Assembly (NCBI GenBank): GCA_016872055.1
Contig: VHBH01000002.1
Location: 124,001-188,000 of the forward strand
DNA: 64,000 bases
Reading direction: 5' to 3'
From: Nitrososphaerota archaeon
Lineage (GTDB): Archaea > Thermoproteota > Nitrososphaeria > Nitrososphaerales > Nitrosopumilaceae
The notes beneath the pieces were generated by a model. It searched no databases. It was given only the letters and a program-made list of their open reading frames with translations, and was not told the DNA's origin. Within the stretch, counting starts at the first letter, position 1; each line of letters opens with the position of its first letter. Both the position numbers and the translations under genes were made by a program. Shown here in pieces: positions 1-64,000 of the stretch.

Positions 1-321
1 GTGGGGGCTCCAGGCAAGACAATTCCATCCGATTTGATAACTCCTTCTCTTACATACACAATTCCATCATGGATCAAAACCAACGCTAAGTTCTGGTCTG
101 ATGGAAAAATAACAGACAAGGACTTTGTAAACGGAATTCAATATTTAATAAAACAAAAAATAATCAAGATTCCCTCAACACAAAAAGAAGGGTCTGGTTC
201 ATCCACAATCCCTGTATGGGTCAAAAATTCCGCCAAGTTCTGGGCGGATGGTAAGACGACTGATGATGACTTTGTCAACGGCATACAATTTCTAATCAAA
301 TCTGGAATAATCAAAGTATAA
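1..321 (+). CDS. C-terminal part of a repeat-containing probable surface protein (5' end outside window)
   Basis: The frame is open from the first base, so the true start is probably upstream. Two tandem units of about 36 residues are visible (residues 21-56 and 70-105). Each begins IPxWxKxxAKFW, continues through DFVNGIQ and ends near LIKxxIIK. I recognise this unit from exported proteins of ammonia-oxidizing archaea, where it often follows an extracellular enzyme domain; its molecular role is unknown to me. No other domain can be seen, so no enzymatic function is assigned. The gene ends 48 bp before the rhomboid gene on the same strand. Confidence 0.75.
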   Translation: MGAPGKTIPSDLITPSLTYTIPSWIKTNAKFWSDGKITDKDFVNGIQYLIKQKIIKIPSTQKEGSGSSTIPVWVKNSAKFWADGKTTDDDFVNGIQFLIKSGIIKV

Positions 322-369
322 CCTTAAAACCAGATTTACGTTTTTATCCACTGCATCAGTTGACTAGAT

Positions 370-1146
370 ATGCTTCCAATTAGGGACGAAAATCCAAAAC
401 CAGCTGGCTACAAGCCAATGATGACAATCGCCCTGATTGCGGCAAACGTGATAATTTTCTTCGTGGAAGTTGCAATAACTGGTCAGTTCTTTGAATTCAA
501 CAATAATCGGGCAGCTGCGTTTTTCTTTGATTGGGGGGCAGTTCCTGCCTGTGTCTCTGGCGATCGAATCCTGAATTTTCAGAACGTAGAGATTGAATGT
601 CCTCCAGAACCAATGATTACTCTGCTTACCTCCACATTTCTCCACGGCGGTGCACTACACCTTGGCGGCAACATGCTGTTTTTGTGGATCTTTGGAGATA
701 ACATTGAGCTGAAATTCGGCCGACTAAAATTCCTTGGAATCTATCTGATGTGGGGAATTGTGGCAGGTCTAGTCCATATTGTGGGCGATCTGAACAGTCC
801 GATTCCAGCGGTGGGAGCATCTGGCGCAATCTCTGGTGTTTTGGGAGCATATTTGGTGATGTTTCCGCGAGCAAAAATTACCACGTTTATGATGCTTGGA
901 TTCTTTATGAGAATGACAAATGTTTCTGCCAAATTCTTTTTGCCTTTTTGGCTCATCTTCCAGAACTTACTTCCGTTGTTTGTAGGCGGATTTGGCTTTG
1001 GCTCTGGTGGTGTTGCGTACTTAGCCCACATTGGGGGATTTGTAATTGGTCTTGCTACTGGATATGCATACAAGAAAATGCGCAGCGGTGATTTCACATA
1101 TGGAACTAGTTATGGCACTCGATATGGCTGGAAGGGCGACATCTAG
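370..1146 (+). CDS. Rhomboid-family intramembrane serine protease
   Basis: The 258-residue membrane protein has the rhomboid core: HxxxN in transmembrane helix 2 (H97 and N101, HLGGN context), the nucleophile motif GASGAISG with S151, and the partner histidine H220 in AHIGGF. About six hydrophobic segments are visible, beginning around residue 18. Such proteases cleave transmembrane substrates within the lipid bilayer. The last 30 residues are polar and rich in glycine and tyrosine. The tautomerase gene follows after 30 bp and may be co-transcribed. The substrate is unknown. Confidence 0.92.
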   Translation: MLPIRDENPKPAGYKPMMTIALIAANVIIFFVEVAITGQFFEFNNNRAAAFFFDWGAVPACVSGDRILNFQNVEIECPPEPMITLLTSTFLHGGALHLGGNMLFLWIFGDNIELKFGRLKFLGIYLMWGIVAGLVHIVGDLNSPIPAVGASGAISGVLGAYLVMFPRAKITTFMMLGFFMRMTNVSAKFFLPFWLIFQNLLPLFVGGFGFGSGGVAYLAHIGGFVIGLATGYAYKKMRSGDFTYGTSYGTRYGWKGDI

Positions 1147-1176
1147 TATAAATTCAAGAGAGAAAAAATTTCTTTT

Positions 1177-1353
1177 ATGCCAATAATTACAGTCTCAATG
1201 TATCCTGGCAGAACCACAAAACAAAAAGAAGAATTTGCAAAGGCAATCACAAAGGCTGCAGTTGAAATTCTCAAGACTAAAGAGTCTCATGTAATAGTGG
1301 TCTTTGAGGACAATCCAAAAGAAAATTGGTACCTTGCAGGAAGCCCCCTGTAA
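1177..1353 (+). CDS. 4-oxalocrotonate tautomerase-like small protein
   Basis: A 58-residue protein starting MPIITVSMYPGR. The proline directly after the initiator Met would become the catalytic N-terminal Pro1 of the tautomerase superfamily, and the length matches the single-domain 4-OT subunit. The middle (TTKQKEEFAKAIT) fits the 4-OT helix and the end contains FEDNPKENWYLAG, close to the family pattern for the second beta strand and C-terminal hairpin. It lies 30 bp after the rhomboid gene and 37 bp before the amidase gene. The physiological substrate cannot be read from the sequence. Confidence 0.85.
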   Translation: MPIITVSMYPGRTTKQKEEFAKAITKAAVEILKTKESHVIVVFEDNPKENWYLAGSPL

Positions 1354-1390
1354 GGTTCTACTTTTTATCTAATGGTGTAATACCCAATCC

Positions 1391-2197
1391 ATGAAGATAG
1401 CTATAGTACAGTTCAAGGCGTCAACTGACAAGAAAAAAAATCTTTCAAAAATTCTGGATTATATTTCTACAGCTGCAAAAAAAGGTGCGCGACTCTGCGC
1501 ATTTCCTGAATTCATGATGTTCCACACCACATCAAATCAGTCTGCAATGCAACTAGTGGAGCAAGCAGAGACAATCACTGGAGATTTTATTACACAAATA
1601 GCAAGAGCTGCCAGAAAAAACAAAATAGAAGTTGTTGGGACTATATACGAAAAAAGCAAGAAAAAGGATCGTGTCTACGACACTGCGTTTGTAATTAGCA
1701 AATCAGGCAAAATATTATCGACATACAGAAAAATCCATCTGTATGATGCGCTTGGTTTTAGAGAATCTGATAAACTAGAGCCTGGCAACAAAATTGTACC
1801 TCCAACTAAGACGACGCTTGGCAAAATTGGCATGCTCATATGCTATGATCTGAGGTTTCCTGAAATGTCAAGAATTTTGGCCTCATCCGGCTCTGAAATT
1901 CTGGTTGTACCGTCTGCGTGGGTGCAAGGGCCACACAAGGAAGAGCACTGGCTTGCGCTAAACAAAACCCGCGCAATAGAGAACGGATGCTATGTCATCG
2001 CACCAGGACACCTAGGCAACATTTACTGCGGAAGGAGCCTAGTGGTGAATCCCTATGGAAAAATATTACTGGACATGAAACACAAGTCGGGAATTGGAAT
2101 TGCAGACATATCACTGGAGCTAGTCAAAAAGACAAGGTTGTCGATGCCTCTCCTAAAGAACAGGAGAACCGACATCTATTCTGATCTCAGTCTTTAG
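1391..2197 (+). CDS. Carbon-nitrogen hydrolase (nitrilase/omega-amidase family)
   Basis: 268 residues covering one full nitrilase-superfamily domain. The catalytic triad is visible as E40 (AFPEFMM), K114 (YRKIHLYD) and C151 (MLICYDLRFPE). The RKIHLYD and CYDLRFPE motifs are typical of the Nit1/Nit2/omega-amidase branch, which hydrolyses omega-amides such as alpha-ketoglutaramate or deaminated glutathione; the exact substrate is inferred only at branch level. It is cytoplasmic with no signal peptide. The 3' end overlaps the convergent zinc-finger gene by 11 bp. Confidence 0.9.
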   Translation: MKIAIVQFKASTDKKKNLSKILDYISTAAKKGARLCAFPEFMMFHTTSNQSAMQLVEQAETITGDFITQIARAARKNKIEVVGTIYEKSKKKDRVYDTAFVISKSGKILSTYRKIHLYDALGFRESDKLEPGNKIVPPTKTTLGKIGMLICYDLRFPEMSRILASSGSEILVVPSAWVQGPHKEEHWLALNKTRAIENGCYVIAPGHLGNIYCGRSLVVNPYGKILLDMKHKSGIGIADISLELVKKTRLSMPLLKNRRTDIYSDLSL

Positions 2198-2639
2198 GTT
2201 TTTTTGATGGGCAGTGGTAATTTGCGCATTGCTTTACCCATTTCTGCTTTCTGGAATATCTGTATAATATCATGGGCCACTGACACTCTGGACATGCAGA
2301 TTTTGTAGCATAGATCATCGCCTTTTGGAGCATTGGCGATGACGCCTTGCAACCATTATAGTAATTAGAGCACCCCATGAATCTCTTCTTAGTCTTTCTT
2401 GACCGAATAACCATAAGTTTGCCTATTTTGCAATTGGGACATGGTACCAGTCCGTTCTTTGGCTCGTTTGATCCCAAAATCACGTACTTTTTTTTACTTG
2501 CTGACCATGACAGAAAGGAATTTGTGTCATAGTATTGGCGCATCTCGGTTTGGAGCTTGGTGACCTTGTTTTTTGTAACTCGGATCTTGCCGAGCTTTTT
2601 GGGATTGAGAGCTTGGGCCAACTTTTGTTTTAACAACAC
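2187..2639 (-). CDS. Topoisomerase-type C4 zinc-finger protein
   Basis: 150 residues with two C4 zinc fingers resembling the C-terminal DNA-binding fingers of type IA topoisomerases. The first is CPNCKIGKL followed about 22 residues later by the MGCSNYYNGC pattern. The second is CPECQWPM with QCANYHC. The N-terminal 60 residues are basic and may be a separate nucleic-acid-binding segment. There is no topoisomerase catalytic domain, so this is a stand-alone finger protein, or the detached tail of a topoisomerase. It converges with the amidase gene and is divergent from the thiolase gene. Confidence 0.7.
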   Translation of the reverse strand: MLLKQKLAQALNPKKLGKIRVTKNKVTKLQTEMRQYYDTNSFLSWSASKKKYVILGSNEPKNGLVPCPNCKIGKLMVIRSRKTKKRFMGCSNYYNGCKASSPMLQKAMIYATKSACPECQWPMILYRYSRKQKWVKQCANYHCPSKKPKD

Positions 2640-2659
2640 TATGATATCCCATGAAGAAT

Positions 2660-2670
2660 TTTTATATGGA
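2660..2670 (+). promoter_or_regulatory. TATA-like box of a leaderless thiolase transcript
   Basis: The sequence TTTTTATATGG is centred about 23-26 bases before the GTG start at 2688, the usual distance from box A to the transcription start in archaea. It supports a leaderless mRNA beginning at or near the GTG. No Shine-Dalgarno sequence is present. Confidence 0.6.
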
Positions 2671-2687
2671 CTTGGTCGAAAACTGTC

Positions 2688-3842
2688 GTGGAAAAGGTCT
2701 GCGTTCTTGGCGCTGGTAGCACCAAATATGGAAAATTAGAAGACAGCATTACGGATATCACTATTCAGGCATCAGTTGGCGCAATCGAAAGTGCAGGAAT
2801 CGATCCAAAAGAGATCCAAGCAGGCTACATCTCTAATGTCTTTGGCATTGCAGACAAGCAGGTACACTTAGGCCCAGTAATAATGAGCGACCTTGGAATT
2901 CCAGAAAAACCATCATTATCAATTGAATCTGCGTGCGGTTCCGGCTCGGTATCATTTAGAGAGGCATTTGCTAATGTTGCAGCTGGATTTTACGATGCGG
3001 TTTTGGTTGCGGGAACAGAAAAGGTGACCCATACAGGTACTGAGTGGACTACAACTTACTTTTCATATTGCTCTGATTTCTTTTATGAGGGCGGTGCGGG
3101 TGCATCATTTCCTGGATTGTTTGCGTCAATGGCACGTGCATATTTGACTGAGTTCAAGGCAACAGAAGAAGACCTTGCTCGTGTCGCAGTAAAAAACCAT
3201 GAGAACGGCCTTCTAAACCCAAAAGCACACTTGCGAAAGAAAATTACAATTGATGATGTACTGAATTCAGCAGTGGTGGCAAGCCCACTAAAACTATACG
3301 ACTGCTGTCCGTTCTCTGACGGTGCAAGCGCAGTCATACTTTGTAGCGAAAAATTCGCAAAAGAACACTCTAAGGATTATGTTAATGTAATTGGATCGGG
3401 AAGGGGTGGATCACCTGCAACCCTCCAAGGAAGAGATCACATGACTACCATACCAAGCACAAAACTGGCTGCCCAAGCAGCATACAAGATGGCAGGAATC
3501 ACACCAAGAGACATTGATTTTGCCGAAGTGCATGACTGCTTTACAATTGCAGAAATTGTGGACACTGAGGACTTGGGATTTTTTGAGAAAGGCCATGGCG
3601 TTCAGGCAGTAAGAGAGGGCAGAACCGCCAAGAACGGTGACATTGCTATCAATCCATCAGGTGGACTGAAAGCAAAGGGACATCCAATTGGCGCAACAGG
3701 CGTAGGGCAAGTAGTTGAAGTATTTGAGCAATTAACAGGTAAAGCAGGTGAGCGCACCGTTCAGGACGCAAAAATCGGCTTGACCCACAACTTTGGCGCA
3801 ACTGGAGCCAGCTGCGCAGTTCACATTTTCCAAAGCGTGTAA
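2688..3842 (+). CDS. Thiolase-family acyl-CoA acetyltransferase
   Basis: 384 residues of the archaeal thiolase (SCP2-like) family. The nucleophilic cysteine is C83 in the ESACGSGS context; the family glycine/histidine motif KGHPIGATG lies near residue 330. Thiolases make or cleave acetoacetyl-CoA. In archaea the enzyme feeds mevalonate synthesis with HMG-CoA synthase, and in ammonia-oxidizing archaea a thiolase also splits acetoacetyl-CoA at the end of the 3-hydroxypropionate/4-hydroxybutyrate cycle; sequence alone does not decide. A DUF35 gene follows 12 bp later, as is usual for archaeal thiolases, which use that protein as a channelling subunit. The GTG start is supported by the TATA-like box upstream. 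Confidence 0.9.
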   Translation: MEKVCVLGAGSTKYGKLEDSITDITIQASVGAIESAGIDPKEIQAGYISNVFGIADKQVHLGPVIMSDLGIPEKPSLSIESACGSGSVSFREAFANVAAGFYDAVLVAGTEKVTHTGTEWTTTYFSYCSDFFYEGGAGASFPGLFASMARAYLTEFKATEEDLARVAVKNHENGLLNPKAHLRKKITIDDVLNSAVVASPLKLYDCCPFSDGASAVILCSEKFAKEHSKDYVNVIGSGRGGSPATLQGRDHMTTIPSTKLAAQAAYKMAGITPRDIDFAEVHDCFTIAEIVDTEDLGFFEKGHGVQAVREGRTAKNGDIAINPSGGLKAKGHPIGATGVGQVVEVFEQLTGKAGERTVQDAKIGLTHNFGATGASCAVHIFQSV

Positions 3843-3854
3843 TCCACCTTGACA

Positions 3855-4214
3855 ATGAAGCAAGAATTCATAGATGTTGTCAAGTCAGGTAGGGTTCTAA
3901 CCAAAAAATGCGCAAAATGCAGTCATTTGCACCTAGCAACTGTGTATTTCTGCCAAAACTGCGGCGCAAAGGGCTTTGAGAATAAAATCCTAAATGGCAC
4001 AGGCGTGGTTGCCACGTATACAATAATCACGGTTCCTCCGGCAGGCTTTGAAAAATATACCCCATATGCCTGGGTTGTAATGAAAATAGACGGTTATGAT
4101 ATTCGAATTTCCGGCTTTTTGGGTGGAATTGCTTCCCCTGCACAACTCCCAGTTGGCGCTAAGATCAAAATATCGGGCTATGATGATCGAGGAATTCTTC
4201 TAGAAAAACAGTAA
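3855..4214 (+). CDS. DUF35 OB-fold/zinc-ribbon partner of thiolase
   Basis: About 119 residues. An N-terminal rubredoxin-like zinc ribbon (CAKCSHLHLA then CQNCGAKGF) precedes an OB-fold domain, the standard DUF35 architecture. In archaea this protein bridges thiolase and HMG-CoA synthase and moves the acyl intermediate between them. It lies directly downstream of the thiolase gene. An in-frame TTG at 3849 would add two residues; the ATG at 3855 is preferred. Confidence 0.85.
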   Translation: MKQEFIDVVKSGRVLTKKCAKCSHLHLATVYFCQNCGAKGFENKILNGTGVVATYTIITVPPAGFEKYTPYAWVVMKIDGYDIRISGFLGGIASPAQLPVGAKIKISGYDDRGILLEKQ

Positions 4215-4284
4215 ATCGTTTTTTACCAAATTAATCATAAAAATCAAAAAAGATTCTTAATAGTTTTGCCAAACTTTGATCTCT

Positions 4285-4446
4285 ATGTCAGTTGATGTTA
4301 CCTGCGGCAAGTGCGGATCAAAAATATCAAACATGAAAATGCTCAAGTCCGTCAAGGATGTCATGAAACACTATAATTCCAAGTGCCCGTCCTGCGGCCA
4401 AACTCTGTCCACCTCGGAATTTTCGATCGATGTTTCCAAAAACTGA
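4285..4446 (+). CDS. Small zinc-ribbon protein
   Basis: A 53-residue protein with two CxxC knuckles, CGKCGSK near residue 7 and CPSCGQT near residue 35, which together can bind one zinc ion. Between them lies a basic helix (MKMLKSVKDVMKHY). The reading frame is closed neatly by stop codons, and an AT-rich box (TTCTTAATAG) lies about 27 bases before the ATG. Function unknown; a nucleic-acid-binding or adaptor role is only a guess. Confidence 0.65.
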   Translation: MSVDVTCGKCGSKISNMKMLKSVKDVMKHYNSKCPSCGQTLSTSEFSIDVSKN

Positions 4447-4509
4447 TCCATAAAGTCTTTTTTTAACAACCTCAAAAATCTTATTTACTACCGTTCACGA
4501 ATCAAAATT

Positions 4510-6609
4510 ATGAGTATTGAGGATGCTGGGATGATCGATCCCAAAAAGTCTGGGGGAATTTTACAATCTACATCAAAACGCGTAAGAATGATCTTCTCTG
4601 TCATGGCAAGTCCAAATAGAATTGACATACTGAGAATCCTAAACTCCAAGGGACCACTAACATATTCTGAACTAAAGTCACTTGCTGGATTCAAATCCAA
4701 AAAGGAAAGTGGAAAATTTGCATATCACTTAAGAAAGTTACTGAGGCAGTCGCTTGTTGCGCTAAACAAATCCGAGAGGCGCTACACCATCACAAATCTC
4801 GGCAAGCTAGTACTAAGTCTGGCTCGCCAAATAGAAGAGCGCTCTATAATAGAGTCTGGCAAAATGTATGTGCGAACCTCGCATGAATCAATTGAGGAGT
4901 TCAACTCTCACAAAATCATCCAGTCTCTAGTCCGAGAAGGAAGTCTTCCACTAGAATTAGCGCAAAAAATCACCGAAGAAGTGGAAAATCGCATTTACAA
5001 ATACCAAACAACCTACCTTACAGGTTCACTCATTCGTGAAATGGTAAATTCTGTGCTGCTAGAACACGGACATGAGGAATACCGCAACAAGCTAACACGC
5101 TTGGGCATGCCTGTCTTTGACATTCAAGAAATACTCACAAATGTCGACAATATCGACAATGGTGCACAAGGCCTATTCTTCAAGTCTGGCCAAACAATCT
5201 TTGCAGAAAATCTCCTACTAAACGCATTACCTAAGGATGTGGCAGACTCACATCTCTCAGGCGACATTCACATTTCAAATCCGGGAATCTGGTCGTTGCT
5301 TCCTGATACGATCTTCTTTAATCTTAAAGAACTCATCGAAGATGGAATTGATCTCAAGGGCAAATTCCTAGGAGTCAGCAGAATTGCAACAGTCAAGACA
5401 CTGGACAATCTAATGTCATCTCTGTCAATGATCATATCTTTGGCCTCAAAGGAAGCATCAAAGGAAATAATTCTGGACGGCCTAGTTCAACTTTGCGCAA
5501 AACATGCAAAGAATATGACAGAACTAGAAGAAAAACTGGTCGACTCACTGGTCACCTCCTCTACTGCATCTAAGTATACAAAAGAGCCGACACTGGTATC
5601 GTTTAGAATTCAGTTGGGTGCAGAGCCCAAGGTTGTAGCAGCAATACTAAATGCATACAAGAACTATGTCAAGATGACTCCAGTACCTCAAGTTGGACTA
5701 GTCGTTGATTATTCTGCAGGTAAAGTATCTGATGTTTCGCAAACCGTTTCTGAAATCATATCTATTGGTGGCAAAGTTCTCTTCTCAAAAGACGAGACAT
5801 CATATAGCGGAATTACAAGAATCAAGGCAAAGAACAGTACTTCATCAATAAACCTGCAATCACTGACAATAAACCTACCAAGACTTGCGTTTGAATCAAA
5901 CAAGGATGAGACTTACTTTAGAGCAAGACTTGCATTGTTAATGAAGCCGCCACTTGCTGCAATGTCTTTACGCAAAAAAGACATATCAGATCTTACCAGA
6001 CGTGGACTAAATCCAGTCCTTGCAGCAAACACGCAATACATGCAGAGAAGCTCAGTCGGACTGGTTGTAAATCTGGTAGGCCTAAAGGAGGCAGTCTTTA
6101 ACATATTGGGCTATTCAGACGACAAGGAAGGCCATGAAATACTCTACAAAGTCCTCCAGACGGCAGTCGATGTAGCCGAGAAAAAGGGTAAGGAAATGGG
6201 TGACTCTGTCATAGTCACCATGACAGAATCTGACGGCACGCCTAGATTTAGCTCACTGGACGGAGAAAAATACGGCAAAATGTCAGTTCTCAAATCACTA
6301 GAAAGCGGCGGCTACTCACAAGGAGTCGTCATTTTAGCCTCGGAATTAGACTCACTGAGTGCAAAATCCGAGAAAATCTCAGACGCCAACAAGAAAGCCA
6401 AGATCCTAAACGGAGGCTTGCTGGTACAGTTACGATTTGAGCGTGATTCCAAGGCGGAAGACATCAAAAAAGCAATAGAAAAGACAAGCGATCTAATCGG
6501 CTCCTTTAGACCAAGCAAGGACGTTCCCATATGCGGCAATTGCGGCTTCAAGGACGAAAAGCTCTTTGAGAAATGTCCATCCTGCAAATCCCCGTATATC
6601 ATCAGCTAA
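4510..6609 (+). CDS. Winged-helix / ATP-cone / NrdD-like fusion protein lacking the glycyl-radical site
   Basis: 699 residues in four parts. Residues 25-110 form an ArsR-like winged helix (SPNRIDILRILNSKGPLTYSE). Residues 118-205 resemble an ATP-cone (dATP/ATP-sensing domain of ribonucleotide reductases). Residues 215-640 resemble class III reductase NrdD; GDIHISNPGIW matches the NrdD GDIHIHD region. The end is a zinc knuckle (CGNCGFKDEKLF then CPSCKSP). The chain stops right after the zinc knuckle, so the RVxGY glycyl-radical motif of active NrdD is missing. It lies directly upstream of the class II reductase gene. I infer a nucleotide-sensing transcriptional regulator of dNTP synthesis built from a dead NrdD, not an active reductase. 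Confidence 0.75.
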   Translation: MSIEDAGMIDPKKSGGILQSTSKRVRMIFSVMASPNRIDILRILNSKGPLTYSELKSLAGFKSKKESGKFAYHLRKLLRQSLVALNKSERRYTITNLGKLVLSLARQIEERSIIESGKMYVRTSHESIEEFNSHKIIQSLVREGSLPLELAQKITEEVENRIYKYQTTYLTGSLIREMVNSVLLEHGHEEYRNKLTRLGMPVFDIQEILTNVDNIDNGAQGLFFKSGQTIFAENLLLNALPKDVADSHLSGDIHISNPGIWSLLPDTIFFNLKELIEDGIDLKGKFLGVSRIATVKTLDNLMSSLSMIISLASKEASKEIILDGLVQLCAKHAKNMTELEEKLVDSLVTSSTASKYTKEPTLVSFRIQLGAEPKVVAAILNAYKNYVKMTPVPQVGLVVDYSAGKVSDVSQTVSEIISIGGKVLFSKDETSYSGITRIKAKNSTSSINLQSLTINLPRLAFESNKDETYFRARLALLMKPPLAAMSLRKKDISDLTRRGLNPVLAANTQYMQRSSVGLVVNLVGLKEAVFNILGYSDDKEGHEILYKVLQTAVDVAEKKGKEMGDSVIVTMTESDGTPRFSSLDGEKYGKMSVLKSLESGGYSQGVVILASELDSLSAKSEKISDANKKAKILNGGLLVQLRFERDSKAEDIKKAIEKTSDLIGSFRPSKDVPICGNCGFKDEKLFEKCPSCKSPYIIS

Positions 6610-6659
6610 GAATCCGAAAATCGCAAACTTAATTTCAGTGGAATAAAAATTATTACTCC

Positions 6660-6809
6660 TTGGCGGCTAGATCACTTTCAAAAATAACGCAAATCGTTTT
6701 TGGAACCACGAATGACCAAAACGAAAATTCTTGGAATGGTGTAAAAGTTGTTGAGCTAAAATCTGAAACTTTTCGGCGTCAGGGTTATATCCGAACCGAT
6801 TATACCTAG
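6660..6809 (+). CDS. Possible 49-residue ORF coupled to nrdJ
   Basis: A TTG-initiated frame of 49 residues starting MAARSLSKITQI and ending GYIRTDYT. Its TAG stop shares one base with a GTG at 6809 that is in frame with nrdJ, and it fills most of the space between the NrdD-like gene and nrdJ. The composition looks protein-like, with no runs of low complexity. It could be a small conserved protein, a leader peptide, or chance. There is no recognisable domain. Confidence 0.4.
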   Translation: MAARSLSKITQIVFGTTNDQNENSWNGVKVVELKSETFRRQGYIRTDYT

Positions 6810-6823
6810 TGAGGGGAGACAAT

Positions 6824-9478
6824 ATGACAACAGATTTTTCTCAAATTGAAAGTTCGATCGTCGACGTAAAGAAGCGCGACGGACGAATTACAGCATTTAA
6901 TAAAGATAAGATCACAAATGCGATCTACAAGGCTCTGGTGGCAAACGGCCAGCCAGACCGCAAAATAGCTGACGAGCTGACCAGCGGAGTTTTGGACAAG
7001 CTAATCCACCAGGGATTTTCAACATCCAGCCCGCCATCCGTCGAGGATGTTCAGGACATGGTCGAGTCGACACTAATCGAAATGGGCTATGGCGAGATTG
7101 CCAAAGCCTACATTCTGTACCGACACGAACGTCGCAAGGTACGAGAGGATAAGATGAAGGTTCTCAATACTAAGAACCTTGACTCTGTAGCAAAATCGTT
7201 TGACCTAAACTGCCTTCGAGTCTTGGCATCAAGATATCTATTGCGAAATAACAAAAACGAAATCATCGAATCGCCAAGCCAAATGTTTGAGCGAGTTGCA
7301 ATCCTAGTTGGCATCGGCGACATTCTCTATGACTCGGAATTGTACGTCAGAGAGGGAGGGGCCCACCAAGATGCCGAGGAAGCAAGAAAATACTTGGCAA
7401 AACTGGATGACTTTGATTACAAATTCAAGGTAGGTCAATACTATCTGAACAAATATCATTTCCGCGGACTGATCAACCAGTACGTGTACCTGGCAAAGCG
7501 TGGCCAAATGAAAAAGAGCTTCAAAGAAGTGCTGACATTGCTTGCAGCAAAAAAGTTTGAGCAATACGCAGATAGAATAACAGAATATTTCACCCTCATG
7601 ACAGAGCAGGACTTTTTGCCAAACTCACCAACAATGATGAATGCAGGCGCAAGACTAGGACAACTGTCTGCTTGCTTTGTCTTAGGCATGCCTGACGACA
7701 TGGGAGATATCATGAAGTCGACATCTGATGCCGCACTAATATTCAAGTCCGGCGGAGGAGTCGGAATCAACTATTCCGACCTACGACACGAAGGAGACAT
7801 TGTTGCATCCACATCTGGCGTTGCATCAGGACCAGTCTCTTTCATGAATATTATCAACACCGTCACCGAAGTAGTAAAGCAAGGCGGCAAGCGACGCGGC
7901 GCAAACATGGGCATCCTAGAAGCATGGCATCCAGATATTGAAAAATTCATCACAAACAAGACCAAGGATGGAATCTTGGAGAACTTTAATGTCTCAGTTG
8001 GAGTCTGGGAAGACTTTTGGTCTGCACTAGTAGATAGTGCTGATGGCAAATTCACACTGCGAAGTCCAAGGGACAGAGCACCAGTAAAAGAAATCAATGC
8101 ACACCAGCTAATCGACCTGATTGCTCTTTCTGCATGGAAGAGCGCAGAGCCTGGCCTGATATTCTTTGATAATATCAACAAGTACAATGTCTTTGCAAAG
8201 GCAAGGGGCGGACCCCTGAGGGCGACAAACCCGTGCGGCGAGCAGTCACTATACCCATACGAGTCCTGCAACTTGGGATCAATCAACCTCGCAAATCTTG
8301 TAAAAAGAAAGGCGGACGGCCAATACGAGTTTGACTGGCAAAGATATGAGGAAACCATACACAAAACAACACGATTCCTAGACAATGTAATTGATATGAA
8401 TAACTATCCAGTTCCAGAAATAGACCAGGCATCAAAGGAGTCCAGAAGAATTGGTCTAGGTGTCATGGGTGTGGCAGATCTCCTCTACAAGCTAAGAATT
8501 CCATACAATTCCAAAGAAGGATACGAATTCCAGTACAAGCTAGCTGAAGCACTGACATATTATTCCATGGAGGAAAGTGTTGCTCTGGCAAGATCCCGTG
8601 GAGAATTCGATCTGTGTTCAAAGACTGAATATCCAGAAGGCAAGATTCCAGTTTCTGGATATTATGAAAAGCCAAAGGGCGAGCATTACTATGACTGGGA
8701 TGCACTAATCGCAAAGATCCAAAAGCACGGAATCCGAAACGTTCTGACCACAACAGTAGCACCAACAGGAACACTATCCATGATTGCAGATTGTTCCAAC
8801 GGAATGGAACCAACATTTGCTCTGGTGTTCGAAAAACGCGTAACGGTGGGACGATTCTTCTACACCAACAAAATATTCGAAAACGTACTGCGCGAAAACG
8901 GCCTGTACTCTGAAGAATTACTGGCAAAAATAGCAGACAACTATGGTTCCGTTCGAGGACTAAAGGAAATCCCAGAATGGATTCAAAACATTTTCGTCAC
9001 TGCAATGGACATTCACTGGTCTGACCACTTGATGGCCCAGGCAGTATGGCAGGAATGGATTGGAAACGCTATAGCAAAAACAATTAACATGCCGAATGAC
9101 GTTTCAGCAGAAGATGTCAAAGCTGCATACTTGTTAGCGCACGAGCTTGGCCTCAAAGGCATTACGGTGTACCGAGACGGCTCGCGACACACCCAAGTAC
9201 TGCACATGACTAGCGAGAATGCAGAAAAGACGTTTGATGTTGTTGCCAGCTCATTCCTAAATGAGTTCATCTCAAAGAACATCAAAAACAATTACATCCG
9301 AACTCAAGTAAACAATGCACTACAGCTCAAAATCCCAGAAGAGCCACTGCTGGAACAAATAACAAAAGAAGAAATATCAGAAGAAATGCTTTGCCCGTCC
9401 TGCAAGAATGCCCTAGTGTTCGTGGAAGGATGCAGCATCTGCATTGAATGCGGATTCTCTGGATGTACGTCTGGATGA
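6824..9478 (+). CDS. nrdJ: Adenosylcobalamin-dependent (class II) ribonucleoside-diphosphate reductase
   Basis: About 884 residues, full length for NrdJ, with no intein. Reduces ribonucleotides to deoxyribonucleotides using adenosylcobalamin, in the cytoplasm. An ATP-cone occupies roughly residues 10-100. Active-site landmarks are the LSACFVLGMPDDM cysteine, NPCGEQ with the CxE motif, ESCNLGSINL, and APTGTLSMIADCSNG. The C-terminal tail carries a cysteine-rich zinc-finger/redox motif (CPSCKNALVF ... CIECGFSGC). The ATG at 6824 is preferred to the GTG at 6809, because GAGGGGAG (6811-6818) forms a Shine-Dalgarno five bases before it. B12 dependence fits the cobalamin operon at 58.5-62.6 kb. Confidence 0.95.
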   Translation: MTTDFSQIESSIVDVKKRDGRITAFNKDKITNAIYKALVANGQPDRKIADELTSGVLDKLIHQGFSTSSPPSVEDVQDMVESTLIEMGYGEIAKAYILYRHERRKVREDKMKVLNTKNLDSVAKSFDLNCLRVLASRYLLRNNKNEIIESPSQMFERVAILVGIGDILYDSELYVREGGAHQDAEEARKYLAKLDDFDYKFKVGQYYLNKYHFRGLINQYVYLAKRGQMKKSFKEVLTLLAAKKFEQYADRITEYFTLMTEQDFLPNSPTMMNAGARLGQLSACFVLGMPDDMGDIMKSTSDAALIFKSGGGVGINYSDLRHEGDIVASTSGVASGPVSFMNIINTVTEVVKQGGKRRGANMGILEAWHPDIEKFITNKTKDGILENFNVSVGVWEDFWSALVDSADGKFTLRSPRDRAPVKEINAHQLIDLIALSAWKSAEPGLIFFDNINKYNVFAKARGGPLRATNPCGEQSLYPYESCNLGSINLANLVKRKADGQYEFDWQRYEETIHKTTRFLDNVIDMNNYPVPEIDQASKESRRIGLGVMGVADLLYKLRIPYNSKEGYEFQYKLAEALTYYSMEESVALARSRGEFDLCSKTEYPEGKIPVSGYYEKPKGEHYYDWDALIAKIQKHGIRNVLTTTVAPTGTLSMIADCSNGMEPTFALVFEKRVTVGRFFYTNKIFENVLRENGLYSEELLAKIADNYGSVRGLKEIPEWIQNIFVTAMDIHWSDHLMAQAVWQEWIGNAIAKTINMPNDVSAEDVKAAYLLAHELGLKGITVYRDGSRHTQVLHMTSENAEKTFDVVASSFLNEFISKNIKNNYIRTQVNNALQLKIPEEPLLEQITKEEISEEMLCPSCKNALVFVEGCSICIECGFSGCTSG

Positions 9479-9487
9479 CTCCAGCCT

Positions 9488-9522
9488 AATTCTTTTATTA
9501 TCACTTTTTTTAATTCCTTTTT
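9488..9522 (+). terminator. T-rich transcription termination region after nrdJ
   Basis: A pyrimidine-rich tract with repeated T runs (for example CACTTTTTTTAATT) begins about ten bases after the nrdJ stop. Archaeal RNA polymerase terminates at such T tracts without needing a hairpin. It runs up to the start of the next gene. Confidence 0.45.
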
Positions 9523-10629
9523 GTGGACAAGAAAATATTTATCGCAATAGGAATAGGAGTGGTTGCCATTGCTGCCCTACTTTTATCATCTAGTATTCCA
9601 CAAGGAGATGTCTTTGTTGTACAGCAAAAAAACGATAAGCTGGGTATAATAGTAAATACGCCAACGCAGCAGGTAACGCTGGATCAGATCAAGAAAACCT
9701 ACTCTAGGGCAGATGAGTCTGGCGCAGGTAGGACAAACCTGTACCTGTTTTGGAATCATGTAGAACCAGAGCAGGAAAAATACAATTTCCGGGACACTGA
9801 TGTTTTGATGAGCCTAAACAAAAACAATGGAATGCAGACGACACTGTTCTTTTCAATAGTAAATAGCAGAACAATAGGACCATACCCAACATGGTTAGGA
9901 ACGCCCGGGTTTGGAACCTTATTGGAGACAAAAGCAACTACAACACTGGACGCAATTCTTAGCAGATATGACGGCGCAATTGACAGCGTAATAATTGGCG
10001 CAGAGCTAGACTCTTACTTTGATGATGCAGACGGCAGTGTGAACTTATACCGAGAATCATTTAACAATATTTACAGCGAATTAAAACAAAAACATCCTGA
10101 AGTCAAAATGGGTAACGCGTTTTCTCTAAACAACGTACTGAATAAGAACCTGACCAGATATGTTTCTGAATTGGCAGACACTGGCGACTTTGTTGCGTTT
10201 ACGTATCTTCCAGTGGACAGAATAAATGACATTACAAAAACTCCAGAGCAAGCAAGATCGGACCTAGAGCAAGCACTAGAAATGGCGCCAAACAATCAGG
10301 TTGCGTTCTTTGAGATAAGCTGGAGTACTTCGCAAGACATTGGAGGATCCGAATCAAGCCAGGAGGAATTCATCAAAACTGCGTACCAATTCTACAGAGA
10401 AAATCAGTCAAAAATAGAATTCTTCAACTGGTACAGGATCTATGATAGGCCAGACGACTCCTGCGTAATAGACCAGAAATTCTCTGAATCTCAAGTGTCT
10501 CTGACAAATAATGACCAGTATGTCAGAGAAAGACTCGGCAATTACATTTGTAATGCCGGGCTACTAAAAACAGACGACTCTGCAAAATCTGGATGGAGCG
10601 AGCTGAAAAAGCAAGTCGGCTCTAGCTAA
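9523..10629 (+). CDS. Membrane-anchored glycoside-hydrolase-like TIM-barrel protein
   Basis: 368 residues starting at GTG. Residues 5-23 are a single hydrophobic segment, read as a signal anchor that places the rest outside the cell. The pattern FWNHVEPEQEKYNFRD (near residue 75) matches the WxxxEPxxGxYxF strand of clan GH-A glycosidases, and IIGAELDSY and FFEISWS would be later barrel strands carrying acidic residues. A role in cell-surface glycan processing is inferred. The catalytic pair cannot be assigned with certainty, so a catalytically inactive barrel is possible. Nep1 follows after one base. Confidence 0.6.
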   Translation: MDKKIFIAIGIGVVAIAALLLSSSIPQGDVFVVQQKNDKLGIIVNTPTQQVTLDQIKKTYSRADESGAGRTNLYLFWNHVEPEQEKYNFRDTDVLMSLNKNNGMQTTLFFSIVNSRTIGPYPTWLGTPGFGTLLETKATTTLDAILSRYDGAIDSVIIGAELDSYFDDADGSVNLYRESFNNIYSELKQKHPEVKMGNAFSLNNVLNKNLTRYVSELADTGDFVAFTYLPVDRINDITKTPEQARSDLEQALEMAPNNQVAFFEISWSTSQDIGGSESSQEEFIKTAYQFYRENQSKIEFFNWYRIYDRPDDSCVIDQKFSESQVSLTNNDQYVRERLGNYICNAGLLKTDDSAKSGWSELKKQVGSS

Positions 10630-10630
10630 A

Positions 10631-11299
10631 ATGTTATCTCTAGTAATTGCAGAGGCATCACTGGAACTAGTCCCAAAGGAATTGTACCGCCACAACGCCA
10701 TTACAGCATACTGCAGAAAGATGGACAAAAGACCATCTGAAATTTTGCTTGATAATTCGTGGCATTTTGGGGCAATGAAGGGCCTAAAAAATGAGATAAA
10801 GCGGGGACGACCAGATTTGGTGCATTTCTCCCTGCTTGAAGCATGCACAATACCGCTGTATTGGGAAGACGAAGTTTCTGTTTACGTGCATACTATAGAC
10901 GACAAAGTAATCACGGTGGGCGAGCGAGTTCGTTTCCCAAAATCATATCACAGATTTGTGGGAATAATGGAGCAGCTGTTTGAAAAGAAAGTAATCAAAT
11001 CAGACGACCAGAAATTATTTGAAATCCAGAACTTGAGTTTTTCTGATCTGATTGATGCAATAGAGCCGGACCAAGTAATTGGACTGTCCTCCGAAGGCAA
11101 AAAGAGCAACTACGAGTCTGTGGCAAAAATGTGCACAGATGAAACCTGCCTAGTCATTGGAGGATTCCCAAAGGGAGAATTTTTTGATTCTACAAAGAAA
11201 AGCATCGATTCACTGTATTCAGTCGATGAAAATCCGCTGGAAGCACATGTGGTGGTTGCTCGAACTTTGTACGAATATGAAAAAACCATTTTTATGTAG
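10631..11299 (+). CDS. nep1: Ribosome biogenesis SPOUT methyltransferase Nep1
   Basis: 222 residues matching Nep1/Emg1, which N1-methylates a pseudouridine in helix 35 of 16S rRNA with S-adenosylmethionine. Landmarks are HNAITAYCRKMDKRPSEILL near the N terminus, RGRPDLVHFSLLEA (residues about 58-71) and the RFPKSYHRFVGIMEQL region. The C-terminal trefoil-knot part contains VIGGFPKGEF. It starts one base after the preceding gene, so the two may be translated from one message. Confidence 0.92.
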   Translation: MLSLVIAEASLELVPKELYRHNAITAYCRKMDKRPSEILLDNSWHFGAMKGLKNEIKRGRPDLVHFSLLEACTIPLYWEDEVSVYVHTIDDKVITVGERVRFPKSYHRFVGIMEQLFEKKVIKSDDQKLFEIQNLSFSDLIDAIEPDQVIGLSSEGKKSNYESVAKMCTDETCLVIGGFPKGEFFDSTKKSIDSLYSVDENPLEAHVVVARTLYEYEKTIFM

Positions 11300-11321
11300 G
11301 CGCAAGGCGACTCCAGTTTGT

Positions 11322-11394
11322 GCGGCCGTAGTATAGCCTGGTAGTACGCTGGACTTCCAATCCCGTTACCCGGGTTCAAATCCCGGCGGCCGCA
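11322..11394 (+). tRNA. tRNA-Gly (anticodon TCC)
   Basis: A 73-nt cloverleaf. Acceptor GCGGCCG pairs with CGGCCGC; D stem GTAT/GTAC; anticodon loop CTTCCAA with TCC at positions 34-36; T arm CCGGG-TTCAAAT-CCCGG; discriminator A. The 3' CCA is not encoded. The anticodon stem CTGGA/TCCCG contains one T-C mismatch at its second pair, which is unusual but leaves four pairs. No intron is present. It stands alone between Nep1 and Dps. Confidence 0.93.
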
Positions 11395-11495
11395 CCTAGT
11401 TTAATCTCCAAAAATCCCAAAAAGACCTATCATACATTACATTGTCATACAATGTATTCACAAGATTTGTAAATGAATGATGAAGAAGGAGTGTA

Positions 11496-11972
11496 ATGGA
11501 TAAAGTAAACATCGGACTTTCCCCAAAAGCACGACAAAAAGTAGTTGCAGTACTATCGGATGTTATAGCAGACCAGTACGTACTGTATACCAAGACAAGA
11601 AATTATCACTGGAATGTCACAGGAGAAGACTTTGCGCAATACCATGAACTATTCGAAAAGCAATATTCCGCAATTGACGAAGACATAGACGATGTTGCAG
11701 AGAGAGTTCGTGCGTTAGGTGCAAAAACTCCGGCAACACTGGTTGAATTTGTAAAATCCGCAACCATACGAGAACACCCGGGTAAATTTCCATCTGCCAA
11801 GGCAATGATTGCAAATCTACTTGCAGACCATGAAACCGTAATTCGAAACCTACGAAAAGGAATCCAAGTGTGCGATGACGTAGACGATGATGGAACAGAA
11901 GACTTTCTCACACAACTAATACAAAAGCACGAAAAGACTGCATGGATGTTACGCGCAACACTGGAAAACTAA
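11496..11972 (+). CDS. dps: Dps-family ferritin-like protein
   Basis: 158 residues, one ferritin-like four-helix domain. The ferroxidase ligands characteristic of Dps are visible: H in YHWNVTGEDF, then HELFEKQYSAIDEDIDDVAER with the D and E ligands. Dps forms a dodecamer that oxidises iron with peroxide and stores it, protecting DNA. AAGGAG at 11486-11491 is a good Shine-Dalgarno just before the ATG. The next gene, 27 bp on, is a metal-sensing type regulator, suggesting metal or oxidative control of this pair. Confidence 0.93.
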   Translation: MDKVNIGLSPKARQKVVAVLSDVIADQYVLYTKTRNYHWNVTGEDFAQYHELFEKQYSAIDEDIDDVAERVRALGAKTPATLVEFVKSATIREHPGKFPSAKAMIANLLADHETVIRNLRKGIQVCDDVDDDGTEDFLTQLIQKHEKTAWMLRATLEN

Positions 11973-11999
11973 TATTCTATAATTCCATTTTTTCATACA

Positions 12000-12428
12000 A
12001 TGCCATACCAGCTAGATGATATCGATGTTGCAATAATACAATCATTGATGCGGGACGGCAGAAAATCATTCAGACAGATATCTCGCGAAATCAAGGTCAG
12101 CACGCCAACCGTTCAGGCAAGATTCGAACGACTAGTCAATGTCGGACTCATAAAGTCGGTATCTCCTGTAATAGATCATGGACTGCTGGAGCTCAAAACC
12201 GAAAGACAGCTAGGAACAACAAAGACTAAGTCAAGATCTGCTAAAATCACAAAGAACATGATACTCAAAATGACTTGTGATCTATGCAACGGCCCAATCT
12301 CTGGCAAGCCACAGCCACTCAAGATAGGAGACTTTGAGAGATTTTTCTGCTGTACCACATGCAGAGAAATCTACAAGGAAAAGTACAAGGGCAGAATAGA
12401 GTCTCTAAACCAAAAAACTAAACATTGA
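12000..12428 (+). CDS. Lrp/AsnC-type HTH protein with C-terminal TRASH metal-binding domain
   Basis: 142 residues. Residues 5-60 are an AsnC/Lrp winged helix (LDDIDVAIIQSLMRDGR ... ARFERLVNVGLIKSV). Residues 95-130 are a TRASH domain: CDLCNGPISGKP with CCTTCREIYKEKY, whose cysteines bind metal. This combination is known from archaeal metal-responsive regulators such as copper sensors. The usual Lrp ligand-binding RAM domain is missing and replaced by TRASH. Its position after dps suggests it senses a metal related to oxidative stress. The 3' end overlaps the convergent Sua5 gene by 11 bp. Confidence 0.85.
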   Translation: MPYQLDDIDVAIIQSLMRDGRKSFRQISREIKVSTPTVQARFERLVNVGLIKSVSPVIDHGLLELKTERQLGTTKTKSRSAKITKNMILKMTCDLCNGPISGKPQPLKIGDFERFFCCTTCREIYKEKYKGRIESLNQKTKH

Positions 12429-13440
12429 TTTTTCTATAGGCAGCTTTGTCAAGCCGATTCATTATTCCCATGCCCAATCCCTTCCTACTTGTACCCTGAG
12501 CTAGAATAATGTCGATTTTTTTGGCATCAAATTCCCTAAATGATCTAAAAAGATTGGCAGCGATTTGTTCTTGATTTTTCTGCGTTATTGTCATGTCGGA
12601 TTTGATATTTGTGCCCAAAATTCCTACTCGCAATCCTTGTCTTTTGTATAATTGTAGTAATTGTGAAATTTTTTTGCTGACCTTGAGTTTTGGCCCTTCT
12701 ATGAGAATTATTTTTGCCATTGGAGAATAATGCCTATACTTCATTCCAGGTGAACGGTGTATTGTTTTTGTTTTCCTTCCATGAATAATCGGATGGATTG
12801 CAATTTTACCCAAGACCTTTTGCAGCTGCTCCAGTGTTATTCCTCCAGGCCTCAGCAACATTGGAGTCTTTGTGGAAAGATCTATCACTGTGGACTCTAT
12901 TCCTATTCTGGCAGGGCCTCCATCAAGTATGATTCCTACTTTGCCAGACAGATCATCTATCACGTGCTGCGCTCTGGTGGGACTGGGCCTGCCTGCAACA
13001 TTGGCAGAAGGCGCAGCTATTGGAGTGCCACAATGACTAATCAATTCAAGAGCAATCTTGTTTTTTGGCATTCTGATTGCGACGGTATCGAGACCGCCAG
13101 TTGTTATTTTTGGCACAATTCTTGATTTTTTGAGCACTATGGTCAGCGGTCCCGGCCAAAACTTCCCAATTAGATCAAATGCTATTTTTGGAATATTATC
13201 GGCCAAAATTCCAAGGTCTGCAACATCTGAGATGTGAACAATTAGAGGATTGTCAGCCGGCCTGCCCTTTGTATCAAAAATTTTCTTGACTGCCTTTGAG
13301 TCTAGCGCGTTTGCGCCAATGCCATAAACTGTTTCTGTTGGAAATACAATTAGCCCTCCCGATCTTATTGTCTTGGCCGCTTGCTTAATCTGGGATAAAT
13401 TGGGATTTTTTGAATTTACCTTAATAATTCTAGTCTGCAT
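12418..13440 (-). CDS. sua5: L-threonylcarbamoyladenylate synthase Sua5
   Basis: 340 residues with the YrdC domain (residues about 10-200) followed by the C-terminal Sua5 domain. It makes threonylcarbamoyl-AMP from threonine, bicarbonate and ATP, the first step of t6A formation at tRNA position 37. Motifs include GGLIVFPTETVYGIGANA, KGRPADNPLIVHI and SANVAGRPSPT; the linker to the second domain has SPGMKYRHYSP. Length matches two-domain Sua5 rather than single-domain YrdC. Divergent from the Rpp21 gene. Confidence 0.95.
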   Translation of the reverse strand: MQTRIIKVNSKNPNLSQIKQAAKTIRSGGLIVFPTETVYGIGANALDSKAVKKIFDTKGRPADNPLIVHISDVADLGILADNIPKIAFDLIGKFWPGPLTIVLKKSRIVPKITTGGLDTVAIRMPKNKIALELISHCGTPIAAPSANVAGRPSPTRAQHVIDDLSGKVGIILDGGPARIGIESTVIDLSTKTPMLLRPGGITLEQLQKVLGKIAIHPIIHGRKTKTIHRSPGMKYRHYSPMAKIILIEGPKLKVSKKISQLLQLYKRQGLRVGILGTNIKSDMTITQKNQEQIAANLFRSFREFDAKKIDIILAQGTSRKGLGMGIMNRLDKAAYRKINV

Positions 13441-13501
13441 GAGTCGATTTTAAAAAAGGAATTGCGCAGCCATATTAAGAATATGATTATGCTATACTAT
13501 A

Positions 13502-13807
13502 GTGAAGCACGACCCAAAACAGATTGCTCTGGAGAGAATCCAAATTCTAGTAAAAGAGGCCCGATCAAACATTTCACAAAACCCAGAGCTCGCACAAAGG
13601 CAGGCTGGCCTTGCCAAAAAAATCAGTACCAAATACAAAGTCGTACTTCCATATGAAATCAGAATGCAGTTTTGCAAAAAGTGCAAGTCGTTTATGCCTC
13701 CAGGAACCAGCCGAATTAGACTGGGCAGATCGACCCTAAAATCAATCAGGATTACATGCAGGTTCTGTAATCATACCTACCGCAAAGTCATTGCGCGACC
13801 TAAATGA
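13502..13807 (+). CDS. rnp4: Ribonuclease P protein component 4 (Rpp21 homologue)
   Basis: 101 residues beginning at GTG. Two zinc knuckles, FCKKCKSFM and CRFCNH, and the PGTSRIRLG segment match archaeal Rpp21, which with Rpp29 binds the specificity domain of RNase P RNA during tRNA 5' maturation. The N-terminal helices (residues 5-45) are the Rpp29-interaction region in known structures. S19e follows 31 bp later, as in many archaeal genomes. Confidence 0.9.
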   Translation: MKHDPKQIALERIQILVKEARSNISQNPELAQRQAGLAKKISTKYKVVLPYEIRMQFCKKCKSFMPPGTSRIRLGRSTLKSIRITCRFCNHTYRKVIARPK

Positions 13808-13838
13808 TTATAAGACGATTTGAAAGGTTGACTTTCAC

Positions 13839-14291
13839 ATGGCAAAAGCCTACGATGTACCAGCAGATGTTCTAATATCAAGACTAGCTGCAACGCTTAA
13901 GTCCGAAAACATCGGCAAACCAGAATGGGCTTCATATGTCAAGACAGGCTCACACGCAGTGCGACCTCCACAAGACCGTGAATGGTGGTACACAAGATGC
14001 GCATCTGTATTTCGCAAAATATACCTGCACGGGCCAATCGGCGTAAACGACCTTAGAATCGATTATGGCGGAAACAAGGCAGTAGGATATGCATTCTCAC
14101 ATCACAGAGACGCAGGAGGTGCCGTTATACGAAATGCAATCCAAGAACTAGAAAAGCTTGGCTACGTTGAAAAAGTACAAGGAAAAGGCCGTGTAGTTAC
14201 CCATGCAGGAATGAAAAAGCTAGATAGACTAGCATCTGAAATTCTAGACGAGCTTGCAGTACAAAATCCACTACTCAAAATCTATTCTTAG
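13839..14291 (+). CDS. rps19e: 30S ribosomal protein S19e
   Basis: 150 residues covering the whole S19e family, with YDVPADVLISRLA at the start and the family signature region EWWYTRCASVFRKIYLHGPI. The C-terminal winged helix includes AIQELEKLGYVEKV and GRVVTHAGMKKLD. It is a component of the small-subunit head. It lies in the conserved Rpp21-S19e-PDCD5 cluster. Confidence 0.97.
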   Translation: MAKAYDVPADVLISRLAATLKSENIGKPEWASYVKTGSHAVRPPQDREWWYTRCASVFRKIYLHGPIGVNDLRIDYGGNKAVGYAFSHHRDAGGAVIRNAIQELEKLGYVEKVQGKGRVVTHAGMKKLDRLASEILDELAVQNPLLKIYS

Positions 14292-14300
14292 TGATGTCCT

Positions 14301-14576
14301 TTGAGCTATGATCAAGGAGACCAAAACCGACCAAGCGACGAAGAGATTCTGGCCCAAAAAGAAATAGTTCTAAAGCAATTACTCTCAGCAGAAGCAAGAC
14401 TACGACTTACCAACGTTAGAATGGTAAAGCCAGAGCTTGCAGCACTGGTGGAAAATTATCTAATCGGTATGGCATCTCAGGGAAAGATCCGATCGCAAAT
14501 ATCCGATGATCAGCTAAAGCAGATCCTCCAGTCCACACAGCAGCCAAAACGCGATTTCAAAATAGAGCGACGATAA
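14301..14576 (+). CDS. PDCD5-family DNA-binding protein
   Basis: 91 residues, matching archaeal PDCD5/TFAR19 proteins: an N-terminal polar segment, then the helix-rich core with LLSAEARLRLTNVRMVKPE and the C-terminal QISDDQLKQIL. A TTG is the only usable start; an upstream in-frame stop (TGA at 14292) excludes longer forms. The family binds DNA weakly and is usually next to S19e in archaea; its cellular role is not settled. Confidence 0.9.
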   Translation: MSYDQGDQNRPSDEEILAQKEIVLKQLLSAEARLRLTNVRMVKPELAALVENYLIGMASQGKIRSQISDDQLKQILQSTQQPKRDFKIERR

Positions 14577-14613
14577 ATAAAATATAATTAGGGGTTAGCA
14601 AGTTACAAAATTC

Positions 14614-15690
14614 ATGAAGGCAGTAGTTTATGATGAATATGCGCCAGACGATAATTATGCACGAATTCTCAAAGTAAAAGATGTACCTGATCCAAAACCA
14701 AAACCAAACGAGGTTGTTTTCAAGGTACATTCAGCTGCTCTAAATTATAACGATATCTGGGGAATGAGAGGAGTCCCAATTGCAATTCCATTACCACACA
14801 TTTCAGGCTCTGATGCCGCAGGCGTAGTTACTGCAGTAGGAGATGAGGTCACAACTCTCAAAGTGGGTGACAGAGTAGCTACTCATTCTAATCTAGCATG
14901 CCGAGTCTGCAAGGCTTGTACCGATGGCCGTGAATTTGACTGTACAAAACGTCAAGTTTGGGGCTTTCAGACAGGACCTCTATGGGGTGCATATTGCGAA
15001 TATGTTCACTTACCCGAAGTCAATGTCATAAAAATTCCAGACACCGTATCATTTGATGATGCAGCAGCTGCATCAATGACTCTGCAAACATCATGGCACA
15101 TGCTTGTTGGAAGAGCCAAAATTAAGCCAGGACAATTAGTCTTGATCATGGGAGGAGGTTCCGGTGTAGGTTCATTTGGAATTCAAATAGCAAAATTATA
15201 TGGATGCACAGTAATTGCAACAGCATCTGGCGACAAGCTCGAAAAATGTATGAAGCTTGGTGCAGACTATGCAGTTGACCACAGAAAAGAAGACTGGACA
15301 AAGGAAGTATTCAAGATTTCAAAAGAAATTGCAAAATCATCTGGCGGAGCACCAGGAATTGATGTGTCGTTTGATCACATTGGTCAGACTCACTGGAATC
15401 CACAACTGACATTGCTCAAGTATGGCGCAACACTAGTATCATGTGGTGCAACAACTGGTTATGATGCAAAGACAGATCTCAGACAAATCTTCTTCAAGGG
15501 AACAAACATTCTTGGCTCCACACAGGGAACAAGAGCAGAACTCGAAGATGGATTTTACTGGATGGGCAAAGGAAAAATAAAATCAGTGGTTGACTCGATT
15601 TATCCCTTTGAGCAAGCAGCAGAAGCCCACACAAAGATGCTTCAGGGTAAGTTCTTTGGAAAAATCCTGATGAAGCCAGAAGGCGTCTAA
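14614..15690 (+). CDS. MDR-superfamily NADPH-dependent enoyl reductase/alcohol dehydrogenase
   Basis: 358 residues. N-terminal GroES-like domain with a four-cysteine structural zinc loop (CRVCKACTDGREFDC) and a Rossmann domain with MGGGSGVGSFGIQIAK. The usual catalytic-zinc GHE motif is replaced by GSDAAG, placing it nearer quinone-oxidoreductase/crotonyl- or acryloyl-CoA reductase relatives than classical alcohol dehydrogenases. An acryloyl-CoA reductase role in the 3-hydroxypropionate/4-hydroxybutyrate cycle is a possible but unproven assignment. The HpcH/HpaI-family gene follows four bases later, suggesting a shared CoA-ester pathway. Confidence 0.8.
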   Translation: MKAVVYDEYAPDDNYARILKVKDVPDPKPKPNEVVFKVHSAALNYNDIWGMRGVPIAIPLPHISGSDAAGVVTAVGDEVTTLKVGDRVATHSNLACRVCKACTDGREFDCTKRQVWGFQTGPLWGAYCEYVHLPEVNVIKIPDTVSFDDAAAASMTLQTSWHMLVGRAKIKPGQLVLIMGGGSGVGSFGIQIAKLYGCTVIATASGDKLEKCMKLGADYAVDHRKEDWTKEVFKISKEIAKSSGGAPGIDVSFDHIGQTHWNPQLTLLKYGATLVSCGATTGYDAKTDLRQIFFKGTNILGSTQGTRAELEDGFYWMGKGKIKSVVDSIYPFEQAAEAHTKMLQGKFFGKILMKPEGV

Positions 15691-15694
15691 ATTT

Positions 15695-16552
15695 TTGGCA
15701 AGGCTTTACCGCAGCCTCCTATTTGTACCTGGGAACAATCCTCGCTTTTTAGAAAAAGCAAAATCATCTCCGGCAGACATTGTTTGCTTTGACTTAGAGG
15801 ATTCCGTGCCTGATTCAGAGAAAAAAAATGCACGAAACCTAATCAAGGAGGCACTAAAGTCGCGCGCTAGCTATTCAAGTTCCGTATATGTAAGGACAAA
15901 TTCACCTTCCTCTGGCAAAATCTCGGATGATTTGGCAGAAATAGTCCAGAAAGGACTAGATGGAATTGTAATACCAAAGGTAAACAATTCCCGGGAACTA
16001 GGCAAAATTATCAAAAAAATAACAACACTGGAAAAGAAACGAAAGCTAAAACAAGTCTTTGTAGTTCCATCCATAGAATCTGCCGAAGGTGTAGTGAACA
16101 CATATGATATTGCATCGTCCAGTAAGAGAATTCCCGCAGTGGTCTTTGGCGTCTTTGATCTGCTAAATGATCTAAAAATTGAACACACAAAACAACCAGA
16201 GGGAGCAAAATACTCTCGCGCAAAAATTCCAGTCGATGCCAGGGTAGCTGGAGTTCTCGCAATAGACGCAATTTGGCAGGATCTCAAGGATGTGGATGGC
16301 CTAAGGCAAGACTGCATCATTGGAAAAAGCCTTGGCTATTCCGGGAAATCCATCATACATCCTGATCAAATCATTCTAACACATGAGCTGTTCGCTCCAA
16401 ACAAATCCGAAATAGAGTGGGCCACCAAAGTTTGCGCAGTATACGAGGAATCTACGAAAAAAGGAAAGGGTGCTACAGTAGTAGAAGGCAGAATGATAGA
16501 CGAAGTACACTACAAGCAAGCAAAGGCACTTTTAGAGCTGGCGCAAAAATAA
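15695..16552 (+). CDS. HpcH/HpaI aldolase / citrate lyase beta-like protein
   Basis: 285 residues beginning at TTG (MARLYRSLLFVPGNNPRF). The CitE/malyl-CoA lyase pattern is clear: SLLFVPGNNPRFLEKA, then DLEDSVPDSEKKNAR with acidic metal/substrate residues, VPSIESAEGV, and GKSLGYSGKSIIHPDQI at the C-terminal end. Enzymes of this group cleave or form C-C bonds in malyl-, citramalyl- or citryl-CoA. The substrate cannot be fixed here. It is tightly linked to the upstream MDR dehydrogenase. Confidence 0.85.
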   Translation: MARLYRSLLFVPGNNPRFLEKAKSSPADIVCFDLEDSVPDSEKKNARNLIKEALKSRASYSSSVYVRTNSPSSGKISDDLAEIVQKGLDGIVIPKVNNSRELGKIIKKITTLEKKRKLKQVFVVPSIESAEGVVNTYDIASSSKRIPAVVFGVFDLLNDLKIEHTKQPEGAKYSRAKIPVDARVAGVLAIDAIWQDLKDVDGLRQDCIIGKSLGYSGKSIIHPDQIILTHELFAPNKSEIEWATKVCAVYEESTKKGKGATVVEGRMIDEVHYKQAKALLELAQK

Positions 16553-16556
16553 TTCA

Positions 16557-17126
16557 TTGAAGCTTTATTTTGTGACGGCAGGCATAATGACTGCCTATTT
16601 TGCATTGGTAATGGTTGTTTTTCCAGACACATATCAGGATATACAAATTGGTGTACCAAAACCAAGCTTGGATGCGACACTCTCTGCATCACAAATCACA
16701 CTTGGAGAATCATTTGAGCTGAGCTTGGTTGCAACTAATTTGGGCGAGGAAGCAGATATGCAAACCGTCACCATAGAATTTCCGCAAAACAAAAACTTGG
16801 ACAATATCAAAATCACATCGTATGACTTTTTGCAATCGCCTAGACTATACCTGAAAGATACAGAGATCGGCTCTACCTATTCTGGAGGCGTAACCATTAC
16901 ACAATCTCAATATCCGTTCATTGAGGCATACAACAGACCTACCAAGCCCGGCCAGATCTATACCATGACACTACAAATCACACCAACCGAGACAGGCCCA
17001 TATACTATATACACAAAAACAGTCGCAATGCCACACATATCTGAAATATCACACTATCCAACTCAGGGAATTTTGGATCATCAAAATGAATTTGTCAAAG
17101 AACATGTGGTGCATGTAATACCATGA
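16557..17126 (+). CDS. Membrane-anchored extracytoplasmic protein
   Basis: 189 residues from a TTG start four bases after the HpcH gene. Residues 2-22 form one hydrophobic anchor. The rest is beta-rich, with LSASQITLGESFELSLVATN and a late TMTLQITPTETGPYTIYT, consistent with an immunoglobulin-like or CARDB-like extracellular fold. It ends with a histidine-containing stretch (HISEISHYPTQG and VVHVIP). Its stop overlaps the ATG of the polytopic membrane protein downstream (ATGA), so the two probably act as a membrane pair. I do not recognise a named family. Confidence 0.65.
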   Translation: MKLYFVTAGIMTAYFALVMVVFPDTYQDIQIGVPKPSLDATLSASQITLGESFELSLVATNLGEEADMQTVTIEFPQNKNLDNIKITSYDFLQSPRLYLKDTEIGSTYSGGVTITQSQYPFIEAYNRPTKPGQIYTMTLQITPTETGPYTIYTKTVAMPHISEISHYPTQGILDHQNEFVKEHVVHVIP

Positions 17127-18154
17127 AAAGAGAAATAACGCCAACACTGGACCATACACAACTATTCAAACTCGCAAATCTTGTGATCAGCTTTGGAATT
17201 ATACTTGTGACAAGCGGTGGAAGCTGGGACATTACAAATCATATTCTAAACAAACCAGAGACGTTTTTTGCACCTCCTCACTTAATGCTGTATTCCGGTG
17301 TGGGGCTTGCATTAATAGGATTTGTAGCACTGCATCTGAGCTGGAAAAAGTCTGGCAAAGACCATCGATTTGGTAGGGGAGTCAAAATCACCACAATGGG
17401 AATTGCTGCACTACTTTCCGCAGGCCCCATTGATTTTGCGTGGCATTCCGCCTTTGGACTTGATGGTCTGCTCAGCCCACCGCATCTAGTATTGATTGTT
17501 GGTATGAGCCTAACAAGCATTGGCGCGCTAGTTAACACAAAATCACTGCAAAAATCCAAACCAAGTCATCTTGGTATCATAATTTCGTTTATCCCTGTTT
17601 GGTTTTCTATAACCGGATTGTTCTATTCTTTTTCATTGCCTTTCTCAAAGACCGACTATTTTGATTTCAACCCAAATCCCCTGTTTGCTGCTGGATTTGC
17701 AAGCATTGCGTACCCATTTTTGATCTCTACAATACTTGTCAGCTCTACCATATTTGCAAAAAATAAATTTGGTATTGCATCACTAGTTGGCGCGTCATAT
17801 TTGGGAATAATGACTCTGAGTGCCATTATTCCAAACCATACTTTAATTCCTACAATTCCATTTTATTTGTCTAATATCATTCCAATTGTTCTTGGCGATT
17901 ACATCTTGTCTAGGTCAAAAAATTCCAAGTCAATGATGATATCTGGCGCAATCTTTGGAAGCGCATTTTATTTCATATATTATCCCTTAATCACGTACAC
18001 GTACAATGAGATAACTCTGGATAAGCTAATGTGGCCCAGCCTTACATCGACTATCTACTTTGAAATGGTACCAATAGTTGCGCCGTTTTTGATAGTGTCT
18101 GGGGCTTTAGTTGGCGCAATATCTGTCAAGTTTGCGCAAAAAATTTTTAGCTAG
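17123..18154 (+). CDS. Polytopic membrane protein with an internal His-containing repeat
   Basis: 343 residues with about nine hydrophobic helices. Two similar segments are visible: residues about 32-60 with SWDITNH and FAPPHLMLYSG, and residues about 100-130 with IDFAWHSAFG and LSPPHLVLIVG. Each has an Asp, a His and a Pro-Pro-His at near-equal spacing inside or at the edge of helices, which suggests metal or heme coordination. It is translationally coupled to the exported protein before it. No named family was recognised. The stop overlaps the convergent methyltransferase gene by four bases. Confidence 0.65.
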   Translation: MKREITPTLDHTQLFKLANLVISFGIILVTSGGSWDITNHILNKPETFFAPPHLMLYSGVGLALIGFVALHLSWKKSGKDHRFGRGVKITTMGIAALLSAGPIDFAWHSAFGLDGLLSPPHLVLIVGMSLTSIGALVNTKSLQKSKPSHLGIIISFIPVWFSITGLFYSFSLPFSKTDYFDFNPNPLFAAGFASIAYPFLISTILVSSTIFAKNKFGIASLVGASYLGIMTLSAIIPNHTLIPTIPFYLSNIIPIVLGDYILSRSKNSKSMMISGAIFGSAFYFIYYPLITYTYNEITLDKLMWPSLTSTIYFEMVPIVAPFLIVSGALVGAISVKFAQKIFS

Positions 18155-18984
18155 GCCTTTTCCAAGCTCAAAAACAGATAATCAATTATTTTTCTCTCAG
18201 ATAGATTCTTCATTTTTTTCATGGACTTGAATACTAGACCCTCTATATTGCCAGAATATGTCGAGTCTAGTCTTTCTTTGAGGGCTTTTCTGTTTTGTAT
18301 GTAATAGTTTGCAAACGGTGCATACACCAATTCTCCCACGGATTTTTCCTTTTTGAGGCGAAATCCAGATTGCCTTATTACTTCTAGGACGTGGAATCTG
18401 GTGTATTTTTTTGAAAGCCAAGTAATACTCAAAATTCCAAGCTTGAATAACGACGGATCCAATGTAACGGGTATTGCAAGTATTAGCTTGCCGTCATCTG
18501 TCAAGATTCGCCTTGACTCATCAAAGAATTTTTCTAGTACAAAGTGTTGCGCAGACTCAAGAGCTATAATTCTGTCAAATGATTTATCGGAAAATGGAAT
18601 GTCGCCTGAGGATGAGTTTATCTGAGATATCACTTGATTACTGCCGTTTTTTAGTTCCAAGAAATTCAAATCCATACAAAATATGTCCAGATGCGAAAAT
18701 TTTTCTTTCCATATAGTAGCAGGAATGCAAAACCCACTACCAACATCTAGGATTTTTTTTGCGGATCCAAACTCGCCAAACTCTGATGCATATTCCGACA
18801 TTTCTCTTTGCGCATCAGGCAGCGCAGTAGAGTTTTTCCATAAACCAAAATTGAGCATTTTTGTGTCCGCACCAACCTGCATCATTGGGCCGAACTTGGA
18901 ATAAATATTGACAATGTCCCTGCCGGAATGTCTCCCATTCCATAATAGGACATCGAGTGGGTTAATCGTAATCTTATGCTTCAA
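18151..18984 (-). CDS. SAM-dependent class I methyltransferase
   Basis: About 277 residues with the Rossmann motif I ILDVGSGFCIP, an acidic loop at DIFCMDLNFLE and a motif near FDRIIALESAQHF, close to the tocopherol/sterol-type small-molecule methyltransferases. The open frame extends to an ATG at 19044, but that start overlaps the upstream gene by 37 bp; the TTG at 18984 avoids the overlap and is preferred. The acceptor substrate is unknown. Confidence 0.75.
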   Translation of the reverse strand: MKHKITINPLDVLLWNGRHSGRDIVNIYSKFGPMMQVGADTKMLNFGLWKNSTALPDAQREMSEYASEFGEFGSAKKILDVGSGFCIPATIWKEKFSHLDIFCMDLNFLELKNGSNQVISQINSSSGDIPFSDKSFDRIIALESAQHFVLEKFFDESRRILTDDGKLILAIPVTLDPSLFKLGILSITWLSKKYTRFHVLEVIRQSGFRLKKEKSVGELVYAPFANYYIQNRKALKERLDSTYSGNIEGLVFKSMKKMKNLSERKIIDYLFLSLEKA

Positions 18985-19007
18985 GATGTTATAGGAAGAA
19001 AAAGGGG

Positions 19008-19799
19008 TTATTTTAGGTTCAGTGGAATTTTTCCAGAACCCCAAGGCTCTTTTACATTCAACGTGTATTGTTTTGTTGGGTCAAACTTGAAGTCAACATA
19101 GCTACCATAGCCGATTGCTGGACCAAAGGTCATTGTAAACGACTTTGATGCTCCAGGCTTGAGCACAATTTGGCCGCTGGTGAAGTCATTTGCAGCGTAC
19201 TTGAATGTGGTAGTGCCATCCGATACGTCATAGTTGCAAACTGCGGGACCTGTACAGTACAATGTGATGTTGTCTTTGGAACCGGTGTTTTCTACTACGA
19301 ACTTAAGGTTCACAATATCTTTGCCTCCGCTGTTTTCCACTGTAGCCCCTGGATAATAGAATGAGATTGGGCCGATTGTGGTCTTGGTTGCCTTTGCCTT
19401 GAATGCCGCATCTTTGACTGCCTTTTCACACTCGAATTGCTCACGCTGATTTTTCTTTGCCTTACATTGGTCTAAATTTTGCTGCATTGAATCAACAGGT
19501 GCCGGTGCTGCCGGTTTTACGTTAGTAGTTGATTCTGCTTTCTTCATTTCTGTCTTTGACTTGGTTTCTGTCTTTGACTTGGTTTCTGTCTTTGACTTGG
19601 TTTCTGTCTTTGACTTGGTTTCTGTCTTTGACTTGGTTTCTGTCTTTGACTTGGTTTCTGTCTTTGACTTGGTTTCTGTCTTGTTCTTTTTTTCTTCAGC
19701 AAATACACTTGTAGATAGTGTAACGCTAAGAATTAAGCTGGCTGTAATTAATAGAGCGACAAGTTTGAGTGTGTTATTATGCGTCAATTTTTGTTTCAT
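19008..19799 (-). CDS. Exported protein with a KTETKS tandem repeat
   Basis: 263 residues. A classical signal peptide (residues 1-34, ending at SVFAEEK) is followed by seven exact copies of KTETKS plus degenerate ends (residues about 41-85), a linker with a short Cys-containing segment (LDQCKAKKNQREQFECEKA), and a C-terminal beta-sandwich-like domain (VVENTGSKDNITLYC ... MTFGPAIGYGSYVDF). The repeat is probably a flexible charged spacer outside the membrane. The TATA-like box of this gene lies at about 19820-19830. Function unknown. Confidence 0.75.
   Translation of the reverse strand: MKQKLTHNNTLKLVALLITASLILSVTLSTSVFAEEKKNKTETKSKTETKSKTETKSKTETKSKTETKSKTETKSKTETKSKTEMKKAESTTNVKPAAPAPVDSMQQNLDQCKAKKNQREQFECEKAVKDAAFKAKATKTTIGPISFYYPGATVENSGGKDIVNLKFVVENTGSKDNITLYCTGPAVCNYDVSDGTTTFKYAANDFTSGQIVLKPGASKSFTMTFGPAIGYGSYVDFKFDPTKQYTLNVKEPWGSGKIPLNLK
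19551..19676. repeat. Seven perfect 18-bp tandem repeats
   Basis: The unit TGTCTTTGACTTGGTTTC is repeated seven times without a mismatch, encoding KTETKS on the minus strand. Perfect identity at third positions points to recent expansion by slippage or unequal exchange, so copy number is likely to vary between strains. Confidence 0.95.
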
Positions 19800-19848
19800 T
19801 GATTTGTTGTTAAAATTTTATTATATAAACTAGTGATAAGATTATTTT

Positions 19849-19884
19849 CTAGTGCTAATTTCTGCGTCTATAAATTGGCACTAG
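19849..19884. promoter_or_regulatory. Inverted pair of the CTAGTGC(T/C)AATT motif in a divergent promoter
   Basis: CTAGTGCTAATT (19849-19860) faces AATTGGCACTAG (19873-19884), an 11-of-12 inverted repeat with a 12-bp spacer. It lies between the promoters of the repeat protein (minus strand, TATA-like TTTATATAAT) and the zinc-ribbon gene at 19934 (TATA-like GTTTAAATAA at about 19903). It looks like an operator. The same half-sites recur in other promoters up to 28.5 kb. Confidence 0.65.
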
Positions 19885-19917
19885 TACAAAAAATTATCCC
19901 GAGTTTAAATAAAAAAT

Positions 19918-19932
19918 AAGATAACTTATCTT
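19918..19932. promoter_or_regulatory. Perfect 15-bp palindrome at the start site of the 19934 gene
   Basis: AAGATAACTTATCTT is a perfect dyad (7+1+7) ending just before the ATG at 19934, where the transcription start of a leaderless gene would lie. It could be an operator for a second regulator or a hairpin in the first bases of the transcript. Confidence 0.4.
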
Positions 19933-19933
19933 C

Positions 19934-20125
19934 ATGTCTACGTCATGCAAAGGTATCTGTGCTAGTTTCAAGGCAATGAGTGTTCAAAATGGTGCACGAT
20001 ATGAGATGGGACAAAAAAGATGCTCGTATTGTTCAATATACCTTCAAGTTAATTCGATAATATGCCCATGTTGTGGTTCTAGGCTACGCTCAAAGGCACG
20101 CCACAGGTCTTCAAGAAACGACTAA
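19934..20125 (+). CDS. Small zinc-ribbon protein, CKGIC family (copy 1 of 3)
   Basis: 63 residues. It begins MSTSCKGICASFKA, followed by GARYEMGQKRCSYCSIY and CPCCGSRLRSK, giving two cysteine pairs plus an N-terminal CxxxC. Two relatives occur at 24101 and 44377 with the same order CKG(I/L), RYExG, CxxC, CGxRxxxK. It is probably a zinc ribbon ending in a basic tail that may touch nucleic acid. A TATA-like box 27 bases upstream supports a leaderless transcript. Confidence 0.75.
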   Translation: MSTSCKGICASFKAMSVQNGARYEMGQKRCSYCSIYLQVNSIICPCCGSRLRSKARHRSSRND

Positions 20126-20130
20126 TTCAC

Positions 20131-20330
20131 ATGCAGTATTTTGTGTTTGATATTGAAACATATCCAGAGGTTTTTCAAAAAAATCATCTTGCTTGTGACA
20201 AGGTGATCACACATAATCAAGATGTTAAGAATCAAGACAATTAATGTAATTAGAAAGATCTTCATCTGAGGAATTTATAGCTATAATTCAGCAACAGATT
20301 ATCTAATTGTTATAACATCCTAGCCTACTA
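20131..20330 (+). pseudogene. Remnant of a DEDD-type 3'-5' exonuclease (PolB-like) gene
   Basis: A short frame from an ATG at 20131 reads MQYFVFDIETYPEVFQ, in which FDIET is the first catalytic motif of DnaQ/PolB-type exonucleases. It stops at 20244. Downstream, in changing frames, fragments such as EEFIAIIQQ and NILAYY look like later parts of the same family, but stops interrupt every frame. I read it as a decaying gene. Exact boundaries are uncertain. Confidence 0.45.
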
Positions 20331-20707
20331 TTTACTGACATATCTCACAACCTTGACTACTACTCTAAGATAAAAAAACTAGACATACAGGGGAAGGCAA
20401 CTTTACTTCTACATCCAGGTAAAACATATATGAAAAAATCTTCGTATCGGTTATTGGACCCAAAAAAGTAAAAATTTTTTTGACCATTGTTAGAAAATCG
20501 GAATTGGTTGAAATTGATTCAAATGAAATTACCAATGTTATTGCAGAAAATCAATACGAATTTGTAATCTAGAAATTATCCAAGATTTATTCTGGTAAAT
20601 TCACCCTTCTTTGAATTATGATACTGAAAAAGATCGCTCATTATTGATTTTTAGCTCAGGTATTATGATGCATTTTCACACATTTAGTATAATGATAAAA
20701 AATTAAC
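20331..20707. other. Gene-poor AT-rich stretch with an open remnant frame
   Basis: No convincing gene starts here. A frame open from about 20423 to the stop at 20572 encodes YEKIFVSVIGPKKVKIF and then KSELVEIDSNEI, which looks protein-like but has no ATG, GTG or TTG at a sensible position and is preceded by stops. It is probably part of the same decayed locus. The remainder to 20707 holds nothing recognised. Confidence 0.4.
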
Positions 20708-20763
20708 CTAGTGCTAACCTATTAGATTTCCAAACTAGGTTATATTCAAAAAACCATTAGCAC
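20708..20763. promoter_or_regulatory. Inverted pair of CTAGTGCTAA half-sites flanking a TATA box
   Basis: CTAGTGCTAACC (20708-20719) faces ATTAGCAC (20756-20763). Between them lies GTTATATTC (20738-20746), about 26 bases before the ATG at 20768, so the half-sites bracket the core promoter. The centres of the seven-base cores are 46 bases apart. The arrangement suggests repression by a protein bridging both sites. Confidence 0.55.
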
Positions 20764-20767
20764 AAAC

Positions 20768-21238
20768 ATGAAATATCTTCTTGCTAATAACTCGGTAACT
20801 CAAAACTTGGTCCAAAATTCTATTATCATATCGCTTGAGGAACAAAGGATCCCAATTCGAATAGGTTGCATATCGACAAACGGTTATCCATGCGTAATAT
20901 CACTTTGGTTCAGCATAATAGACGGAAGAATTTACTGTGCTACAAAGAAAAATGCAAAAATTGTTGAATACCTTGAAAAAAACCCCGCATGTGGATTTGA
21001 GATAGCTTCTGACAAGCCTCCCTATAGAGGTATACGCGGAAATGGAATTTGTAATATTAAGCCTGAAGATGGAAAAAATATTCTTTCAATATTAATAAGA
21101 AAATATCTTGGACAAAAAAACCCTAAACTAGAAAAATTTCTTTTGGATAATTCAGATAAAGAGGTCGCACTTGAAATAATTCCAAACAAATTATTTCATT
21201 ATGACTATACAAATAGAATGGGATATGAAAATCAGTGA
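20768..21238 (+). CDS. Pyridoxamine 5'-phosphate oxidase-like FMN-binding protein
   Basis: 156 residues with the split-barrel pattern: IRIGCISTNGYPCVISLWFSI, then GRIYCATKKNAKIVEYLEKN and PPYRGIRGNGICNI, as in PNPOx-related flavin- or F420-binding proteins. The protein probably binds FMN or a related flavin and acts in redox chemistry, but the substrate is unknown. The gene is preceded by the paired motif described at 20708-20763 and followed immediately by a zinc-ribbon gene whose possible GTG start overlaps its stop. Confidence 0.75.
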   Translation: MKYLLANNSVTQNLVQNSIIISLEEQRIPIRIGCISTNGYPCVISLWFSIIDGRIYCATKKNAKIVEYLEKNPACGFEIASDKPPYRGIRGNGICNIKPEDGKNILSILIRKYLGQKNPKLEKFLLDNSDKEVALEIIPNKLFHYDYTNRMGYENQ

Positions 21239-21243
21239 TTTTA

Positions 21244-21420
21244 ATGGTTACAGCAAAAAATACAATTCCAAAATTTCTCAAATCAAAAATACTACGGGAT
21301 GATGGATGTCCAACATGTGGTTCAATGGATTTTGGAATAATAGAAGTTAATAAATTACATACATCTGTAAGAAGGAAAATTCAGTGCTATAATTGTAAAA
21401 AATTCTGGTTTGATAATTAA
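21244..21420 (+). CDS. Small zinc-ribbon protein
   Basis: 58 residues from the ATG at 21244 (a GTG at 21235 overlaps the previous stop and would add three residues). It carries CPTCGSMDFG and, 25 residues later, CYNCKKFWF, a CxxC...CxxC zinc ribbon similar to those of TFIIB/TFIIS. It is probably co-transcribed with the FMN-binding protein gene. Function unknown. Confidence 0.6.
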   Translation: MVTAKNTIPKFLKSKILRDDGCPTCGSMDFGIIEVNKLHTSVRRKIQCYNCKKFWFDN

Positions 21421-21445
21421 TCCAAATGAATTATTGACGTAAGTG

Positions 21446-21637
21446 CTAGTTAGACCAGAGTATTTTTTTCAGTTTATCGACTGACAAGACAACTTTGCAA
21501 CTCTTGCATGCTAGTATTTCAACCATGTTTTTTCCCTTTACATGGGTAGTAAACAAGGTGGGATGTCGACAAAATGGACACGAAGCCAATAACTGCTTGG
21601 GATTGTAACTTGATTCCAGCACAACCGTAATACGCAT
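21446..21637 (-). CDS. Small zinc-ribbon protein
   Basis: 63 residues from ATG at 21637: MRITVVLESSYN, CPFCRHPTLFTTH, then LACKSCKVVLSVDKL. The two CxxC pairs form a zinc ribbon. A longer frame reaches 21760 but would run across the TFB gene start, so the internal ATG is preferred. Divergent from the TFB gene; the shared 100-bp region would hold both promoters and contains the motif-like CTAGTGGTAA (21670-21679). Confidence 0.5.
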   Translation of the reverse strand: MRITVVLESSYNPKQLLASCPFCRHPTLFTTHVKGKNMVEILACKSCKVVLSVDKLKKILWSN

Positions 21638-21740
21638 TTCTACAATATAACTGAGGAGTGATTTTTTTCCTAGTGGTAAAACCTCAATAATATTTTTTTT
21701 ATTTTGTATTCCTAAAATATCAAAATTAACTATTACTTGT

Positions 21741-22601
21741 GTGTACAAAAAAACTAACACCGTAAATATCGAAAATGTATGTCAACATAACAATGATTTT
21801 TTTGATTTTACTACAAATGAAACAGTTTGTGTAGATTGCGGAATGATATTGAGAAATATAGAATCCCCTGGAGGTATCCAAACTAATGAGTTTTTTGATG
21901 AAAGATTACTAATTGATGATCTCGGAAACTCTTCTAGTATCCCATCTCAAAATAGGGATCACTCAACAGCTTATCTTCCTTATCCTACAAAAGTCCTCTT
22001 CAACCGGCTACGAAGAATAGATACAAAAAGTAAATCAGAGAGTATTGCGTTTCGGGATGGTTTTTTTCTATTAAGAAAACTCAGTGATAATCTTGGATTA
22101 TCCGATGGGATTTCTAAATACGCTGCATACTTGTATAGAAAAGCATATCAAAAAAGGATCAGATTAGGAGGATCCATCACAAAACTTGTCTTTCCAGCTG
22201 TCTATATTGCATGTAATGAACTAGGCTCGCCAAGACAAATTAGTGAAATCCTCAAAAATAAAGAAATCAATAGAAAGCAGTTTTTTCGGGGTTACAAAAG
22301 GATGTTTTTGGGCCTTGGAATAAACACCTCATTTCATAATCCAATTATGATACTTCAAAGACTGGCAAGTAATCTTGACTTGTCGGAAAAAACCAAAAGA
22401 GAAGTGATTTTACTTTTGTCTAAAGCAAGGAAGGAGTCAAGATTTTCTGGATTCAATCCCGCAACCTTAGCTTGCGCTGCAATTTATACAATATCTCTAA
22501 AAACATCACATCCAATATCACAATCAAAAATAGCCAAAGAATTTGGAATAACCGATGTATCGCTTAGAAATTGCTATTTTAAACTCCGAACGTTGAACTA
22601 G
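21741..22601 (+). CDS. tfb: Transcription initiation factor IIB (TFB) paralogue
   Basis: 286 residues from GTG. An N-terminal zinc ribbon (VCQHNNDF and VCVDCGMIL), a B-finger/linker region, and two cyclin repeats (residues about 95-185 and 195-286; TLACAAIYTISLKTSHPIS lies in the second). TFB recruits RNA polymerase to TATA-TBP. Ammonia-oxidizing archaea carry several TFBs that may select promoter subsets. This one, in an accessory region, is a good candidate for a specialised factor. Its 3' end overlaps the convergent membrane protein gene by 23 bp. Confidence 0.9.
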   Translation: MYKKTNTVNIENVCQHNNDFFDFTTNETVCVDCGMILRNIESPGGIQTNEFFDERLLIDDLGNSSSIPSQNRDHSTAYLPYPTKVLFNRLRRIDTKSKSESIAFRDGFFLLRKLSDNLGLSDGISKYAAYLYRKAYQKRIRLGGSITKLVFPAVYIACNELGSPRQISEILKNKEINRKQFFRGYKRMFLGLGINTSFHNPIMILQRLASNLDLSEKTKREVILLLSKARKESRFSGFNPATLACAAIYTISLKTSHPISQSKIAKEFGITDVSLRNCYFKLRTLN

Positions 22602-23010
22602 AGATAATTTTTAGTCTCTTAAAAGCAAGCATTATTTGCAATCCACCAATGGAGAAAAGAGACCCAATCTCAAATAACATTGGATCATAGGATTTTTCCT
22701 CCGCTAAATCCAAGTCTTGTATTGGGGGCTGGCTCGCTAGTATTGGGGCATAGTTTACAGCCATTGCTATTCCTCCAATGATAATTAGAATTCCACAAAT
22801 GATTACCAGTATTGGAATAGTTTTGTCTGGCTTATTTTTAGAGATAAAAGTAGCAATTATTGGCAATACCAGAGCGGGACCTCCGAGGATTAAACCTCCT
22901 TGCATGCCTAGTCCCAAAATGGATTGTAAGCTAGCACCAGAGCTCAAATCTACTGCATATGCTAAAAGCAATCCTATTGATATTACCACTAGAACTAGTG
23001 CCAGGCTCAT
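22579..23010 (-). CDS. Four-helix membrane protein
   Basis: 143 residues with four hydrophobic segments (about residues 2-20, 31-54, 64-86 and 115-132) and a short acidic loop (LDLAEEKSYDP) before the last. There is no signal peptide cleavage site and no recognised motif. Function unknown. Confidence 0.55.
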   Translation of the reverse strand: MSLALVLVVISIGLLLAYAVDLSSGASLQSILGLGMQGGLILGGPALVLPIIATFISKNKPDKTIPILVIICGILIIIGGIAMAVNYAPILASQPPIQDLDLAEEKSYDPMLFEIGSLFSIGGLQIMLAFKRLKIISSSTFGV

Positions 23011-23065
23011 AAAATGTATTGTTAAATCTTTGTTTTAAATTATGTTTTTTAGTAATTGAGATTGG

Positions 23066-23090
23066 CTCTAGCTAGAGTGATTAACACTAG
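23066..23090. promoter_or_regulatory. Palindrome plus one reverse half-site upstream of 23136
   Basis: CTCTAGCTAGAG (23066-23077) is a perfect palindrome. It is followed by TTAACACTAG (23081-23090), the reverse complement of CTAGTGTTAA, close to the regional motif. A TATA-like TTTATATA lies at about 23105-23112, 27 bases before the ATG at 23136, so both elements sit just upstream of the core promoter. Confidence 0.4.
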
Positions 23091-23135
23091 AAGAAATCTC
23101 ACAGATTTATATAGAATTAATCAAATTGTACCATA

Positions 23136-23327
23136 ATGACAGAAGAACAAGAATGGGCTAGTCTACTTTCTGAAGTATTTGACAAGCTTACACAAAAACA
23201 TGCATCAATCACATACGAATTCAAAGATTTGGCAGTGGTTGGTGAGAAAAAAGGACCAACTGGACCAGTTCCAACAGGTAAGGTTGTCCTAAACGGTAAG
23301 CTTACAATTTCAACTCAGAGAGGATAG
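23136..23327 (+). CDS. Small conserved-type protein of unknown function
   Basis: 63 residues starting MTEEQEWASLLSEVFDKL, with a C-terminal half rich in Gly/Pro/Lys (GEKKGPTGPVPTGKVVLNG). No cysteines and no membrane segment. The clear TATA-like box 27 bases upstream and the tight spacing (six bases) to the next gene support expression as a two-gene operon. Confidence 0.55.
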   Translation: MTEEQEWASLLSEVFDKLTQKHASITYEFKDLAVVGEKKGPTGPVPTGKVVLNGKLTISTQRG

Positions 23328-23333
23328 CACAAA

Positions 23334-23681
23334 TTGACCTACGACTACGTATCACGAGTGCTCTCCTATGTTAAATCAGGATCGCTAGAGATATCGTATG
23401 ATTCAACCCCACTAGTGCGAATAGAAGCGGAGAAAAACCAGAGAATGATAGACATTCTCTCTGATGTTAAAGAAATACTCCCTATTCGTAATTTTATATT
23501 CAAAATTAATAAGATAAAAAAAATCTCTTCGAATTTATCCGAAGATGAAATAACCCTAGTAATTACTGAAAAGGGACAACCTCTTGCAGTACTAGGAGAG
23601 AATGCCAAGCCAGGCCTTTTCTCTAGACTTTTTACAGGTAAAAACTTGGAAGTAACTAGAAGAAAATCAAAAACTGGTTGA
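23334..23681 (+). CDS. Hypothetical protein paired with 23136
   Basis: 115 residues from TTG (MTYDYVSRVLSYVKSGSL). It looks like a small alpha/beta protein with a basic C-terminal tail (GKNLEVTRRKSKTG). No known motif. It follows the previous small gene by six bases and ends ten bases before a regional CTAGTGCTAATT half-site. Confidence 0.5.
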   Translation: MTYDYVSRVLSYVKSGSLEISYDSTPLVRIEAEKNQRMIDILSDVKEILPIRNFIFKINKIKKISSNLSEDEITLVITEKGQPLAVLGENAKPGLFSRLFTGKNLEVTRRKSKTG

Positions 23682-23690
23682 TCTTTCTTT

Positions 23691-23702
23691 CTAGTGCTAA
23701 TT
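23691..23702 (+). promoter_or_regulatory. Single CTAGTGCTAATT half-site upstream of the wHTH gene
   Basis: An exact copy of the 12-base half-site seen at 19849 and 28490, 30 bases before the ATG of the winged-helix gene at 23732 and overlapping the position where its TATA box would lie (ATTAATGTGG). No inverted partner was found nearby. Confidence 0.5.
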
Positions 23703-23731
23703 AATGTGGTAAAGCAATTTGAGTTATAATA

Positions 23732-24076
23732 ATGAAATCACCATTATTGAGTATGAGCCAGAACGCTATTGAGGACAACAGTTCAAAATTAGTGGAATTA
23801 TTATTGGACAAGTTTTCAATCAAAATCCTTCAATCAATTTCCACAAGCCCTAAATCAATCAATATGATAAAAGATGATACAAAAATTCCAATGACAACTT
23901 TGTGGCGAAGAATTCGCTTTTTAAAAAGAAATAAAATAATAAAACAGACTGGTGGGTTTGGACCTTCTAGTAGACGATATTATTTTTATCAAAATTCTAT
24001 TTCGTCAATAAATTTTACTTTTGGCCAGTCATTAAGTGTTGAACTAGTCAGAAAAATCGGAAGCACTATAGCTTAA
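23732..24076 (+). CDS. Winged-helix transcriptional regulator
   Basis: 114 residues. Residues 18-85 form an ArsR-like winged helix: LLLDKFSIKILQSISTSPKS, then PMTTLWRRIRFLKRNKIIK as the recognition and wing-entry part, and RRYYFYQN as the wing. No metal-binding cysteines. Its own promoter carries the regional half-site, so it is either a target of the regulon or the protein that binds the motif. The zinc-ribbon gene follows 24 bp later. Confidence 0.7.
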   Translation: MKSPLLSMSQNAIEDNSSKLVELLLDKFSIKILQSISTSPKSINMIKDDTKIPMTTLWRRIRFLKRNKIIKQTGGFGPSSRRYYFYQNSISSINFTFGQSLSVELVRKIGSTIA

Positions 24077-24100
24077 ATAAAAATCAAGGACAGTGTTGTC

Positions 24101-24292
24101 ATGTCCACAGTATGCAAAGGACTCCGTATGGGTTACAAAACGGAACGAGCAATAAAAGGCTCCAGATATGAAGTGGTAGAAAAACAATGCATTTATTGCT
24201 CCTTATATGCACTGGGGGATACTGCTTGTTATTCTTACTGCGGTACTAGAGTCCAATCGAAATCAAAACACCGCACATCAGGAGCAAACTAA
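24101..24292 (+). CDS. Small zinc-ribbon protein, CKGIC family (copy 2 of 3)
   Basis: 63 residues, same length as the copy at 19934: MSTVCKGLRMGYKT, GSRYEVVEKQCIYCSLY, then YSYCGTRVQSKSKHRTSGAN. Compared with the other two copies, the second CxxC of the ribbon is changed (YSYC in place of CPCC) and the N-terminal CxxxC is reduced to one cysteine, so its metal site may be weakened or altered. Confidence 0.7.
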   Translation: MSTVCKGLRMGYKTERAIKGSRYEVVEKQCIYCSLYALGDTACYSYCGTRVQSKSKHRTSGAN

Positions 24293-24293
24293 A

Positions 24294-24641
24294 ATGCCTC
24301 ACATCGTCTTTGATAAAACAATAGACTTGGATGCACTTCATGCTGATTTTGTCCCATTTGTAACAATGGAACCCTGTATAATCAAACTAAATGATTTCTT
24401 TTTATCTAAGAATAAAAAAGTAGCACTGGTTCCTACAGTAGTTATCGATGAGAAAAATCAACAATTCCTAATTGAGATATTTGCAAAAGAGGAAAAGACA
24501 ACCATTAGATTGTATCCTGGAACAGATCCAGAAAAAACAGATGGTGTAAAAACATCTTTAGGATGTATGGCAAAAATCATCCAAAAGACGTCTCCTGATC
24601 TGAAGATATCTAAAACAAATATTGGAGAGTTTATTCTATAA
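24294..24641 (+). CDS. Tautomerase-like protein beginning MPHIVFD
   Basis: 115 residues from the ATG at 24294, one base after the zinc-ribbon stop. A longer frame from 24207 overlaps the zinc-ribbon gene and is rejected. The start MPHIVFDKTIDLDALH resembles the CHMI/MIF group, in which Pro1 is catalytic. The later part (RLYPGTDPEKTDGVKTSLG) is not a standard tautomerase motif, so the enzyme class is tentative. Its 3' end overlaps the nitroreductase gene by 11 bp. Confidence 0.5.
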   Translation: MPHIVFDKTIDLDALHADFVPFVTMEPCIIKLNDFFLSKNKKVALVPTVVIDEKNQQFLIEIFAKEEKTTIRLYPGTDPEKTDGVKTSLGCMAKIIQKTSPDLKISKTNIGEFIL

Positions 24642-25566
24642 CTCGTACCAAGTCCTTCAGATTTCGCCTTGATTTTGGAGGACGATTTTTTTGTGGATAT
24701 CCGATGCCAAGAATAGATGACGGTCTAAGTTCTGTTTGAAGAATTTGCTTAACCTTAGTTTCATTTATCATCCCGATCCAAATTGAGCTCAATCCCAAAG
24801 CTGATGCCGCAAGCTGTGAATACGCAGCTGCAAGTGTTGCATCCTGAAGTGAGAATTTGGCCAAAATCTCTGGCCTAAAGTTCATCTTTACTCGTGCTGG
24901 GTCCATGCAAAATACCAAAACAACTGGAGCATTCACGTATGGTTGATTGTTTGCAGCCTCGACAAGTCTTCTTTTAACTTCCTTGTTTTTGACATAAAAT
25001 ACCTCAAAACCCTGAAAGTTACCCGCAGTAGGGGCAGTATCAGCCGCTGCCAGTATTTTGTCTACCTGCCATTGCTCAATCGTTTTCGAGGAATCAAAGT
25101 TTCTAGTAGAACGCCTAGCGGATAATATTTTAAACAAATCAGTTTCTGAAATACCGCTTTTTGTTTTTGCTTTAAGGACTGCTTCTAACTGTTCTTTATC
25201 AGAATCTTCCTTATCTATTTGGATTGATGGAAGGAATTCCTTTGGGTAAATCTTGATTGGCTTTGGTACATGTGGAACATTTTTGAATTCCAATATGGCC
25301 TTTGTCATAGCATTGGTTTTAGCTTCAAGCATCTTGGAGTCCTTTAGTCGAAATTGGATGATGTCTGTGTTTATCAGAATGGTACTAAATTGATCTTCAA
25401 GCTCAACCTTACCTGTAGAGTTTTTTGCTAGAATCTCAGTTAGAGAATCCAACTCTTCTTTATTTAGTACAACAACATCGGAATCATCCTCGTCAATTTC
25501 TTCCCAAACTAATCTACACCCATCCCTTGAAATGTAGGATGGCTCAATTTTGGAAAATTTACCCAC
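24631..25566 (-). CDS. Nitroreductase-family protein with an extra N-terminal domain
   Basis: 311 residues. The C-terminal 180 residues are an FMN-dependent nitroreductase domain: RRSTRNFDSSKTIEQWQVD, APTAGNFQGFEVF and LGLSSIWIGMINE, ending GIGYPQKNRPPKSRR. The N-terminal 130 residues are acidic and of unknown fold (SRDGCRLVWEEIDEDD). The enzyme probably reduces a quinone, nitro compound or other small molecule with NAD(P)H. It lies 39 bp downstream of the photolyase gene on the same strand and may be co-transcribed. Confidence 0.8.
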   Translation of the reverse strand: MGKFSKIEPSYISRDGCRLVWEEIDEDDSDVVVLNKEELDSLTEILAKNSTGKVELEDQFSTILINTDIIQFRLKDSKMLEAKTNAMTKAILEFKNVPHVPKPIKIYPKEFLPSIQIDKEDSDKEQLEAVLKAKTKSGISETDLFKILSARRSTRNFDSSKTIEQWQVDKILAAADTAPTAGNFQGFEVFYVKNKEVKRRLVEAANNQPYVNAPVVLVFCMDPARVKMNFRPEILAKFSLQDATLAAAYSQLAASALGLSSIWIGMINETKVKQILQTELRPSSILGIGYPQKNRPPKSRRNLKDLVRVIE

Positions 25567-25605
25567 GTATAGTATTGTTACATGTAATACAAATCTATAT
25601 CGTGT

Positions 25606-26928
25606 TTAATGTTGAAACATTTGTTTTGCAATTCTCGATTCTTTTGAATGATCGACTATGGGTCTTGGATAGTCTATGTCAAATGATTCTGTTTCCAGTC
25701 TGTGTATCTGATCTGCAGATAATTTTTCTAGCTCAGGGACCCATTTTTTTATGTATTTGCATTCTGAATCAAACTTTTTTTGCTGTCTCCACGGATTGAA
25801 AATCCTAAACCATGGCTGTGCATCACAACCCGTAGATGCAGACCATTGCCAATTACCGTTGTTTACTGCCAAATCATAGTCAATAAGCTTTTCCGCAAAA
25901 TATCTCTCTCCTATCTTCCAGTCAATGTGCAGATCTTTGCTCAAAAAAGAGGCAACAATCATGCGTACTCTGTTATGCATAAATCCAGTATTGTTAAGCT
26001 GCCTCATACCGGCATCGACAATCGGAAAACCAGTTCTACCAATTTTCCAAGCATCAATGTGAATTTTGTTGTATTTCCACGATATGGTGGAATAGTTTTG
26101 CCTGAACGCTTTTTTGTTTACCTGTGGAAAGTGATACAAAACATGACTGAAGAATTCTCTCCAATGAATCTCATTCATTAGTGTGTGATGCGTTCCAAGT
26201 TTGTCTGATATTGTATGGTATAGTTCTCTGATTGATATTGTACCAAACCTATTGTGTGCAGAAAGCATTGTAGTTTGATATTCGGGATAATTTCTTTTTA
26301 TTTCATAATCAATAAAATTTTTAATATTTTTTAGAGTTAGTAGTCCATTTTTTCTACCTCCTTTGATCTGGCTAATTTGATTTGAAGTTAAATCATGATC
26401 GTCTAATAATCGTGTATGAAAGTTTGTAAAGTTATTTTGTTTGGGCTTTCCAACTGGAATTTGGATTGCAGTCCTAAAAAACTGGGAAAAAACCGTATAT
26501 GGTTTTCCTTGTTGTGTTTGTATTATGTTAGGGTCATACATTAGATGATCTACATACTGATGAAATGGTATGTTATTTGCGATACAGAATTGCGTAATCT
26601 GTTCTTGCCTTTTTTTTGCAAACGGAGTAAAATCCTGATTTGCAAAAACTGCATCGATTTTTTGCAGTTTAGTTATTTTTTGTAATACCTGATCGTAATC
26701 TCCATGTAAAACATGTAATGTGGATTTTCTCTTTACGAAATCTCTTTTTAAGTCCTCTAAACAATCAAGCAAAAATTGTAGTCTGTATGATTTTCTTTTG
26801 ATGATTTTCGGGTTCATAATAAAACATGGGATTACTTGATCCGAGTTTTTACATGCCTCAATAAGACCAACATTGTCGCCAATGCGCAAGTCTCGGGTAA
26901 ATATGAATACCGACGTGTTAAATTTCAT
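25606..26928 (-). CDS. phr: Deoxyribodipyrimidine (CPD class I) photolyase
   Basis: 440 residues. The N-terminal Rossmann antenna domain (FIFTRDLRIGDNVGLIEA) and the C-terminal helical FAD domain are both complete. Landmarks include MNEIHWREFFSHVLYHFP, TGFPIVDAGMRQLNNTGFMH, RMIVASFLSKDL, and LAVNNGNWQWSASTGCDAQP for FAD and lesion binding. It uses blue light to split UV-induced cyclobutane dimers. It is divergent from the DUF1722 gene; the shared 130-bp region contains a CTAGTGCCAATC half-site. Photolyase next to a YbgA-type gene is a recurrent bacterial arrangement. Confidence 0.95.
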   Translation of the reverse strand: MKFNTSVFIFTRDLRIGDNVGLIEACKNSDQVIPCFIMNPKIIKRKSYRLQFLLDCLEDLKRDFVKRKSTLHVLHGDYDQVLQKITKLQKIDAVFANQDFTPFAKKRQEQITQFCIANNIPFHQYVDHLMYDPNIIQTQQGKPYTVFSQFFRTAIQIPVGKPKQNNFTNFHTRLLDDHDLTSNQISQIKGGRKNGLLTLKNIKNFIDYEIKRNYPEYQTTMLSAHNRFGTISIRELYHTISDKLGTHHTLMNEIHWREFFSHVLYHFPQVNKKAFRQNYSTISWKYNKIHIDAWKIGRTGFPIVDAGMRQLNNTGFMHNRVRMIVASFLSKDLHIDWKIGERYFAEKLIDYDLAVNNGNWQWSASTGCDAQPWFRIFNPWRQQKKFDSECKYIKKWVPELEKLSADQIHRLETESFDIDYPRPIVDHSKESRIAKQMFQH

Positions 26929-26998
26929 GTTTCGTGAACTATTTTCATCACTATGTGAACCATTTAAAATTCAATAAAAATTATGATGATTTGTATAC

Positions 26999-27010
26999 CT
27001 AGTGCCAATC
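26999..27010 (+). promoter_or_regulatory. Single CTAGTGCCAATC half-site between photolyase and DUF1722 genes
   Basis: It matches the right-hand half-sites at 19873 and 28525 (reverse complement CTAGTGCCAATT) in 11 of 12 positions. It lies 51 bases before the TTG at 27061 and 70 bases before the photolyase start on the other strand, so it could control both. Confidence 0.5.
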
Positions 27011-27060
27011 ATCCCGCTCATCCTTCTTACCTAAAATACCAATTTTGAACTATTATTATA

Positions 27061-27573
27061 TTGAGTAAAAAAGTAAACAGCGAGGATCTAAATCATAAAC
27101 AAATTTGCGAATTTATAAGAAATAGTTTTAGAGAAATCAAAGATGCTACTAACATTAATGCCATAATTCATTTTCATTCTGTTAACAAATTTCTTCTAAT
27201 GGCTCATAATCCTAACTATGCTAGGATTCTTGGTAACATAATAGCGAATCATGATGATCTTCCATTATCCATTGTCCTTGAGAAATATGGTGAAACTTTA
27301 GAGATTGCTCTCAAAAATGAACCAACTACAAAGTCTCATTCTAATGTACTACAAAAAATCTCTGGTTATTTCAAAAAAGATATGACAATGGAGGAAAAAT
27401 TGATACTTCGAAAAATAATAGAAGATTATAGATTGGGCAAAACAAGCCTTAACAACGTACTTTTATTGTTAGATGATCTTACTAGAAGATTCCAAAAGAC
27501 CTATCTTGTTAGACAAACATATTTTCTTCTTTATGTAACAGTATCGAATCCTAAACAAACTTCTGTTAAATAG
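27061..27573 (+). CDS. DUF1722 (YbgA-like) protein
   Basis: 170 residues from TTG. The YbgA family pattern is present: FHSVNKFLLMAHNPNYARIL, KSHSNVLQKISGYFKK and FQKTYLVRQTYFL. In many bacteria ybgA lies beside phr or is fused to a DUF523 domain; here it is divergent from photolyase. Its biochemical role is unresolved. Context suggests it belongs to a light- or UV-related response. Confidence 0.85.
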   Translation: MSKKVNSEDLNHKQICEFIRNSFREIKDATNINAIIHFHSVNKFLLMAHNPNYARILGNIIANHDDLPLSIVLEKYGETLEIALKNEPTTKSHSNVLQKISGYFKKDMTMEEKLILRKIIEDYRLGKTSLNNVLLLLDDLTRRFQKTYLVRQTYFLLYVTVSNPKQTSVK

Positions 27574-27596
27574 TAATTTGCAATTCTATCAGTTAA

Positions 27597-28442
27597 TCAT
27601 TTTTTACTGCAGATAATTTTTGCTATGTTCTTCAGGCTATTTTCACGAATAATTTGAGCATTATCAAATTTGACTTTATCATTTTTTAAAGCCTGACCAC
27701 CAACATAAACTGGTACATCATAACGATCTAGTATTTTCTTGACTAATCTCTGTCCAGGTTTGATATTATCTTCTAATGTAATTGATATAATAACTGAATC
27801 TGGCTTTGTGGTTCCAATAAAACTAACAATGGAGTCGTGAGGCTCAGTCGGAGTCAGATTGTAAACACGATGGCCGATGCTAGTTAGATGAGTTTCCAAT
27901 ATGTTTGCACCTAAATTATGTTCTTCACCCTCGGGTACACAGATTACAATTTTTCTTTTTGGTCGAACATCTGTATATTTACTGCTAGCCATTTTGACAA
28001 GAGTATTTGCAATGTTGCTTGCGACATGCTCATCTGCAATTCCAAGTTTATCATTTGCCCAATCTTCACCAATTTGATACATTACTGGTGTGAGAATTTT
28101 TTCAAAAAAGCTTGGCTTACCAGATGTTGCCGAATATGTGTCGTAAAGCTGCTTTGTTGAGTCAAAATCTCCCTTTATCAGATAATTGTATAATTGGCCC
28201 TTGAGCTTTGCAAGTAACTCGTCTTTTTCAGCTATAGAAACAGTATCAATGGATGAAAGATACGCGATAATTTTTTTGTCTTCTCTATAATCTGGTGGTA
28301 TGTCATCCTTAGTTATTTGCGCTGCTTTGCCTAGGTACTTGATCGTCTCTTGTCTAGACGTGTTCTTTTTTGAATCCCAGACGCTTTTTACTAAATAAAG
28401 ATACTTTTCACCCTTAACTGTTTTTGCTCTAATGTAAACCAC
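27597..28442 (-). CDS. CarH/LitR-like cobalamin-binding protein with a non-MerR N-terminal domain
   Basis: 281 residues from GTG. Residues 1-50 (VYIRAKTVKGEKYLYLVKS) resemble a domain found at the start of some transposases and many archaeal proteins, not MerR. Residues 75-155 are the four-helix B12 cap with W128, E138 and H139, the CarH Wx9EH motif. Residues 160-281 are the B12 Rossmann domain with EGEEHNLG (E173, H175, G178; ExHxxG, H175 being the lower axial ligand). CarH binds adenosylcobalamin and leaves DNA when light breaks the Co-C bond. The position of CarH His132 is Ala129 here. I infer a light-sensing repressor; DNA binding is not demonstrated. Confidence 0.8.
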   Translation of the reverse strand: MVYIRAKTVKGEKYLYLVKSVWDSKKNTSRQETIKYLGKAAQITKDDIPPDYREDKKIIAYLSSIDTVSIAEKDELLAKLKGQLYNYLIKGDFDSTKQLYDTYSATSGKPSFFEKILTPVMYQIGEDWANDKLGIADEHVASNIANTLVKMASSKYTDVRPKRKIVICVPEGEEHNLGANILETHLTSIGHRVYNLTPTEPHDSIVSFIGTTKPDSVIISITLEDNIKPGQRLVKKILDRYDVPVYVGGQALKNDKVKFDNAQIIRENSLKNIAKIICSKK

Positions 28443-28470
28443 AAAAATAGTATAATTGTTAAATTAATAA

Positions 28471-28536
28471 ATAGTGCTAAATAAAAACCCTAGTGCTAAT
28501 TTTGTAGTAATAATGGATTTAGAAAATTGGCACTAG
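28471..28536. promoter_or_regulatory. Operator-like cluster of three half-sites between CarH-like and SDR genes
   Basis: ATAGTGCTAAAT (28471-28482), CTAGTGCTAATT (28490-28501) and AATTGGCACTAG (28525-28536). The last two form an inverted pair with a 23-bp spacer. The first overlaps the TATA-like region of the CarH-like gene on the minus strand (about 28462-28474), and the last lies about 20 bases before the TATA-like GTTTATATG (about 28556) of the SDR operon. The layout fits autorepression plus control of the divergent operon. Confidence 0.65.
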
Positions 28537-28608
28537 AACACAAAAATTGTCACTTGTTTATATGTCTAAAAATAATCAAACCAATGTGAAACAAAAATCA
28601 CAAAAACT

Positions 28609-28615
28609 GGGAGGT
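28609..28615 (+). promoter_or_regulatory. Strong Shine-Dalgarno that sets the TTG start at 28623
   Basis: GGGAGGT is centred about ten bases before TTG 28623. It is one of few strong ribosome-binding sites in this region, where most genes look leaderless. It implies a longer 5' untranslated leader here, consistent with the TATA-like box near 28556. Confidence 0.55.
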
Positions 28616-28622
28616 ATTACTC

Positions 28623-28826
28623 TTGGATAAGATACTGATCGGTACTGGAATTGGTCTGGGGGCTCTTGGAGTTGGATTTCTGGTAGCATCTCCTTCAATG
28701 TTTGAAATACGTCAACCGCTAATTCTTGGCGGGCTTCTATGGTTGGTAACAGCTAGCATAACCACAATAATTGGGCGTTCAGTAGGTACCAATAAAAGTA
28801 AACAATTAGGGGTAATCAAATGTTGA
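28623..28826 (+). CDS. Small membrane protein, first gene of the SDR operon
   Basis: 67 residues starting MDKILIGTGIGLGALGVG. Two hydrophobic helices (about 4-24 and 32-50) and a short basic tail. No known motif. Its stop codon overlaps the ATG of the following SDR gene by seven bases, so the two are translationally coupled. The TTG start is set by the upstream GGGAGGT. Confidence 0.6.
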   Translation: MDKILIGTGIGLGALGVGFLVASPSMFEIRQPLILGGLLWLVTASITTIIGRSVGTNKSKQLGVIKC

Positions 28827-30202
28827 ATCAAAATACGCAGACGATCCAAATCACCCAATCTCAGCCTTATGATATTCTAGTTACCGGTGCGACAGGTTTC
28901 ATTGGTTCACGTCTTGTTTCGTCTTTAGTAAGTAGGGGTTATACTGTCAAGGCATTATCTAGAAAACCTAAAGAAAATAATCAAAATCTAAAATTCGTCC
29001 AAGCAGATCTCTTCAAAATGGACGAACTTGAAAAAGCAATGCAAGGTGTAGAGACGGCTTACTATTTGGTTCATTCTATGGAAGGAGATAAAACTCAATG
29101 GAAGCAATTTGCTGCTAGAGAAAGAATACAAGCACAGAATTTTTTACAAGCAGCAACAAAAGCTGGTGTAAAAAGAATAATCTACCTTGGTGGGCTAGTT
29201 AATGAAAGCCTCGAATTATCTCCGCACATGAAAAGTAGAAAAGATGTTGGAGATATTTTGGCTTCGGGTCATGTTGCTGTTACTCAACTTCGAGCCTCAT
29301 TGATAATTGGTGCGGGTGGTGGCTCATATGCAATGCTTCGATATCTGGTTGAACGACTTAGAGTTATGGTTTGTCCTAAATGGGTAAAATCATTGGCTCA
29401 ACCAATTTCTGTAGATGATGTAGTTGAATACTTGATTGGATGTATGGAAAAACCAGAAACTGCAGGCAATACATATGATATTGGAGGACCAGAAAAGCTC
29501 ACGTATGAAGAATTAATGAGACTTTATTCTGCATATCTTAACAAAAATCTCTTTGTTATACAAATTCCGTTTCTTACCACAAAACTTTCTTCATATTGGA
29601 TTGATCTAGTAACTCCTGTAAAGGCGTCTCTTGCAAGACCGTTAATTGATAGCCTAGTCCACGATACAATAGTTCAAAATGATTCTATAACAAAGATAAT
29701 TCCACTTCAGCTCAAATCACTAAGACAAGCAATTCACATAGCAACACAGGAAATGAAGGTAAATCCACCAGCTGAAGAGATACGGGATAGCAGAACCAGT
29801 TTTGTTCTTAACCAAAAACTGTTAATGTTATCTGTTCTCTCAATGGGAATAATAGGTACGACCTATTATTGGCTCGATGACCGACCTGAAGTGTACAGTC
29901 CTATATGGCTAACACTCTCTGGAATTTGGTACATTGCAATTATCAGCTCTATAATATTTGTAAATAATAAGACAAGGCTGGGCTATCTAATTGCCGGAGT
30001 ATTATCATGGATAACTTTGCCTTTCTGGCTCTTTGATAACTACTATCTGGTATTTGAGGACTCTGTAATTGCTAGACAGCCAAACCTCGAAATGACAATA
30101 CGTAATTTTATCGGAATTGCTTTTGCATGTCTGACTGTAGGTGCCTCGCATAATGTATTTCACAAGATCCAATCAAAGCAGAATCGAGGCAGGCCAGTCT
30201 AA
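28820..30202 (+). CDS. SDR (DUF2867-type NAD(P)-binding) protein fused to a membrane domain
   Basis: 460 residues. Residues 10-310 are an extended SDR: TGATGFIGSRLVSSL, then YLVHSMEGDK, KRIIYLGGLVNE and YDIGGPEKLTYEEL, a signature I associate with the DUF2867-linked COG0702-type reductases. Residues 325-450 contain four hydrophobic helices (MGIIGTTYYWLDD, LSGIWYIAIISSIIF, YLIAGVLSWITLPFW and a last one near GIAFACLTV). Such SDR genes often accompany LitR/CarH genes in bacteria. A membrane-bound redox enzyme acting on a lipid or isoprenoid is inferred. Confidence 0.75.
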   Translation: MLNQNTQTIQITQSQPYDILVTGATGFIGSRLVSSLVSRGYTVKALSRKPKENNQNLKFVQADLFKMDELEKAMQGVETAYYLVHSMEGDKTQWKQFAARERIQAQNFLQAATKAGVKRIIYLGGLVNESLELSPHMKSRKDVGDILASGHVAVTQLRASLIIGAGGGSYAMLRYLVERLRVMVCPKWVKSLAQPISVDDVVEYLIGCMEKPETAGNTYDIGGPEKLTYEELMRLYSAYLNKNLFVIQIPFLTTKLSSYWIDLVTPVKASLARPLIDSLVHDTIVQNDSITKIIPLQLKSLRQAIHIATQEMKVNPPAEEIRDSRTSFVLNQKLLMLSVLSMGIIGTTYYWLDDRPEVYSPIWLTLSGIWYIAIISSIIFVNNKTRLGYLIAGVLSWITLPFWLFDNYYLVFEDSVIARQPNLEMTIRNFIGIAFACLTVGASHNVFHKIQSKQNRGRPV

Positions 30203-30204
30203 AA

Positions 30205-30855
30205 GTGAAAAAAGCCCTAATTCTTTTCTTATTACTTGTTCCATTTGTTTTGGATGCATATGCACACCAGCCAAGACTTGTTACGGATTTAGCCAGCTCT
30301 GATACTAATCCCATACTAATTGAAGAGCCAGAGGTTTCCAAGGCCTACTACGGCAGACTAGAAAAAACCCCAGAATACTATGCAATTAGTTCCAATAGTG
30401 AAATAGACATGTATCTGAGCTTACAAGTACCAGATCTGCCAAATCAAAGCACAAACTTATCTGTCGATTTAATTGACAAAAAAGGCTTCATAATAGCACA
30501 CCTTGAAGGTAAAGGCCATAATTGGACCAGATTTCACGAGGATTTTGGAAATGCAGATTATTTGGCAGGACCTTCAATTAGGACCCCAATTCCTGCAGGA
30601 ATTTATACAATCATAATTAGCGGAGACGAGAACGCAAAATATGTACTGGTGACAGGATTTGAGGAAAAATTTCCAGCACCAGAATTTCTCAATGCACTTG
30701 TATTAGTTCCAAAAATAAACATTGAATTTTTTGGCATGAATGCAGTCCAGTCAATGACTAACATCTTTGGGTATATGATATTGGGATTTACCGCGGCAAT
30801 CGGCTTTGCAATTTTATTCACAGTCAGGCGAATAAAGAGAGTAAAAATCAAGTAG
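30205..30855 (+). CDS. Exported protein with signal peptide and C-terminal anchor
   Basis: 216 residues beginning at GTG, two bases after the SDR stop. Signal peptide residues 1-20 (LLVPFVLDAYAHQ), a beta-rich extracellular domain with TNLSVDLIDKKGFIIAHLE and IPAGIYTIIISGDEN, and a C-terminal membrane helix (about 188-207) followed by basic residues. It is probably the last gene of the operon starting at 28623. Function unknown. Confidence 0.65.
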   Translation: MKKALILFLLLVPFVLDAYAHQPRLVTDLASSDTNPILIEEPEVSKAYYGRLEKTPEYYAISSNSEIDMYLSLQVPDLPNQSTNLSVDLIDKKGFIIAHLEGKGHNWTRFHEDFGNADYLAGPSIRTPIPAGIYTIIISGDENAKYVLVTGFEEKFPAPEFLNALVLVPKINIEFFGMNAVQSMTNIFGYMILGFTAAIGFAILFTVRRIKRVKIK

Positions 30856-30901
30856 AATTCTTGATATTGTTTTTTATCTAGGATAATTACTGATCAACCA
30901 T

Positions 30902-31702
30902 ATGGTTGACCTGTACGAAGAGGCAGCAAATAACTTTCTAGATCTCTCAAGTCAACAAAGACTGCAAATAATTTTCCGACTGTTGGAGAAAAAATCCAAA
31001 ATCACAAACATGGCAAAGGATATTGGCGCTACAGTGCAAGAAGTTCACAGAAATTTCACTCGACTAGAGGATGGGGGATTTATAACTAAAAGTATGGATG
31101 GATTTTTCACTCTAACTACATATGGTAAGACCATTTGCTCGCAAACACCCTCCATCATATTTCTATCAAGAAACAGAAAATATTTTGAGGATCATAATTT
31201 TGGAGATATTCCACCCAAGTTTATCATGAGAATTGGCCAGTTGGCAAACTTTACGCACATTAAGGGTGTATCTAGGGTACTAGAGCAGTGGAAGTCAATT
31301 TACAAAAACGCAAACCAGTACATTTACGAAATACTAACAGAAATCCCACTGGACTTTATCGAGCCCAAAGTCAAGCAAATTTCCAAGGGTGTAAAGTTCA
31401 ACTATATTTTATCAGAATCTACAGTTGTTCCTAAGGGAAGAAAAAAACTCTTGGCGAAGCTTAACTACGATAGTCTCATAGAAAAAGGACTAATTGAGAG
31501 AAAGATGAAAAAGACAATCCAGACTCTGATTGTTTTAAACGAAAAAGAGGCAAGTGTTGCATTTCCAAATGCTCAAGGAGAGGCAGACCTGACCGAGACC
31601 TTTTACAGCACAGATTCAATGTTTCATGAGTGGTGCCTAGATTATTTCCGGTATAACTGGTATGAATCTGAAATATTCCAGGAATCAAAGCTGAAAGAAT
31701 AG
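30902..31702 (+). CDS. Archaeal winged-helix regulator with a DUF1724-like C-terminal domain
   Basis: 266 residues. N-terminal winged helix (residues 12-80: LSSQQRLQIIFRLLEKKSK ... RNFTRLEDGGFITKS). The C-terminal 160 residues resemble the DUF1724 domain of euryarchaeal regulators, with FNYILSESTVVPKGRKKLL and the FHEWCLDYFRYNWYES end. The ligand is unknown. No regional half-site was found upstream. Confidence 0.7.
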   Translation: MVDLYEEAANNFLDLSSQQRLQIIFRLLEKKSKITNMAKDIGATVQEVHRNFTRLEDGGFITKSMDGFFTLTTYGKTICSQTPSIIFLSRNRKYFEDHNFGDIPPKFIMRIGQLANFTHIKGVSRVLEQWKSIYKNANQYIYEILTEIPLDFIEPKVKQISKGVKFNYILSESTVVPKGRKKLLAKLNYDSLIEKGLIERKMKKTIQTLIVLNEKEASVAFPNAQGEADLTETFYSTDSMFHEWCLDYFRYNWYESEIFQESKLKE

Positions 31703-31711
31703 AAAAAATTA

Positions 31712-31849
31712 CTAGCTTATAGCTAGGAATGTGTAGATTCCGGCACCTACGCCAATGCTTAGAACAAAGAAAAGAATATCCCAACAAGATTTATCGGAGG
31801 ATTTACTAGTTCGACAAAAAATTCCACAAAGGCAAAGCCGGCATTGCAA
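31712..31849 (-). CDS. Small Cys-rich single-helix membrane protein
   Basis: 45 residues from TTG. It opens MQCRLCLCGIFCRT, with cysteines at 3, 6, 8 and 12 and another at 23, then a single hydrophobic helix WDILFFVLSIGVGAGIYTFL. The N-terminal cysteines could hold zinc or a redox cofactor at the membrane surface. An overlapping ATG frame (start near 31880) is interrupted early, so the TTG frame is the better reading. Confidence 0.4.
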   Translation of the reverse strand: MQCRLCLCGIFCRTSKSSDKSCWDILFFVLSIGVGAGIYTFLAIS

Positions 31850-31928
31850 TAATCACAATCAGAATGATTCCAGATGTCTTCATTGTTCCAAAATGCAAAT
31901 TTTTCCTACATAACCTTCAAGTGTGATT

Positions 31929-32792
31929 TCACGTGCCCATTTTATGGGACAAAAACGAGCTGCCCAAAAGCAAAATATTCCTCTTTCTCTCCTTTAAGCG
32001 CCTAATGGAATAAGGAAGCCAGTTAGTCCCATATGGAATATAATCGGATAATGAGAACCCTTTTTTGATCAGTTCTGGTTTTAGCTCATCCCTAATTCCT
32101 CGAAGCATTTGGAATTCGAATTTTTTTTCGTACTTTTTTGACAGCGTTATTGCGGAACTGATCATAGTATTATCATGAGTAGCAATTCCAAACTCGTTAC
32201 CTGACTCGAAGAGAATTTTCATCAATCTCTGGTAATTCTGATCGATTTTTTCCTTTGATTTTAGAGCAACATCAGAGTTTTCGCGATATGCGCCCTTTAC
32301 TAGCCGTATCTTACCCCCCTTTGAGAGCAAGTCTGCTAGATCGCCTTGGCTTCGCATCAGATTTGCTTGTATTGCAATGCCAAGTCGTTCGTATCTTGCA
32401 AGCAAATTTTCGTAAATCTGGATTGTCTCGTCCGTGTGGTCTGACGATTCCATGTCTAGGCAGACAAATGTTTGGGATTGGGATGCAGCCCTGATCAGAA
32501 TTTCTAAATTAGTCAGGCATTCCTTTTTACTTTTCATCAGGCCGATTTGGGTCGGCTTTACAGATATTGCGCCACTTACCCTCCATTTCCTAAATGAATT
32601 AATTATTGTCTTATATTCAGAGATGGTGTTTTCTATGATGTTCTTTGATGTGTGGTATTCACCTAGCTTGTTGATTATGACACTCATTCCATTTTTGTAA
32701 GAGACTTGGGCAGCACTCAATGCGTCATCGATAGTATCGCCCGCAATCCATTGTTTTGCAACACCAAAGAGAATCTTTTCCATTAATGCCAT
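31929..32792 (-). CDS. putA: Proline dehydrogenase
   Basis: 287 residues, a single FAD-binding TIM barrel as in monofunctional PRODH. Family motifs: FVCLDMESSDHTDETI, KIRLVKGAYRE, FGIATHDNTMI, FQMLRGIRDEL, and the C-terminal IPYGTNWLPYSIRRLKER that contacts proline and FAD. It oxidises proline to pyrroline-5-carboxylate. There is no fused P5C dehydrogenase domain and no neighbouring gene for one in this window. Confidence 0.93.
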   Translation of the reverse strand: MALMEKILFGVAKQWIAGDTIDDALSAAQVSYKNGMSVIINKLGEYHTSKNIIENTISEYKTIINSFRKWRVSGAISVKPTQIGLMKSKKECLTNLEILIRAASQSQTFVCLDMESSDHTDETIQIYENLLARYERLGIAIQANLMRSQGDLADLLSKGGKIRLVKGAYRENSDVALKSKEKIDQNYQRLMKILFESGNEFGIATHDNTMISSAITLSKKYEKKFEFQMLRGIRDELKPELIKKGFSLSDYIPYGTNWLPYSIRRLKERKRNILLLGSSFLSHKMGT

Positions 32793-32827
32793 AGTAAAAT
32801 CACGGTTTTGACATGTAAAAATTTTGT

Positions 32828-33430
32828 CTAGAAATGCTCGTTTACTGATACTTCGCCCAGCGGCAGCTGTCCACCCCTTGGATTTGCCGGCTTTAGTGCC
32901 TTTCCCACTACTACCATCATGACTATTGTGTGGTCAGAAGGTAGGTTGATTATTTTTGCTACCTCATCTGGCACAAAGCCAATCATTGGGCATGAATCAT
33001 AGTTCATTCCGCTTGACGCAAGCATGATTGTCTGGGCCGCCATCCCGCAAGATCTAATTGCCTCTTCCCGTTGGAACGATTCATTTCCTTCGTATGTCTC
33101 TATTATTGCAGGAACCAAATAGTCCTGAGCGGACTTTGGCGCGTTCTTCCAGTATCTGGCGGGGTCTTTTTTCCACGCAAGCAAGTCTGCGCATAACACA
33201 ATCACAACCGATGCGTCGGAGACCTGAGCCTGATTCCAAGAGGCAGCGCGTATCTTTGCCTTGGTATCTTTGTCTGTGATTATAACAAAGCGCCAGTTCT
33301 GAATATTGTATGATGTCGGCGATAGTATTGCAGCAGAAAGAATCTTGTCTATTTCTTGCCTTGACATGACATGATTTGGATCAAAATTCTTAATTGCACG
33401 TCGCTTCTCTATTGCCTCAAAGACATCCAT
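32828..33430 (-). CDS. Nitroreductase-family protein
   Basis: 200 residues from ATG 33430 (MDVFEAIEKRRAIKNFD). The open frame extends to 33475, but a TATA-like TTAAAAATA about 25 bases before the inner ATG supports a leaderless start there. FMN-binding motifs are RRAIKNFD, SPTSYNIQNWRFVII and the C-terminal GKALKPANPRGG. It lies 74 bp from the divergent riboflavin operon, whose product it would use as FMN. Confidence 0.88.
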   Translation of the reverse strand: MDVFEAIEKRRAIKNFDPNHVMSRQEIDKILSAAILSPTSYNIQNWRFVIITDKDTKAKIRAASWNQAQVSDASVVIVLCADLLAWKKDPARYWKNAPKSAQDYLVPAIIETYEGNESFQREEAIRSCGMAAQTIMLASSGMNYDSCPMIGFVPDEVAKIINLPSDHTIVMMVVVGKALKPANPRGGQLPLGEVSVNEHF

Positions 33431-33504
33431 GTAAAAACTGGATTTGGTTTTATTTTTAAGGCTTGCCTGAATCATTTTATACCATAATACTACAACCCCA
33501 GTAA

Positions 33505-34095
33505 TTGTTCACAGGAATAGTTGAGGGAGTTGGCAAAGTTCTAGACATAAAAAAAAATACCAAGAACCGTAGTGCCATACAAATGACAGTGGACCTTGGC
33601 AAAAATTCCAAGGATCTTAAGCTTGGGCAAAGCGTAGCGCTAAACGGAGTTTGCCTGACAGTTATCAAAATTGACAAATCAAAATGTAGCTTTGAGATGA
33701 TCGAAGAGACAACAAAAAAGACTGACCTTGGAAACATCAAGGTAGGCGGAATCGTAAACGTCGAGCGAAGCCTCAAGGTTGGCGAGCGACTGGAAGGACA
33801 CTTTGTGCTTGGACATGTGGATGGAGTGGGAACAATTTCAAAAATTGAAAAAAAACCAAAAGAAGTACAGTTCTGGTTTGAGGTACCGAAAAATTTGGCA
33901 CGCTTTGTAGTGCAAAAGGGTTCTATTGCAATTGACGGAATCAGCTTGACAGTAGTTGATGTGAAAAAAAATCTCGCGTCAGTTTGCCTGATACCTCATA
34001 CCATTGATGTTACAAATTTTTCAACAAAAAAGATAGGCGACAAGATTAATATTGAAACCGACATTTTGGGCAAATATCTCCTAAAACAGGAATGA
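33505..34095 (+). CDS. ribE: Riboflavin synthase, bacterial-type alpha subunit
   Basis: 196 residues from TTG. Two tandem lumazine-binding domains: MFTGIVEGVGKVL and SVALNGVCLTVIKI in the first, LEGHFVLGHVDGVG and SIAIDGISLTVVDV in the second. It dismutates two 6,7-dimethyl-8-ribityllumazines to riboflavin. Many archaea use an unrelated riboflavin synthase; this one is of the bacterial type. First gene of an apparent operon running to 37811. Confidence 0.95.
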   Translation: MFTGIVEGVGKVLDIKKNTKNRSAIQMTVDLGKNSKDLKLGQSVALNGVCLTVIKIDKSKCSFEMIEETTKKTDLGNIKVGGIVNVERSLKVGERLEGHFVLGHVDGVGTISKIEKKPKEVQFWFEVPKNLARFVVQKGSIAIDGISLTVVDVKKNLASVCLIPHTIDVTNFSTKKIGDKINIETDILGKYLLKQE

Positions 34096-34167
34096 TTTTT
34101 AACCAAAAAAGTGGTAATTACTAATTTACTAGTAAACTTTATTATAACACCAAAATAATTTCACATT

Positions 34168-34842
34168 GTGAAATTAGATGAGGCAATCTCTTCGCTGAGA
34201 CGAGGCGAGTTCGTGCTGCTCTATGATTCAGGAAAAAGAGAAAACGAAGTAGACATGGTAGTGGCAGCCCAGTTCGTAACCCCGGAGCATATCTCAAGAA
34301 TGCGGCAAAATGCAGGAGGCCTAATTTGTCTGGCAATAGAGGACTCTTTTGCAAAATCGCTAAATCTGCAATACATGCATAATATTTTATCCCAGTCTGG
34401 GGACATTGACTCTGATTCAAAGAAAATGATAATGGGCACTGCACCATATGGGGATCATCCAACATTTTCAATTTCAATAAACCACAGAAAGACATACACC
34501 GGCATAACCGACAAGGACAGAGCTCTTACCATAAAAGAAATGGCGCAACTGCACCATTCTGATGATGCGAAAAACCAATTCATCACCTCGTTTGTCACGC
34601 CTGGACACGTCCCACTACTTTTAGCCTCAAATGGGCTGCTTGCAAAAAGGCAAGGTCATACAGAAATGTCGGTGTATTTGGCACAGCTCGCAAATCTAAT
34701 ACCGGTCACTGCCATATGCGAGATGATGGACGGACAGACATATTCCGCACTCACGCCGGAAAAGGCACAAAAGTTTGCCAAAGAAAATGCTATCCCGTTC
34801 ATCGATGGCAAGGAATTACTGGAATTCTCAAAGGTGCGTTAG
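34168..34842 (+). CDS. ribB: 3,4-dihydroxy-2-butanone-4-phosphate synthase
   Basis: 224 residues from GTG. It converts ribulose 5-phosphate to 3,4-dihydroxy-2-butanone 4-phosphate and formate. Motifs: YDSGKRENEVDMVVAAQF with acidic metal ligands, RMRQNAGGLICLAI, and RQGHTEMSVYLAQLANL carrying the catalytic HTE. No GTP cyclohydrolase II domain is fused. The ribH gene follows with no gap. Confidence 0.95.
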   Translation: MKLDEAISSLRRGEFVLLYDSGKRENEVDMVVAAQFVTPEHISRMRQNAGGLICLAIEDSFAKSLNLQYMHNILSQSGDIDSDSKKMIMGTAPYGDHPTFSISINHRKTYTGITDKDRALTIKEMAQLHHSDDAKNQFITSFVTPGHVPLLLASNGLLAKRQGHTEMSVYLAQLANLIPVTAICEMMDGQTYSALTPEKAQKFAKENAIPFIDGKELLEFSKVR

Positions 34843-35256
34843 ATGAATATTGCAATAGTAACTGCGGAATTCAATGGCGAGATAACATCCCGGATGCTAG
34901 CTGTTGCACAGGAAAAGGCAAAAGAGCTCAAAATCACAATCAAGTATTCCTGTACGGTGCCAGGCGCATATGACTTGCCAATAATAGTGGACGCATTACT
35001 TTCAAAAAAAGAAATCGATGGAGTAGCTACCCTTGGTACAATAATCAAGGGTCAAACAAAGCACGACGAAGTCATATCTCATAGCACGGCAAAATCCCTA
35101 ACAGAACTCTCACTAAAACACAAAAAGCCTGTCTCCCTTGGTATATCTGGTCCTGGGATGCAGGAGCGACACGCATACGCGAGAATCAGGCCTGTCTCTG
35201 AGCGTGCAGTGGAGGCAGTGTTCAAGCTGGCAAAAGAATTGGAAAGAATCCAATGA
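34843..35256 (+). CDS. ribH: 6,7-dimethyl-8-ribityllumazine synthase
   Basis: 137 residues, standard length. Motifs: IVTAEFNGEITSRML, VPGAYDLPIIVDALL and LGTIIKGQTKHDEVI, in which the histidine is catalytic. Condenses 5-amino-6-ribitylaminouracil with dihydroxybutanone phosphate. The ATG follows the ribB stop directly, and its own stop overlaps the next start. Confidence 0.95.
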   Translation: MNIAIVTAEFNGEITSRMLAVAQEKAKELKITIKYSCTVPGAYDLPIIVDALLSKKEIDGVATLGTIIKGQTKHDEVISHSTAKSLTELSLKHKKPVSLGISGPGMQERHAYARIRPVSERAVEAVFKLAKELERIQ

Positions 35257-36008
35257 TCCAGCTTACCATAATCAAAATAACGGAATATGGTCCATGGACC
35301 CTTACCTTGGGCTCGGACAGAGAACATGAATTACAAATACTACAAGCCCACATGTACAAGGAAATCCAAAAACTCTTTTCAGAGAAAAACTGCTTGGTCT
35401 TCTCAAACAGGTTCGACGAGTTTTTTGTAATAACAAATGGCTTGACCTTGGCAGACCACATTGAAATCCAACAAAAGCTAGAGCAAGTCTCGTCGCTCAA
35501 GCTATCCATGTCAATTGGATATGCTGACAATCCCTTTGATGCAAATCTCAAGGCTTACGAGGGCAAAAAAACCCCAATAGTATTAGACAAAGACCATCAC
35601 ATCTTTGGATTTGTAAATGGTGCTGCTGATCAAAAGGTAACGATAATGCACTTTGATGTGGAAAATATTACCTCTCAAAGAAAGGTAAAGTCTCCATACG
35701 AAATCTCTTCTACCATTTTTGGCATTTATGCAAAAATGTCCGAGTTCTTTTTGGAAAAAAAATCACTGGCGTTTTTTATGGGAGGCGATAATTTCATGGT
35801 GGTAACATCCGGCGACGCAAAGAAAAACGCGCAAGAATTTCTCGAAATTGCAAAAAAGGAATCTGGTATAAACTTTAACTGTGGAATAGGAACCGGTAGA
35901 ACTGCAAGAGAAGCAGTCAAGCTCGCAACAAAATCACTTGATACCATTAGAGAAATCCGTGATGCCAAAAAAGAAAAACCGGAAATCTATGAGCTGTCAT
36001 GCTTTTAA
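35253..36008 (+). CDS. arfA: GTP cyclohydrolase III (archaeal type, GCH IIa)
   Basis: 251 residues. Two repeated palm-like halves: MIQLTIIKITEYGPWTL with SNRFDEFFVITNG, then KVTIMHFDVENITS with AFFMGGDNFMVV and FNCGIGTGRTAREAVKLA. It opens GTP to 2-amino-5-formylamino-6-ribosylaminopyrimidinone 5'-phosphate, the archaeal first step of riboflavin (and F420) synthesis. It overlaps ribH by four bases and the amidohydrolase gene by ten. Confidence 0.93.
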   Translation: MIQLTIIKITEYGPWTLTLGSDREHELQILQAHMYKEIQKLFSEKNCLVFSNRFDEFFVITNGLTLADHIEIQQKLEQVSSLKLSMSIGYADNPFDANLKAYEGKKTPIVLDKDHHIFGFVNGAADQKVTIMHFDVENITSQRKVKSPYEISSTIFGIYAKMSEFFLEKKSLAFFMGGDNFMVVTSGDAKKNAQEFLEIAKKESGINFNCGIGTGRTAREAVKLATKSLDTIREIRDAKKEKPEIYELSCF

Positions 36009-37174
36009 AAAATCTCAGCGTCCTTTATGGCCGGGATCTAAAATACATCAATTCAACTAGTCTTCCAATATTTGGCGACAAGTTCGGCAAGCTGGGCCAA
36101 AAAAATGGAAATGCAATAGACTGTGAGGGACTACTTTTAGTGCCTGGATTTATCAACATGCACACGCACATTGGCGATTCCATAGCAAAAGACGCAACGC
36201 TTGTAGGTTCTGTAGACAGCAAAATCCATCCTATTTTGGGGGCAAAACAGAGAATCCTAAGGCAAACCAAGCCTGATCACCTGGTGTCGTTTATGAAAAA
36301 TTCCTGTCATTCCATGATAAAAAAAGGAACCACGACATTTGTCGATTTTAGGGAGGGCGGTCCAACAGGCATATTACTACTAAGACAAGCACTAGAAAAA
36401 ATCCCAATCAGGGGAATAATTCTGGGTAGAGTCGAATCATACCATGATAAAACACAGATCAAAAAAAACCAGCCGCTATCTGATGATACAAAAAAAATAC
36501 TGATTCAGGTTCTAAAGAACGCTGACGGAATAGGAATCTCCGGTGCAAATGAAAACAGCGATTCTGCATTACAATATTATTCAAGGACAAAAAAGCTCAG
36601 GGCAATTCACAGCTCCGAGACAAAACAAAGCATGGCAGCATCCAAAAAAATCACCAAAAAAACAGAGACGTCTCGAGCATTGCAGCTAAACCCGCACTTT
36701 TTGGTGCACATGACGTTTGCCGGAATGGACGATCTAAAAAAGGCGGCAAGAAAGACACGTGGAATTGTAATTTGCCCTAGGGCAAACTCGTCTTTGGCAG
36801 AAGGGATACCAAACTTTGAGGTAATGGCAAAGGCGGGTTGTACAATAGGAATTGGGACAGACAATGTCATGATAAACTCGCCAGACATGTTTCGGGAAAT
36901 GGAATATCTATGGAAGGCACACATGGGGATACACCAAAAAAGAATTGATCCAAAGGAAATACTCAAAATGGCAACAGTAAACGGCGGAGTACTACTTGGC
37001 AAGAAAATAGGCTCAATTCTGCCCGGATTTTTGGCAGACGGAATATTCTTTGAAAAGCACTCGCTGGACTTAGAGCCGATGCACAATCCATATGCAAGCA
37101 TTGTTCACAGGGCAAATGAAACTGCAATCTCTGCAATAATGATCGGAGGCAAAATAATCCATGGCAAGCTCTAG
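35999..37174 (+). CDS. Amidohydrolase in the riboflavin operon (candidate formamide hydrolase)
   Basis: 391 residues of the amidohydrolase superfamily (guanine/SAH-deaminase-like branch). Metal site: MHTHIGD near residue 57, IHSSETK with the second histidine region, and GIGTDNVMINSPDMF with the catalytic aspartate. It is translationally coupled within the riboflavin operon between GCH III and the reductase. The step expected there is removal of the formyl group by ArfB, normally a creatininase-like protein, which is not seen here. I infer that this enzyme may take that step; a purine-type deaminase is the alternative. Confidence 0.7.
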   Translation: MLLKNLSVLYGRDLKYINSTSLPIFGDKFGKLGQKNGNAIDCEGLLLVPGFINMHTHIGDSIAKDATLVGSVDSKIHPILGAKQRILRQTKPDHLVSFMKNSCHSMIKKGTTTFVDFREGGPTGILLLRQALEKIPIRGIILGRVESYHDKTQIKKNQPLSDDTKKILIQVLKNADGIGISGANENSDSALQYYSRTKKLRAIHSSETKQSMAASKKITKKTETSRALQLNPHFLVHMTFAGMDDLKKAARKTRGIVICPRANSSLAEGIPNFEVMAKAGCTIGIGTDNVMINSPDMFREMEYLWKAHMGIHQKRIDPKEILKMATVNGGVLLGKKIGSILPGFLADGIFFEKHSLDLEPMHNPYASIVHRANETAISAIMIGGKIIHGKL

Positions 37175-37811
37175 GCCGCATGTGATCATGTCTGCTGCAA
37201 TATCACTGGACGGCAAAATAGCTAGTAGGACTGGAGACTCGACACTGTCGTCTAAAAAGGACATAAAGCGCATTCACAGATTGCGCTCTAGAGTAGATGC
37301 CATACTTGTTGGCAAAAACACCGTTATTCAGGATGATCCAATGCTTACCGTTAGGCATGTAATTGGCAAAAACCCAGTAAGAATAGTTCTGGACTCTATG
37401 GGGCAGATTCCAACTGGCTCAAAAATAATCCAGACCTCGTATTATGTTCCAACCATTATTGCTGTATCGAAAAAGGCACCGCGCAAAAACTTGGAAAGAC
37501 TTGGAAGATTCCCAGTGGATGTCATAATAGTAGGCAAAAATAAAGTCGAGCTAAAACCTCTTTTGAGATTCTTACACCAGGCAAAAATCAAAACTATTCT
37601 ACTGGAGGGCGGTGGAACCACAAACTGGGACTTTGTAAATCAGGGACTAGTCGATGAGGTGCTAGTCACCATAACGCCATATCTGGTTGGAGGAATAGAA
37701 GCAAAGACACTGCTCGAAGGAGAGGGATTCTCAACAATATCGAAATCTCTGAGGCTAAAATTGCGCAAAACCAAGCGTCAAAACAACGAAATTATTTTAC
37801 ACTATATCTGA
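37161..37811 (+). CDS. arfC: 2,5-diamino-6-ribosylaminopyrimidinone 5'-phosphate reductase
   Basis: 216 residues resembling the reductase half of RibD/Rib7: VIMSAAISLDGKIASRTGD, VDAILVGKNTVIQDDPMLTV, IKTILLEGGGTTNWDFV and DEVLVTITPYLVGG. It reduces the ribosyl to a ribityl side chain with NADPH. It overlaps the amidohydrolase gene by 14 bp and ends the operon, with its 3' end overlapping the convergent TFE gene by 10 bp. Confidence 0.92.
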   Translation: MASSRPHVIMSAAISLDGKIASRTGDSTLSSKKDIKRIHRLRSRVDAILVGKNTVIQDDPMLTVRHVIGKNPVRIVLDSMGQIPTGSKIIQTSYYVPTIIAVSKKAPRKNLERLGRFPVDVIIVGKNKVELKPLLRFLHQAKIKTILLEGGGTTNWDFVNQGLVDEVLVTITPYLVGGIEAKTLLEGEGFSTISKSLRLKLRKTKRQNNEIILHYI

Positions 37812-38317
37812 CGACGCATGTCGTTTCTGATGTCGGTGATCTTTGATTCGAGTGCTTTTTTGAGCTTGTCATTTTTCTTGAGATTCACTACACCATTACA
37901 CCTTGGACACTTGAAGAATTGTTCCAGTGCTGTCTCGAATGTGAGCCTTGGGCAATCCTCATTTCCACAGTGATAGAATTGTGACGAGTTTTCATAGTCA
38001 AGTCTTTGCTGTAGTCGCTCTGAAATTTTCTTTTTCTGGTTTTCGATAAAGTTTTCTACTTCGTCCTTTCTTGAGCGCCACCTGTATACGAACCACCCCT
38101 TTCGCTCGTCCTTGACGCGAATCCCCGTGATGAGTGCCTTGCCAAACAAGTCATAGAGGACCTTTCTTACCATGTTGATTCTAAGCCCAGTCGAGCTTGC
38201 TATTTCCTCATCGGTTGCGTCTTCTGCCTTGAGCAAAGCACGCGCAACCTTGAGATATTCATCTCCTCCAATCATTGCAGAAATTCTAACAAATGGGTCT
38301 TCGTACGACTCGACCAT
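37802..38317 (-). CDS. tfe: Transcription initiation factor E alpha
   Basis: 171 residues. N-terminal winged helix (residues 12-85: ALLKAEDATDEEIASSTG and MVRKVLYDLFGKALITG), a coiled-coil linker, and a C-terminal zinc ribbon (FYHCGNEDCPRLTF then FKCPRCNGVV). TFE stabilises open-complex formation with TBP and TFB. Length is typical of archaeal TFE-alpha. Confidence 0.95.
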   Translation of the reverse strand: MVESYEDPFVRISAMIGGDEYLKVARALLKAEDATDEEIASSTGLRINMVRKVLYDLFGKALITGIRVKDERKGWFVYRWRSRKDEVENFIENQKKKISERLQQRLDYENSSQFYHCGNEDCPRLTFETALEQFFKCPRCNGVVNLKKNDKLKKALESKITDIRNDMRRQI

Positions 38318-38459
38318 ATTCTCATGGCTTGTTTTGTATATTTAATATCTGCGAAGAAAAGCAGGATGCTGATTGAGGGATTCAACATCCTTTGCTTTGG
38401 GTAGAAGCAATATGTTCCACCGGCAAACCCTTTGTATTTTGAGTAAATAAGTCCAAAAT

Positions 38460-38477
38460 ATCAAACAAATGTTTGAT
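38460..38477. promoter_or_regulatory. Perfect 18-bp inverted repeat
   Basis: ATCAAACA-AA-TGTTTGAT, an 8-bp perfect inverted repeat with a 2-bp centre, in the 204-bp gap between the TFE start and the tiny zinc-knuckle gene at 38522. It may be an operator or a short hairpin; it has no T tail that would make it a terminator of a known gene. Confidence 0.4.
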
Positions 38478-38521
38478 TTTACTCCGGCATTCCTAAAATA
38501 ACTTAAAATCCAAAATTATGT

Positions 38522-38626
38522 ATGGAAATCTCCAAATGCGAATGCCCTCCAGGCTCTCCGACATACGAAGACGATGAAGGGATGCTTATCTGCTCGTCTT
38601 GTGGCGGATGGGTCGAGCCAGGCTAG
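38522..38626 (+). CDS. Tiny 34-residue zinc-knuckle protein
   Basis: The frame begins MEISKCECPPGSPTYEDD and ends [11 protein letters not shown]. It has a CxC and a CxxC pair, enough for one zinc site. A TATA-like CTTAAAATCC lies about 22-25 bases before the ATG, which supports transcription. The stop overlaps the end of the convergent Trm56 gene by four bases. Function unknown. Confidence 0.5.
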   Translation: MEISKCECPPGSPTYEDDEGMLICSSCGGWVEPG

Positions 38627-39159
38627 GATTTTTTTGAGACTACCTGCTTTCCTTTTTCTGATGGTATAATTTGTAATCTACCGCCATCAAATTTGGAATC
38701 AAACTGAGCTCCGCCCTGAATTCTATCTAACACTATTGCCAGTGCACTGATCTCCGAATGGGGTTGGTTTCCGACTGCCACGTTATAGTCGGCGTTTTCA
38801 TAGACGTCGCGCGGAACCTTCTCTGCGCCTACTACAATCAGAATTTGTTTTTCCTTTCCAATTTTTGCTTGTAGAGAATTGATGTTTTGGCCATACATTG
38901 TGAGGTGGACTATTTTTGCGCCGTTCGTTTTCTTTGATTTTAATAATGTGCGCCAGTTCTCAATGTATTCTATTTCAAAGTGGCTTCCCCAGGACTTGTT
39001 TACTTTGGAGAGCGTTTCCTTGATTTCCGGGTTTATCTCATTCATATAGATTTTTTTGGCGCCAAATGCGCGCGACACCAGAGCAACATGGGTTGTGACC
39101 CTGTCATCTCGGACCAATCTTTGTCCTATTCGCAGTACTTCAATCATCATCTTGTTCAT
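38623..39159 (-). CDS. trm56: tRNA (cytidine-56 2'-O-)methyltransferase Trm56
   Basis: 178 residues of the archaeal SPOUT enzyme: [53 protein letters not shown] and [20 protein letters not shown]. It methylates the ribose of C56 in the T loop of tRNAs. The first ATG overlaps the HflX gene by 20 bp; the ATG three codons on (39150) is also possible. Confidence 0.93.
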
Positions 39160-40270
39160 AAAACTTGGTCAGGTCCTGCTTTCTTGGGATTTCTTTTATT
39201 TGCTGCGGGGGATTGGAGATCATTTTTTTGACCAGCTCTAGCAACTTTGGAATGTTTTGTTGAGTTACTGCGGAGACTGGTACCCATTTTTTGCTGTTTA
39301 TTAGCCCAATGAATTCCGCTTTTTGTAATATTTGGTCTGGCTCTACTAGGTCCGACTTGTTTAGGGCATAGATTACACGTTCCTGGTCTACGTCGAGATC
39401 AGCCATGGTTTTGAGGCAGCTCCGGTATTTTTTGCGCAGCTCCATCTCTGAATCGGAAATGTCGATTACCACGATTACTACTTCGGCGTACTTGAGCTCC
39501 TCTAGTGTTGACTTGAAGGCCTCTATCATATATGCTGGTAATTTAGAGATGAATCCAACTGTGTCGGAAATCAGAACTGGGTCTTTTTCGATTAGGACCT
39601 TTCTTGTTGTAGTAGATAGTGTTGTAAATAGTTCCGGACTTTCCTGCTTTGTTTCACCTGTTAGCAAATTAAACAGGGTTGTCTTGCCTGCAGAAGTATA
39701 GCCTGCAAGCGATATTGTTTTGAGGCCGACTCGCCTCCTCGCTTCTCGATGTAGCGCCCTCTGCTTACCCATCTTTTCCAGCTTGGCCTTGACCGATTTC
39801 ATTCGGTTTTGAATGTCATTGTAATACGAATCCACTTCATACATTCCAATTCCCATGAATCCCGGCTGCTCGCCCTGCTTAGCCAGTCGAACCTTTTCTT
39901 TTGCCCTTGACATTTCATATCTGAATTGGGCCAGCTTGATCTGTAAGTGGGATTCGGAACTTGTGGCACGCCTCTCAAAGATTTCCAAGATTAGCGATTC
40001 TCTGTCCAGTATGTTGATTTTGAGCTTTGATGCTAAGTTGTAGTTCTGACTCGGCTTGAGGATTTCATCATATATTAGAACATCTGGCTTTATTCTGTCT
40101 GAGATTTCTTTTATCTCTAACATCTTACCCTCACCAATTCCATATCTTGCCTTGTTGAGAAATTTCTGGCGAACCAGCTTGTCTACTTTGTAGCCAGCGG
40201 CCTCACAAAGACCATAGGCCTCCCTTATGGCGTCTTCATTATCATATGTGATTAGAATCGCGCTTAGCAT
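39140..40270 (-). CDS. hflX: GTPase HflX
   Basis: 376 residues. The N-terminal HflX domain (residues 1-170, with [17 protein letters not shown] and a long helical arm through [19 protein letters not shown]) is followed by the G domain: [14 protein letters not shown] (P loop), [17 protein letters not shown] (G3) and ALNKSDLV (G4). HflX binds the large ribosomal subunit and rescues or splits stalled ribosomes. Overlaps Trm56, suggesting a translation-related operon. Confidence 0.95.
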
Positions 40271-40283
40271 TGTATAATTCCGA

Positions 40284-41330
40284 CTATGGTCGTATTCTTA
40301 ACAACTTTTCTACATTCATGTTAAGTACGATTTCTGCAATATCTGACGCGTATTCCGCAATTCTTGCAATGTTTTCCGTCATTCTTCTAATTCTGTACGC
40401 CTCTTCTTCGTCTTTTATGGCCTTGACTGACTCGATTATCCTTTTTTCATATTTTGATAATTCTGATGCCATTTCAATTGCCTTTTCTGCCTGCGCAAAG
40501 TCTTCTTTGAACAATGCTAGACATGCTTGGTCCAAGACAGATATTGCAAAGTCGTTCAAGTCTTCGATTTTATTCATTGCATCTTCTCTGACTGATTCTT
40601 TGAATTCCAGCATGTCCTTGGCAATCAGTACTGCATGGTCTCCTGTTCGCTCTATGTTTTTGACAATCAGTCTATACCCGAGGCACTGTCGTGCATTTGT
40701 AAAGCCCATTTCATGCAGCATGTACTCGTTTTGTATTGCGATCTTTAACTGTCTAATAATGTAAAATCCAAATCTATCCACTTCGTCATCAGAGTCGATT
40801 ACTTCTTTTGCAAGCTCCAAGTTTGCCTCTCTTACCGCAAGTAGTGCGTCATTGAGCATTGATTTTGCCAAGTGAAGCATTCGCTTAAAGGCACCATCAA
40901 CAGTTAATTCTAATAAATTCACCATGACCTGGATTGTTATACCATCGACAGAATCTGAAATTATTTCTCCACCCATCAACATTCCCTTGACTGCTGACTT
41001 GATTGCAGCTCTCTGACCTGGTTGGAGCCTGTCTCCCTTTGGCTTTATTTGAATTATCTTGTAGCCAAGAAAATATAACGACACCATCTTGCGAATAATT
41101 GCAGCATTGTTATCTTCGCGTGTTATCTCTAAAACTGCCTCTTCACCATGTGATGATTTAATCTGGTCTTTGGATGGAATTATTTTGAGTGCTGATCTTC
41201 CCTCCCGAGTTATGGTTATTTGGTCTCCTTGCTTTAGGCCCAACTCCATAATCCACTGTTTTGGTAATGACACTATATAGGAGGATTTTCCGGTAAATTG
41301 TATCCGTCTTGTCTCTTCTTTGTCTGACAT
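40284..41330 (-). CDS. phoU: PhoU-domain regulator with N-terminal AbrB/SpoVT-like domain
   Basis: 348 residues. Residues 5-50 are a swapped-hairpin AbrB-like domain ([18 protein letters not shown] and [13 protein letters not shown]). The remainder holds two PhoU three-helix domains, with [17 protein letters not shown] and [19 protein letters not shown]. This fusion is common in archaea and is thought to regulate phosphate transport, possibly by binding DNA directly. No phosphate transporter genes are adjacent. Confidence 0.9.
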
Positions 41331-41725
41331 AACTACATGAATTTAATTTATCTATATAGATGTGCTCTTCACATATACTCGCAAGCTCAGACGTATATTT
41401 TACAAATCTATCATCATATGGTATGCCTATTTACAAAGTAGATACTCCACAGAACAAGAATCATGTAAATAGAAATTTTGATTCTATTGAATTGGGATCT
41501 CCTTGGTCATGTTTCACTTAGGGCTCATGACTTTTCAATGCATGTTACCTACTGAGTGCAAACAACATAACGATATGAGGATCAAAGTCTATCATTCCAC
41601 AATCCAGCAATTAGAAATAGATTCGAACTAGGCGAATGGATAAAACCCAACTTTCCAAGTTTCAGTAATACAAATGATCATATTTTATGATACGAGAATA
41701 TCAATCACAAACTTGTTTAGGACAA
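41331..41725. other. Gene-free stretch
   Basis: 395 bp between phoU and the minus-strand gene ending at 41726. It is AT-rich. A 32-codon frame starting at an ATG near 41422 (MPIYKVDTPQNKN) is open but unsupported. The TATA-like element of phoU is expected in the first 40 bases. I see no RNA gene or repeat. Confidence 0.5.
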
Positions 41726-42112
41726 CTAAAATGAAGTATTCAGGCCTTGGATTTTTTTGATTATTTCGTCATGATTCGAATCCACTTCCAGCGAAAATAT
41801 GAGCAAACCATCATCTAGGAATAATGTTACAAGCTTTACTCGCTCTTTTGCAGTAATCATCCAGTTTGTTTTACCTAATGGTCCGTCAAACATTTCCTCC
41901 ACTCCTGCCTTAATTGATGCCCAGTAATGTGCCATATTGCCTAACTCCGAGTCTAATAGCGCAGCTTTGGATGTGTTTCTCGCAAATGCAACTATCTTTT
42001 TGTCCTTGATTCGCCCTACAAATCTAATGGACTCATCAAGTGTTAGGATGTGATTGCATATTACCAGTGAACTGTACTGACGATACAACTTCTCCCCCAA
42101 ATATAGGCTCAA
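41726..42112 (-). CDS. Conserved-type hypothetical protein
   Basis: 128 residues, alpha/beta, beginning MSLYLGEKLYRQYSSLVICN. Segments such as IRFVGRIKDKKIVAFARN and LGKTNWMITAKERVKLVTLFLDDGLLIFSLE suggest a roadblock- or profilin-like sheet. I have seen similar proteins only in ammonia-oxidizing archaea and do not know a function. There is no membrane segment or metal motif. Confidence 0.55.
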   Translation of the reverse strand: MSLYLGEKLYRQYSSLVICNHILTLDESIRFVGRIKDKKIVAFARNTSKAALLDSELGNMAHYWASIKAGVEEMFDGPLGKTNWMITAKERVKLVTLFLDDGLLIFSLEVDSNHDEIIKKIQGLNTSF

Positions 42113-42259
42113 AAAACTAGATTAAAGCCTTACCACTGTCTAAAATATCATAGATCAACATGGTGGAACAATTTACGTAAAGAATAAACCGACAATCTTT
42201 ACGTTATCTCAACCAAAATAGCATTTTGACATATTAATGGAATTATACAAGAATAATCA

Positions 42260-42733
42260 TTGGACCCAGTAGTGAAACTAAAGCACACAATAGACGCACT
42301 CTTTGGATACGGGATATCAAAGAATCTTCCTAAACAAATAGATATGACATTTTCCAAAAAGACAGGCAGAATTCGAGAAGTATACCATGACAAACAACTG
42401 CTCTGCACTCTGAGAATTGACGGAGGCCTAGCAATCTCGCCGTATTTTGCACAAATTTTGCTCAAGAACAAAAAATTCCGCCAAAACTGCATCGAGGTAA
42501 ATGACGATTCTGCGTCATTCGTTAGGGACGGCAAGTCGGTTTTCTGCAAGCATGTTACCTGGGCTGGCAAAAACATACTCATTGGTGCAGACGTTCCGGT
42601 ATTATACCAAAATCAAGTAATTGCGGTGGGGCGCGCAATTGTAAACTCAAATATGATGGGCACACTAAAGCGCGGAGTTGCGATCAAGGTGCGAGATAGT
42701 TTAAAAAATAGTTTGGAGCAAAAAAAGACATGA
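42260..42733 (+). CDS. PUA-domain RNA-binding protein
   Basis: 157 residues from TTG. The C-terminal 75 residues match a PUA domain: FVRDGKSVFCKHVTW, IGADVPVLYQNQVIAVGRA and the final GVAIKVRDSL. The N-terminal 75 residues resemble the pre-PUA domain found with it in archaeal translation proteins. It probably binds structured RNA such as tRNA or rRNA. Its stop overlaps the NAC gene start by four bases, linking it to translation. Confidence 0.85.
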   Translation: MDPVVKLKHTIDALFGYGISKNLPKQIDMTFSKKTGRIREVYHDKQLLCTLRIDGGLAISPYFAQILLKNKKFRQNCIEVNDDSASFVRDGKSVFCKHVTWAGKNILIGADVPVLYQNQVIAVGRAIVNSNMMGTLKRGVAIKVRDSLKNSLEQKKT

Positions 42734-43071
42734 TGCGCGGAGGCAATCGCGAAATGCGAAGAATGCTGGATAGGATGGGCCTAGACATGAAGGAGCTCAG
42801 TAACGTCCAGGAGGTAATCATAAAAACCGACAAAAAAGAAATCATAATTACAAAACCGGCAGTTACAGAAATGAAGTCAAAAGACAATTCCATTTTTCAG
42901 GTTATTGCGGATTCCTATGAGGAAAAGGATCTAGAGACTCCTATTTTTTCAGAAGACGATATCATGCTGATATGCAGTCAGGCAAATGTAACCCCCGAGG
43001 TGGCAACAAACGCCCTAAAGGAGACCGGCGGGGATCTATCGAGAGCAATCTTACTTCTTACCACAAAATGA
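42730..43071 (+). CDS. nac: Nascent polypeptide-associated complex protein (archaeal NAC)
   Basis: 113 residues. NAC domain from MRRMLDRMGLDMKEL through VQEVIIKTDKKEIIITKPAV, and a C-terminal UBA domain (DIMLICSQANVTPEVATNAL ... GGDLSRAILLLT). It forms a homodimer at the ribosome exit tunnel. ATGA-coupled to the PUA gene. Confidence 0.95.
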   Translation: MMRGGNREMRRMLDRMGLDMKELSNVQEVIIKTDKKEIIITKPAVTEMKSKDNSIFQVIADSYEEKDLETPIFSEDDIMLICSQANVTPEVATNALKETGGDLSRAILLLTTK

Positions 43072-43106
43072 AGAATTTAATTAGCCGTACGGGCGGGTTT
43101 TAGCTG

Positions 43107-43460
43107 ATGAAGGATGCGCCATCCCAAAGCATAGTTGCAGATTCAAAGGTAAGCAAAATTATCAAGTCCCTAGCAGAATTAGAGGACGATCTGGATTCTT
43201 TAAACATCAAGGTGGCAGATATGAAAAAAAGTCTCAATACCCGCGCCCAAAAAGAGATCGACTCTCTTAGAGAAAAGGTAACTCAGATGGCAATGCTAGA
43301 GGCAGAAGCCATGATCTCAGAGACTAGGGCAAGAGCGGAAAGCCAGGCAAAGAAGATAGCAGCAGACGGCGCAGCAAAGCTGGACAAAACCCGGGCAAAT
43401 ATAGATTCCAAGTTTAATGAAGCAGTTGACAGCGTAGTGTCAACAATTCTCAAGCCGTAA
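43107..43460 (+). CDS. Coiled-coil protein of unknown function
   Basis: 117 residues, almost entirely helical and charged; LAELEDDLDSLNIKVADMKK and a long Ala/Glu/Lys stretch (ARAESQAKKIAADGAAKL) give a coiled coil over residues 15-110. The end resembles peripheral-stalk proteins of ATP synthases in composition only; no V/A-ATPase genes are adjacent. Function unknown. Confidence 0.6.
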   Translation: MKDAPSQSIVADSKVSKIIKSLAELEDDLDSLNIKVADMKKSLNTRAQKEIDSLREKVTQMAMLEAEAMISETRARAESQAKKIAADGAAKLDKTRANIDSKFNEAVDSVVSTILKP

Positions 43461-43501
43461 AGGCTTAAATCGCAAATTATATCATAGACAGTATCAGCAG
43501 C

Positions 43502-44146
43502 ATACAACAATATCGTATTGGTATTGCCACCACCCAGGGTAAATCCTACTTTCAGTTTGTCAAAGCACTTAAGTTTTTGAACCTAGAATACGACTCCATC
43601 GTACCAGATCAAATCCCAACATACCGGGGAAATCTCATATTTACAACAGAAGACGAATCACCTAGATATGCAAGCCAAGCAATCTTAAACGAGGAGATTC
43701 TCCAGCAGGATCCAGCTGTAATCCAGGGAATTATTATAGAAAAGCTTGAGTCGGGACTAAACCAATCCGAGCTTCTAATTGGAATAGATCCAGGACAACG
43801 AATAGGCATATCTGTAAGCTATTTTGGCAGGGAAATAGAGTGCGGATTATACACGTCTCCAGAAGAGCTAGCATCCCACGTCGCAAAAATCCTCGGTGGC
43901 CTTAGAGCAGAGCGTAAGCTGGTGCGAATTGGAAACGGTAACATGCAGGTAGCAAAACAAATCACCACACAACTAAACCTCAAATTCTGTTCTCACTTTG
44001 AGCTGGAATTTGTAGATGAGAGAAAGACAACAAAGAAAATCAAAAACTACAACAAGCGTGGCAAGCGCGACATGCTCTCAGCTAGGGTCATTGCGCAAAG
44101 AGAAGGTTATAGGCACTTTGTGTTGCCGTTATCGCGTACTGGCTAG
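43502..44146 (+). CDS. RuvC/RNase H-fold-like protein with a non-canonical start
   Basis: About 214 residues if read from ATA 43502; the first canonical start (TTG 43577) would cut off a protein-like segment YRIGIATTQGKSYFQFVKAL. The upstream frame is open to a stop at 43466, with no ATG, GTG or TTG. A TATA-like AAATTATATC (about 43474-43483) fits a leaderless start near 43502. The middle motif LLIGIDPGQRIGISV resembles the first strand of RuvC/RNase H nucleases, with D in GIDPG; a late RDMLSARVIAQ could carry the last acidic residue. Nuclease activity is inferred only. Confidence 0.6.
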   Translation: MQQYRIGIATTQGKSYFQFVKALKFLNLEYDSIVPDQIPTYRGNLIFTTEDESPRYASQAILNEEILQQDPAVIQGIIIEKLESGLNQSELLIGIDPGQRIGISVSYFGREIECGLYTSPEELASHVAKILGGLRAERKLVRIGNGNMQVAKQITTQLNLKFCSHFELEFVDERKTTKKIKNYNKRGKRDMLSARVIAQREGYRHFVLPLSRTG

Positions 44147-44376
44147 GTCTAAATTAAAAAAACACCCGGAAACAACCCAAATTCAGGCTCCAAGTACGTA
44201 TTATCTCGTGCGTAAAAAAATCGTTAGATATTTATATAACTTTTCGAGTTTTTGTCAAATTGATCAGGCAGTTCTATCAGATCAGTTAAAATTTCTATAT
44301 TTTTTTCCATAAAAATATGCAAAAAATATGGATCTATGCTTAAATATTTACGATTCCTATATTGCATTGACAAAAT

Positions 44377-44796
44377 ATGACATGTAAGGGAATTTGCTCC
44401 AGATACAAGGCACAAAAGCCAGTAGGAACTGGACGTTATGCTTCAGGTCAAAGACGTTGTCAAATTTGTGAAATCTTCATCAAATGGGAAGGACTATGGT
44501 GCCCGTGCTGTGGATACAGATTGAGAACAAAACCACGAAATCTCAAATACAAGGCCAAGCTGCGCGCTAGAGTCGAAGCAGAAGCTCAAGAAGCAACTGG
44601 AATCAACTCCATTGAAAAAGTGGAAGAGACTGTCGAAGTCGAAGAGCCAATAGTTGTAGAAGCCAAACCAAAAAAGGTAAGAGCAGCAAAAGTAAAAACT
44701 GCTAAAACTACAACTAGAAAGCCAAGAGTAACCAAGGCATCCAAAACTGATTCAGTTAAGACTACCACAGAAGAAACGATAGCAATAAAGGCATAA
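44377..44796 (+). CDS. Zinc-ribbon protein, CKGIC family (copy 3 of 3), with a basic tail
   Basis: 139 residues. Residues 1-50 match the two 63-residue copies: MTCKGICSRYKAQ, TGRYASGQRRCQICEIF and CPCCGYRLRTKPRN. Residues 60-139 are a low-complexity Lys/Ala/Thr/Val tail (KKVRAAKVKTAKTTTRKP) like histone H1 or bacterial HU tails. It probably binds nucleic acid. A 230-bp AT-rich intergenic region precedes it, with a TATA-like element about 27 bases before the ATG. Confidence 0.75.
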   Translation: MTCKGICSRYKAQKPVGTGRYASGQRRCQICEIFIKWEGLWCPCCGYRLRTKPRNLKYKAKLRARVEAEAQEATGINSIEKVEETVEVEEPIVVEAKPKKVRAAKVKTAKTTTRKPRVTKASKTDSVKTTTEETIAIKA

Positions 44797-44813
44797 GTCT
44801 CATCTGGCATTTA

Positions 44814-45146
44814 ATGTCAAGTTCTGACCACAGCATTACTGTGGAGACAGAAAATCGGAAATTCGATGTCAAAATCTTAAAGTACGAAAACGCTTTTTTC
44901 ATTTCAATTTCTGAAGGTCCGATGCGGATCGGTGGTATGATAATATCAATTGCAACAGGACCTACACCGGTATCGTCTGAGATTATTCCAATACGGGCTG
45001 ACCTGATGTTTCTAAAACTGATATCGCAAAAGATGGCATCCGAGGTTCGTGGCATTTGCGTTGTTTCACTCTCTGCACAAAAAGAACTCGGTACAGGCCC
45101 AGGCAAGGTTCTAATTGAGAAGATAACAGAGGCAATAAGGAAATGA
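44814..45146 (+). CDS. Hypothetical protein coupled to UbiD (PAC3/4-like pattern)
   Basis: 110 residues: ITVETENRKFDVKILKYENA, then RIGGMIISIATGPTPVSSEI and a final helix. The order of strands and the GGMIISI/Pro segment resemble small proteasome-assembly-chaperone-like proteins, but similarity is weak and I would not name it. Its stop overlaps the UbiD ATG (ATGA), so it is co-translated with UbiD. Confidence 0.5.
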   Translation: MSSSDHSITVETENRKFDVKILKYENAFFISISEGPMRIGGMIISIATGPTPVSSEIIPIRADLMFLKLISQKMASEVRGICVVSLSAQKELGTGPGKVLIEKITEAIRK

Positions 45147-46471
45147 CGGACCTGCGTAGCTACATTGGTCTAGTAAAAAAGATGGGCCAGCTGCATACCA
45201 TATCCAAAAAGGTCTCTACTAAATTTGAAATTGCATCTCTTACTGCACAAGTAGACGGCTCAAACGCAATTCTATTTGAGAATATTCGCGAAAGCAAATT
45301 ACGACTGGTCGCAAATCTGGTTGGGAATCGGGCCAGATTTGCGAAGGCAGTCTCCTGCACAGAAGATACAATTCACCAAAAGGTAATCTCTGCTATTTCA
45401 CATGCAAAAAAGCCCAAGGTAACACCATCTGGCAAGTTCTTTGAGAACAAGTCGCGCGACCTGTCCATACTTCCTATTGTTACTCATTTTGAAAAAGAAT
45501 CGGGACCATTTATCACGTCTTCTATTATCTACTCGCAAAACTATGAGAAAAAGACACAAAACTCGTCATTTCACAGACTGATGCCAATAGACAAAACACA
45601 CTTTTCTGTTCGAATGGTAGAGGGTAGGCATTTACACCGCTCATTTATGGATGCCAAAGAACATGGAGAAGACCTCAAAGTAGCAATTACAGTCGGCGTT
45701 CACCCAGCAGTGTCCATTGCAGGTGCATATCAGGCAGAATGGGGAGAAGATGAGCTAGAGATAGCAAATGCAATTTTGGACGGCAAGCTGACGCTGACCA
45801 AATTACCATATTCTGGAAGGATCGTTCCGTCTGGAACGGAAATCGTTATGGAAGGCAAGATTCTCTCTGATAAAACTCACAACGAGTGGATGGTGGAAAT
45901 GTTAAGGACATATGATTTTGTCAGAGCACAGCCAGTCTTTGAGCTGGAAAATCTCTACTATAGGAATAATGCAATATTTCACGATATCTTGGCAGGATTT
46001 GCAGAACACCGACTGCTTATGGGCATGCCAATTGAATCCAAGTTAAATCGAGACGTCAAAAAGAAAATTCCACAAACAAAACAAGTTGTAATGTCAGATG
46101 GTGGATGCAACTGGCTCCACGCTGTTGTACAAATATCAAAGAAAAACAAGGACGACGGCAAAAAGACAATCGCAGAAACATTTGCAGCCCATCGTTCCCT
46201 GAAAATGGTAACAGTAGTTGATGATGATATTGATCCATCTGATCCAATCCAAGTAGAATACGCAATGGCTACACGATTCCAAGCAGACAGAAACCTCGAC
46301 ATAATAGAAAAGGTACGCGGCTCCAGTCTGGATCCATCAAGTGATCAGAAAAACCTACTCACTGCCAAGCTTGGAATTGATGCAACAAGACCACTTGACA
46401 AGCGACAAGAGGGATTTGAAATAGCAAAAATCTCTGGCGCAAAAAAATTCCCACTAGACAAGTATCTGTGA
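45143..46471 (+). CDS. UbiD-family prenyl-FMN-dependent decarboxylase
   Basis: 442 residues, full UbiD length. Motifs: DGSNAILFENIRESKLRLVA, RDLSILPIVTHFEKESGPFI, MVEGRHLHRSFMDAKEHGE and YQAEWGEDELEIANAILDG. The family uses prenylated FMN to (de)carboxylate aromatic or unsaturated acids. In archaea a homologue acts in the alternative mevalonate pathway (anhydromevalonate phosphate decarboxylase); menaquinone-type synthesis is another option. The partner flavin prenyltransferase UbiX is not seen in this window. Confidence 0.9.
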   Translation: MTDLRSYIGLVKKMGQLHTISKKVSTKFEIASLTAQVDGSNAILFENIRESKLRLVANLVGNRARFAKAVSCTEDTIHQKVISAISHAKKPKVTPSGKFFENKSRDLSILPIVTHFEKESGPFITSSIIYSQNYEKKTQNSSFHRLMPIDKTHFSVRMVEGRHLHRSFMDAKEHGEDLKVAITVGVHPAVSIAGAYQAEWGEDELEIANAILDGKLTLTKLPYSGRIVPSGTEIVMEGKILSDKTHNEWMVEMLRTYDFVRAQPVFELENLYYRNNAIFHDILAGFAEHRLLMGMPIESKLNRDVKKKIPQTKQVVMSDGGCNWLHAVVQISKKNKDDGKKTIAETFAAHRSLKMVTVVDDDIDPSDPIQVEYAMATRFQADRNLDIIEKVRGSSLDPSSDQKNLLTAKLGIDATRPLDKRQEGFEIAKISGAKKFPLDKYL

Positions 46472-46698
46472 TGATTAGTATTTTTTAAATCACTGGTGAT
46501 TATACCATGTAAGTTAAACGCAAAAGTGCTTGGTGATTTATCGTCAACTATCTGTTTGTAGAGGTAATTCTAGATTCCGCGGATGATACAATGGATCATA
46601 ATATTGAGATAGTAAGGGCAACAATAGATGATTTTATGAACTGTCGCGCAATCCATCAACAGAGTTCTTGATGGAACAGTCAGATAGCTCCGTACTAG

Positions 46699-47454
46699 CT
46701 ATCCTTCAGATGCAGATTTTCCGCCATCTATGTTTAATATGGTTCCAGTAATCCACCTGGCATCATCCGATGCCAGAAATATTGCTGCCTTGGAGACATC
46801 TTCTGGATCACCAATTTTGTTTAGTGGTTGACGCTCTTCGAGCACTTTACGTGCCTGTGAGTCTTCGAGGTACGGTTTGATCATGCCGGCATTTATGATT
46901 CCAAGATTTAGGCAATTGCATCTAATGTTTTTTCTTGCATATTCAACCGCAATGGATTTTGTAAACATGGAAACTGCCGCCTTGGTAGCTGAATATACCG
47001 CCAGGTGAACCCGTGGGATTGCACGCTCACTGGATATAGAGCCGATATTTATGATGGCGCCGCTCTTGTTGTCAAGCATTTTGGATATGACTGCTTTAGT
47101 GATATTCAGTGTTCCTAGGATGTTTGTGTTTATTAGATCGGAAATATCCGAGTCCTTCATTTGATGAAAATGAATTGCGTCGTTTATTTTTGCGGCATTA
47201 TTGACTAGGATGTCGATTTTGCCGTACTGGTCTACTACTTGGTCTATTGTGCTGAGGACCTGAGAATTATTCATAATATCGCACGCCATCGATACGGCAT
47301 TTCCATTAATTGATGCGCGTGCCTTTTCCAGAGATTTTAGGTTACGCCCAAGCATTACAACCGTGGCGCCTTCTTCTACAAATCTTTTGGACATGTCTGC
47401 GCCAATGTCGCTTGATGCACCTGTTATTATTGCGATTTTGTTTTTGAGTTTCAT
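46699..47454 (-). CDS. SDR-family oxidoreductase (FabG-like)
   Basis: 251 residues, classical SDR. Cofactor motif IITGASSDIGADMSKRF (TGxxxDIG), NNAAKI, catalytic SISSERAIPRVHLAVYSATKAA with S, Y and K, and the C-terminal WITGTILNIDGGK. The downstream of the motif 'ARNLKSLEKA' suggests NADP preference (R after strand 2), but that is weak. The substrate is unknown. Confidence 0.88.
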   Translation of the reverse strand: MKLKNKIAIITGASSDIGADMSKRFVEEGATVVMLGRNLKSLEKARASINGNAVSMACDIMNNSQVLSTIDQVVDQYGKIDILVNNAAKINDAIHFHQMKDSDISDLINTNILGTLNITKAVISKMLDNKSGAIINIGSISSERAIPRVHLAVYSATKAAVSMFTKSIAVEYARKNIRCNCLNLGIINAGMIKPYLEDSQARKVLEERQPLNKIGDPEDVSKAAIFLASDDARWITGTILNIDGGKSASEG

Positions 47455-47492
47455 GATTTTACCTACACCAAATTATCTTAAATCATTTGTGC

Positions 47493-47775
47493 TCACTTGA
47501 CTAACGACACTGGTATGATGGATTTGTGCAAGACATAATTCGATACGCTTCCCAAAAAGAACTCCCTTACTTTGCTGTGACCAAGTGAGTCAATCACAAT
47601 TAGTTCATTCTTGTTGCTTTTTGCGTATTTTAGCATCATATAGATAGGCGTCCCGTTCGCGATGATTTTGCTTGGATAGATATTGTTTTTTCTGCAAGAA
47701 AAATTGCAGCATCTAGTAACCTAAAAGAGTTATCAGAGCCGTCAAGTGGTGCCATAACTTTCTTGGTGCAAATTA
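47493..47775 (-). pseudogene. Broken universal stress protein (UspA) gene
   Basis: On the minus strand the 5' part reads KKVMAPLDGSDNSFRLLDAA and stops after about 39 codons from the ATG at 47755. The 3' part continues in another frame as YAKSNKNELIVIDSLG, VREFFLGSVSNYVLHKS and IIPVSLVK, stopping at 47493. Together they are the beginning and end of a UspA domain with a frameshift and an internal deletion of the middle. An intact relative is at 48640. Confidence 0.75.
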
Positions 47776-47887
47776 CACTACAATTCCCAATTAAAATTAC
47801 ATAAACCGTAGGCAATATTATCAGGCATGAGTTTCAGTCCTGAGATTAACCGACAAGGTCATAATCATATTCTACAAATTAGATCTA

Positions 47888-48301
47888 TTGGGTAAAGTAT
47901 ACGAATACAAGAACTGGAGCGAGATAGAATCAGCAACCACAAAGCTAGTAACAAAGCTGCATGGAAAAAAATTCAAGACAATCTCCACTATTAGCAGGGG
48001 TGGCATGGTTCCAGCAAGACTGTTAGCAGACAGGCTAGGAATAAAGCAAATCCTAGTCGATGGAGAGTCAATACCAGAAGACTCGCTTTTTGTAGACGAC
48101 ATATACGATTCCGGCCAGACATTTAGAAAAATAATACAGAGTGCAGAAAGTCCGGACGAGTTGGTCTTTGCTACCATTTATGCAAGAAGAAAAAACAACT
48201 ATCCGAAACAGCTAGTATATGCAGAACTGACGCGCGACACCGAATACATTGTATATCCTTGGGACAGATTTGAGCACGGAATGCCTTATGAGGAACACTA
48301 G
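47888..48301 (+). CDS. Phosphoribosyltransferase (purine PRT type)
   Basis: 137 residues from TTG (MGKVYEYKNWSEIESAT). The PRPP loop is SLFVDDIYDSGQTFRKI, and the first loop is TISRGGMVPARLLADRL. The size is that of xanthine/hypoxanthine-guanine phosphoribosyltransferases used in purine salvage. A partial adenine deaminase gene lies at the end of the window, also purine salvage. The base specificity is not deducible. Confidence 0.85.
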   Translation: MGKVYEYKNWSEIESATTKLVTKLHGKKFKTISTISRGGMVPARLLADRLGIKQILVDGESIPEDSLFVDDIYDSGQTFRKIIQSAESPDELVFATIYARRKNNYPKQLVYAELTRDTEYIVYPWDRFEHGMPYEEH

Positions 48302-48571
48302 TAACCTCGGCCTCATTCGCAAGAGTATTTGCTAAGTTATCGTCGCATTTCCGAATTAGAGCCTCTACCAGAACGCTAGATTTTACCTTCTTGTCCACTA
48401 CTAGATTATTGAGTGTGTTGAACTATGCTTTTTTGCAAGCTCACACGCAATTTTTACTACCTTGAGTGAGTATTTGGATCCGTCAATACACACGAGGGTT
48501 TTTGTAAACACAAAACAAGGATGCTCACTCTTACCGGAGTATCTTATTTGCTCGACGTGTTCTTTTCCCAT
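48302..48571 (-). pseudogene. Second decayed UspA-like gene
   Basis: From ATG 48571 on the minus strand: MGKEHVEQIRYSG, then TLVCIDGSKYSLKVVKIACE, which is the first strand and helix of UspA (consensus ILVxxDGSxxSxxAL). It stops at 48401. The following bases read KVKSSVLVEALIRKCDDNLA in a neighbouring frame down to the PRT stop. The conserved C-terminal nucleotide-binding part is not found, so the gene is truncated and frameshifted. Confidence 0.6.
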
Positions 48572-48639
48572 CTGGGTTTCCGCAGATTTTATTAGTCTTT
48601 TTTGTAGTATTCAGTGCGACACCAGAATTCTCTAGTATG

Positions 48640-49068
48640 TCATTTTACCAATAATACTGGAATCTGGGATTTATGCAATACTGCATTTGAAACGCTGCCT
48701 AGAAACAATTCCATCACACGCCCCTTTCCACGCGCCCCGATAACAATAAGATCAATTTTCTTCTTTTTTACAACTCCAATTATTTGGTCTACTGGATTGC
48801 CATATAATATGGCGTATGAAAAAAGAACACCGTGCTTTGCAGCTCGGTACTTTGCCTTTTCCAAAAACAATCCAGCTTCCTTTTTCTGGTAAATCTTGTA
48901 TGGCGCTACTGCCGGCCTGAATTCTGCTGGCAGAAATGTAATAATATTTACTCCCAATATGGTGGCGTGTGTTGCCCGCGCAACCTCAATTGCCTGATCT
49001 AGTGCTTTCTCCGAGGGCTTTGAGCCGTCCATTGGAACAAGAATTCGCTTGATCTGATTTTCTACCAT
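48640..49068 (-). CDS. Universal stress protein (UspA family)
   Basis: 142 residues from ATG 49068 (MVENQIKRILVPMDGSKPSE); the frame extends 8 codons more to 49092 but the inner ATG fits the family start. ATP-binding motif LIVIGARGKGRVMELFLGSV followed by LHKSQIPVLLVK is intact (GxxGx9GS). Cytoplasmic stress-related nucleotide-binding protein. It lies next to two decayed paralogues. Confidence 0.92.
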   Translation of the reverse strand: MVENQIKRILVPMDGSKPSEKALDQAIEVARATHATILGVNIITFLPAEFRPAVAPYKIYQKKEAGLFLEKAKYRAAKHGVLFSYAILYGNPVDQIIGVVKKKKIDLIVIGARGKGRVMELFLGSVSNAVLHKSQIPVLLVK

Positions 49069-49204
49069 GATGTGCGAATTTGGCCTTTTCAATTTAAATG
49101 TCTTGTTTTGATAATCAAAAATGAATCTGTTTATCGTCTATGAAATTATTCCAGGATGAATCATGAATTAGTTTTTAATATCGCTTCGAAGCTGAAATGA
49201 TTAA

Positions 49205-50677
49205 TTGTACAAGTTGTTAGTTTTGGCGGCATTTTTGGCGACGATTTTTACAGTTAATATTGCATATGCTCAACACCATGGGGGCTCAGCTGCCCCGCCA
49301 GTGAGCTTTGGTGGCAAAGACGTAACAATATCCGCCGTACTTGATCCTGCTGACTTCAATCCTACAAAGGATTCATCAGCAAAGCTAAAAGTGCGATTCT
49401 TTGACTCAAAGACTAACACCAACATAGAACGTGTAACATACCGCGTCCAGATATTTTCAGGCGAAACATTACTTGCAGCTCAGATGTTCTATGATGCAGA
49501 TGGCGAGCTTACAGTCAAGGTCCAGCCAAAATCTGAATGCGCAGAAAAAGAAGTCTGGCGCTGCACAAAATACGAAGGAAATAAGGATCCAATAGTTCCT
49601 AGCGCACTGGAATCAACTAGTACCAGCACTCCAATAATGCGGGGCCCAGTCTTTGACAAGCCAGGACAATACACAGTCAAAGTTTCAATCATTGGCGCAA
49701 CAAATCCAAAAACCCAGACCACAGAAGACATTAAGTTTGAGACAAAAATCAACATTGCATCTGAACAACAATTCTCACTTGCCACGGCAACAGGAAAAAC
49801 ACCAGTCACCGTACGTGCATTTCAAGATAAAATAACTAGTTTCGAGTTTTCAGAATCCACTAAAACAATAACATTTTTCATGCCCTTCCACTGGGAACAT
49901 GCACAACATACAACACTGGTGCGAACCGACATTGAGATTCCAAAATCATTTGCGCCATTCCAAAATATCAACAGCTTCAAGGGCACGATAAACGGAGTAC
50001 CGATTTTTGCAAGCAGTCTGAGCATTGACACATATGGTAGCAAGGACACAAACACACTTCATCTTGCTGTTACTAGCGAAGAGCTAAAGATGATTGCAAA
50101 AAAAGTAACCGACAAAAATACAATGATTGTACAAATTACACCTGACAACGTCTCACTCAAATCAACTGATATCAAGTTCTCAAATGGTTACAAGGCAATA
50201 GTATCATATGATCCAAGATATGGTACAAGCAAGGATGTCTCGTTTAGTATAGCGTTCTTTGATTCATCTGGTTCACTGGCAAAAGACATCAGATATGCAC
50301 TAAGCGTCAAAGATTCCAAAGGAAATGAATTTTACGTAAACACTGGAAGCGGTTCTATTCTTGGAATCCCATTGCCAAGCGGAGCTGACTCTAGACTAAT
50401 TACAATTCCATCCAAAGGTGAATACACACTACAGATGTATCTGATTGGACGCGGATTGGTTGACTTTGATCCATATGTTCCAGCCAGTGTCAAGTTTAGT
50501 ATTTCTGATACAGCGTCCCAAGTAAAATCAGAAGAGCCAAAATCTAATGTTAAATCTGATAAAGACACCAAAAAGGATGTCAGTAAGGATAAGAAAAAAG
50601 ACACAAAGAAAAAAGACACAAAGAAAAAAGATGACAAGAAAAAACTAAAAACCGCAAAGCCTACAACCACCAAGTAA
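49205..50677 (+). CDS. Large exported protein with His-rich N terminus and Lys-rich C terminus
   Basis: 490 residues from TTG. Signal peptide residues 1-22 (FTVNIAYAQHH), then HHGGSAAPP, several beta-sandwich-like segments (residues about 40-440), and a C-terminal low-complexity tail of KKD/KKDTKK units (residues about 452-485, a 15-bp DNA repeat near 50590-50640). The Ala-Gln-His-His after the signal peptide could bind copper. It is probably a cell-surface or pseudoperiplasmic protein; the basic tail may contact the membrane. Function unknown. Confidence 0.65.
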   Translation: MYKLLVLAAFLATIFTVNIAYAQHHGGSAAPPVSFGGKDVTISAVLDPADFNPTKDSSAKLKVRFFDSKTNTNIERVTYRVQIFSGETLLAAQMFYDADGELTVKVQPKSECAEKEVWRCTKYEGNKDPIVPSALESTSTSTPIMRGPVFDKPGQYTVKVSIIGATNPKTQTTEDIKFETKINIASEQQFSLATATGKTPVTVRAFQDKITSFEFSESTKTITFFMPFHWEHAQHTTLVRTDIEIPKSFAPFQNINSFKGTINGVPIFASSLSIDTYGSKDTNTLHLAVTSEELKMIAKKVTDKNTMIVQITPDNVSLKSTDIKFSNGYKAIVSYDPRYGTSKDVSFSIAFFDSSGSLAKDIRYALSVKDSKGNEFYVNTGSGSILGIPLPSGADSRLITIPSKGEYTLQMYLIGRGLVDFDPYVPASVKFSISDTASQVKSEEPKSNVKSDKDTKKDVSKDKKKDTKKKDTKKKDDKKKLKTAKPTTTK

Positions 50678-50746
50678 GAAATTCATCACATATTGTTTTT
50701 GTGCTCATAAACAATTGATTTTAAATCAAATCTCACAACTCCTTTC

Positions 50747-50905
50747 ATGTCAACACAAAATCTCACAGTTACATGTCAAATACAAACAGCTCTGTCGGAT
50801 CTGGATGTTACATTACACCGACAGAGAGATGTTATAATTTTTCATACTGACGAGTTCTGGTTGGTAAATTCTAGATTACCTTGTCGCCTTCGTCACCAGT
50901 CTTGA
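50747..50905 (+). CDS. Doubtful 52-residue ORF antisense to the end of glnK
   Basis: ATG at 50747 opens a frame MSTQNLTVTCQIQTALSDLD that ends inside the minus-strand glnK gene. A TATA-like TTTTAAATC about 26 bases upstream supports transcription, so this could be a small protein or a transcript antisense to glnK. No recognised motif. Confidence 0.25.
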   Translation: MSTQNLTVTCQIQTALSDLDVTLHRQRDVIIFHTDEFWLVNSRLPCRLRHQS

Positions 50906-51200
50906 TGTCGTATGTACGGAGGACTGGGTGCACGAAAATCTTACCAAGCGTGGCATTTTGTTTTATTATTTGGATTGACTTTTCCTCCATGTTTTCAGGA
51001 ACGATGATTTCAAGGACATACTTGTCTGAAAATTGCGGAATGAATACCTCAGTTCCCTTTGATGCGTGAATTTCAGGACCTGGATTTTTTCCGCGACCTC
51101 GCTTTTTTGACACTGTCAGGCCGCCAACATTGATTTCCTTGAGGCCCTCGCTTATCGACATTACCTCGTTTTTTGGCAAAATAACTTCGATTCTTATCAT
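50871..51200 (-). CDS. glnK: PII nitrogen regulatory protein GlnK
   Basis: 109 residues. PII fold landmarks: MIRIEVILPKNEVMSISEGL, GGLTVSKKRGRGKNPGPE (start of the T loop), YVLEIIVPENMEEKSIQIIK and GKIFVHPVLRTYDIKTGDEG. PII binds ATP/ADP and 2-oxoglutarate and plugs the Amt channel. The T loop (KNPGPEIHASKGTEVF) has no tyrosine, so bacterial-type uridylylation is excluded. Divergent from the amt gene. Confidence 0.95.
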   Translation of the reverse strand: MIRIEVILPKNEVMSISEGLKEINVGGLTVSKKRGRGKNPGPEIHASKGTEVFIPQFSDKYVLEIIVPENMEEKSIQIIKQNATLGKIFVHPVLRTYDIKTGDEGDKVI

Positions 51201-51331
51201 ATTTTTTCAAATTATTCACACGGTAAAATATCTTTTTTCTATTTCCAGAGTTATGACATTCGATAATCAAATGATAATCAGTTATGAATTTTTGACGTAA
51301 GTTCATATACTAAAAAATATTCGCTTCGACT
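51201..51331. promoter_or_regulatory. Divergent glnK-amt promoter region
   Basis: 131 bp hold both promoters. A TATA-like element for glnK reads ATATTTTACC on the minus strand at about 51221-51230, about 26 bases from the glnK ATG. For amt, TAAAAAATATTC lies at about 51310-51321, just before the GTG start. The region is AT-rich; no obvious dyad operator was found. Confidence 0.55.
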
Positions 51332-52606
51332 GTGCCAATAGACTCTGGAGATACAGCATGGATTCTAATTGCTGGTAGCTTGGTCCTATTGATGATTCCG
51401 GCACTGGGCCTATTCGAAGCTGGCCTGTTGCGAAGAAAAAACACGGTTTCAATTTTCATGCAGATCTTCTTTGGTCTTGCATTACTTAGCGTGATGTGGT
51501 TTGTATTTGGATTTAGTCTCGTGTTTGGACCAGACACTGGCGGCATTGTAGGAAATCTAGATTATGTGTTCTTAAAGGGAGTACCATGGGACGACTCGCT
51601 ACCATTTGCGCCCACAATCCCTGGAGTGTTGTTTGCTAAATTCCAGCTAATGTTTGCTGCAATCACGCCGTTGCTTTTGACTGGTGTTATTGCAGAGAGA
51701 ATGAAGTTTTCTTCGTTTATCATATTTATTGTGGCATGGTCTGCTCTAATCTACTATCCTCTGACTCACTGGGTTTGGGGTGGGGGATGGCTAGGAGATC
51801 TTGGAGTATTTGACTTTGCGGGAGGTATTGTAATTCACACTAGTGTTGGAATGGGAGCACTGGCAGCTGCCATTGTTTTGGGCAAGAGAAGAAACTATGG
51901 GCCGTCAATAATGGTTCCGCACAGTATTCCGATTGCGGTACTGGGCTCGTCCTTACTCTGGCTAGGCTGGTTTGGATTCAACGCAGGAAGCGCGCTTTCT
52001 TCTGGCGGTGTAGCTGGAAATACTGTAATTGTTACTCACATGGCGTCGTCCATTTCTGCACTGATCTGGGTTGGATTGTCATGGATGAGAACGGGCAAGC
52101 CAAGCATAGTAGCTGCAATCAACGGAGCAATCGCAGGCCTTGCAGGAATCACACCAGCGTCTGGCTATGTAAGCGTAGAGCACTCATTTGTAATTGGCAT
52201 TGCAATAGGCCTTGCATCGTATATCGGTGTATTGATAATCAAAGACAGATTGAAAATTGATGATGCACTGGATGTTAGCTCTGTTCACGGAATTGCAGGA
52301 ATAATTGGATCTCTGGCAATTGGAATCTTTGCATCTGCTGCAATCAACCCAGCCGGACCAAACGGATTGCTCTTTGGAAACCCAGATCAAATTGTCATTC
52401 AGGGAATAGGAGTAGCCGTTGCAGCCGTACTAGGGTTTGGAGGAACATTTGCCATACTGAAGGTTATCAAGTTACTAATCGGAATTCGAGTATCAAAGGA
52501 AGTAGAGGAAATAGGTCTAGACATTGGCGAGCATGCGGAACGGGCGTATTCCGATGAGGAAGAATTCAAGATAGACGAAGAATCTCAAAAAAATCAAAAA
52601 ATCTGA
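51332..52606 (+). CDS. amt: Ammonium transporter Amt
   Basis: 424 residues from GTG, eleven membrane helices. Key features: GLFEAGLLRRKNTVSIFMQ, the periplasmic gate region, GGIVIHTSVGMGALAAA with the conserved Asp/His (pore His 1), and SSVHGIAGIIGSLAIGIF with pore His 2. There is no signal peptide, and the C-terminal tail is acidic (DIGEHAERAYSDEEEF). It imports ammonium, the energy and nitrogen substrate of ammonia-oxidizing archaea, under GlnK control. Confidence 0.96.
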   Translation: MPIDSGDTAWILIAGSLVLLMIPALGLFEAGLLRRKNTVSIFMQIFFGLALLSVMWFVFGFSLVFGPDTGGIVGNLDYVFLKGVPWDDSLPFAPTIPGVLFAKFQLMFAAITPLLLTGVIAERMKFSSFIIFIVAWSALIYYPLTHWVWGGGWLGDLGVFDFAGGIVIHTSVGMGALAAAIVLGKRRNYGPSIMVPHSIPIAVLGSSLLWLGWFGFNAGSALSSGGVAGNTVIVTHMASSISALIWVGLSWMRTGKPSIVAAINGAIAGLAGITPASGYVSVEHSFVIGIAIGLASYIGVLIIKDRLKIDDALDVSSVHGIAGIIGSLAIGIFASAAINPAGPNGLLFGNPDQIVIQGIGVAVAAVLGFGGTFAILKVIKLLIGIRVSKEVEEIGLDIGEHAERAYSDEEEFKIDEESQKNQKI

Positions 52607-52653
52607 TAATCAAATAACGAGTTATATCGTTGATGTTCTAATTAGATCTAGGC

Positions 52654-53073
52654 ATGGTCAAAGTAAGCGACGAGATAGTCCAGCTCATAATTCAGCAGGG
52701 AAACATGGTCCTTGTCGGAAGCGTGGATAGAATGGGCACGCCGAACATCTCGCCTCGCTTTGTAATGGCAATACTGGAGGAAGAGAAAATCGTCTTCGCA
52801 GACGCATACATGAACAAGACATATGCAAACATAAAGTCATGGCCAAAAATCACAGTTGCCATAGTGGATCAGGCAAATCGCTCTGGATTCCAGCTCAAGG
52901 GCGATGCAGAAGAAATAACAGATCCAGATATGAATGAGCAGGCGGCGCAAAAGCTAAAGGAGCTTGGGTTTAAGGGAATATCTACAAAAGTCTGGGCTCT
53001 AAACATTAAGGAGATCTATTCTATCAAACCAAATGAAAAATCGAAAGATCCTCTGATTTCTCCATATGGCTAG
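52654..53073 (+). CDS. Pyridoxamine 5'-phosphate oxidase-like FMN-binding protein
   Basis: 139 residues with split-barrel pattern: GNMVLVGSVDRMGTPNISPR, EKIVFADAYMNKTYANIKS and PKITVAIVDQANRSGFQLKG. Such proteins bind FMN or F420 and have varied redox roles. There is no extended PNPOx C-terminal dimer motif, so pyridoxal synthesis is unlikely. It is 47 bp after amt. Confidence 0.82.
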   Translation: MVKVSDEIVQLIIQQGNMVLVGSVDRMGTPNISPRFVMAILEEEKIVFADAYMNKTYANIKSWPKITVAIVDQANRSGFQLKGDAEEITDPDMNEQAAQKLKELGFKGISTKVWALNIKEIYSIKPNEKSKDPLISPYG

Positions 53074-53513
53074 ATTTCTAGCTCTGAAAATCTGAGCTAC
53101 GTTTGGAAAAAATCATCAGTGAAAAATTATTACCTTTGAAAATCAATCCAGCCTGTTAAATTAAGGTCGCGAATTTTATCTATTTGAAGCGAGTCAAGAC
53201 ATTTTTCCAGTTTGGTTGGACAAAGTAATTGACACGATAAAAAAGAACACAAATTCTGCATCTAAGGGAATAATCACCATATCTGATGTGTCCCAAGTTG
53301 TAACAATATAGGCAAGTATGATTTGATCGTATGAATCAGTAGTGTTCCTTTAATGATACCATCACGTATGTCATACACGCTGGTACGCGGGAGGATCTCT
53401 TGTCGGCCCCAAGCCTGGCATCATGTGAACCTGCGCACCACGAATTCTCTATAATTTATCGTATACTAAATCTAATAAAAAATGATTTAATTTGGTTGTT
53501 TCTTGTATGTTGT
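53074..53513. other. Gene-free stretch with a possible remnant frame
   Basis: 440 bp before the UspA gene at 53514. A frame near 53190-53310 reads LFEASQDIFPVWLDKV and GIITISDVSQVVTI before a TAG and lacks a start, so it may be a gene fragment. The TATA-like box for the UspA gene is expected near 53485 (GATTTAATTTG). No RNA gene was recognised. Confidence 0.4.
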
Positions 53514-53942
53514 ATGTTTAAGCGAATTCTTGTTCCATATGATAGCTCGAATTTCTCCAAAAAAGCACTAGATACAGCAATTGAAATATCAAAAAAATTT
53601 GGCTCGGAGCTGTGGTTTCTAACTGTATTGGACAAGGACTTGCCATCAAGGCTTACTAGTAAAGTAACTGACTCCGAAAAGCCCCATAAATCGTTGTCCT
53701 CAATAGAGCTGGAACTGCGTAACAAAGTAATTGACTGCAAAGAACAAGGGGCCAATGCCGATTATGAACTCATCAAGGGATCCCCAAAAGAGACAATTCT
53801 TAGATTTGCAAAAGGAAGAAAGATGGACCTGATAATAATGGGAAGCCAAGGTTTGCACGGTATTAAAAAAATCAAAACACTTGGAAGCGTCTCACGAGCC
53901 ATCTCTGAAAAAGCACAATGTCCGGTATTACTAGTCCATTAA
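53514..53942 (+). CDS. Universal stress protein (UspA family)
   Basis: 142 residues from ATG 53514 (MFKRILVPYDSSNFSKKALD); an open frame reaches back to 53400 but the added residues are unlike the family. The nucleotide-binding motif is LIIMGSQGLHGIKKIKTLGS followed by KAQCPVLLVH. A TATA-like GATTTAATTTG lies about 28 bases upstream. Third usp-type locus within 7 kb. Confidence 0.9.
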   Translation: MFKRILVPYDSSNFSKKALDTAIEISKKFGSELWFLTVLDKDLPSRLTSKVTDSEKPHKSLSSIELELRNKVIDCKEQGANADYELIKGSPKETILRFAKGRKMDLIIMGSQGLHGIKKIKTLGSVSRAISEKAQCPVLLVH

Positions 53943-54062
53943 AGCTACCACTGTTGTTTAGCTCATCGGAAATGGAGATTTCCTAATTTTAGAACAAGAA
54001 TACAAAATCTTTGGCCGATTCTAATAGATTTCTACCTTAACTCAACTTGGTGTAAAGCACCA

Positions 54063-54209
54063 ATGTATTGCCAAACCCGTAACCAAATTTACTGGCACGA
54101 TGGAAGTTTGTTTTCCATGAATTATTGCTACGATGATGTCTTTGCGGAAGGTAAACTGAGTACACAAGCAAATGCTCATCTAAAGACACTCAAGATTCCA
54201 CAACAATAA
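54063..54209 (+). CDS. Possible small protein
   Basis: 48 residues from ATG 54063: MYCQTRNQIYWHDGSLFSMN ... KLSTQANAHLKTLKIPQQ. The composition is protein-like with two Cys and several aromatic residues, and the frame is open upstream as well. No recognised motif. It may be a fragment. Confidence 0.35.
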   Translation: MYCQTRNQIYWHDGSLFSMNYCYDDVFAEGKLSTQANAHLKTLKIPQQ

Positions 54210-54249
54210 TCAACAACAACTATTTTTGCATCAATGTTTCTATTATTCC

Positions 54250-54633
54250 ATGGAAAAAGACCAAAAGCAAAACAATATGCTAGATGCCTACTCACATGCA
54301 ACTGAGCTGTGGGCAAAATCGTTTCAGGCAATGCAAGAGCAGGCAACAAGCACGTTTAAGTTGTACATCCAGGGCTTTGAGCAGGCACTAAAATCATCCA
54401 ACTTTGAGGAGATGAAAAAATACAACGAGATCTGGCAAAACATGGCAAAGCAGTTTGAGCAAAATCCGTACCAGTGGTCACAAAAAGCATGGGAAGATCT
54501 CTGGAAAGAGTCTGGATCCGCATCATTCAAGGCGTTTTTCGATAACTGGCAAAATGTCTGGAAGAACTTTACAAAAGATGCAGAGGCAAAATCAAAAGAA
54601 GCACTAGACAAGATTCAAAAACAAAACAAGTAG
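54250..54633 (+). CDS. Phasin/PhaE-like helical protein
   Basis: 127 residues from ATG 54250. Entirely helical and aromatic-rich: WAKSFQAMQEQATSTFKLYI, WQNMAKQFEQNPYQWSQKAW and NWQNVWKNFTKDAEAKSKEA. This resembles phasins and PhaE subunits of class III PHA synthase, which coat polyhydroxyalkanoate granules or help the synthase. A similar helical protein is encoded 250 bp downstream on the other strand. No PhaC synthase is in the window. Confidence 0.55.
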   Translation: MEKDQKQNNMLDAYSHATELWAKSFQAMQEQATSTFKLYIQGFEQALKSSNFEEMKKYNEIWQNMAKQFEQNPYQWSQKAWEDLWKESGSASFKAFFDNWQNVWKNFTKDAEAKSKEALDKIQKQNK

Positions 54634-54884
54634 CGCAAAAAAATCCGGCACCCCTAGCTTAAGGCCAAAAACGGGATTGTACTTTGGCGACAGCTACCGA
54701 TGCCGATCCTATATTATGATGTCATAGTATTATCTGGTTCGGTCTTCATACGGCACATTTTGTGTGGAAAATGTTAAACCTTATTTTGTGATTTCTGATC
54801 TTTTCTTGTAAAATTGTTCTAATTCTTACAAAAATAATGCCGATATTCAGATCTAGAATAAAAAAAAAGAAAAAAAGAGTAAAT

Positions 54885-55370
54885 TTAGTTTCGTGGTTTC
54901 CAGGCACTAATCCAAGAGTTAATGATGTTTTGGCCCATGTCTGCAAAGGCTGATGCGTTTTGGTTGATTGTCTTTACGTTTTGGATTGTTGCATCAAATG
55001 CTGTCTGGACAACTTTATTGTTTGTCTCGACTGCCTTTACAAATGCCTCTGTCGCATCAGAGACTGCTGTGATAGTTTGTTCTGGCAAAGAATAGTTCAT
55101 ACCAACTTTGTTGGCTACGCTTTGCTGGATTGTTACTGCAGTGTGCACAAAGTTAGTCCAAGAAGTTACTAGCTCCTGGTTTAGGCTTGTGTATGATTGC
55201 AGTGACTGTGCAGCAGATTTGTCTAATGCGCTCTTTAGCTTGTCAAAGCTCTTGGTGTATACTGAAAACACGTCTTTTGTTGTTTCGTTTGTTGTCATTT
55301 TTTGCACCTTTTGTTGTGGAGGAGAGTCTACCTGATCCTTTGTCGGGTCTTGGTATTTCATTCCATCCAT
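54885..55370 (-). CDS. Phasin-like protein
   Basis: 161 residues, helical, with NETTKDVFSVYTKSFDKLKS, LNQELVTSWTNFVHTAVTIQ and ATEAFVKAVETNNKVVQTAF. The pattern of amphipathic helices with repeated Thr/Asn/Val is that of phasin-family proteins. The ATG at 55370 is supported by a TATA-like ATATTTATATACC about 27 bases upstream on this strand. Convergent with the other phasin-like gene. Confidence 0.6.
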   Translation of the reverse strand: MDGMKYQDPTKDQVDSPPQQKVQKMTTNETTKDVFSVYTKSFDKLKSALDKSAAQSLQSYTSLNQELVTSWTNFVHTAVTIQQSVANKVGMNYSLPEQTITAVSDATEAFVKAVETNNKVVQTAFDATIQNVKTINQNASAFADMGQNIINSWISAWKPRN

Positions 55371-55666
55371 TGGTTATTAGAACCATTCATTGGTATATAA
55401 ATATTTGGTAGTGATTGGTTTTGATTGGTAAATAACACCATCATTTATCAGACCCATACTTGATAATTATGCGTAATCTGACCACAATCAATCCCGCAAC
55501 AGAAGAGCCAACCTCATCCAATGAATCCATGTCAAAACAATAAGTACAGCAAAAGGTCAGGGCTGCAAGATCGACATTTTAAGAATCGAAAAAAGACAGG
55601 AAAATCCATTAGGTTTTCCTCAGTAATCAATGATATTTTTGAAAGATAAAAAATAGCGCGAGATAG

Positions 55667-55713
55667 GACGTGTGGTCGTTGGGGCTCCGGTCGGGACTTC
55701 CCAATCCACAGTC
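55667..55713. ncRNA. GC-rich stem-loop, candidate structured RNA
   Basis: In a 475-bp stretch without genes (55371-55845), bases 55667-55713 form a long hairpin. GAC pairs with GTC, TGTGG with CCACA (one bulged G between), then TTGGG (55679-55683) with CCCAA (55700-55704), capped by GCTCCGGTCGGGACTT, which can pair further. The segment is visibly GC-rich in AT-rich surroundings, a usual mark of RNA genes in such genomes. It does not match tRNA, SRP or RNase P RNA signatures that I know. Orientation is undetermined. Confidence 0.4.
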
Positions 55714-55759
55714 TGATTTTAATTCAAAATTTTTTGATATTAAAGACGAGCGTAGAAAT

Positions 55760-55812
55760 TATCAGTGCCTAGTTTAACCCCAACGGTATTGGGTTCAAAT
55801 TCCGAATTGATA
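55760..55812 (+). other. tRNA-like element lacking an anticodon arm
   Basis: TATCAGT (55760-55766) can pair with ATTGATA (55806-55812) as a 7-bp acceptor stem with one G-T pair. A canonical T arm TTGGG-TTCAAAT-TCCGA lies directly before the 3' strand at the correct position. Only 22 bases (including CCCAACGGTA) separate acceptor and T arm, where a tRNA needs about 41, so D and anticodon arms are truncated or merged. It is read as a tRNA remnant or minimal tRNA-like fold. Confidence 0.4.
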
Positions 55813-55845
55813 CATTTACGCACAAAACTGCCTAGTTCTGCCTAG

Positions 55846-56775
55846 TTATCGAAGACCTGAATCAACCATTAGCGCAATGAACAACACTGCCAAATATGGA
55901 CTGGAAAACTTAAACAAAACCCAGGATGATTTCTCCGATGGCTTTGCTATAACCCAAAATGACAACACCAGCATCAAAACCCCAGATGCAATTGCGGTGT
56001 ACAGGTATACCTCTGTCATTACAGGTTTTCCATCATGTGTCAAAAAGAACGGCACTATACTGAACAATACCATGACAAGTGTGGAAATGGCAATCACTCT
56101 AGCTGATGTCTTTTCTGATTGTACCGCAGTAAGCATTGGAACGTTTACTTTGTTGTAGTCGTCTTTAAAGTGCAGAGTTAGTGCCCAGATGTGCATTGGA
56201 ATCCAAATGAAGACTAGGCCTGCCATGACCATTCCAAGATCCCACAGTCCCTGTAGAGTAACTGCAGCATGGCCAATCAATGGAGGGGCCCCTCCGCAAA
56301 GGCCGCCCAGAATGATGTTGGTTCTACTTCGCCTCTTTAGCGCATGAGAATATACTGCTACATTGTTTACGAGACCAAAAGCCATGAAAATTCCGGCCCA
56401 GATTCCATTCCAGAATCCAGCAGTGTATGATATTGCAAATGCACATGCCAAAGATATACCAGCTAGTACCAGCCCAAAGTCACGCGCCTTTTCCGGAGGT
56501 GAAATTCTGCCAGATGGAATCGGTCGACCCTTGGTTCTCTCCATTATTGCGTCAATATCCCTGTCATGATAATTAGTCAAAGTATTGGCAGCAGCTGATC
56601 CTGCGGCTACTCCAAAAATCATCAAAGCCCAAGTAGCCGGCGACACTTCCACATCATACACATTTGATGCTGTTATTGTAGCACCAAATGCAGTAAACAC
56701 CAAAAGGTACCATATTTTCGGCTTAGTCAGCTCGTAATATGTAGCAATTTTGCCCTTGGTCAGAGTCCTTTGCAT
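55846..56775 (-). CDS. ctaB: Protoheme IX farnesyltransferase (heme O synthase)
   Basis: 309 residues, eight or nine membrane helices of the UbiA superfamily. Motifs: ELTKPKIWYLLVFTAFG, NYHDRDIDAIMERTKGRPIP (the aspartate-rich prenyl-diphosphate site) and LCGGAPPLIGHAAVTLQG. It attaches a farnesyl group to heme B, giving heme O for terminal oxidases. It lies beside an Lrp-type regulator on the same strand. Confidence 0.95.
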   Translation of the reverse strand: MQRTLTKGKIATYYELTKPKIWYLLVFTAFGATITASNVYDVEVSPATWALMIFGVAAGSAAANTLTNYHDRDIDAIMERTKGRPIPSGRISPPEKARDFGLVLAGISLACAFAISYTAGFWNGIWAGIFMAFGLVNNVAVYSHALKRRSRTNIILGGLCGGAPPLIGHAAVTLQGLWDLGMVMAGLVFIWIPMHIWALTLHFKDDYNKVNVPMLTAVQSEKTSARVIAISTLVMVLFSIVPFFLTHDGKPVMTEVYLYTAIASGVLMLVLSFWVIAKPSEKSSWVLFKFSSPYLAVLFIALMVDSGLR

Positions 56776-56827
56776 CTATTTCCCTACTCCACGTGTAATA
56801 TTATTCAAAATTAAATGTAACATGCCC

Positions 56828-57286
56828 CTAGGCCGAATGGTTATACGGCATAGTCTTGGTCCTGCGCTTCATCTCAATAAAAGACTCTGATGCCAGCACG
56901 CCCTCTATTCTTCCCACACCTTCTGATAAGAGCCTGTGCATTTCTGCTAGATTCTGGGCGTACATTGTCACCATGATGTCGAATCTGCCGGTTACCTCGG
57001 ATATCTCCCTAATGCCCTTTATCTTGAATAATTCATCAATTATGTTGTCTCGGAATTTAGAGTCCATGTTAATTCCAGTCAAAGCCTTTACCCCATAGCC
57101 TAGTTCCTTGTCATTTACTACGATGGTGAATCGCTCGATAAGCTTTTTCTTAGTAAGCCTTTTGATTCTAGAATACACAACGGACGGATTTACCTTGATT
57201 TTCTCCGATAGTCTTGGAATGGAAATTGAAGCATCCTCGGATAGCTCCGACAGTATAGTCAGGTCTAGGTCATCAATTTTTGCCGT
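56828..57286 (-). CDS. Lrp/AsnC-family regulator with a non-canonical start (ACG)
   Basis: About 152 residues if read from ACG 57286: AKIDDLDLTILSELSEDASI, then the helix-turn-helix ending VNPSVVYSRIKRLTKKKLI, and an Lrp RAM domain (FRDNIIDELFKIKGIREISE, EVTGRFDIMVTMYAQNLAEM). The first canonical start, GTG 57178, would delete half of the DNA-binding domain. A TAG lies just upstream of the ACG, so no longer start exists. A TATA-like CTTATAAAAC (about 57319-57328) fits transcription shortly before it. Either ACG (or ATT 57277) initiates, or the start has mutated. Confidence 0.7.
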   Translation of the reverse strand, partial: TAKIDDLDLTILSELSEDASISIPRLSEKIKVNPSVVYSRIKRLTKKKLIERFTIVVNDKELGYGVKALTGINMDSKFRDNIIDELFKIKGIREISEVTGRFDIMVTMYAQNLAEMHRLLSEGVGRIEGVLASESFIEMKRRTKTMPYNHSA

Positions 57287-57354
57287 CTAAAACACCTGCT
57301 CGACAAATTCCTTTACTGTTTTATAAGTTAATGAGAAAAAATTGTAAAATTTTT

Positions 57355-58434
57355 CTAGATTTTTCCTTTTTTGTACAGCATTTCTGCCAACAAGACTGCT
57401 CCTTTTGCAGAGCCCATTTTCTTGTTGTGAGAAAATAGCACATACTTCAAACCATTGTCAAAGATTTGGTCTTCTTCCAGTCTTCCCATAGATGTGGTCA
57501 TACCGTCATTAAGATGTCTGTCGATTCTTGGCTGTGGTCTTGTCGGGTCCTGGTGTACTACTAGGTAATCTTTTGGTGCCGAAGGTAATCCAGTAACGCT
57601 GATGTGATTTGAAAATTCCTCGATGGAATGTCTTACATCTTCTGCCTTTGCTGGCATAGATGTTTCAACAAAGACGGATTCTGTATGGCCATCAATTACT
57701 GGAACTCGCGTGCATGTGCAGCTCACCTTTATGTTTGCTGGCTCTATCTTGCCATCCTTTAGCTTGCCCAAGATTTTTGCAGTCTCTACTCTGACCTTGT
57801 TTTCCTCTTTTGGAATGTACGGAATTAGGTTGTCAGTTACATCCAGTGCGGATACTCCTGGCGAGCGTCCGGCTCCAGAGATTGCTTGCATTGATGTCAT
57901 GATTACTCGCTTGGCGCCATAGTTTTCGTACAGCGGCTTCATTGTAATGACTAGACCAGTTGTGGTGCAGTTTGGTAGTGGTAAGACATAGCCCTTCCAG
58001 TTTCTGTTCTTTTTTTGCTGCTCGATTAGCTCAACGTGGTCGTCATTGATTCCAGGAATCAAGATTGGCACATCCTCTTCATATCTGTATGCAGATGACG
58101 TTGATACCACTGGAACATCTTTGGCAAATTTGGTCTCAATGTCTCGAGCTGCCTCATCTTCTATTGCTGAGAAGACCAAGTCTAATTCTGATACTTTGAC
58201 ATCATTAATTGCTACTACTGGCATGTCACGTGCATATTTTGGAACATCCCCACCTACTTGCCATTTTACTATGCCGGAGTTAGGATCGCGAATAGCCTCG
58301 ATGTATTTTTTGCCTGCAGATCTCTCAGATGCCGCAAGTTGGGTCACATCAAACCATGGGTGGTTCTCTAGGGATAAGAGGAATTCCTGCCCTACGGCGC
58401 CTGTTGCGCCCAAGATTGCTACGCGCTTCTTCAT
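57355..58434 (-). CDS. asd: Aspartate-semialdehyde dehydrogenase
   Basis: 359 residues from ATG 58434 (MKKRVAILGATGAVGQEFLL); the frame continues eight codons upstream to 58458, but a TATA-like AATTATTAAT about 29 bases before the inner ATG favours it. The catalytic cysteine is in LPLPNCTTTGLVITMKPLY, with ISGAGRSPGVSALDV and the C-terminal HTESVFVET region. It makes aspartate semialdehyde for lysine, threonine and methionine. In Sulfolobales, homologues also reduce malonyl-CoA, so a second role in carbon fixation is conceivable but not shown. Confidence 0.92.
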   Translation of the reverse strand: MKKRVAILGATGAVGQEFLLSLENHPWFDVTQLAASERSAGKKYIEAIRDPNSGIVKWQVGGDVPKYARDMPVVAINDVKVSELDLVFSAIEDEAARDIETKFAKDVPVVSTSSAYRYEEDVPILIPGINDDHVELIEQQKKNRNWKGYVLPLPNCTTTGLVITMKPLYENYGAKRVIMTSMQAISGAGRSPGVSALDVTDNLIPYIPKEENKVRVETAKILGKLKDGKIEPANIKVSCTCTRVPVIDGHTESVFVETSMPAKAEDVRHSIEEFSNHISVTGLPSAPKDYLVVHQDPTRPQPRIDRHLNDGMTTSMGRLEEDQIFDNGLKYVLFSHNKKMGSAKGAVLLAEMLYKKGKI

Positions 58435-58517
58435 CAAGGAAAATTTTTGTGCGATCAATTAATAATTCTTAGCCCCAAGACCGCAACAACTAAACCCGTC
58501 ACAGCCTGCCTTGATTC

Positions 58518-59582
58518 ATGAAGTATGCCAAAAACATCCAATTTCATAGCACAGTCCACCATGGCGGACCTTATTCAATTTCTGTGTATGATCCTAGGAT
58601 CATAGATTTTAGCTCGAATGTAAACCCACTGGGATTTCCCGACATAATCAAAAAGGCAATCGACTATGCCAAAATTCCAACATATCCGGATCACAATTCT
58701 ACAAAGCTAAAACAAACCCTCTCAAAATATCTGGGAATGCCAATTGCAAACATCACAATAGGAAACGGAGCAACCGAAATAATCTATGATTTTTGCAGGG
58801 CTACATCAAAATCCAAGGTTCTTATAATTTCCCCCACATTTGGAGAATATGAAGCGGCAGCTCGACTCTATGGGGCAAAACCGGAATTCTTTGCAACGCT
58901 CAATCTACAATCTAATCTGGAACAATTCATAAAAAAAATCCCGAAAAATGGATTAGTTTTTGTCTGCAATCCAAATAATCCTACAGGCGAGCTTTTACAA
59001 AAAAAGTCTATTATGCAAATAATCAAGGTAGCAAAAGCTAAATCTTCTCTTGTATTTTTAGATGAATGCTTCATCGAGCTGACCCAGACACCAAACCAGT
59101 CCGTCATTGGTTTGGTCAAAAAATATCCAAATCTCTTTGTCCTGCGCTCTCTGACAAAATCATTTGGCCTTGCAGGATTGCGCGTAGGATATGCGATAGG
59201 AAACAAAGACATCATCTCTATCCTAAACAAGATCAAGGTTCCTTGGAGTGTAAATGAGTTAGCACATCAGGCGGGAATTGCGGCATTATCTGATAAGACA
59301 TTTCTTACAAAAACACGAAAGCTAATAAAATCAGAATCCAAGTTTCTCATAAACTCAATATCGAAAATCCAAGGTTTTTCATGTTCTAGTTCTGCGACTA
59401 ACTTTCTTTTGATCAAAACAAAACAGCCAGCAAGTCTTGTGCAAAAAAAACTAATACGAAAAAATATCTTGGTGCGAGATTGCGGAAATTTCCACGGACT
59501 CGACTCGCATTATATCAGAATAGCAGTTAGGACTAGAAAAGAAAACCAAAAGCTGGTATCTGCACTGGAGAAAATATCATGA
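58518..59582 (+). CDS. cobD: Threonine-phosphate decarboxylase-like aminotransferase (CobD)
   Basis: 354 residues, fold-type I PLP enzyme close to HisC/CobD. Motifs: VHHGGPYSISVYDPR near the N terminus (HGG is typical of CobD), DFSSNVNPLGFP, CNPNNPTGELL and SLTKSFGLAGLRVGYAIG with the PLP lysine. Given the cobalamin genes directly downstream, it most likely makes (R)-1-amino-2-propanol phosphate from threonine phosphate for the B12 nucleotide loop. HisC is the alternative. Overlaps cbiP by four bases. Confidence 0.85.
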   Translation: MKYAKNIQFHSTVHHGGPYSISVYDPRIIDFSSNVNPLGFPDIIKKAIDYAKIPTYPDHNSTKLKQTLSKYLGMPIANITIGNGATEIIYDFCRATSKSKVLIISPTFGEYEAAARLYGAKPEFFATLNLQSNLEQFIKKIPKNGLVFVCNPNNPTGELLQKKSIMQIIKVAKAKSSLVFLDECFIELTQTPNQSVIGLVKKYPNLFVLRSLTKSFGLAGLRVGYAIGNKDIISILNKIKVPWSVNELAHQAGIAALSDKTFLTKTRKLIKSESKFLINSISKIQGFSCSSSATNFLLIKTKQPASLVQKKLIRKNILVRDCGNFHGLDSHYIRIAVRTRKENQKLVSALEKIS

Positions 59583-60412
59583 CTAGAACATTAATGATTC
59601 AAGGAACGTCGTCCGGTGCAGGAAAAACCACGCTCGTGACAGCGCTGTGCAGGATTTTCTCAAATCGTGGATACCGCGTTGCACCATTCAAGTCACAAAA
59701 CATGTCAAATTATTCCTACAAGGACGGCTTTGAGATATCTCAGGCGCAGGCGATTCAGGCAATTGCAGCCCGTGCCGAGATCTCCCCGCACATGAATCCA
59801 ATTTTGCTAAAGCCACTTGGCGACTATATTAGTAATGTCGTAATTCAAGGAAAACCGTTCAAGAAAATGTCAGCCAAAACCTACTATGAGAAATTTGCAC
59901 TAGGTCGTGGAATTAAAACAGCAATGAATTCGTTTTCACACCTAAAATCAAAATATGATCTGATAATCCTAGAGGGTGCCGGCTCACCTGCCGAGATAAA
60001 TCTGCAAAAATATGATATTGCAAACATGAAGATAGCACAAAAGACGCATTCTCCAGTAATTCTTGTTTCCGACATTGAAAAGGGGGGAACATTTGCTAGC
60101 ATTGCAGGCACAATGATGTTACTATCAAAGCAAGAACAAAGTCTGGTCAGGGGATTCATCATAAACAAGTTCAGAGGAAACAAAAAGCTACTGGAGCCTG
60201 GATTTAGGCGCCTAAGGCAAATAACATCTAAATCCGTTCTAGGTGTAATGCCTCTAGTTGACCTAGAGTTGCCAAACGAAGACTCACTTGACGACAAAAT
60301 CCATTTGTTCAGAAAGCAAAACAAGCAGAAACTAGACACCCAAATTGAAAAGCTGGCAAAGATAACGCAGCAAAATATTGACATCAAATCAATAGAGAGG
60401 TTGATATCATGA
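59579..60412 (+). CDS. cbiP: Cobyric acid synthase, synthetase domain only
   Basis: 277 residues. The P loop IQGTSSGAGKTTLVTALCRI, FKSQNMSNYSYKDGFEISQA and LIILEGAGSPAEINLQKYDI are the ATP-binding and substrate motifs of CbiP/CobQ. CbiP amidates cobyrinic acid a,c-diamide four times to cobyric acid and is normally about 480-500 residues. Here the C-terminal glutaminase (GATase) domain is missing, and the stop overlaps the cbiB ATG, so it is a natural end. Ammonia may therefore come from another protein or directly from solution. Confidence 0.85.
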   Translation: MTRTLMIQGTSSGAGKTTLVTALCRIFSNRGYRVAPFKSQNMSNYSYKDGFEISQAQAIQAIAARAEISPHMNPILLKPLGDYISNVVIQGKPFKKMSAKTYYEKFALGRGIKTAMNSFSHLKSKYDLIILEGAGSPAEINLQKYDIANMKIAQKTHSPVILVSDIEKGGTFASIAGTMMLLSKQEQSLVRGFIINKFRGNKKLLEPGFRRLRQITSKSVLGVMPLVDLELPNEDSLDDKIHLFRKQNKQKLDTQIEKLAKITQQNIDIKSIERLIS

Positions 60413-61368
60413 TCCCAATTTTGATCGCAATTGGAGCTATACTACTTGATCTTGCTTTTGGCGACCCAAGATCAAAGTATCACCCAACTGCATGGGTTGG
60501 AACTATGATTGCTAGATTAATTCCATTTGCAAAATCACAAAATCCAACCATGGAAAAGATTGGCGGAATAACTGTAACCGTATCAATTACTGGACTTGTT
60601 GCTGCCCTGCTGGTATCCTTTGAAGTATTTACCAGTACTACCGAAATAATATCAACGGTATTGATGGTTCTAATTGGTTCTGTTCTGCTCAAGACAACTA
60701 TTGCTATACGCGGCCTAGAGCAGCACGGAAAGCAAGTAATGGAGTCTTTACACCAAGACAACCTAGGCGAAGCCCAAGAACGACTGGCAATGCTGGTAAA
60801 GCGAAGCACAAAACAGCTGGACAAAAACCATGTGGTATCCGGAGTCCTAGAAACCACAAGCGAAAACATTGTGGATGGCGTTACAGGACCGCTTTTCTAT
60901 TTTGGCTTGTTTGGCTTCCCTGGAGCATTTGTGTATCGCACAATCAACACATTTGACTCCATGATAGGCTACAGAAATTCCATATTTTCCAACGTGGGCT
61001 GGTTTGCAGCAAATTGCGATAAGATCCTCAACTATATTCCTGCAAGAATCACTGGTTATGTGATGGTACTTGCCGCGCTAATCGTAGGTACAGATTGGAG
61101 AGGAGCACTGCATACAATGAGAGAAGACGGAAACAAGACCTCAAGCCCAAACGCAGGAATTCCTATGGCTGCAATGGCAGGTGCATTACACACAAGGTTT
61201 GAGAAAATCGATCATTATTCTCTGGGCAATGGCACAGCAGAGCTGGATTATACTCATTTCAAATCAGCAGTCACACTAATGAAGACAACGTGTGTTCTGT
61301 TTTGTGGAATTGTGACAATACCGTCAATCATGGTGTTGAGTTATCTTGGTTGGTGGATTCATGTTTAG
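60409..61368 (+). CDS. cbiB: Adenosylcobinamide-phosphate synthase CbiB
   Basis: 319 residues, polytopic, with the CbiB signature LDLAFGDPRSKYHPTAWVG, SENIVDGVTGPLFYFGLFG and NTFDSMIGYRNSIFSNVG. It links aminopropanol phosphate to adenosylcobyric acid at the membrane. It follows the CobD-like gene's product in the pathway. ATGA overlap with cbiP; the CobS gene start lies inside its 3' end. Confidence 0.95.
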   Translation: MIPILIAIGAILLDLAFGDPRSKYHPTAWVGTMIARLIPFAKSQNPTMEKIGGITVTVSITGLVAALLVSFEVFTSTTEIISTVLMVLIGSVLLKTTIAIRGLEQHGKQVMESLHQDNLGEAQERLAMLVKRSTKQLDKNHVVSGVLETTSENIVDGVTGPLFYFGLFGFPGAFVYRTINTFDSMIGYRNSIFSNVGWFAANCDKILNYIPARITGYVMVLAALIVGTDWRGALHTMREDGNKTSSPNAGIPMAAMAGALHTRFEKIDHYSLGNGTAELDYTHFKSAVTLMKTTCVLFCGIVTIPSIMVLSYLGWWIHV

Positions 61369-62086
61369 ACAAGCAGGTTCTGTGTTTTCATTTCTTACAA
61401 TAATTCCTGCAGGAAATTCTGATCTGCAGACTGTTGCAAAACACATGTATCTATTTCCAGTAATTGGAATTGCAATTGGTTTGTTGCTTGGAGCAGCAGG
61501 CTGGGGAATGTCTTTCTTTTTAGAACCACTAGTAGTTGGATTGCTAGTTACTGCTGGCCTAGTACTGATCACTGGCATACACCATACTGATGGATTATCA
61601 GATTTTGCAGATGGTATCATGGTTAAGGGAACAAAAGAAAAAAAGCTAGAGGTGATGCGGGACCCAAAGGTCGGCTCTGCTGGAATAATTACCATTGTGC
61701 TTTATGTCGCAGCTGCTGTTATTGCACTCTCTTTCATGAAGGGCTTTGAGCTGTTTTATGCAATCTTGATTGGAGAAATTATTGCCAAATTTTGCATGGT
61801 GTTGTCTGCAAGCATTGGTCCTTCTGCTTGGCAGGGTTCTAACTCGACATTTATCGAATCAATGAAGGACAGAAAAAAGCTAGTCATTGCAGGAATAATT
61901 ACCATATCGATAATTGTAGCATTTCAGAACAATGCCGGCTTTGTGGCATTGGGTGCTGCCATAGTAATAACTCTGATTATCATAGGCGTCTCTAGGCGTA
62001 GTTTTGGCGGAATCTCAGGTGACATTATGGGTGCTACAAACGAGCTGGCACGGGTTTCTGCATTTCTAGTGTTTGCATCGCTATGA
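61361..62086 (+). CDS. cobS: Adenosylcobinamide-GDP ribazoletransferase CobS
   Basis: 241 residues from ATG 61361 (a TTG at 61346 adds five). The membrane protein has the family motifs SFLTIIPAG near the N terminus, LITGIHHTDGLSDFADGIM with the acidic metal site, and GEIIAKFCMVLSASIGPSAW. It joins adenosylcobinamide-GDP with alpha-ribazole (phosphate) to form adenosylcobalamin. Overlaps cbiB and cobY. Confidence 0.94.
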   Translation: MFRQAGSVFSFLTIIPAGNSDLQTVAKHMYLFPVIGIAIGLLLGAAGWGMSFFLEPLVVGLLVTAGLVLITGIHHTDGLSDFADGIMVKGTKEKKLEVMRDPKVGSAGIITIVLYVAAAVIALSFMKGFELFYAILIGEIIAKFCMVLSASIGPSAWQGSNSTFIESMKDRKKLVIAGIITISIIVAFQNNAGFVALGAAIVITLIIIGVSRRSFGGISGDIMGATNELARVSAFLVFASL

Positions 62087-62646
62087 TTGGACTGGTCATG
62101 GCAGGAGGCAAGGGGACAAGGATGAGTATACCGGGTGAAAAACTTCTTCTCCAATACAAAAAGCCAGTCATATTGCACGTAATTGACGCACTAAAGAATT
62201 CCAAGTGTTTTACAAAAATAATTGCGGTAACAAGCCCAAATTCACCAAACACGGAAAAGCTTGTCTCAGAGCATACGGGTATTGTACCAACAAACGGACA
62301 AGACTATGTCTATGATCTCAATTTTGCATTATCCAAGTTTGATGAGCCAGTTTTTGTGACCTCTGGTGATCTACCATTATTAGATCATAATGTGATACAA
62401 GACTTGGTATCAAAATACCAAAATAAAGACTGGCAGAGCTTTGTTGTGACAAAAAAATTCCTAGACCAAAACAACCTATCTCTTGAATATTCCACAGATG
62501 TAAATGGCGTTCAATGCTATTACACCGGAATCTCCATAGTAAATCCAAGAGGATCAAAGAGGGAAACCTGTACTATATTTGATGATAAAAGAATTGCAGT
62601 TAATCTGAACACAAAGTCAGATTACGACTTATTCCAGAATTCCTAG
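62083..62646 (+). CDS. cobY: GTP:adenosylcobinamide-phosphate guanylyltransferase CobY
   Basis: 187 residues, nucleotidyltransferase fold: LVMAGGKGTRMSIPGEKLLL as the nucleotide loop, VTSGDLPLLDHNVI with the metal-binding acidic residues and DVNGVQCYYTGISIVNPRG. Archaea use CobY in place of bacterial CobU. It ends the operon CobD-CbiP-CbiB-CobS-CobY. The 3' end overlaps the convergent S27e gene by 18 bp. Confidence 0.93.
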   Translation: MIGLVMAGGKGTRMSIPGEKLLLQYKKPVILHVIDALKNSKCFTKIIAVTSPNSPNTEKLVSEHTGIVPTNGQDYVYDLNFALSKFDEPVFVTSGDLPLLDHNVIQDLVSKYQNKDWQSFVVTKKFLDQNNLSLEYSTDVNGVQCYYTGISIVNPRGSKRETCTIFDDKRIAVNLNTKSDYDLFQNS

Positions 62647-62829
62647 TATAGTTCCGTGAATCTTTGCAACAGAGCCAGTTGGTTCTGCAATTACGTTGCC
62701 GCAAGACTTGCATGTAACGATTGAAGTGACATGTGAGTACAAAATGTTCTCCGCACTACACTCCTTACACTGGACCTTTTGGAATTTGCTCTTTGGCTTT
62801 GGAACCAAAATGTGTGCTCGCTTTGTCAT
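62629..62829 (-). CDS. rps27e: 30S ribosomal protein S27e
   Basis: 66 residues. Zinc ribbon with VQCKECSAENILYSH and IVTCKSCGNVI, the standard S27e core, preceded by the basic PKPKSKFQK segment. It overlaps the L44e stop by four bases on the same strand, the usual archaeal L44e-S27e operon order. Confidence 0.96.
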   Translation of the reverse strand: MTKRAHILVPKPKSKFQKVQCKECSAENILYSHVTSIVTCKSCGNVIAEPTGSVAKIHGTILGILE

Positions 62830-63104
62830 GCAGTCAACTCCAATTTGCGTAGTCTAATCCCATGTTTCATTGTTTTCTTTTTACAAATAGGGCATGTAAA
62901 AATCAATGTTTGTTTTTTTGTAGTTTTAGCAGGTTTTGCAAGTTTTGGGAATTTTTGTCCTCCGTACCCCTTTTTGTCCTCTTCGTGTCTTCGCTCACCA
63001 ATGGCAGAGCCTCTTCTTTTGCCTGCTTTGTACAAGGCTACCTTTTGAGCAGTATGTTTCTTGCATTTAGGACAATATCTGTTCATTTCCTTGGGTACGT
63101 TCAT
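62826..63104 (-). CDS. rpl44e: 50S ribosomal protein L44e
   Basis: 92 residues from ATG 63104 (MNVPKEMNRYCPKCKKHTAQ); the open frame extends to 63191 but the added residues are not part of the family. Zinc fingers are RYCPKCKKHTA and FTCPICKKKTM, with the basic AGKRRGSAIGERRHE segment between. Typical L44e length. Divergent from the adenine deaminase gene. Confidence 0.96.
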   Translation of the reverse strand: MNVPKEMNRYCPKCKKHTAQKVALYKAGKRRGSAIGERRHEEDKKGYGGQKFPKLAKPAKTTKKQTLIFTCPICKKKTMKHGIRLRKLELTA

Positions 63105-63184
63105 AGAGAAAGCCCGCCTAGCTGGTAATTTAAACAATAGCTCCTCATTGAACCTATAATAGAGCCTACTCCAAACTGATTGGC

Positions 63185-64000
63185 GTGTCACGTCTTGATA
63201 CCATCAACTCACTCAACGCAGTTGCCATGGGCGACAAAAAGGCAGACATCATTCTAAAGAATTGCTCATTGATCAACGTTTACACCAAAGAGATCAACAC
63301 AGACACCCAAGTTGCTATTACAGCTGATAGAATCGCATATGTCGGTCCAGATGCAACACACGCCGCAGGACCAAAAACTACCATAATAGATTTAGAAAAA
63401 AAATATCTCACACCGGGATTTGCAGATCCACATGTTCACATTGACCAGTTTGTAATGCCATCAGAGCTTGCCAAGCGATCGCTTCTTTGCGGAACGACGA
63501 GCCTTTTTTCAGATCCAATAGATATCGTGAGTGTTTGCGGATTTGCTGGACTAAAACAATTTGTAAAGTCGTGCTCTGGACTACCAATTAGGATTTTCTC
63601 TGTAACTCCTGGCGGCATACCAGTAGATCCTAAATTTAGCCACGGAAAAGCACTATCATTATCAGAAGAAAAGTCCGCCCTAAATCTGAATGGAATTGTG
63701 GGATTGGGTGAAGTGTTCTCGTGGACCAAGGTCACAAGCAGAGACCAAAAAACAATGAAAAAGCTTGCACAAATGCTTGACCAAAACTGTCTGATAAACG
63801 GCCACACAGCGGGAGCATCAGACAAAAAGCTTAACGCGTACATTTCCTCTGGAATTTTCTCATGTCATGAGCCAATCGACTATTCTCAGGTAATGGAGAG
63901 ACTCAGGTTAGGAATGTGGGTTATGATGAGAGAGGGCTCCATTCGGCGTGATCTAAAAAACATCATACCGCAAATCCTGCAAAACAAACCATATCTTTCA
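63185..64000 (+). CDS. ade: Adenine deaminase-family amidohydrolase (3' end outside window)
   Basis: 272 codons from GTG 63185 to the window end. The metal motif PGFADPHVHIDQF near residue 85, IVGLGEVFSWTKV, NGHTAGASDKKLNAYISSG and CHEPIDYSQ match adenine deaminase (Ade), which converts adenine to hypoxanthine in purine salvage. The start MSRLDTINSLNAVAMGDKKA is typical in having a helical N-terminal extension before KADIILKN. The C-terminal half is missing because the window stops. A purine phosphoribosyltransferase at 47888 could use the product. Confidence 0.88.
   Translation, partial: MSRLDTINSLNAVAMGDKKADIILKNCSLINVYTKEINTDTQVAITADRIAYVGPDATHAAGPKTTIIDLEKKYLTPGFADPHVHIDQFVMPSELAKRSLLCGTTSLFSDPIDIVSVCGFAGLKQFVKSCSGLPIRIFSVTPGGIPVDPKFSHGKALSLSEEKSALNLNGIVGLGEVFSWTKVTSRDQKTMKKLAQMLDQNCLINGHTAGASDKKLNAYISSGIFSCHEPIDYSQVMERLRLGMWVMMREGSIRRDLKNIIPQILQNKPYLS

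Follow-up and report, generated by a model that had tools for sequence, protein, structure and literature searches.

How archaea tune their ribonucleotide reductase genes to nucleotide supply is a largely open question, because NrdR, the bacterial repressor of nrd genes, is rare in archaea (PMC9110341). NrdR combines a Zn-ribbon with an ATP-cone that controls both oligomerization and DNA binding (PMC9110341). The locus analyzed here raises the question of whether a protein that carries an ATP-cone, but is not NrdR, could regulate reductase genes in a comparable way. The gene encoding it lies at 4510..6609 (+ strand) of the window, by which we mean the whole 64,000-nt stretch of DNA under analysis (Nitrososphaerota archaeon, Nitrosopumilaceae; GCA_016872055.1, VHBH01000002.1, positions 124,001-188,000).

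Domain architecture and genomic context

The complete gene encodes a 699-aa protein composed of a winged HTH, an ATP-cone, a degenerate NrdD core and a zinc knuckle. The ArsR-like winged HTH (aa 28-102; 4591..4815, +) matches the Pfam families DUF7347 (2e-10) and HTH_20 (7e-8), both over cut-off, and is more strongly conserved across the family than any other part. It is followed by the ATP-cone (aa 119-191; 4864..5082, +), which matches PF03477 over cut-off (1.4e-8) and bears a family signature, VRTSxxxxEEF. The NrdD core comprises two segments on the same strand: a weaker NRDD match at about aa 214-315 (profile 4-101; 5149..5454, +), in which the NxN flap, the second His of HxH and the partner Cys are replaced, and a C-terminal barrel segment (5821..6591, +) that matches NRDD over cut-off at aa 438-694 (5e-24; profile 268-529 of 562) and keeps NxPR and other structural motifs. 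NCBIfam NrdD models match the protein far under their equivalog cut-offs (75 bits vs 326). The zinc knuckle CGNC...CPSC, recognized by sequence and alignment (aa 675-692; 6532..6585, +), closes the protein, which stops 7 residues past the fourth knuckle Cys and lacks the glycyl-radical loop.

The gene for the B12-dependent class II reductase, nrdJ (6824..9478, +; Pfam and NCBIfam matches), which has an ATP-cone of its own, starts 214 bp downstream on the same strand. It is the only class I/II reductase core found in the window's genome, where the sole NRDD matches are those of the 4510-6609 gene. Three claims of the initial annotation are upheld by these results: that the C terminus ends after the zinc knuckle without a glycyl-radical motif, that an ArsR-like HTH is fused before an ATP-cone, and that the gene sits directly upstream of nrdJ, in a linkage that proved to be conserved. 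Elsewhere in the window (2688-4214), a thiolase-like gene is followed by a gene for a small zinc-ribbon protein, an ordinary pair.

Loss of the catalytic apparatus

The initial annotation had also described the protein as a whole dead reductase serving as a sensor, and had called for its active-site cysteines to be compared with those of NrdD. For this comparison, 30 true archaeal NrdDs were aligned with two sets of family proteins: R1, with 29 sequences from the same class, the window protein among them, and R2, with 19 relatives belonging to other classes. The partner Cys, present in 30/30 NrdDs, occurs in no aligned family member, and Thr267 holds its position in the window protein. The finger-loop CC column, which contains the thiyl-radical Cys, is likewise present in 30/30 NrdDs and is deleted in every aligned family member; in the window protein the deletion falls between the two core segments. 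The other catalytic motifs examined are also lost: the NxN flap is found in all 30 NrdDs and in 0 members of R1 and R2, HxH (30/30) mostly reads HN, HS or NS across R1 and R2, the second His being gone in the window protein, and the radical Gly of the C-terminal loop (30/30) is missing from all of R1 and from all of R2 except one doubtful case, L182. This family member (L182:4549-6828) has a possible Gly at the radical position (TKVYGRNKP), and its catalytic cysteines are missing.

In PcNrdD, the flap, the HxHD motif and the glycyl domain belong to the active enzyme (PMC11226230). An active reductase was rejected on the strength of the five lost catalytic or substrate features. A separate glycyl-radical subunit is argued against by the restriction of the genome's NRDD matches to the 4510-6609 gene and by NrdG remaining under cut-off; a stand-alone peptide is not excluded. 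Among 61 genomes, none contains a match to the activase NrdG over cut-off, with merely weak matches appearing in longer frames.

Structural positions are retained, among them NxPR, two glycines and the zinc cysteines (19/19 R2, 25/29 R1). A Foldseek search with a predicted model returned class III NrdD for 30 of the 30 best PDB matches; the model has low confidence (pLDDT 56, with the HTH and flap regions below 50) and was used for the fold search only. Mean identity of the family to the window protein amounts to 77% in the HTH and 63% in the cone, versus 35-37% in the reductase core. The alignment shows that every NrdD catalytic motif examined has been lost, and our inference from sequence is that the protein is a dead reductase that has kept the NrdD fold. 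The term "dead" is hence sustained, "whole" is only partly so, given that the core has lost the flap, the finger loop and a portion of its middle, and the sensing role remains an inference.

Members of the Nitrosopelagicus type (L066-L069, L086) stop short of the zinc knuckle, at about 665 aa. The knuckle is thus dispensable in this streamlined marine lineage.

Distribution of the family

The fusion is present in 279/300 Nitrososphaeria genomes, which rules out a chance open reading frame at 4510-6609, and in 207/213 of the good ones; the contigs that carry it include those of Nitrosotenuis, Nitrosotalea, Nitrosopumilus and Nitrosopelagicus, among others. The search outside the class was restricted to Thermoproteota and used a profile built from the HTH and cone alone with a threshold of 1e-12, which 142 of the 211 sampled genomes matched. 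Counted from the E-values, 109 of these match at 1e-50 or better, a level that requires both domains, and the weaker matches are probably to the cone only. The fusion therefore occurs in about half of the sampled Thermoproteota outside Nitrososphaeria, a sample that includes no other archaeal phyla, and the family extends far beyond the organism to which the initial annotation referred. A Pfam scan of ten members detected DUF7347, NRDD and the cone in 10/10, the cone weakly in two (E about 0.003-0.006). No match to the family was found in phage records.

Absences within the class take two forms. In four genomes of the order (G169, G170, G221 and G262), neither the regulator nor a class I/II reductase is matched, suggesting a gap in the assembly. 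In G150 and in the genomes of family f17, a reductase is present and the regulator absent; the f17 genomes (G002, G006, G021 and others) carry a class I/II-type reductase and no clear regulator.

Conserved linkage to reductase genes

The regulator gene is followed by a same-strand nrdJ in 89 loci, the two genes being some 80-590 bp apart, in most cases 200-250 bp; three of these loci (L001-L003) come from the window's own genome, leaving 87 distinct places. The arrangement is also found in deeper members of the class, in several of which nrdJ has no cone (L164, L150, L148), while regulator and nrdJ are convergent in L103, L104, L106 and L153. In other classes the regulator lies upstream of the class III gene nrdD in eight loci (L166-L173), in some of which a glutaredoxin-like gene intervenes, and upstream of nrdJ in L183. 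Some deep Nitrososphaeria members, such as L155-L161, are not beside a reductase gene.

Among the loci examined, pyrB (aspartate carbamoyltransferase) adjoins the regulator or the reductase in 22, whether or not a reductase gene is present. Across classes, it faces either the regulator or the regulator-reductase pair in convergent orientation (L147-L149, L163-L167, L172-L174, L176-L177, L179-L181, L184-L185), constituting a conserved nucleotide-metabolism neighborhood. The carbamoyltransferases beside L187, L188, L189 and L192 were rejected as pyrB, being of the ornithine type by motif and, for L188, also by NCBIfam.

Several peculiarities of individual loci were recorded. The nrdJ beside the regulator at L149:4265-7711 contains an intein with a LAGLIDADG domain, and that of L035 shows an interruption near residue 471, as that of L036 may also do. 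An uncharacterized 668-aa protein is encoded directly upstream of a Methanomethylovorans plasmid nrdD (L186:3839-5845); considered as a possible relative, it was discarded for lack of any Pfam family match.

A candidate operator upstream of nrdJ

Footprinting across loci revealed a conserved block in the gap between regulator and nrdJ. In the window, this candidate operator, GTGTAAAAGTTGTTGA (6739..6754, +), lies about 70 bp upstream of nrdJ, at a position conserved in Nitrosopumilaceae; its family form is TGTCAA-N5-TTGA, and its left half is degenerate in the window (TAAA). A TATA-box-like GTTATAT (6784..6790, +), which is conserved among relatives, is inferred to belong to the nrdJ promoter. 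The pattern GTGTNAA-N5-TTGA occurs in 59/89 regulator-nrdJ gaps versus 2 occurrences in 628 kb of flanks; the 59 loci are related and hence do not represent 59 independent cases. By comparison of coordinates, the extended element in the Nitrosopumilaceae genomes sampled lies for the most part next to the end of the regulator and upstream of nrdJ. As a genome-wide regulon finder the short pattern was rejected, since it performs at chance level (4 matches vs 6 for a reversed control).

Outside the loci used for motif finding, all 256 half-sites were ranked in 34 family loci, nearly all of them from beyond Nitrosopumilaceae. TCAA-N5/6-TTGA ranked first among the 256 half-site dyads, occurring in 8 loci versus a mean of 1.1 at equal GC; the 5-6 bp spacer range was picked after earlier matches had been seen. 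In 20 further, more distant loci, mostly not adjoining a reductase, the dyad was found in none. We consider the operator well supported in Nitrosopumilaceae, plausible in their relatives and not established beyond them, an assessment that rests on inference from sequence and on no binding data. Some 150-200 bp ahead of the regulator gene itself, L168 and L169 also show two dyads of TCAA/TTGA type, one of them a 22-bp inverted repeat, TTAGTCAAACTTTCTTGACTAA, and autoregulation is possible there.

Inferred origin from class III NrdD

In a tree of core columns, all 48 regulators fall on one side of a branch that separates them from 18 NrdDs with support of 100/100; R2 does not form one group within it. 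The root of this tree is unknown; that change ran from NrdD toward the regulators is an inference based on the parts that the regulators lack. The family cone signature differs from the VxKRDG of nrdJ cones and most NrdD cones, and the family cone is closer to that of one archaeal NrdD subgroup (L140, L144) than to the usual VxKRDG cone, a likeness suggesting that the HTH was joined onto a cone-bearing NrdD. On this reconstruction, the ancestor of the regulator would be a duplicated, cone-carrying NrdD, ahead of which a winged HTH was fused; the catalytic apparatus of the reductase part would afterwards have disappeared and its fold been preserved.

Discussion

Taken together, the data favor the view that the protein is likely a nucleotide-sensing transcription regulator of reductase genes, working in a manner similar to NrdR without being NrdR; its DNA binding, nucleotide binding, change of oligomer and sign as repressor or activator are all inferred. 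The initial annotation had proposed an independent archaeal counterpart of NrdR, and this proposal is supported by the conservation of HTH and cone, by the linkage to nrdJ and nrdD, and by the lack of any NrdR over cut-off, with binding of DNA and nucleotides still unproven. The NrdR model TIGR00244 had no match over cut-off in 61 class genomes (none at all in G000), and it is not among the NCBIfam matches of the window protein.

In the proposed mechanism, the cone would read the nucleotide pool as ATP versus dATP, a specificity expected by analogy with NrdR, although its ligand may differ, since the nrdJ cone bears another signature. The former reductase core would possibly sense dNTPs. The regulator would then alter its oligomeric state and bind the TCAA/TTGA dyad upstream of its target, which would be nrdJ in the window organism, nrdD or nrdJ in other Thermoproteota, and perhaps the regulator gene too. 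The element precedes the TATA-like box, where activator sites are more usual than repressor sites, and activation is hence as likely as repression.

Several points weigh against the regulator reading. There are no binding data of any kind, the dyad is absent from the 20 distant loci, and the genome contains several matches to the short motif; moreover, some deep Nitrososphaeria members lie away from reductase genes and some genomes of the class, those of f17, possess nrdJ without the regulator.

A bolder reading can be entertained as a possibility: that of a phylum-wide family of factors using a nearly entire dead class III reductase as a two-site sensor, in which the cone would report on total purine state and what was once the specificity site or active site on individual dNTPs, the same factor being kept while the enzyme under control changed from class III to class II. 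Should the sensor have two such sites, reductase transcription would answer to the amount and balance of dNTPs together.

Among alternative explanations, one posits that the dead NrdD acts at the protein level, binding NrdJ or NrdD to control activity or assembly, with the HTH as a module for protein or nucleic-acid contact that exerts no promoter-specific control. Dead enzyme paralogues often regulate the enzyme by contact. In favor of this explanation are the conserved co-localization with the enzyme gene, nrdD included, and the derivation of the core from the NrdD lineage. We nevertheless deem it unlikely: no part of the protein is better conserved than the HTH, recognition helix included; the partner is in some cases a class II and in others a class III enzyme, and these differ in structure; and the nrdJ promoter dyad is conserved by position.

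The protein could instead be a transcription factor mainly for other genes, in pyrimidine synthesis or a wider set, its reductase linkage being an ancestral neighborhood. The 22 loci with pyrB as a neighbor, reductase gene present or not, speak for this, as do members near neither pyrB nor a reductase gene. It too appears improbable, for the extended element lies mainly upstream of nrdJ in the sampled Nitrosopumilaceae genomes, the linkage spans reductase classes, and pyrB, being convergent, has no promoter in common with the regulator in those loci. A reductase that still works and draws on an unusual radical source, which the retained NrdD fold and NxPR motif might suggest, is all but excluded by the deleted radical-Cys loop, the altered partner Cys, NxN flap and HxH, the absent glycyl loop, the lack of NrdG over cut-off and the presence of nrdJ as the genome's working reductase.

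Read as a regulator, the family offers a concrete candidate, open to testing, in a major phylum of archaea to which the ammonia oxidizers belong. It also provides an evolutionary series: working NrdD stands at one end and strongly eroded copies at the other, dead copies that are still nearly complete lie in between, and the regulator persists across partner reductases of differing class. For genome annotation it carries a warning: genes of this family match NrdD models and can be misread as anaerobic reductases in aerobic organisms.

Comparison with known systems

What would be new is an ATP-cone-based reductase regulator with a putative DNA-binding domain other than that of NrdR and a body derived from a reductase; in the literature searched, which left subscription papers and database-only annotation outside its scope, we found no description of a transcription factor derived from a ribonucleotide reductase. 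With NrdR (PMC9110341) the protein shares an ATP-cone joined to a DNA-binding domain, here an inferred one, linkage to the genes of different reductase classes and, outside the 20 distant loci that lack it, a dyad upstream of the presumed target. It differs in having a winged HTH in place of the Zn-ribbon and a large degenerate NrdD core after the cone, and its binding of DNA and nucleotides is inferred. Barrel fold and sequence, cone and zinc knuckle are those of class III NrdD, from which it departs through the HTH in front and the loss of flap, HxH, partner Cys, finger-loop Cys and radical Gly. The winged HTH is shared with archaeal ArsR-like and DUF7347 regulators. These are, as a rule, small or differently fused; the sensor part of the present protein, unlike theirs, is a reductase-derived module. 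ROK repressors are enzyme-derived transcription factors in which an HTH is fused to an enzyme-like sensor domain, and the family described here follows the same principle, with a predicted sensor that derives from a reductase.
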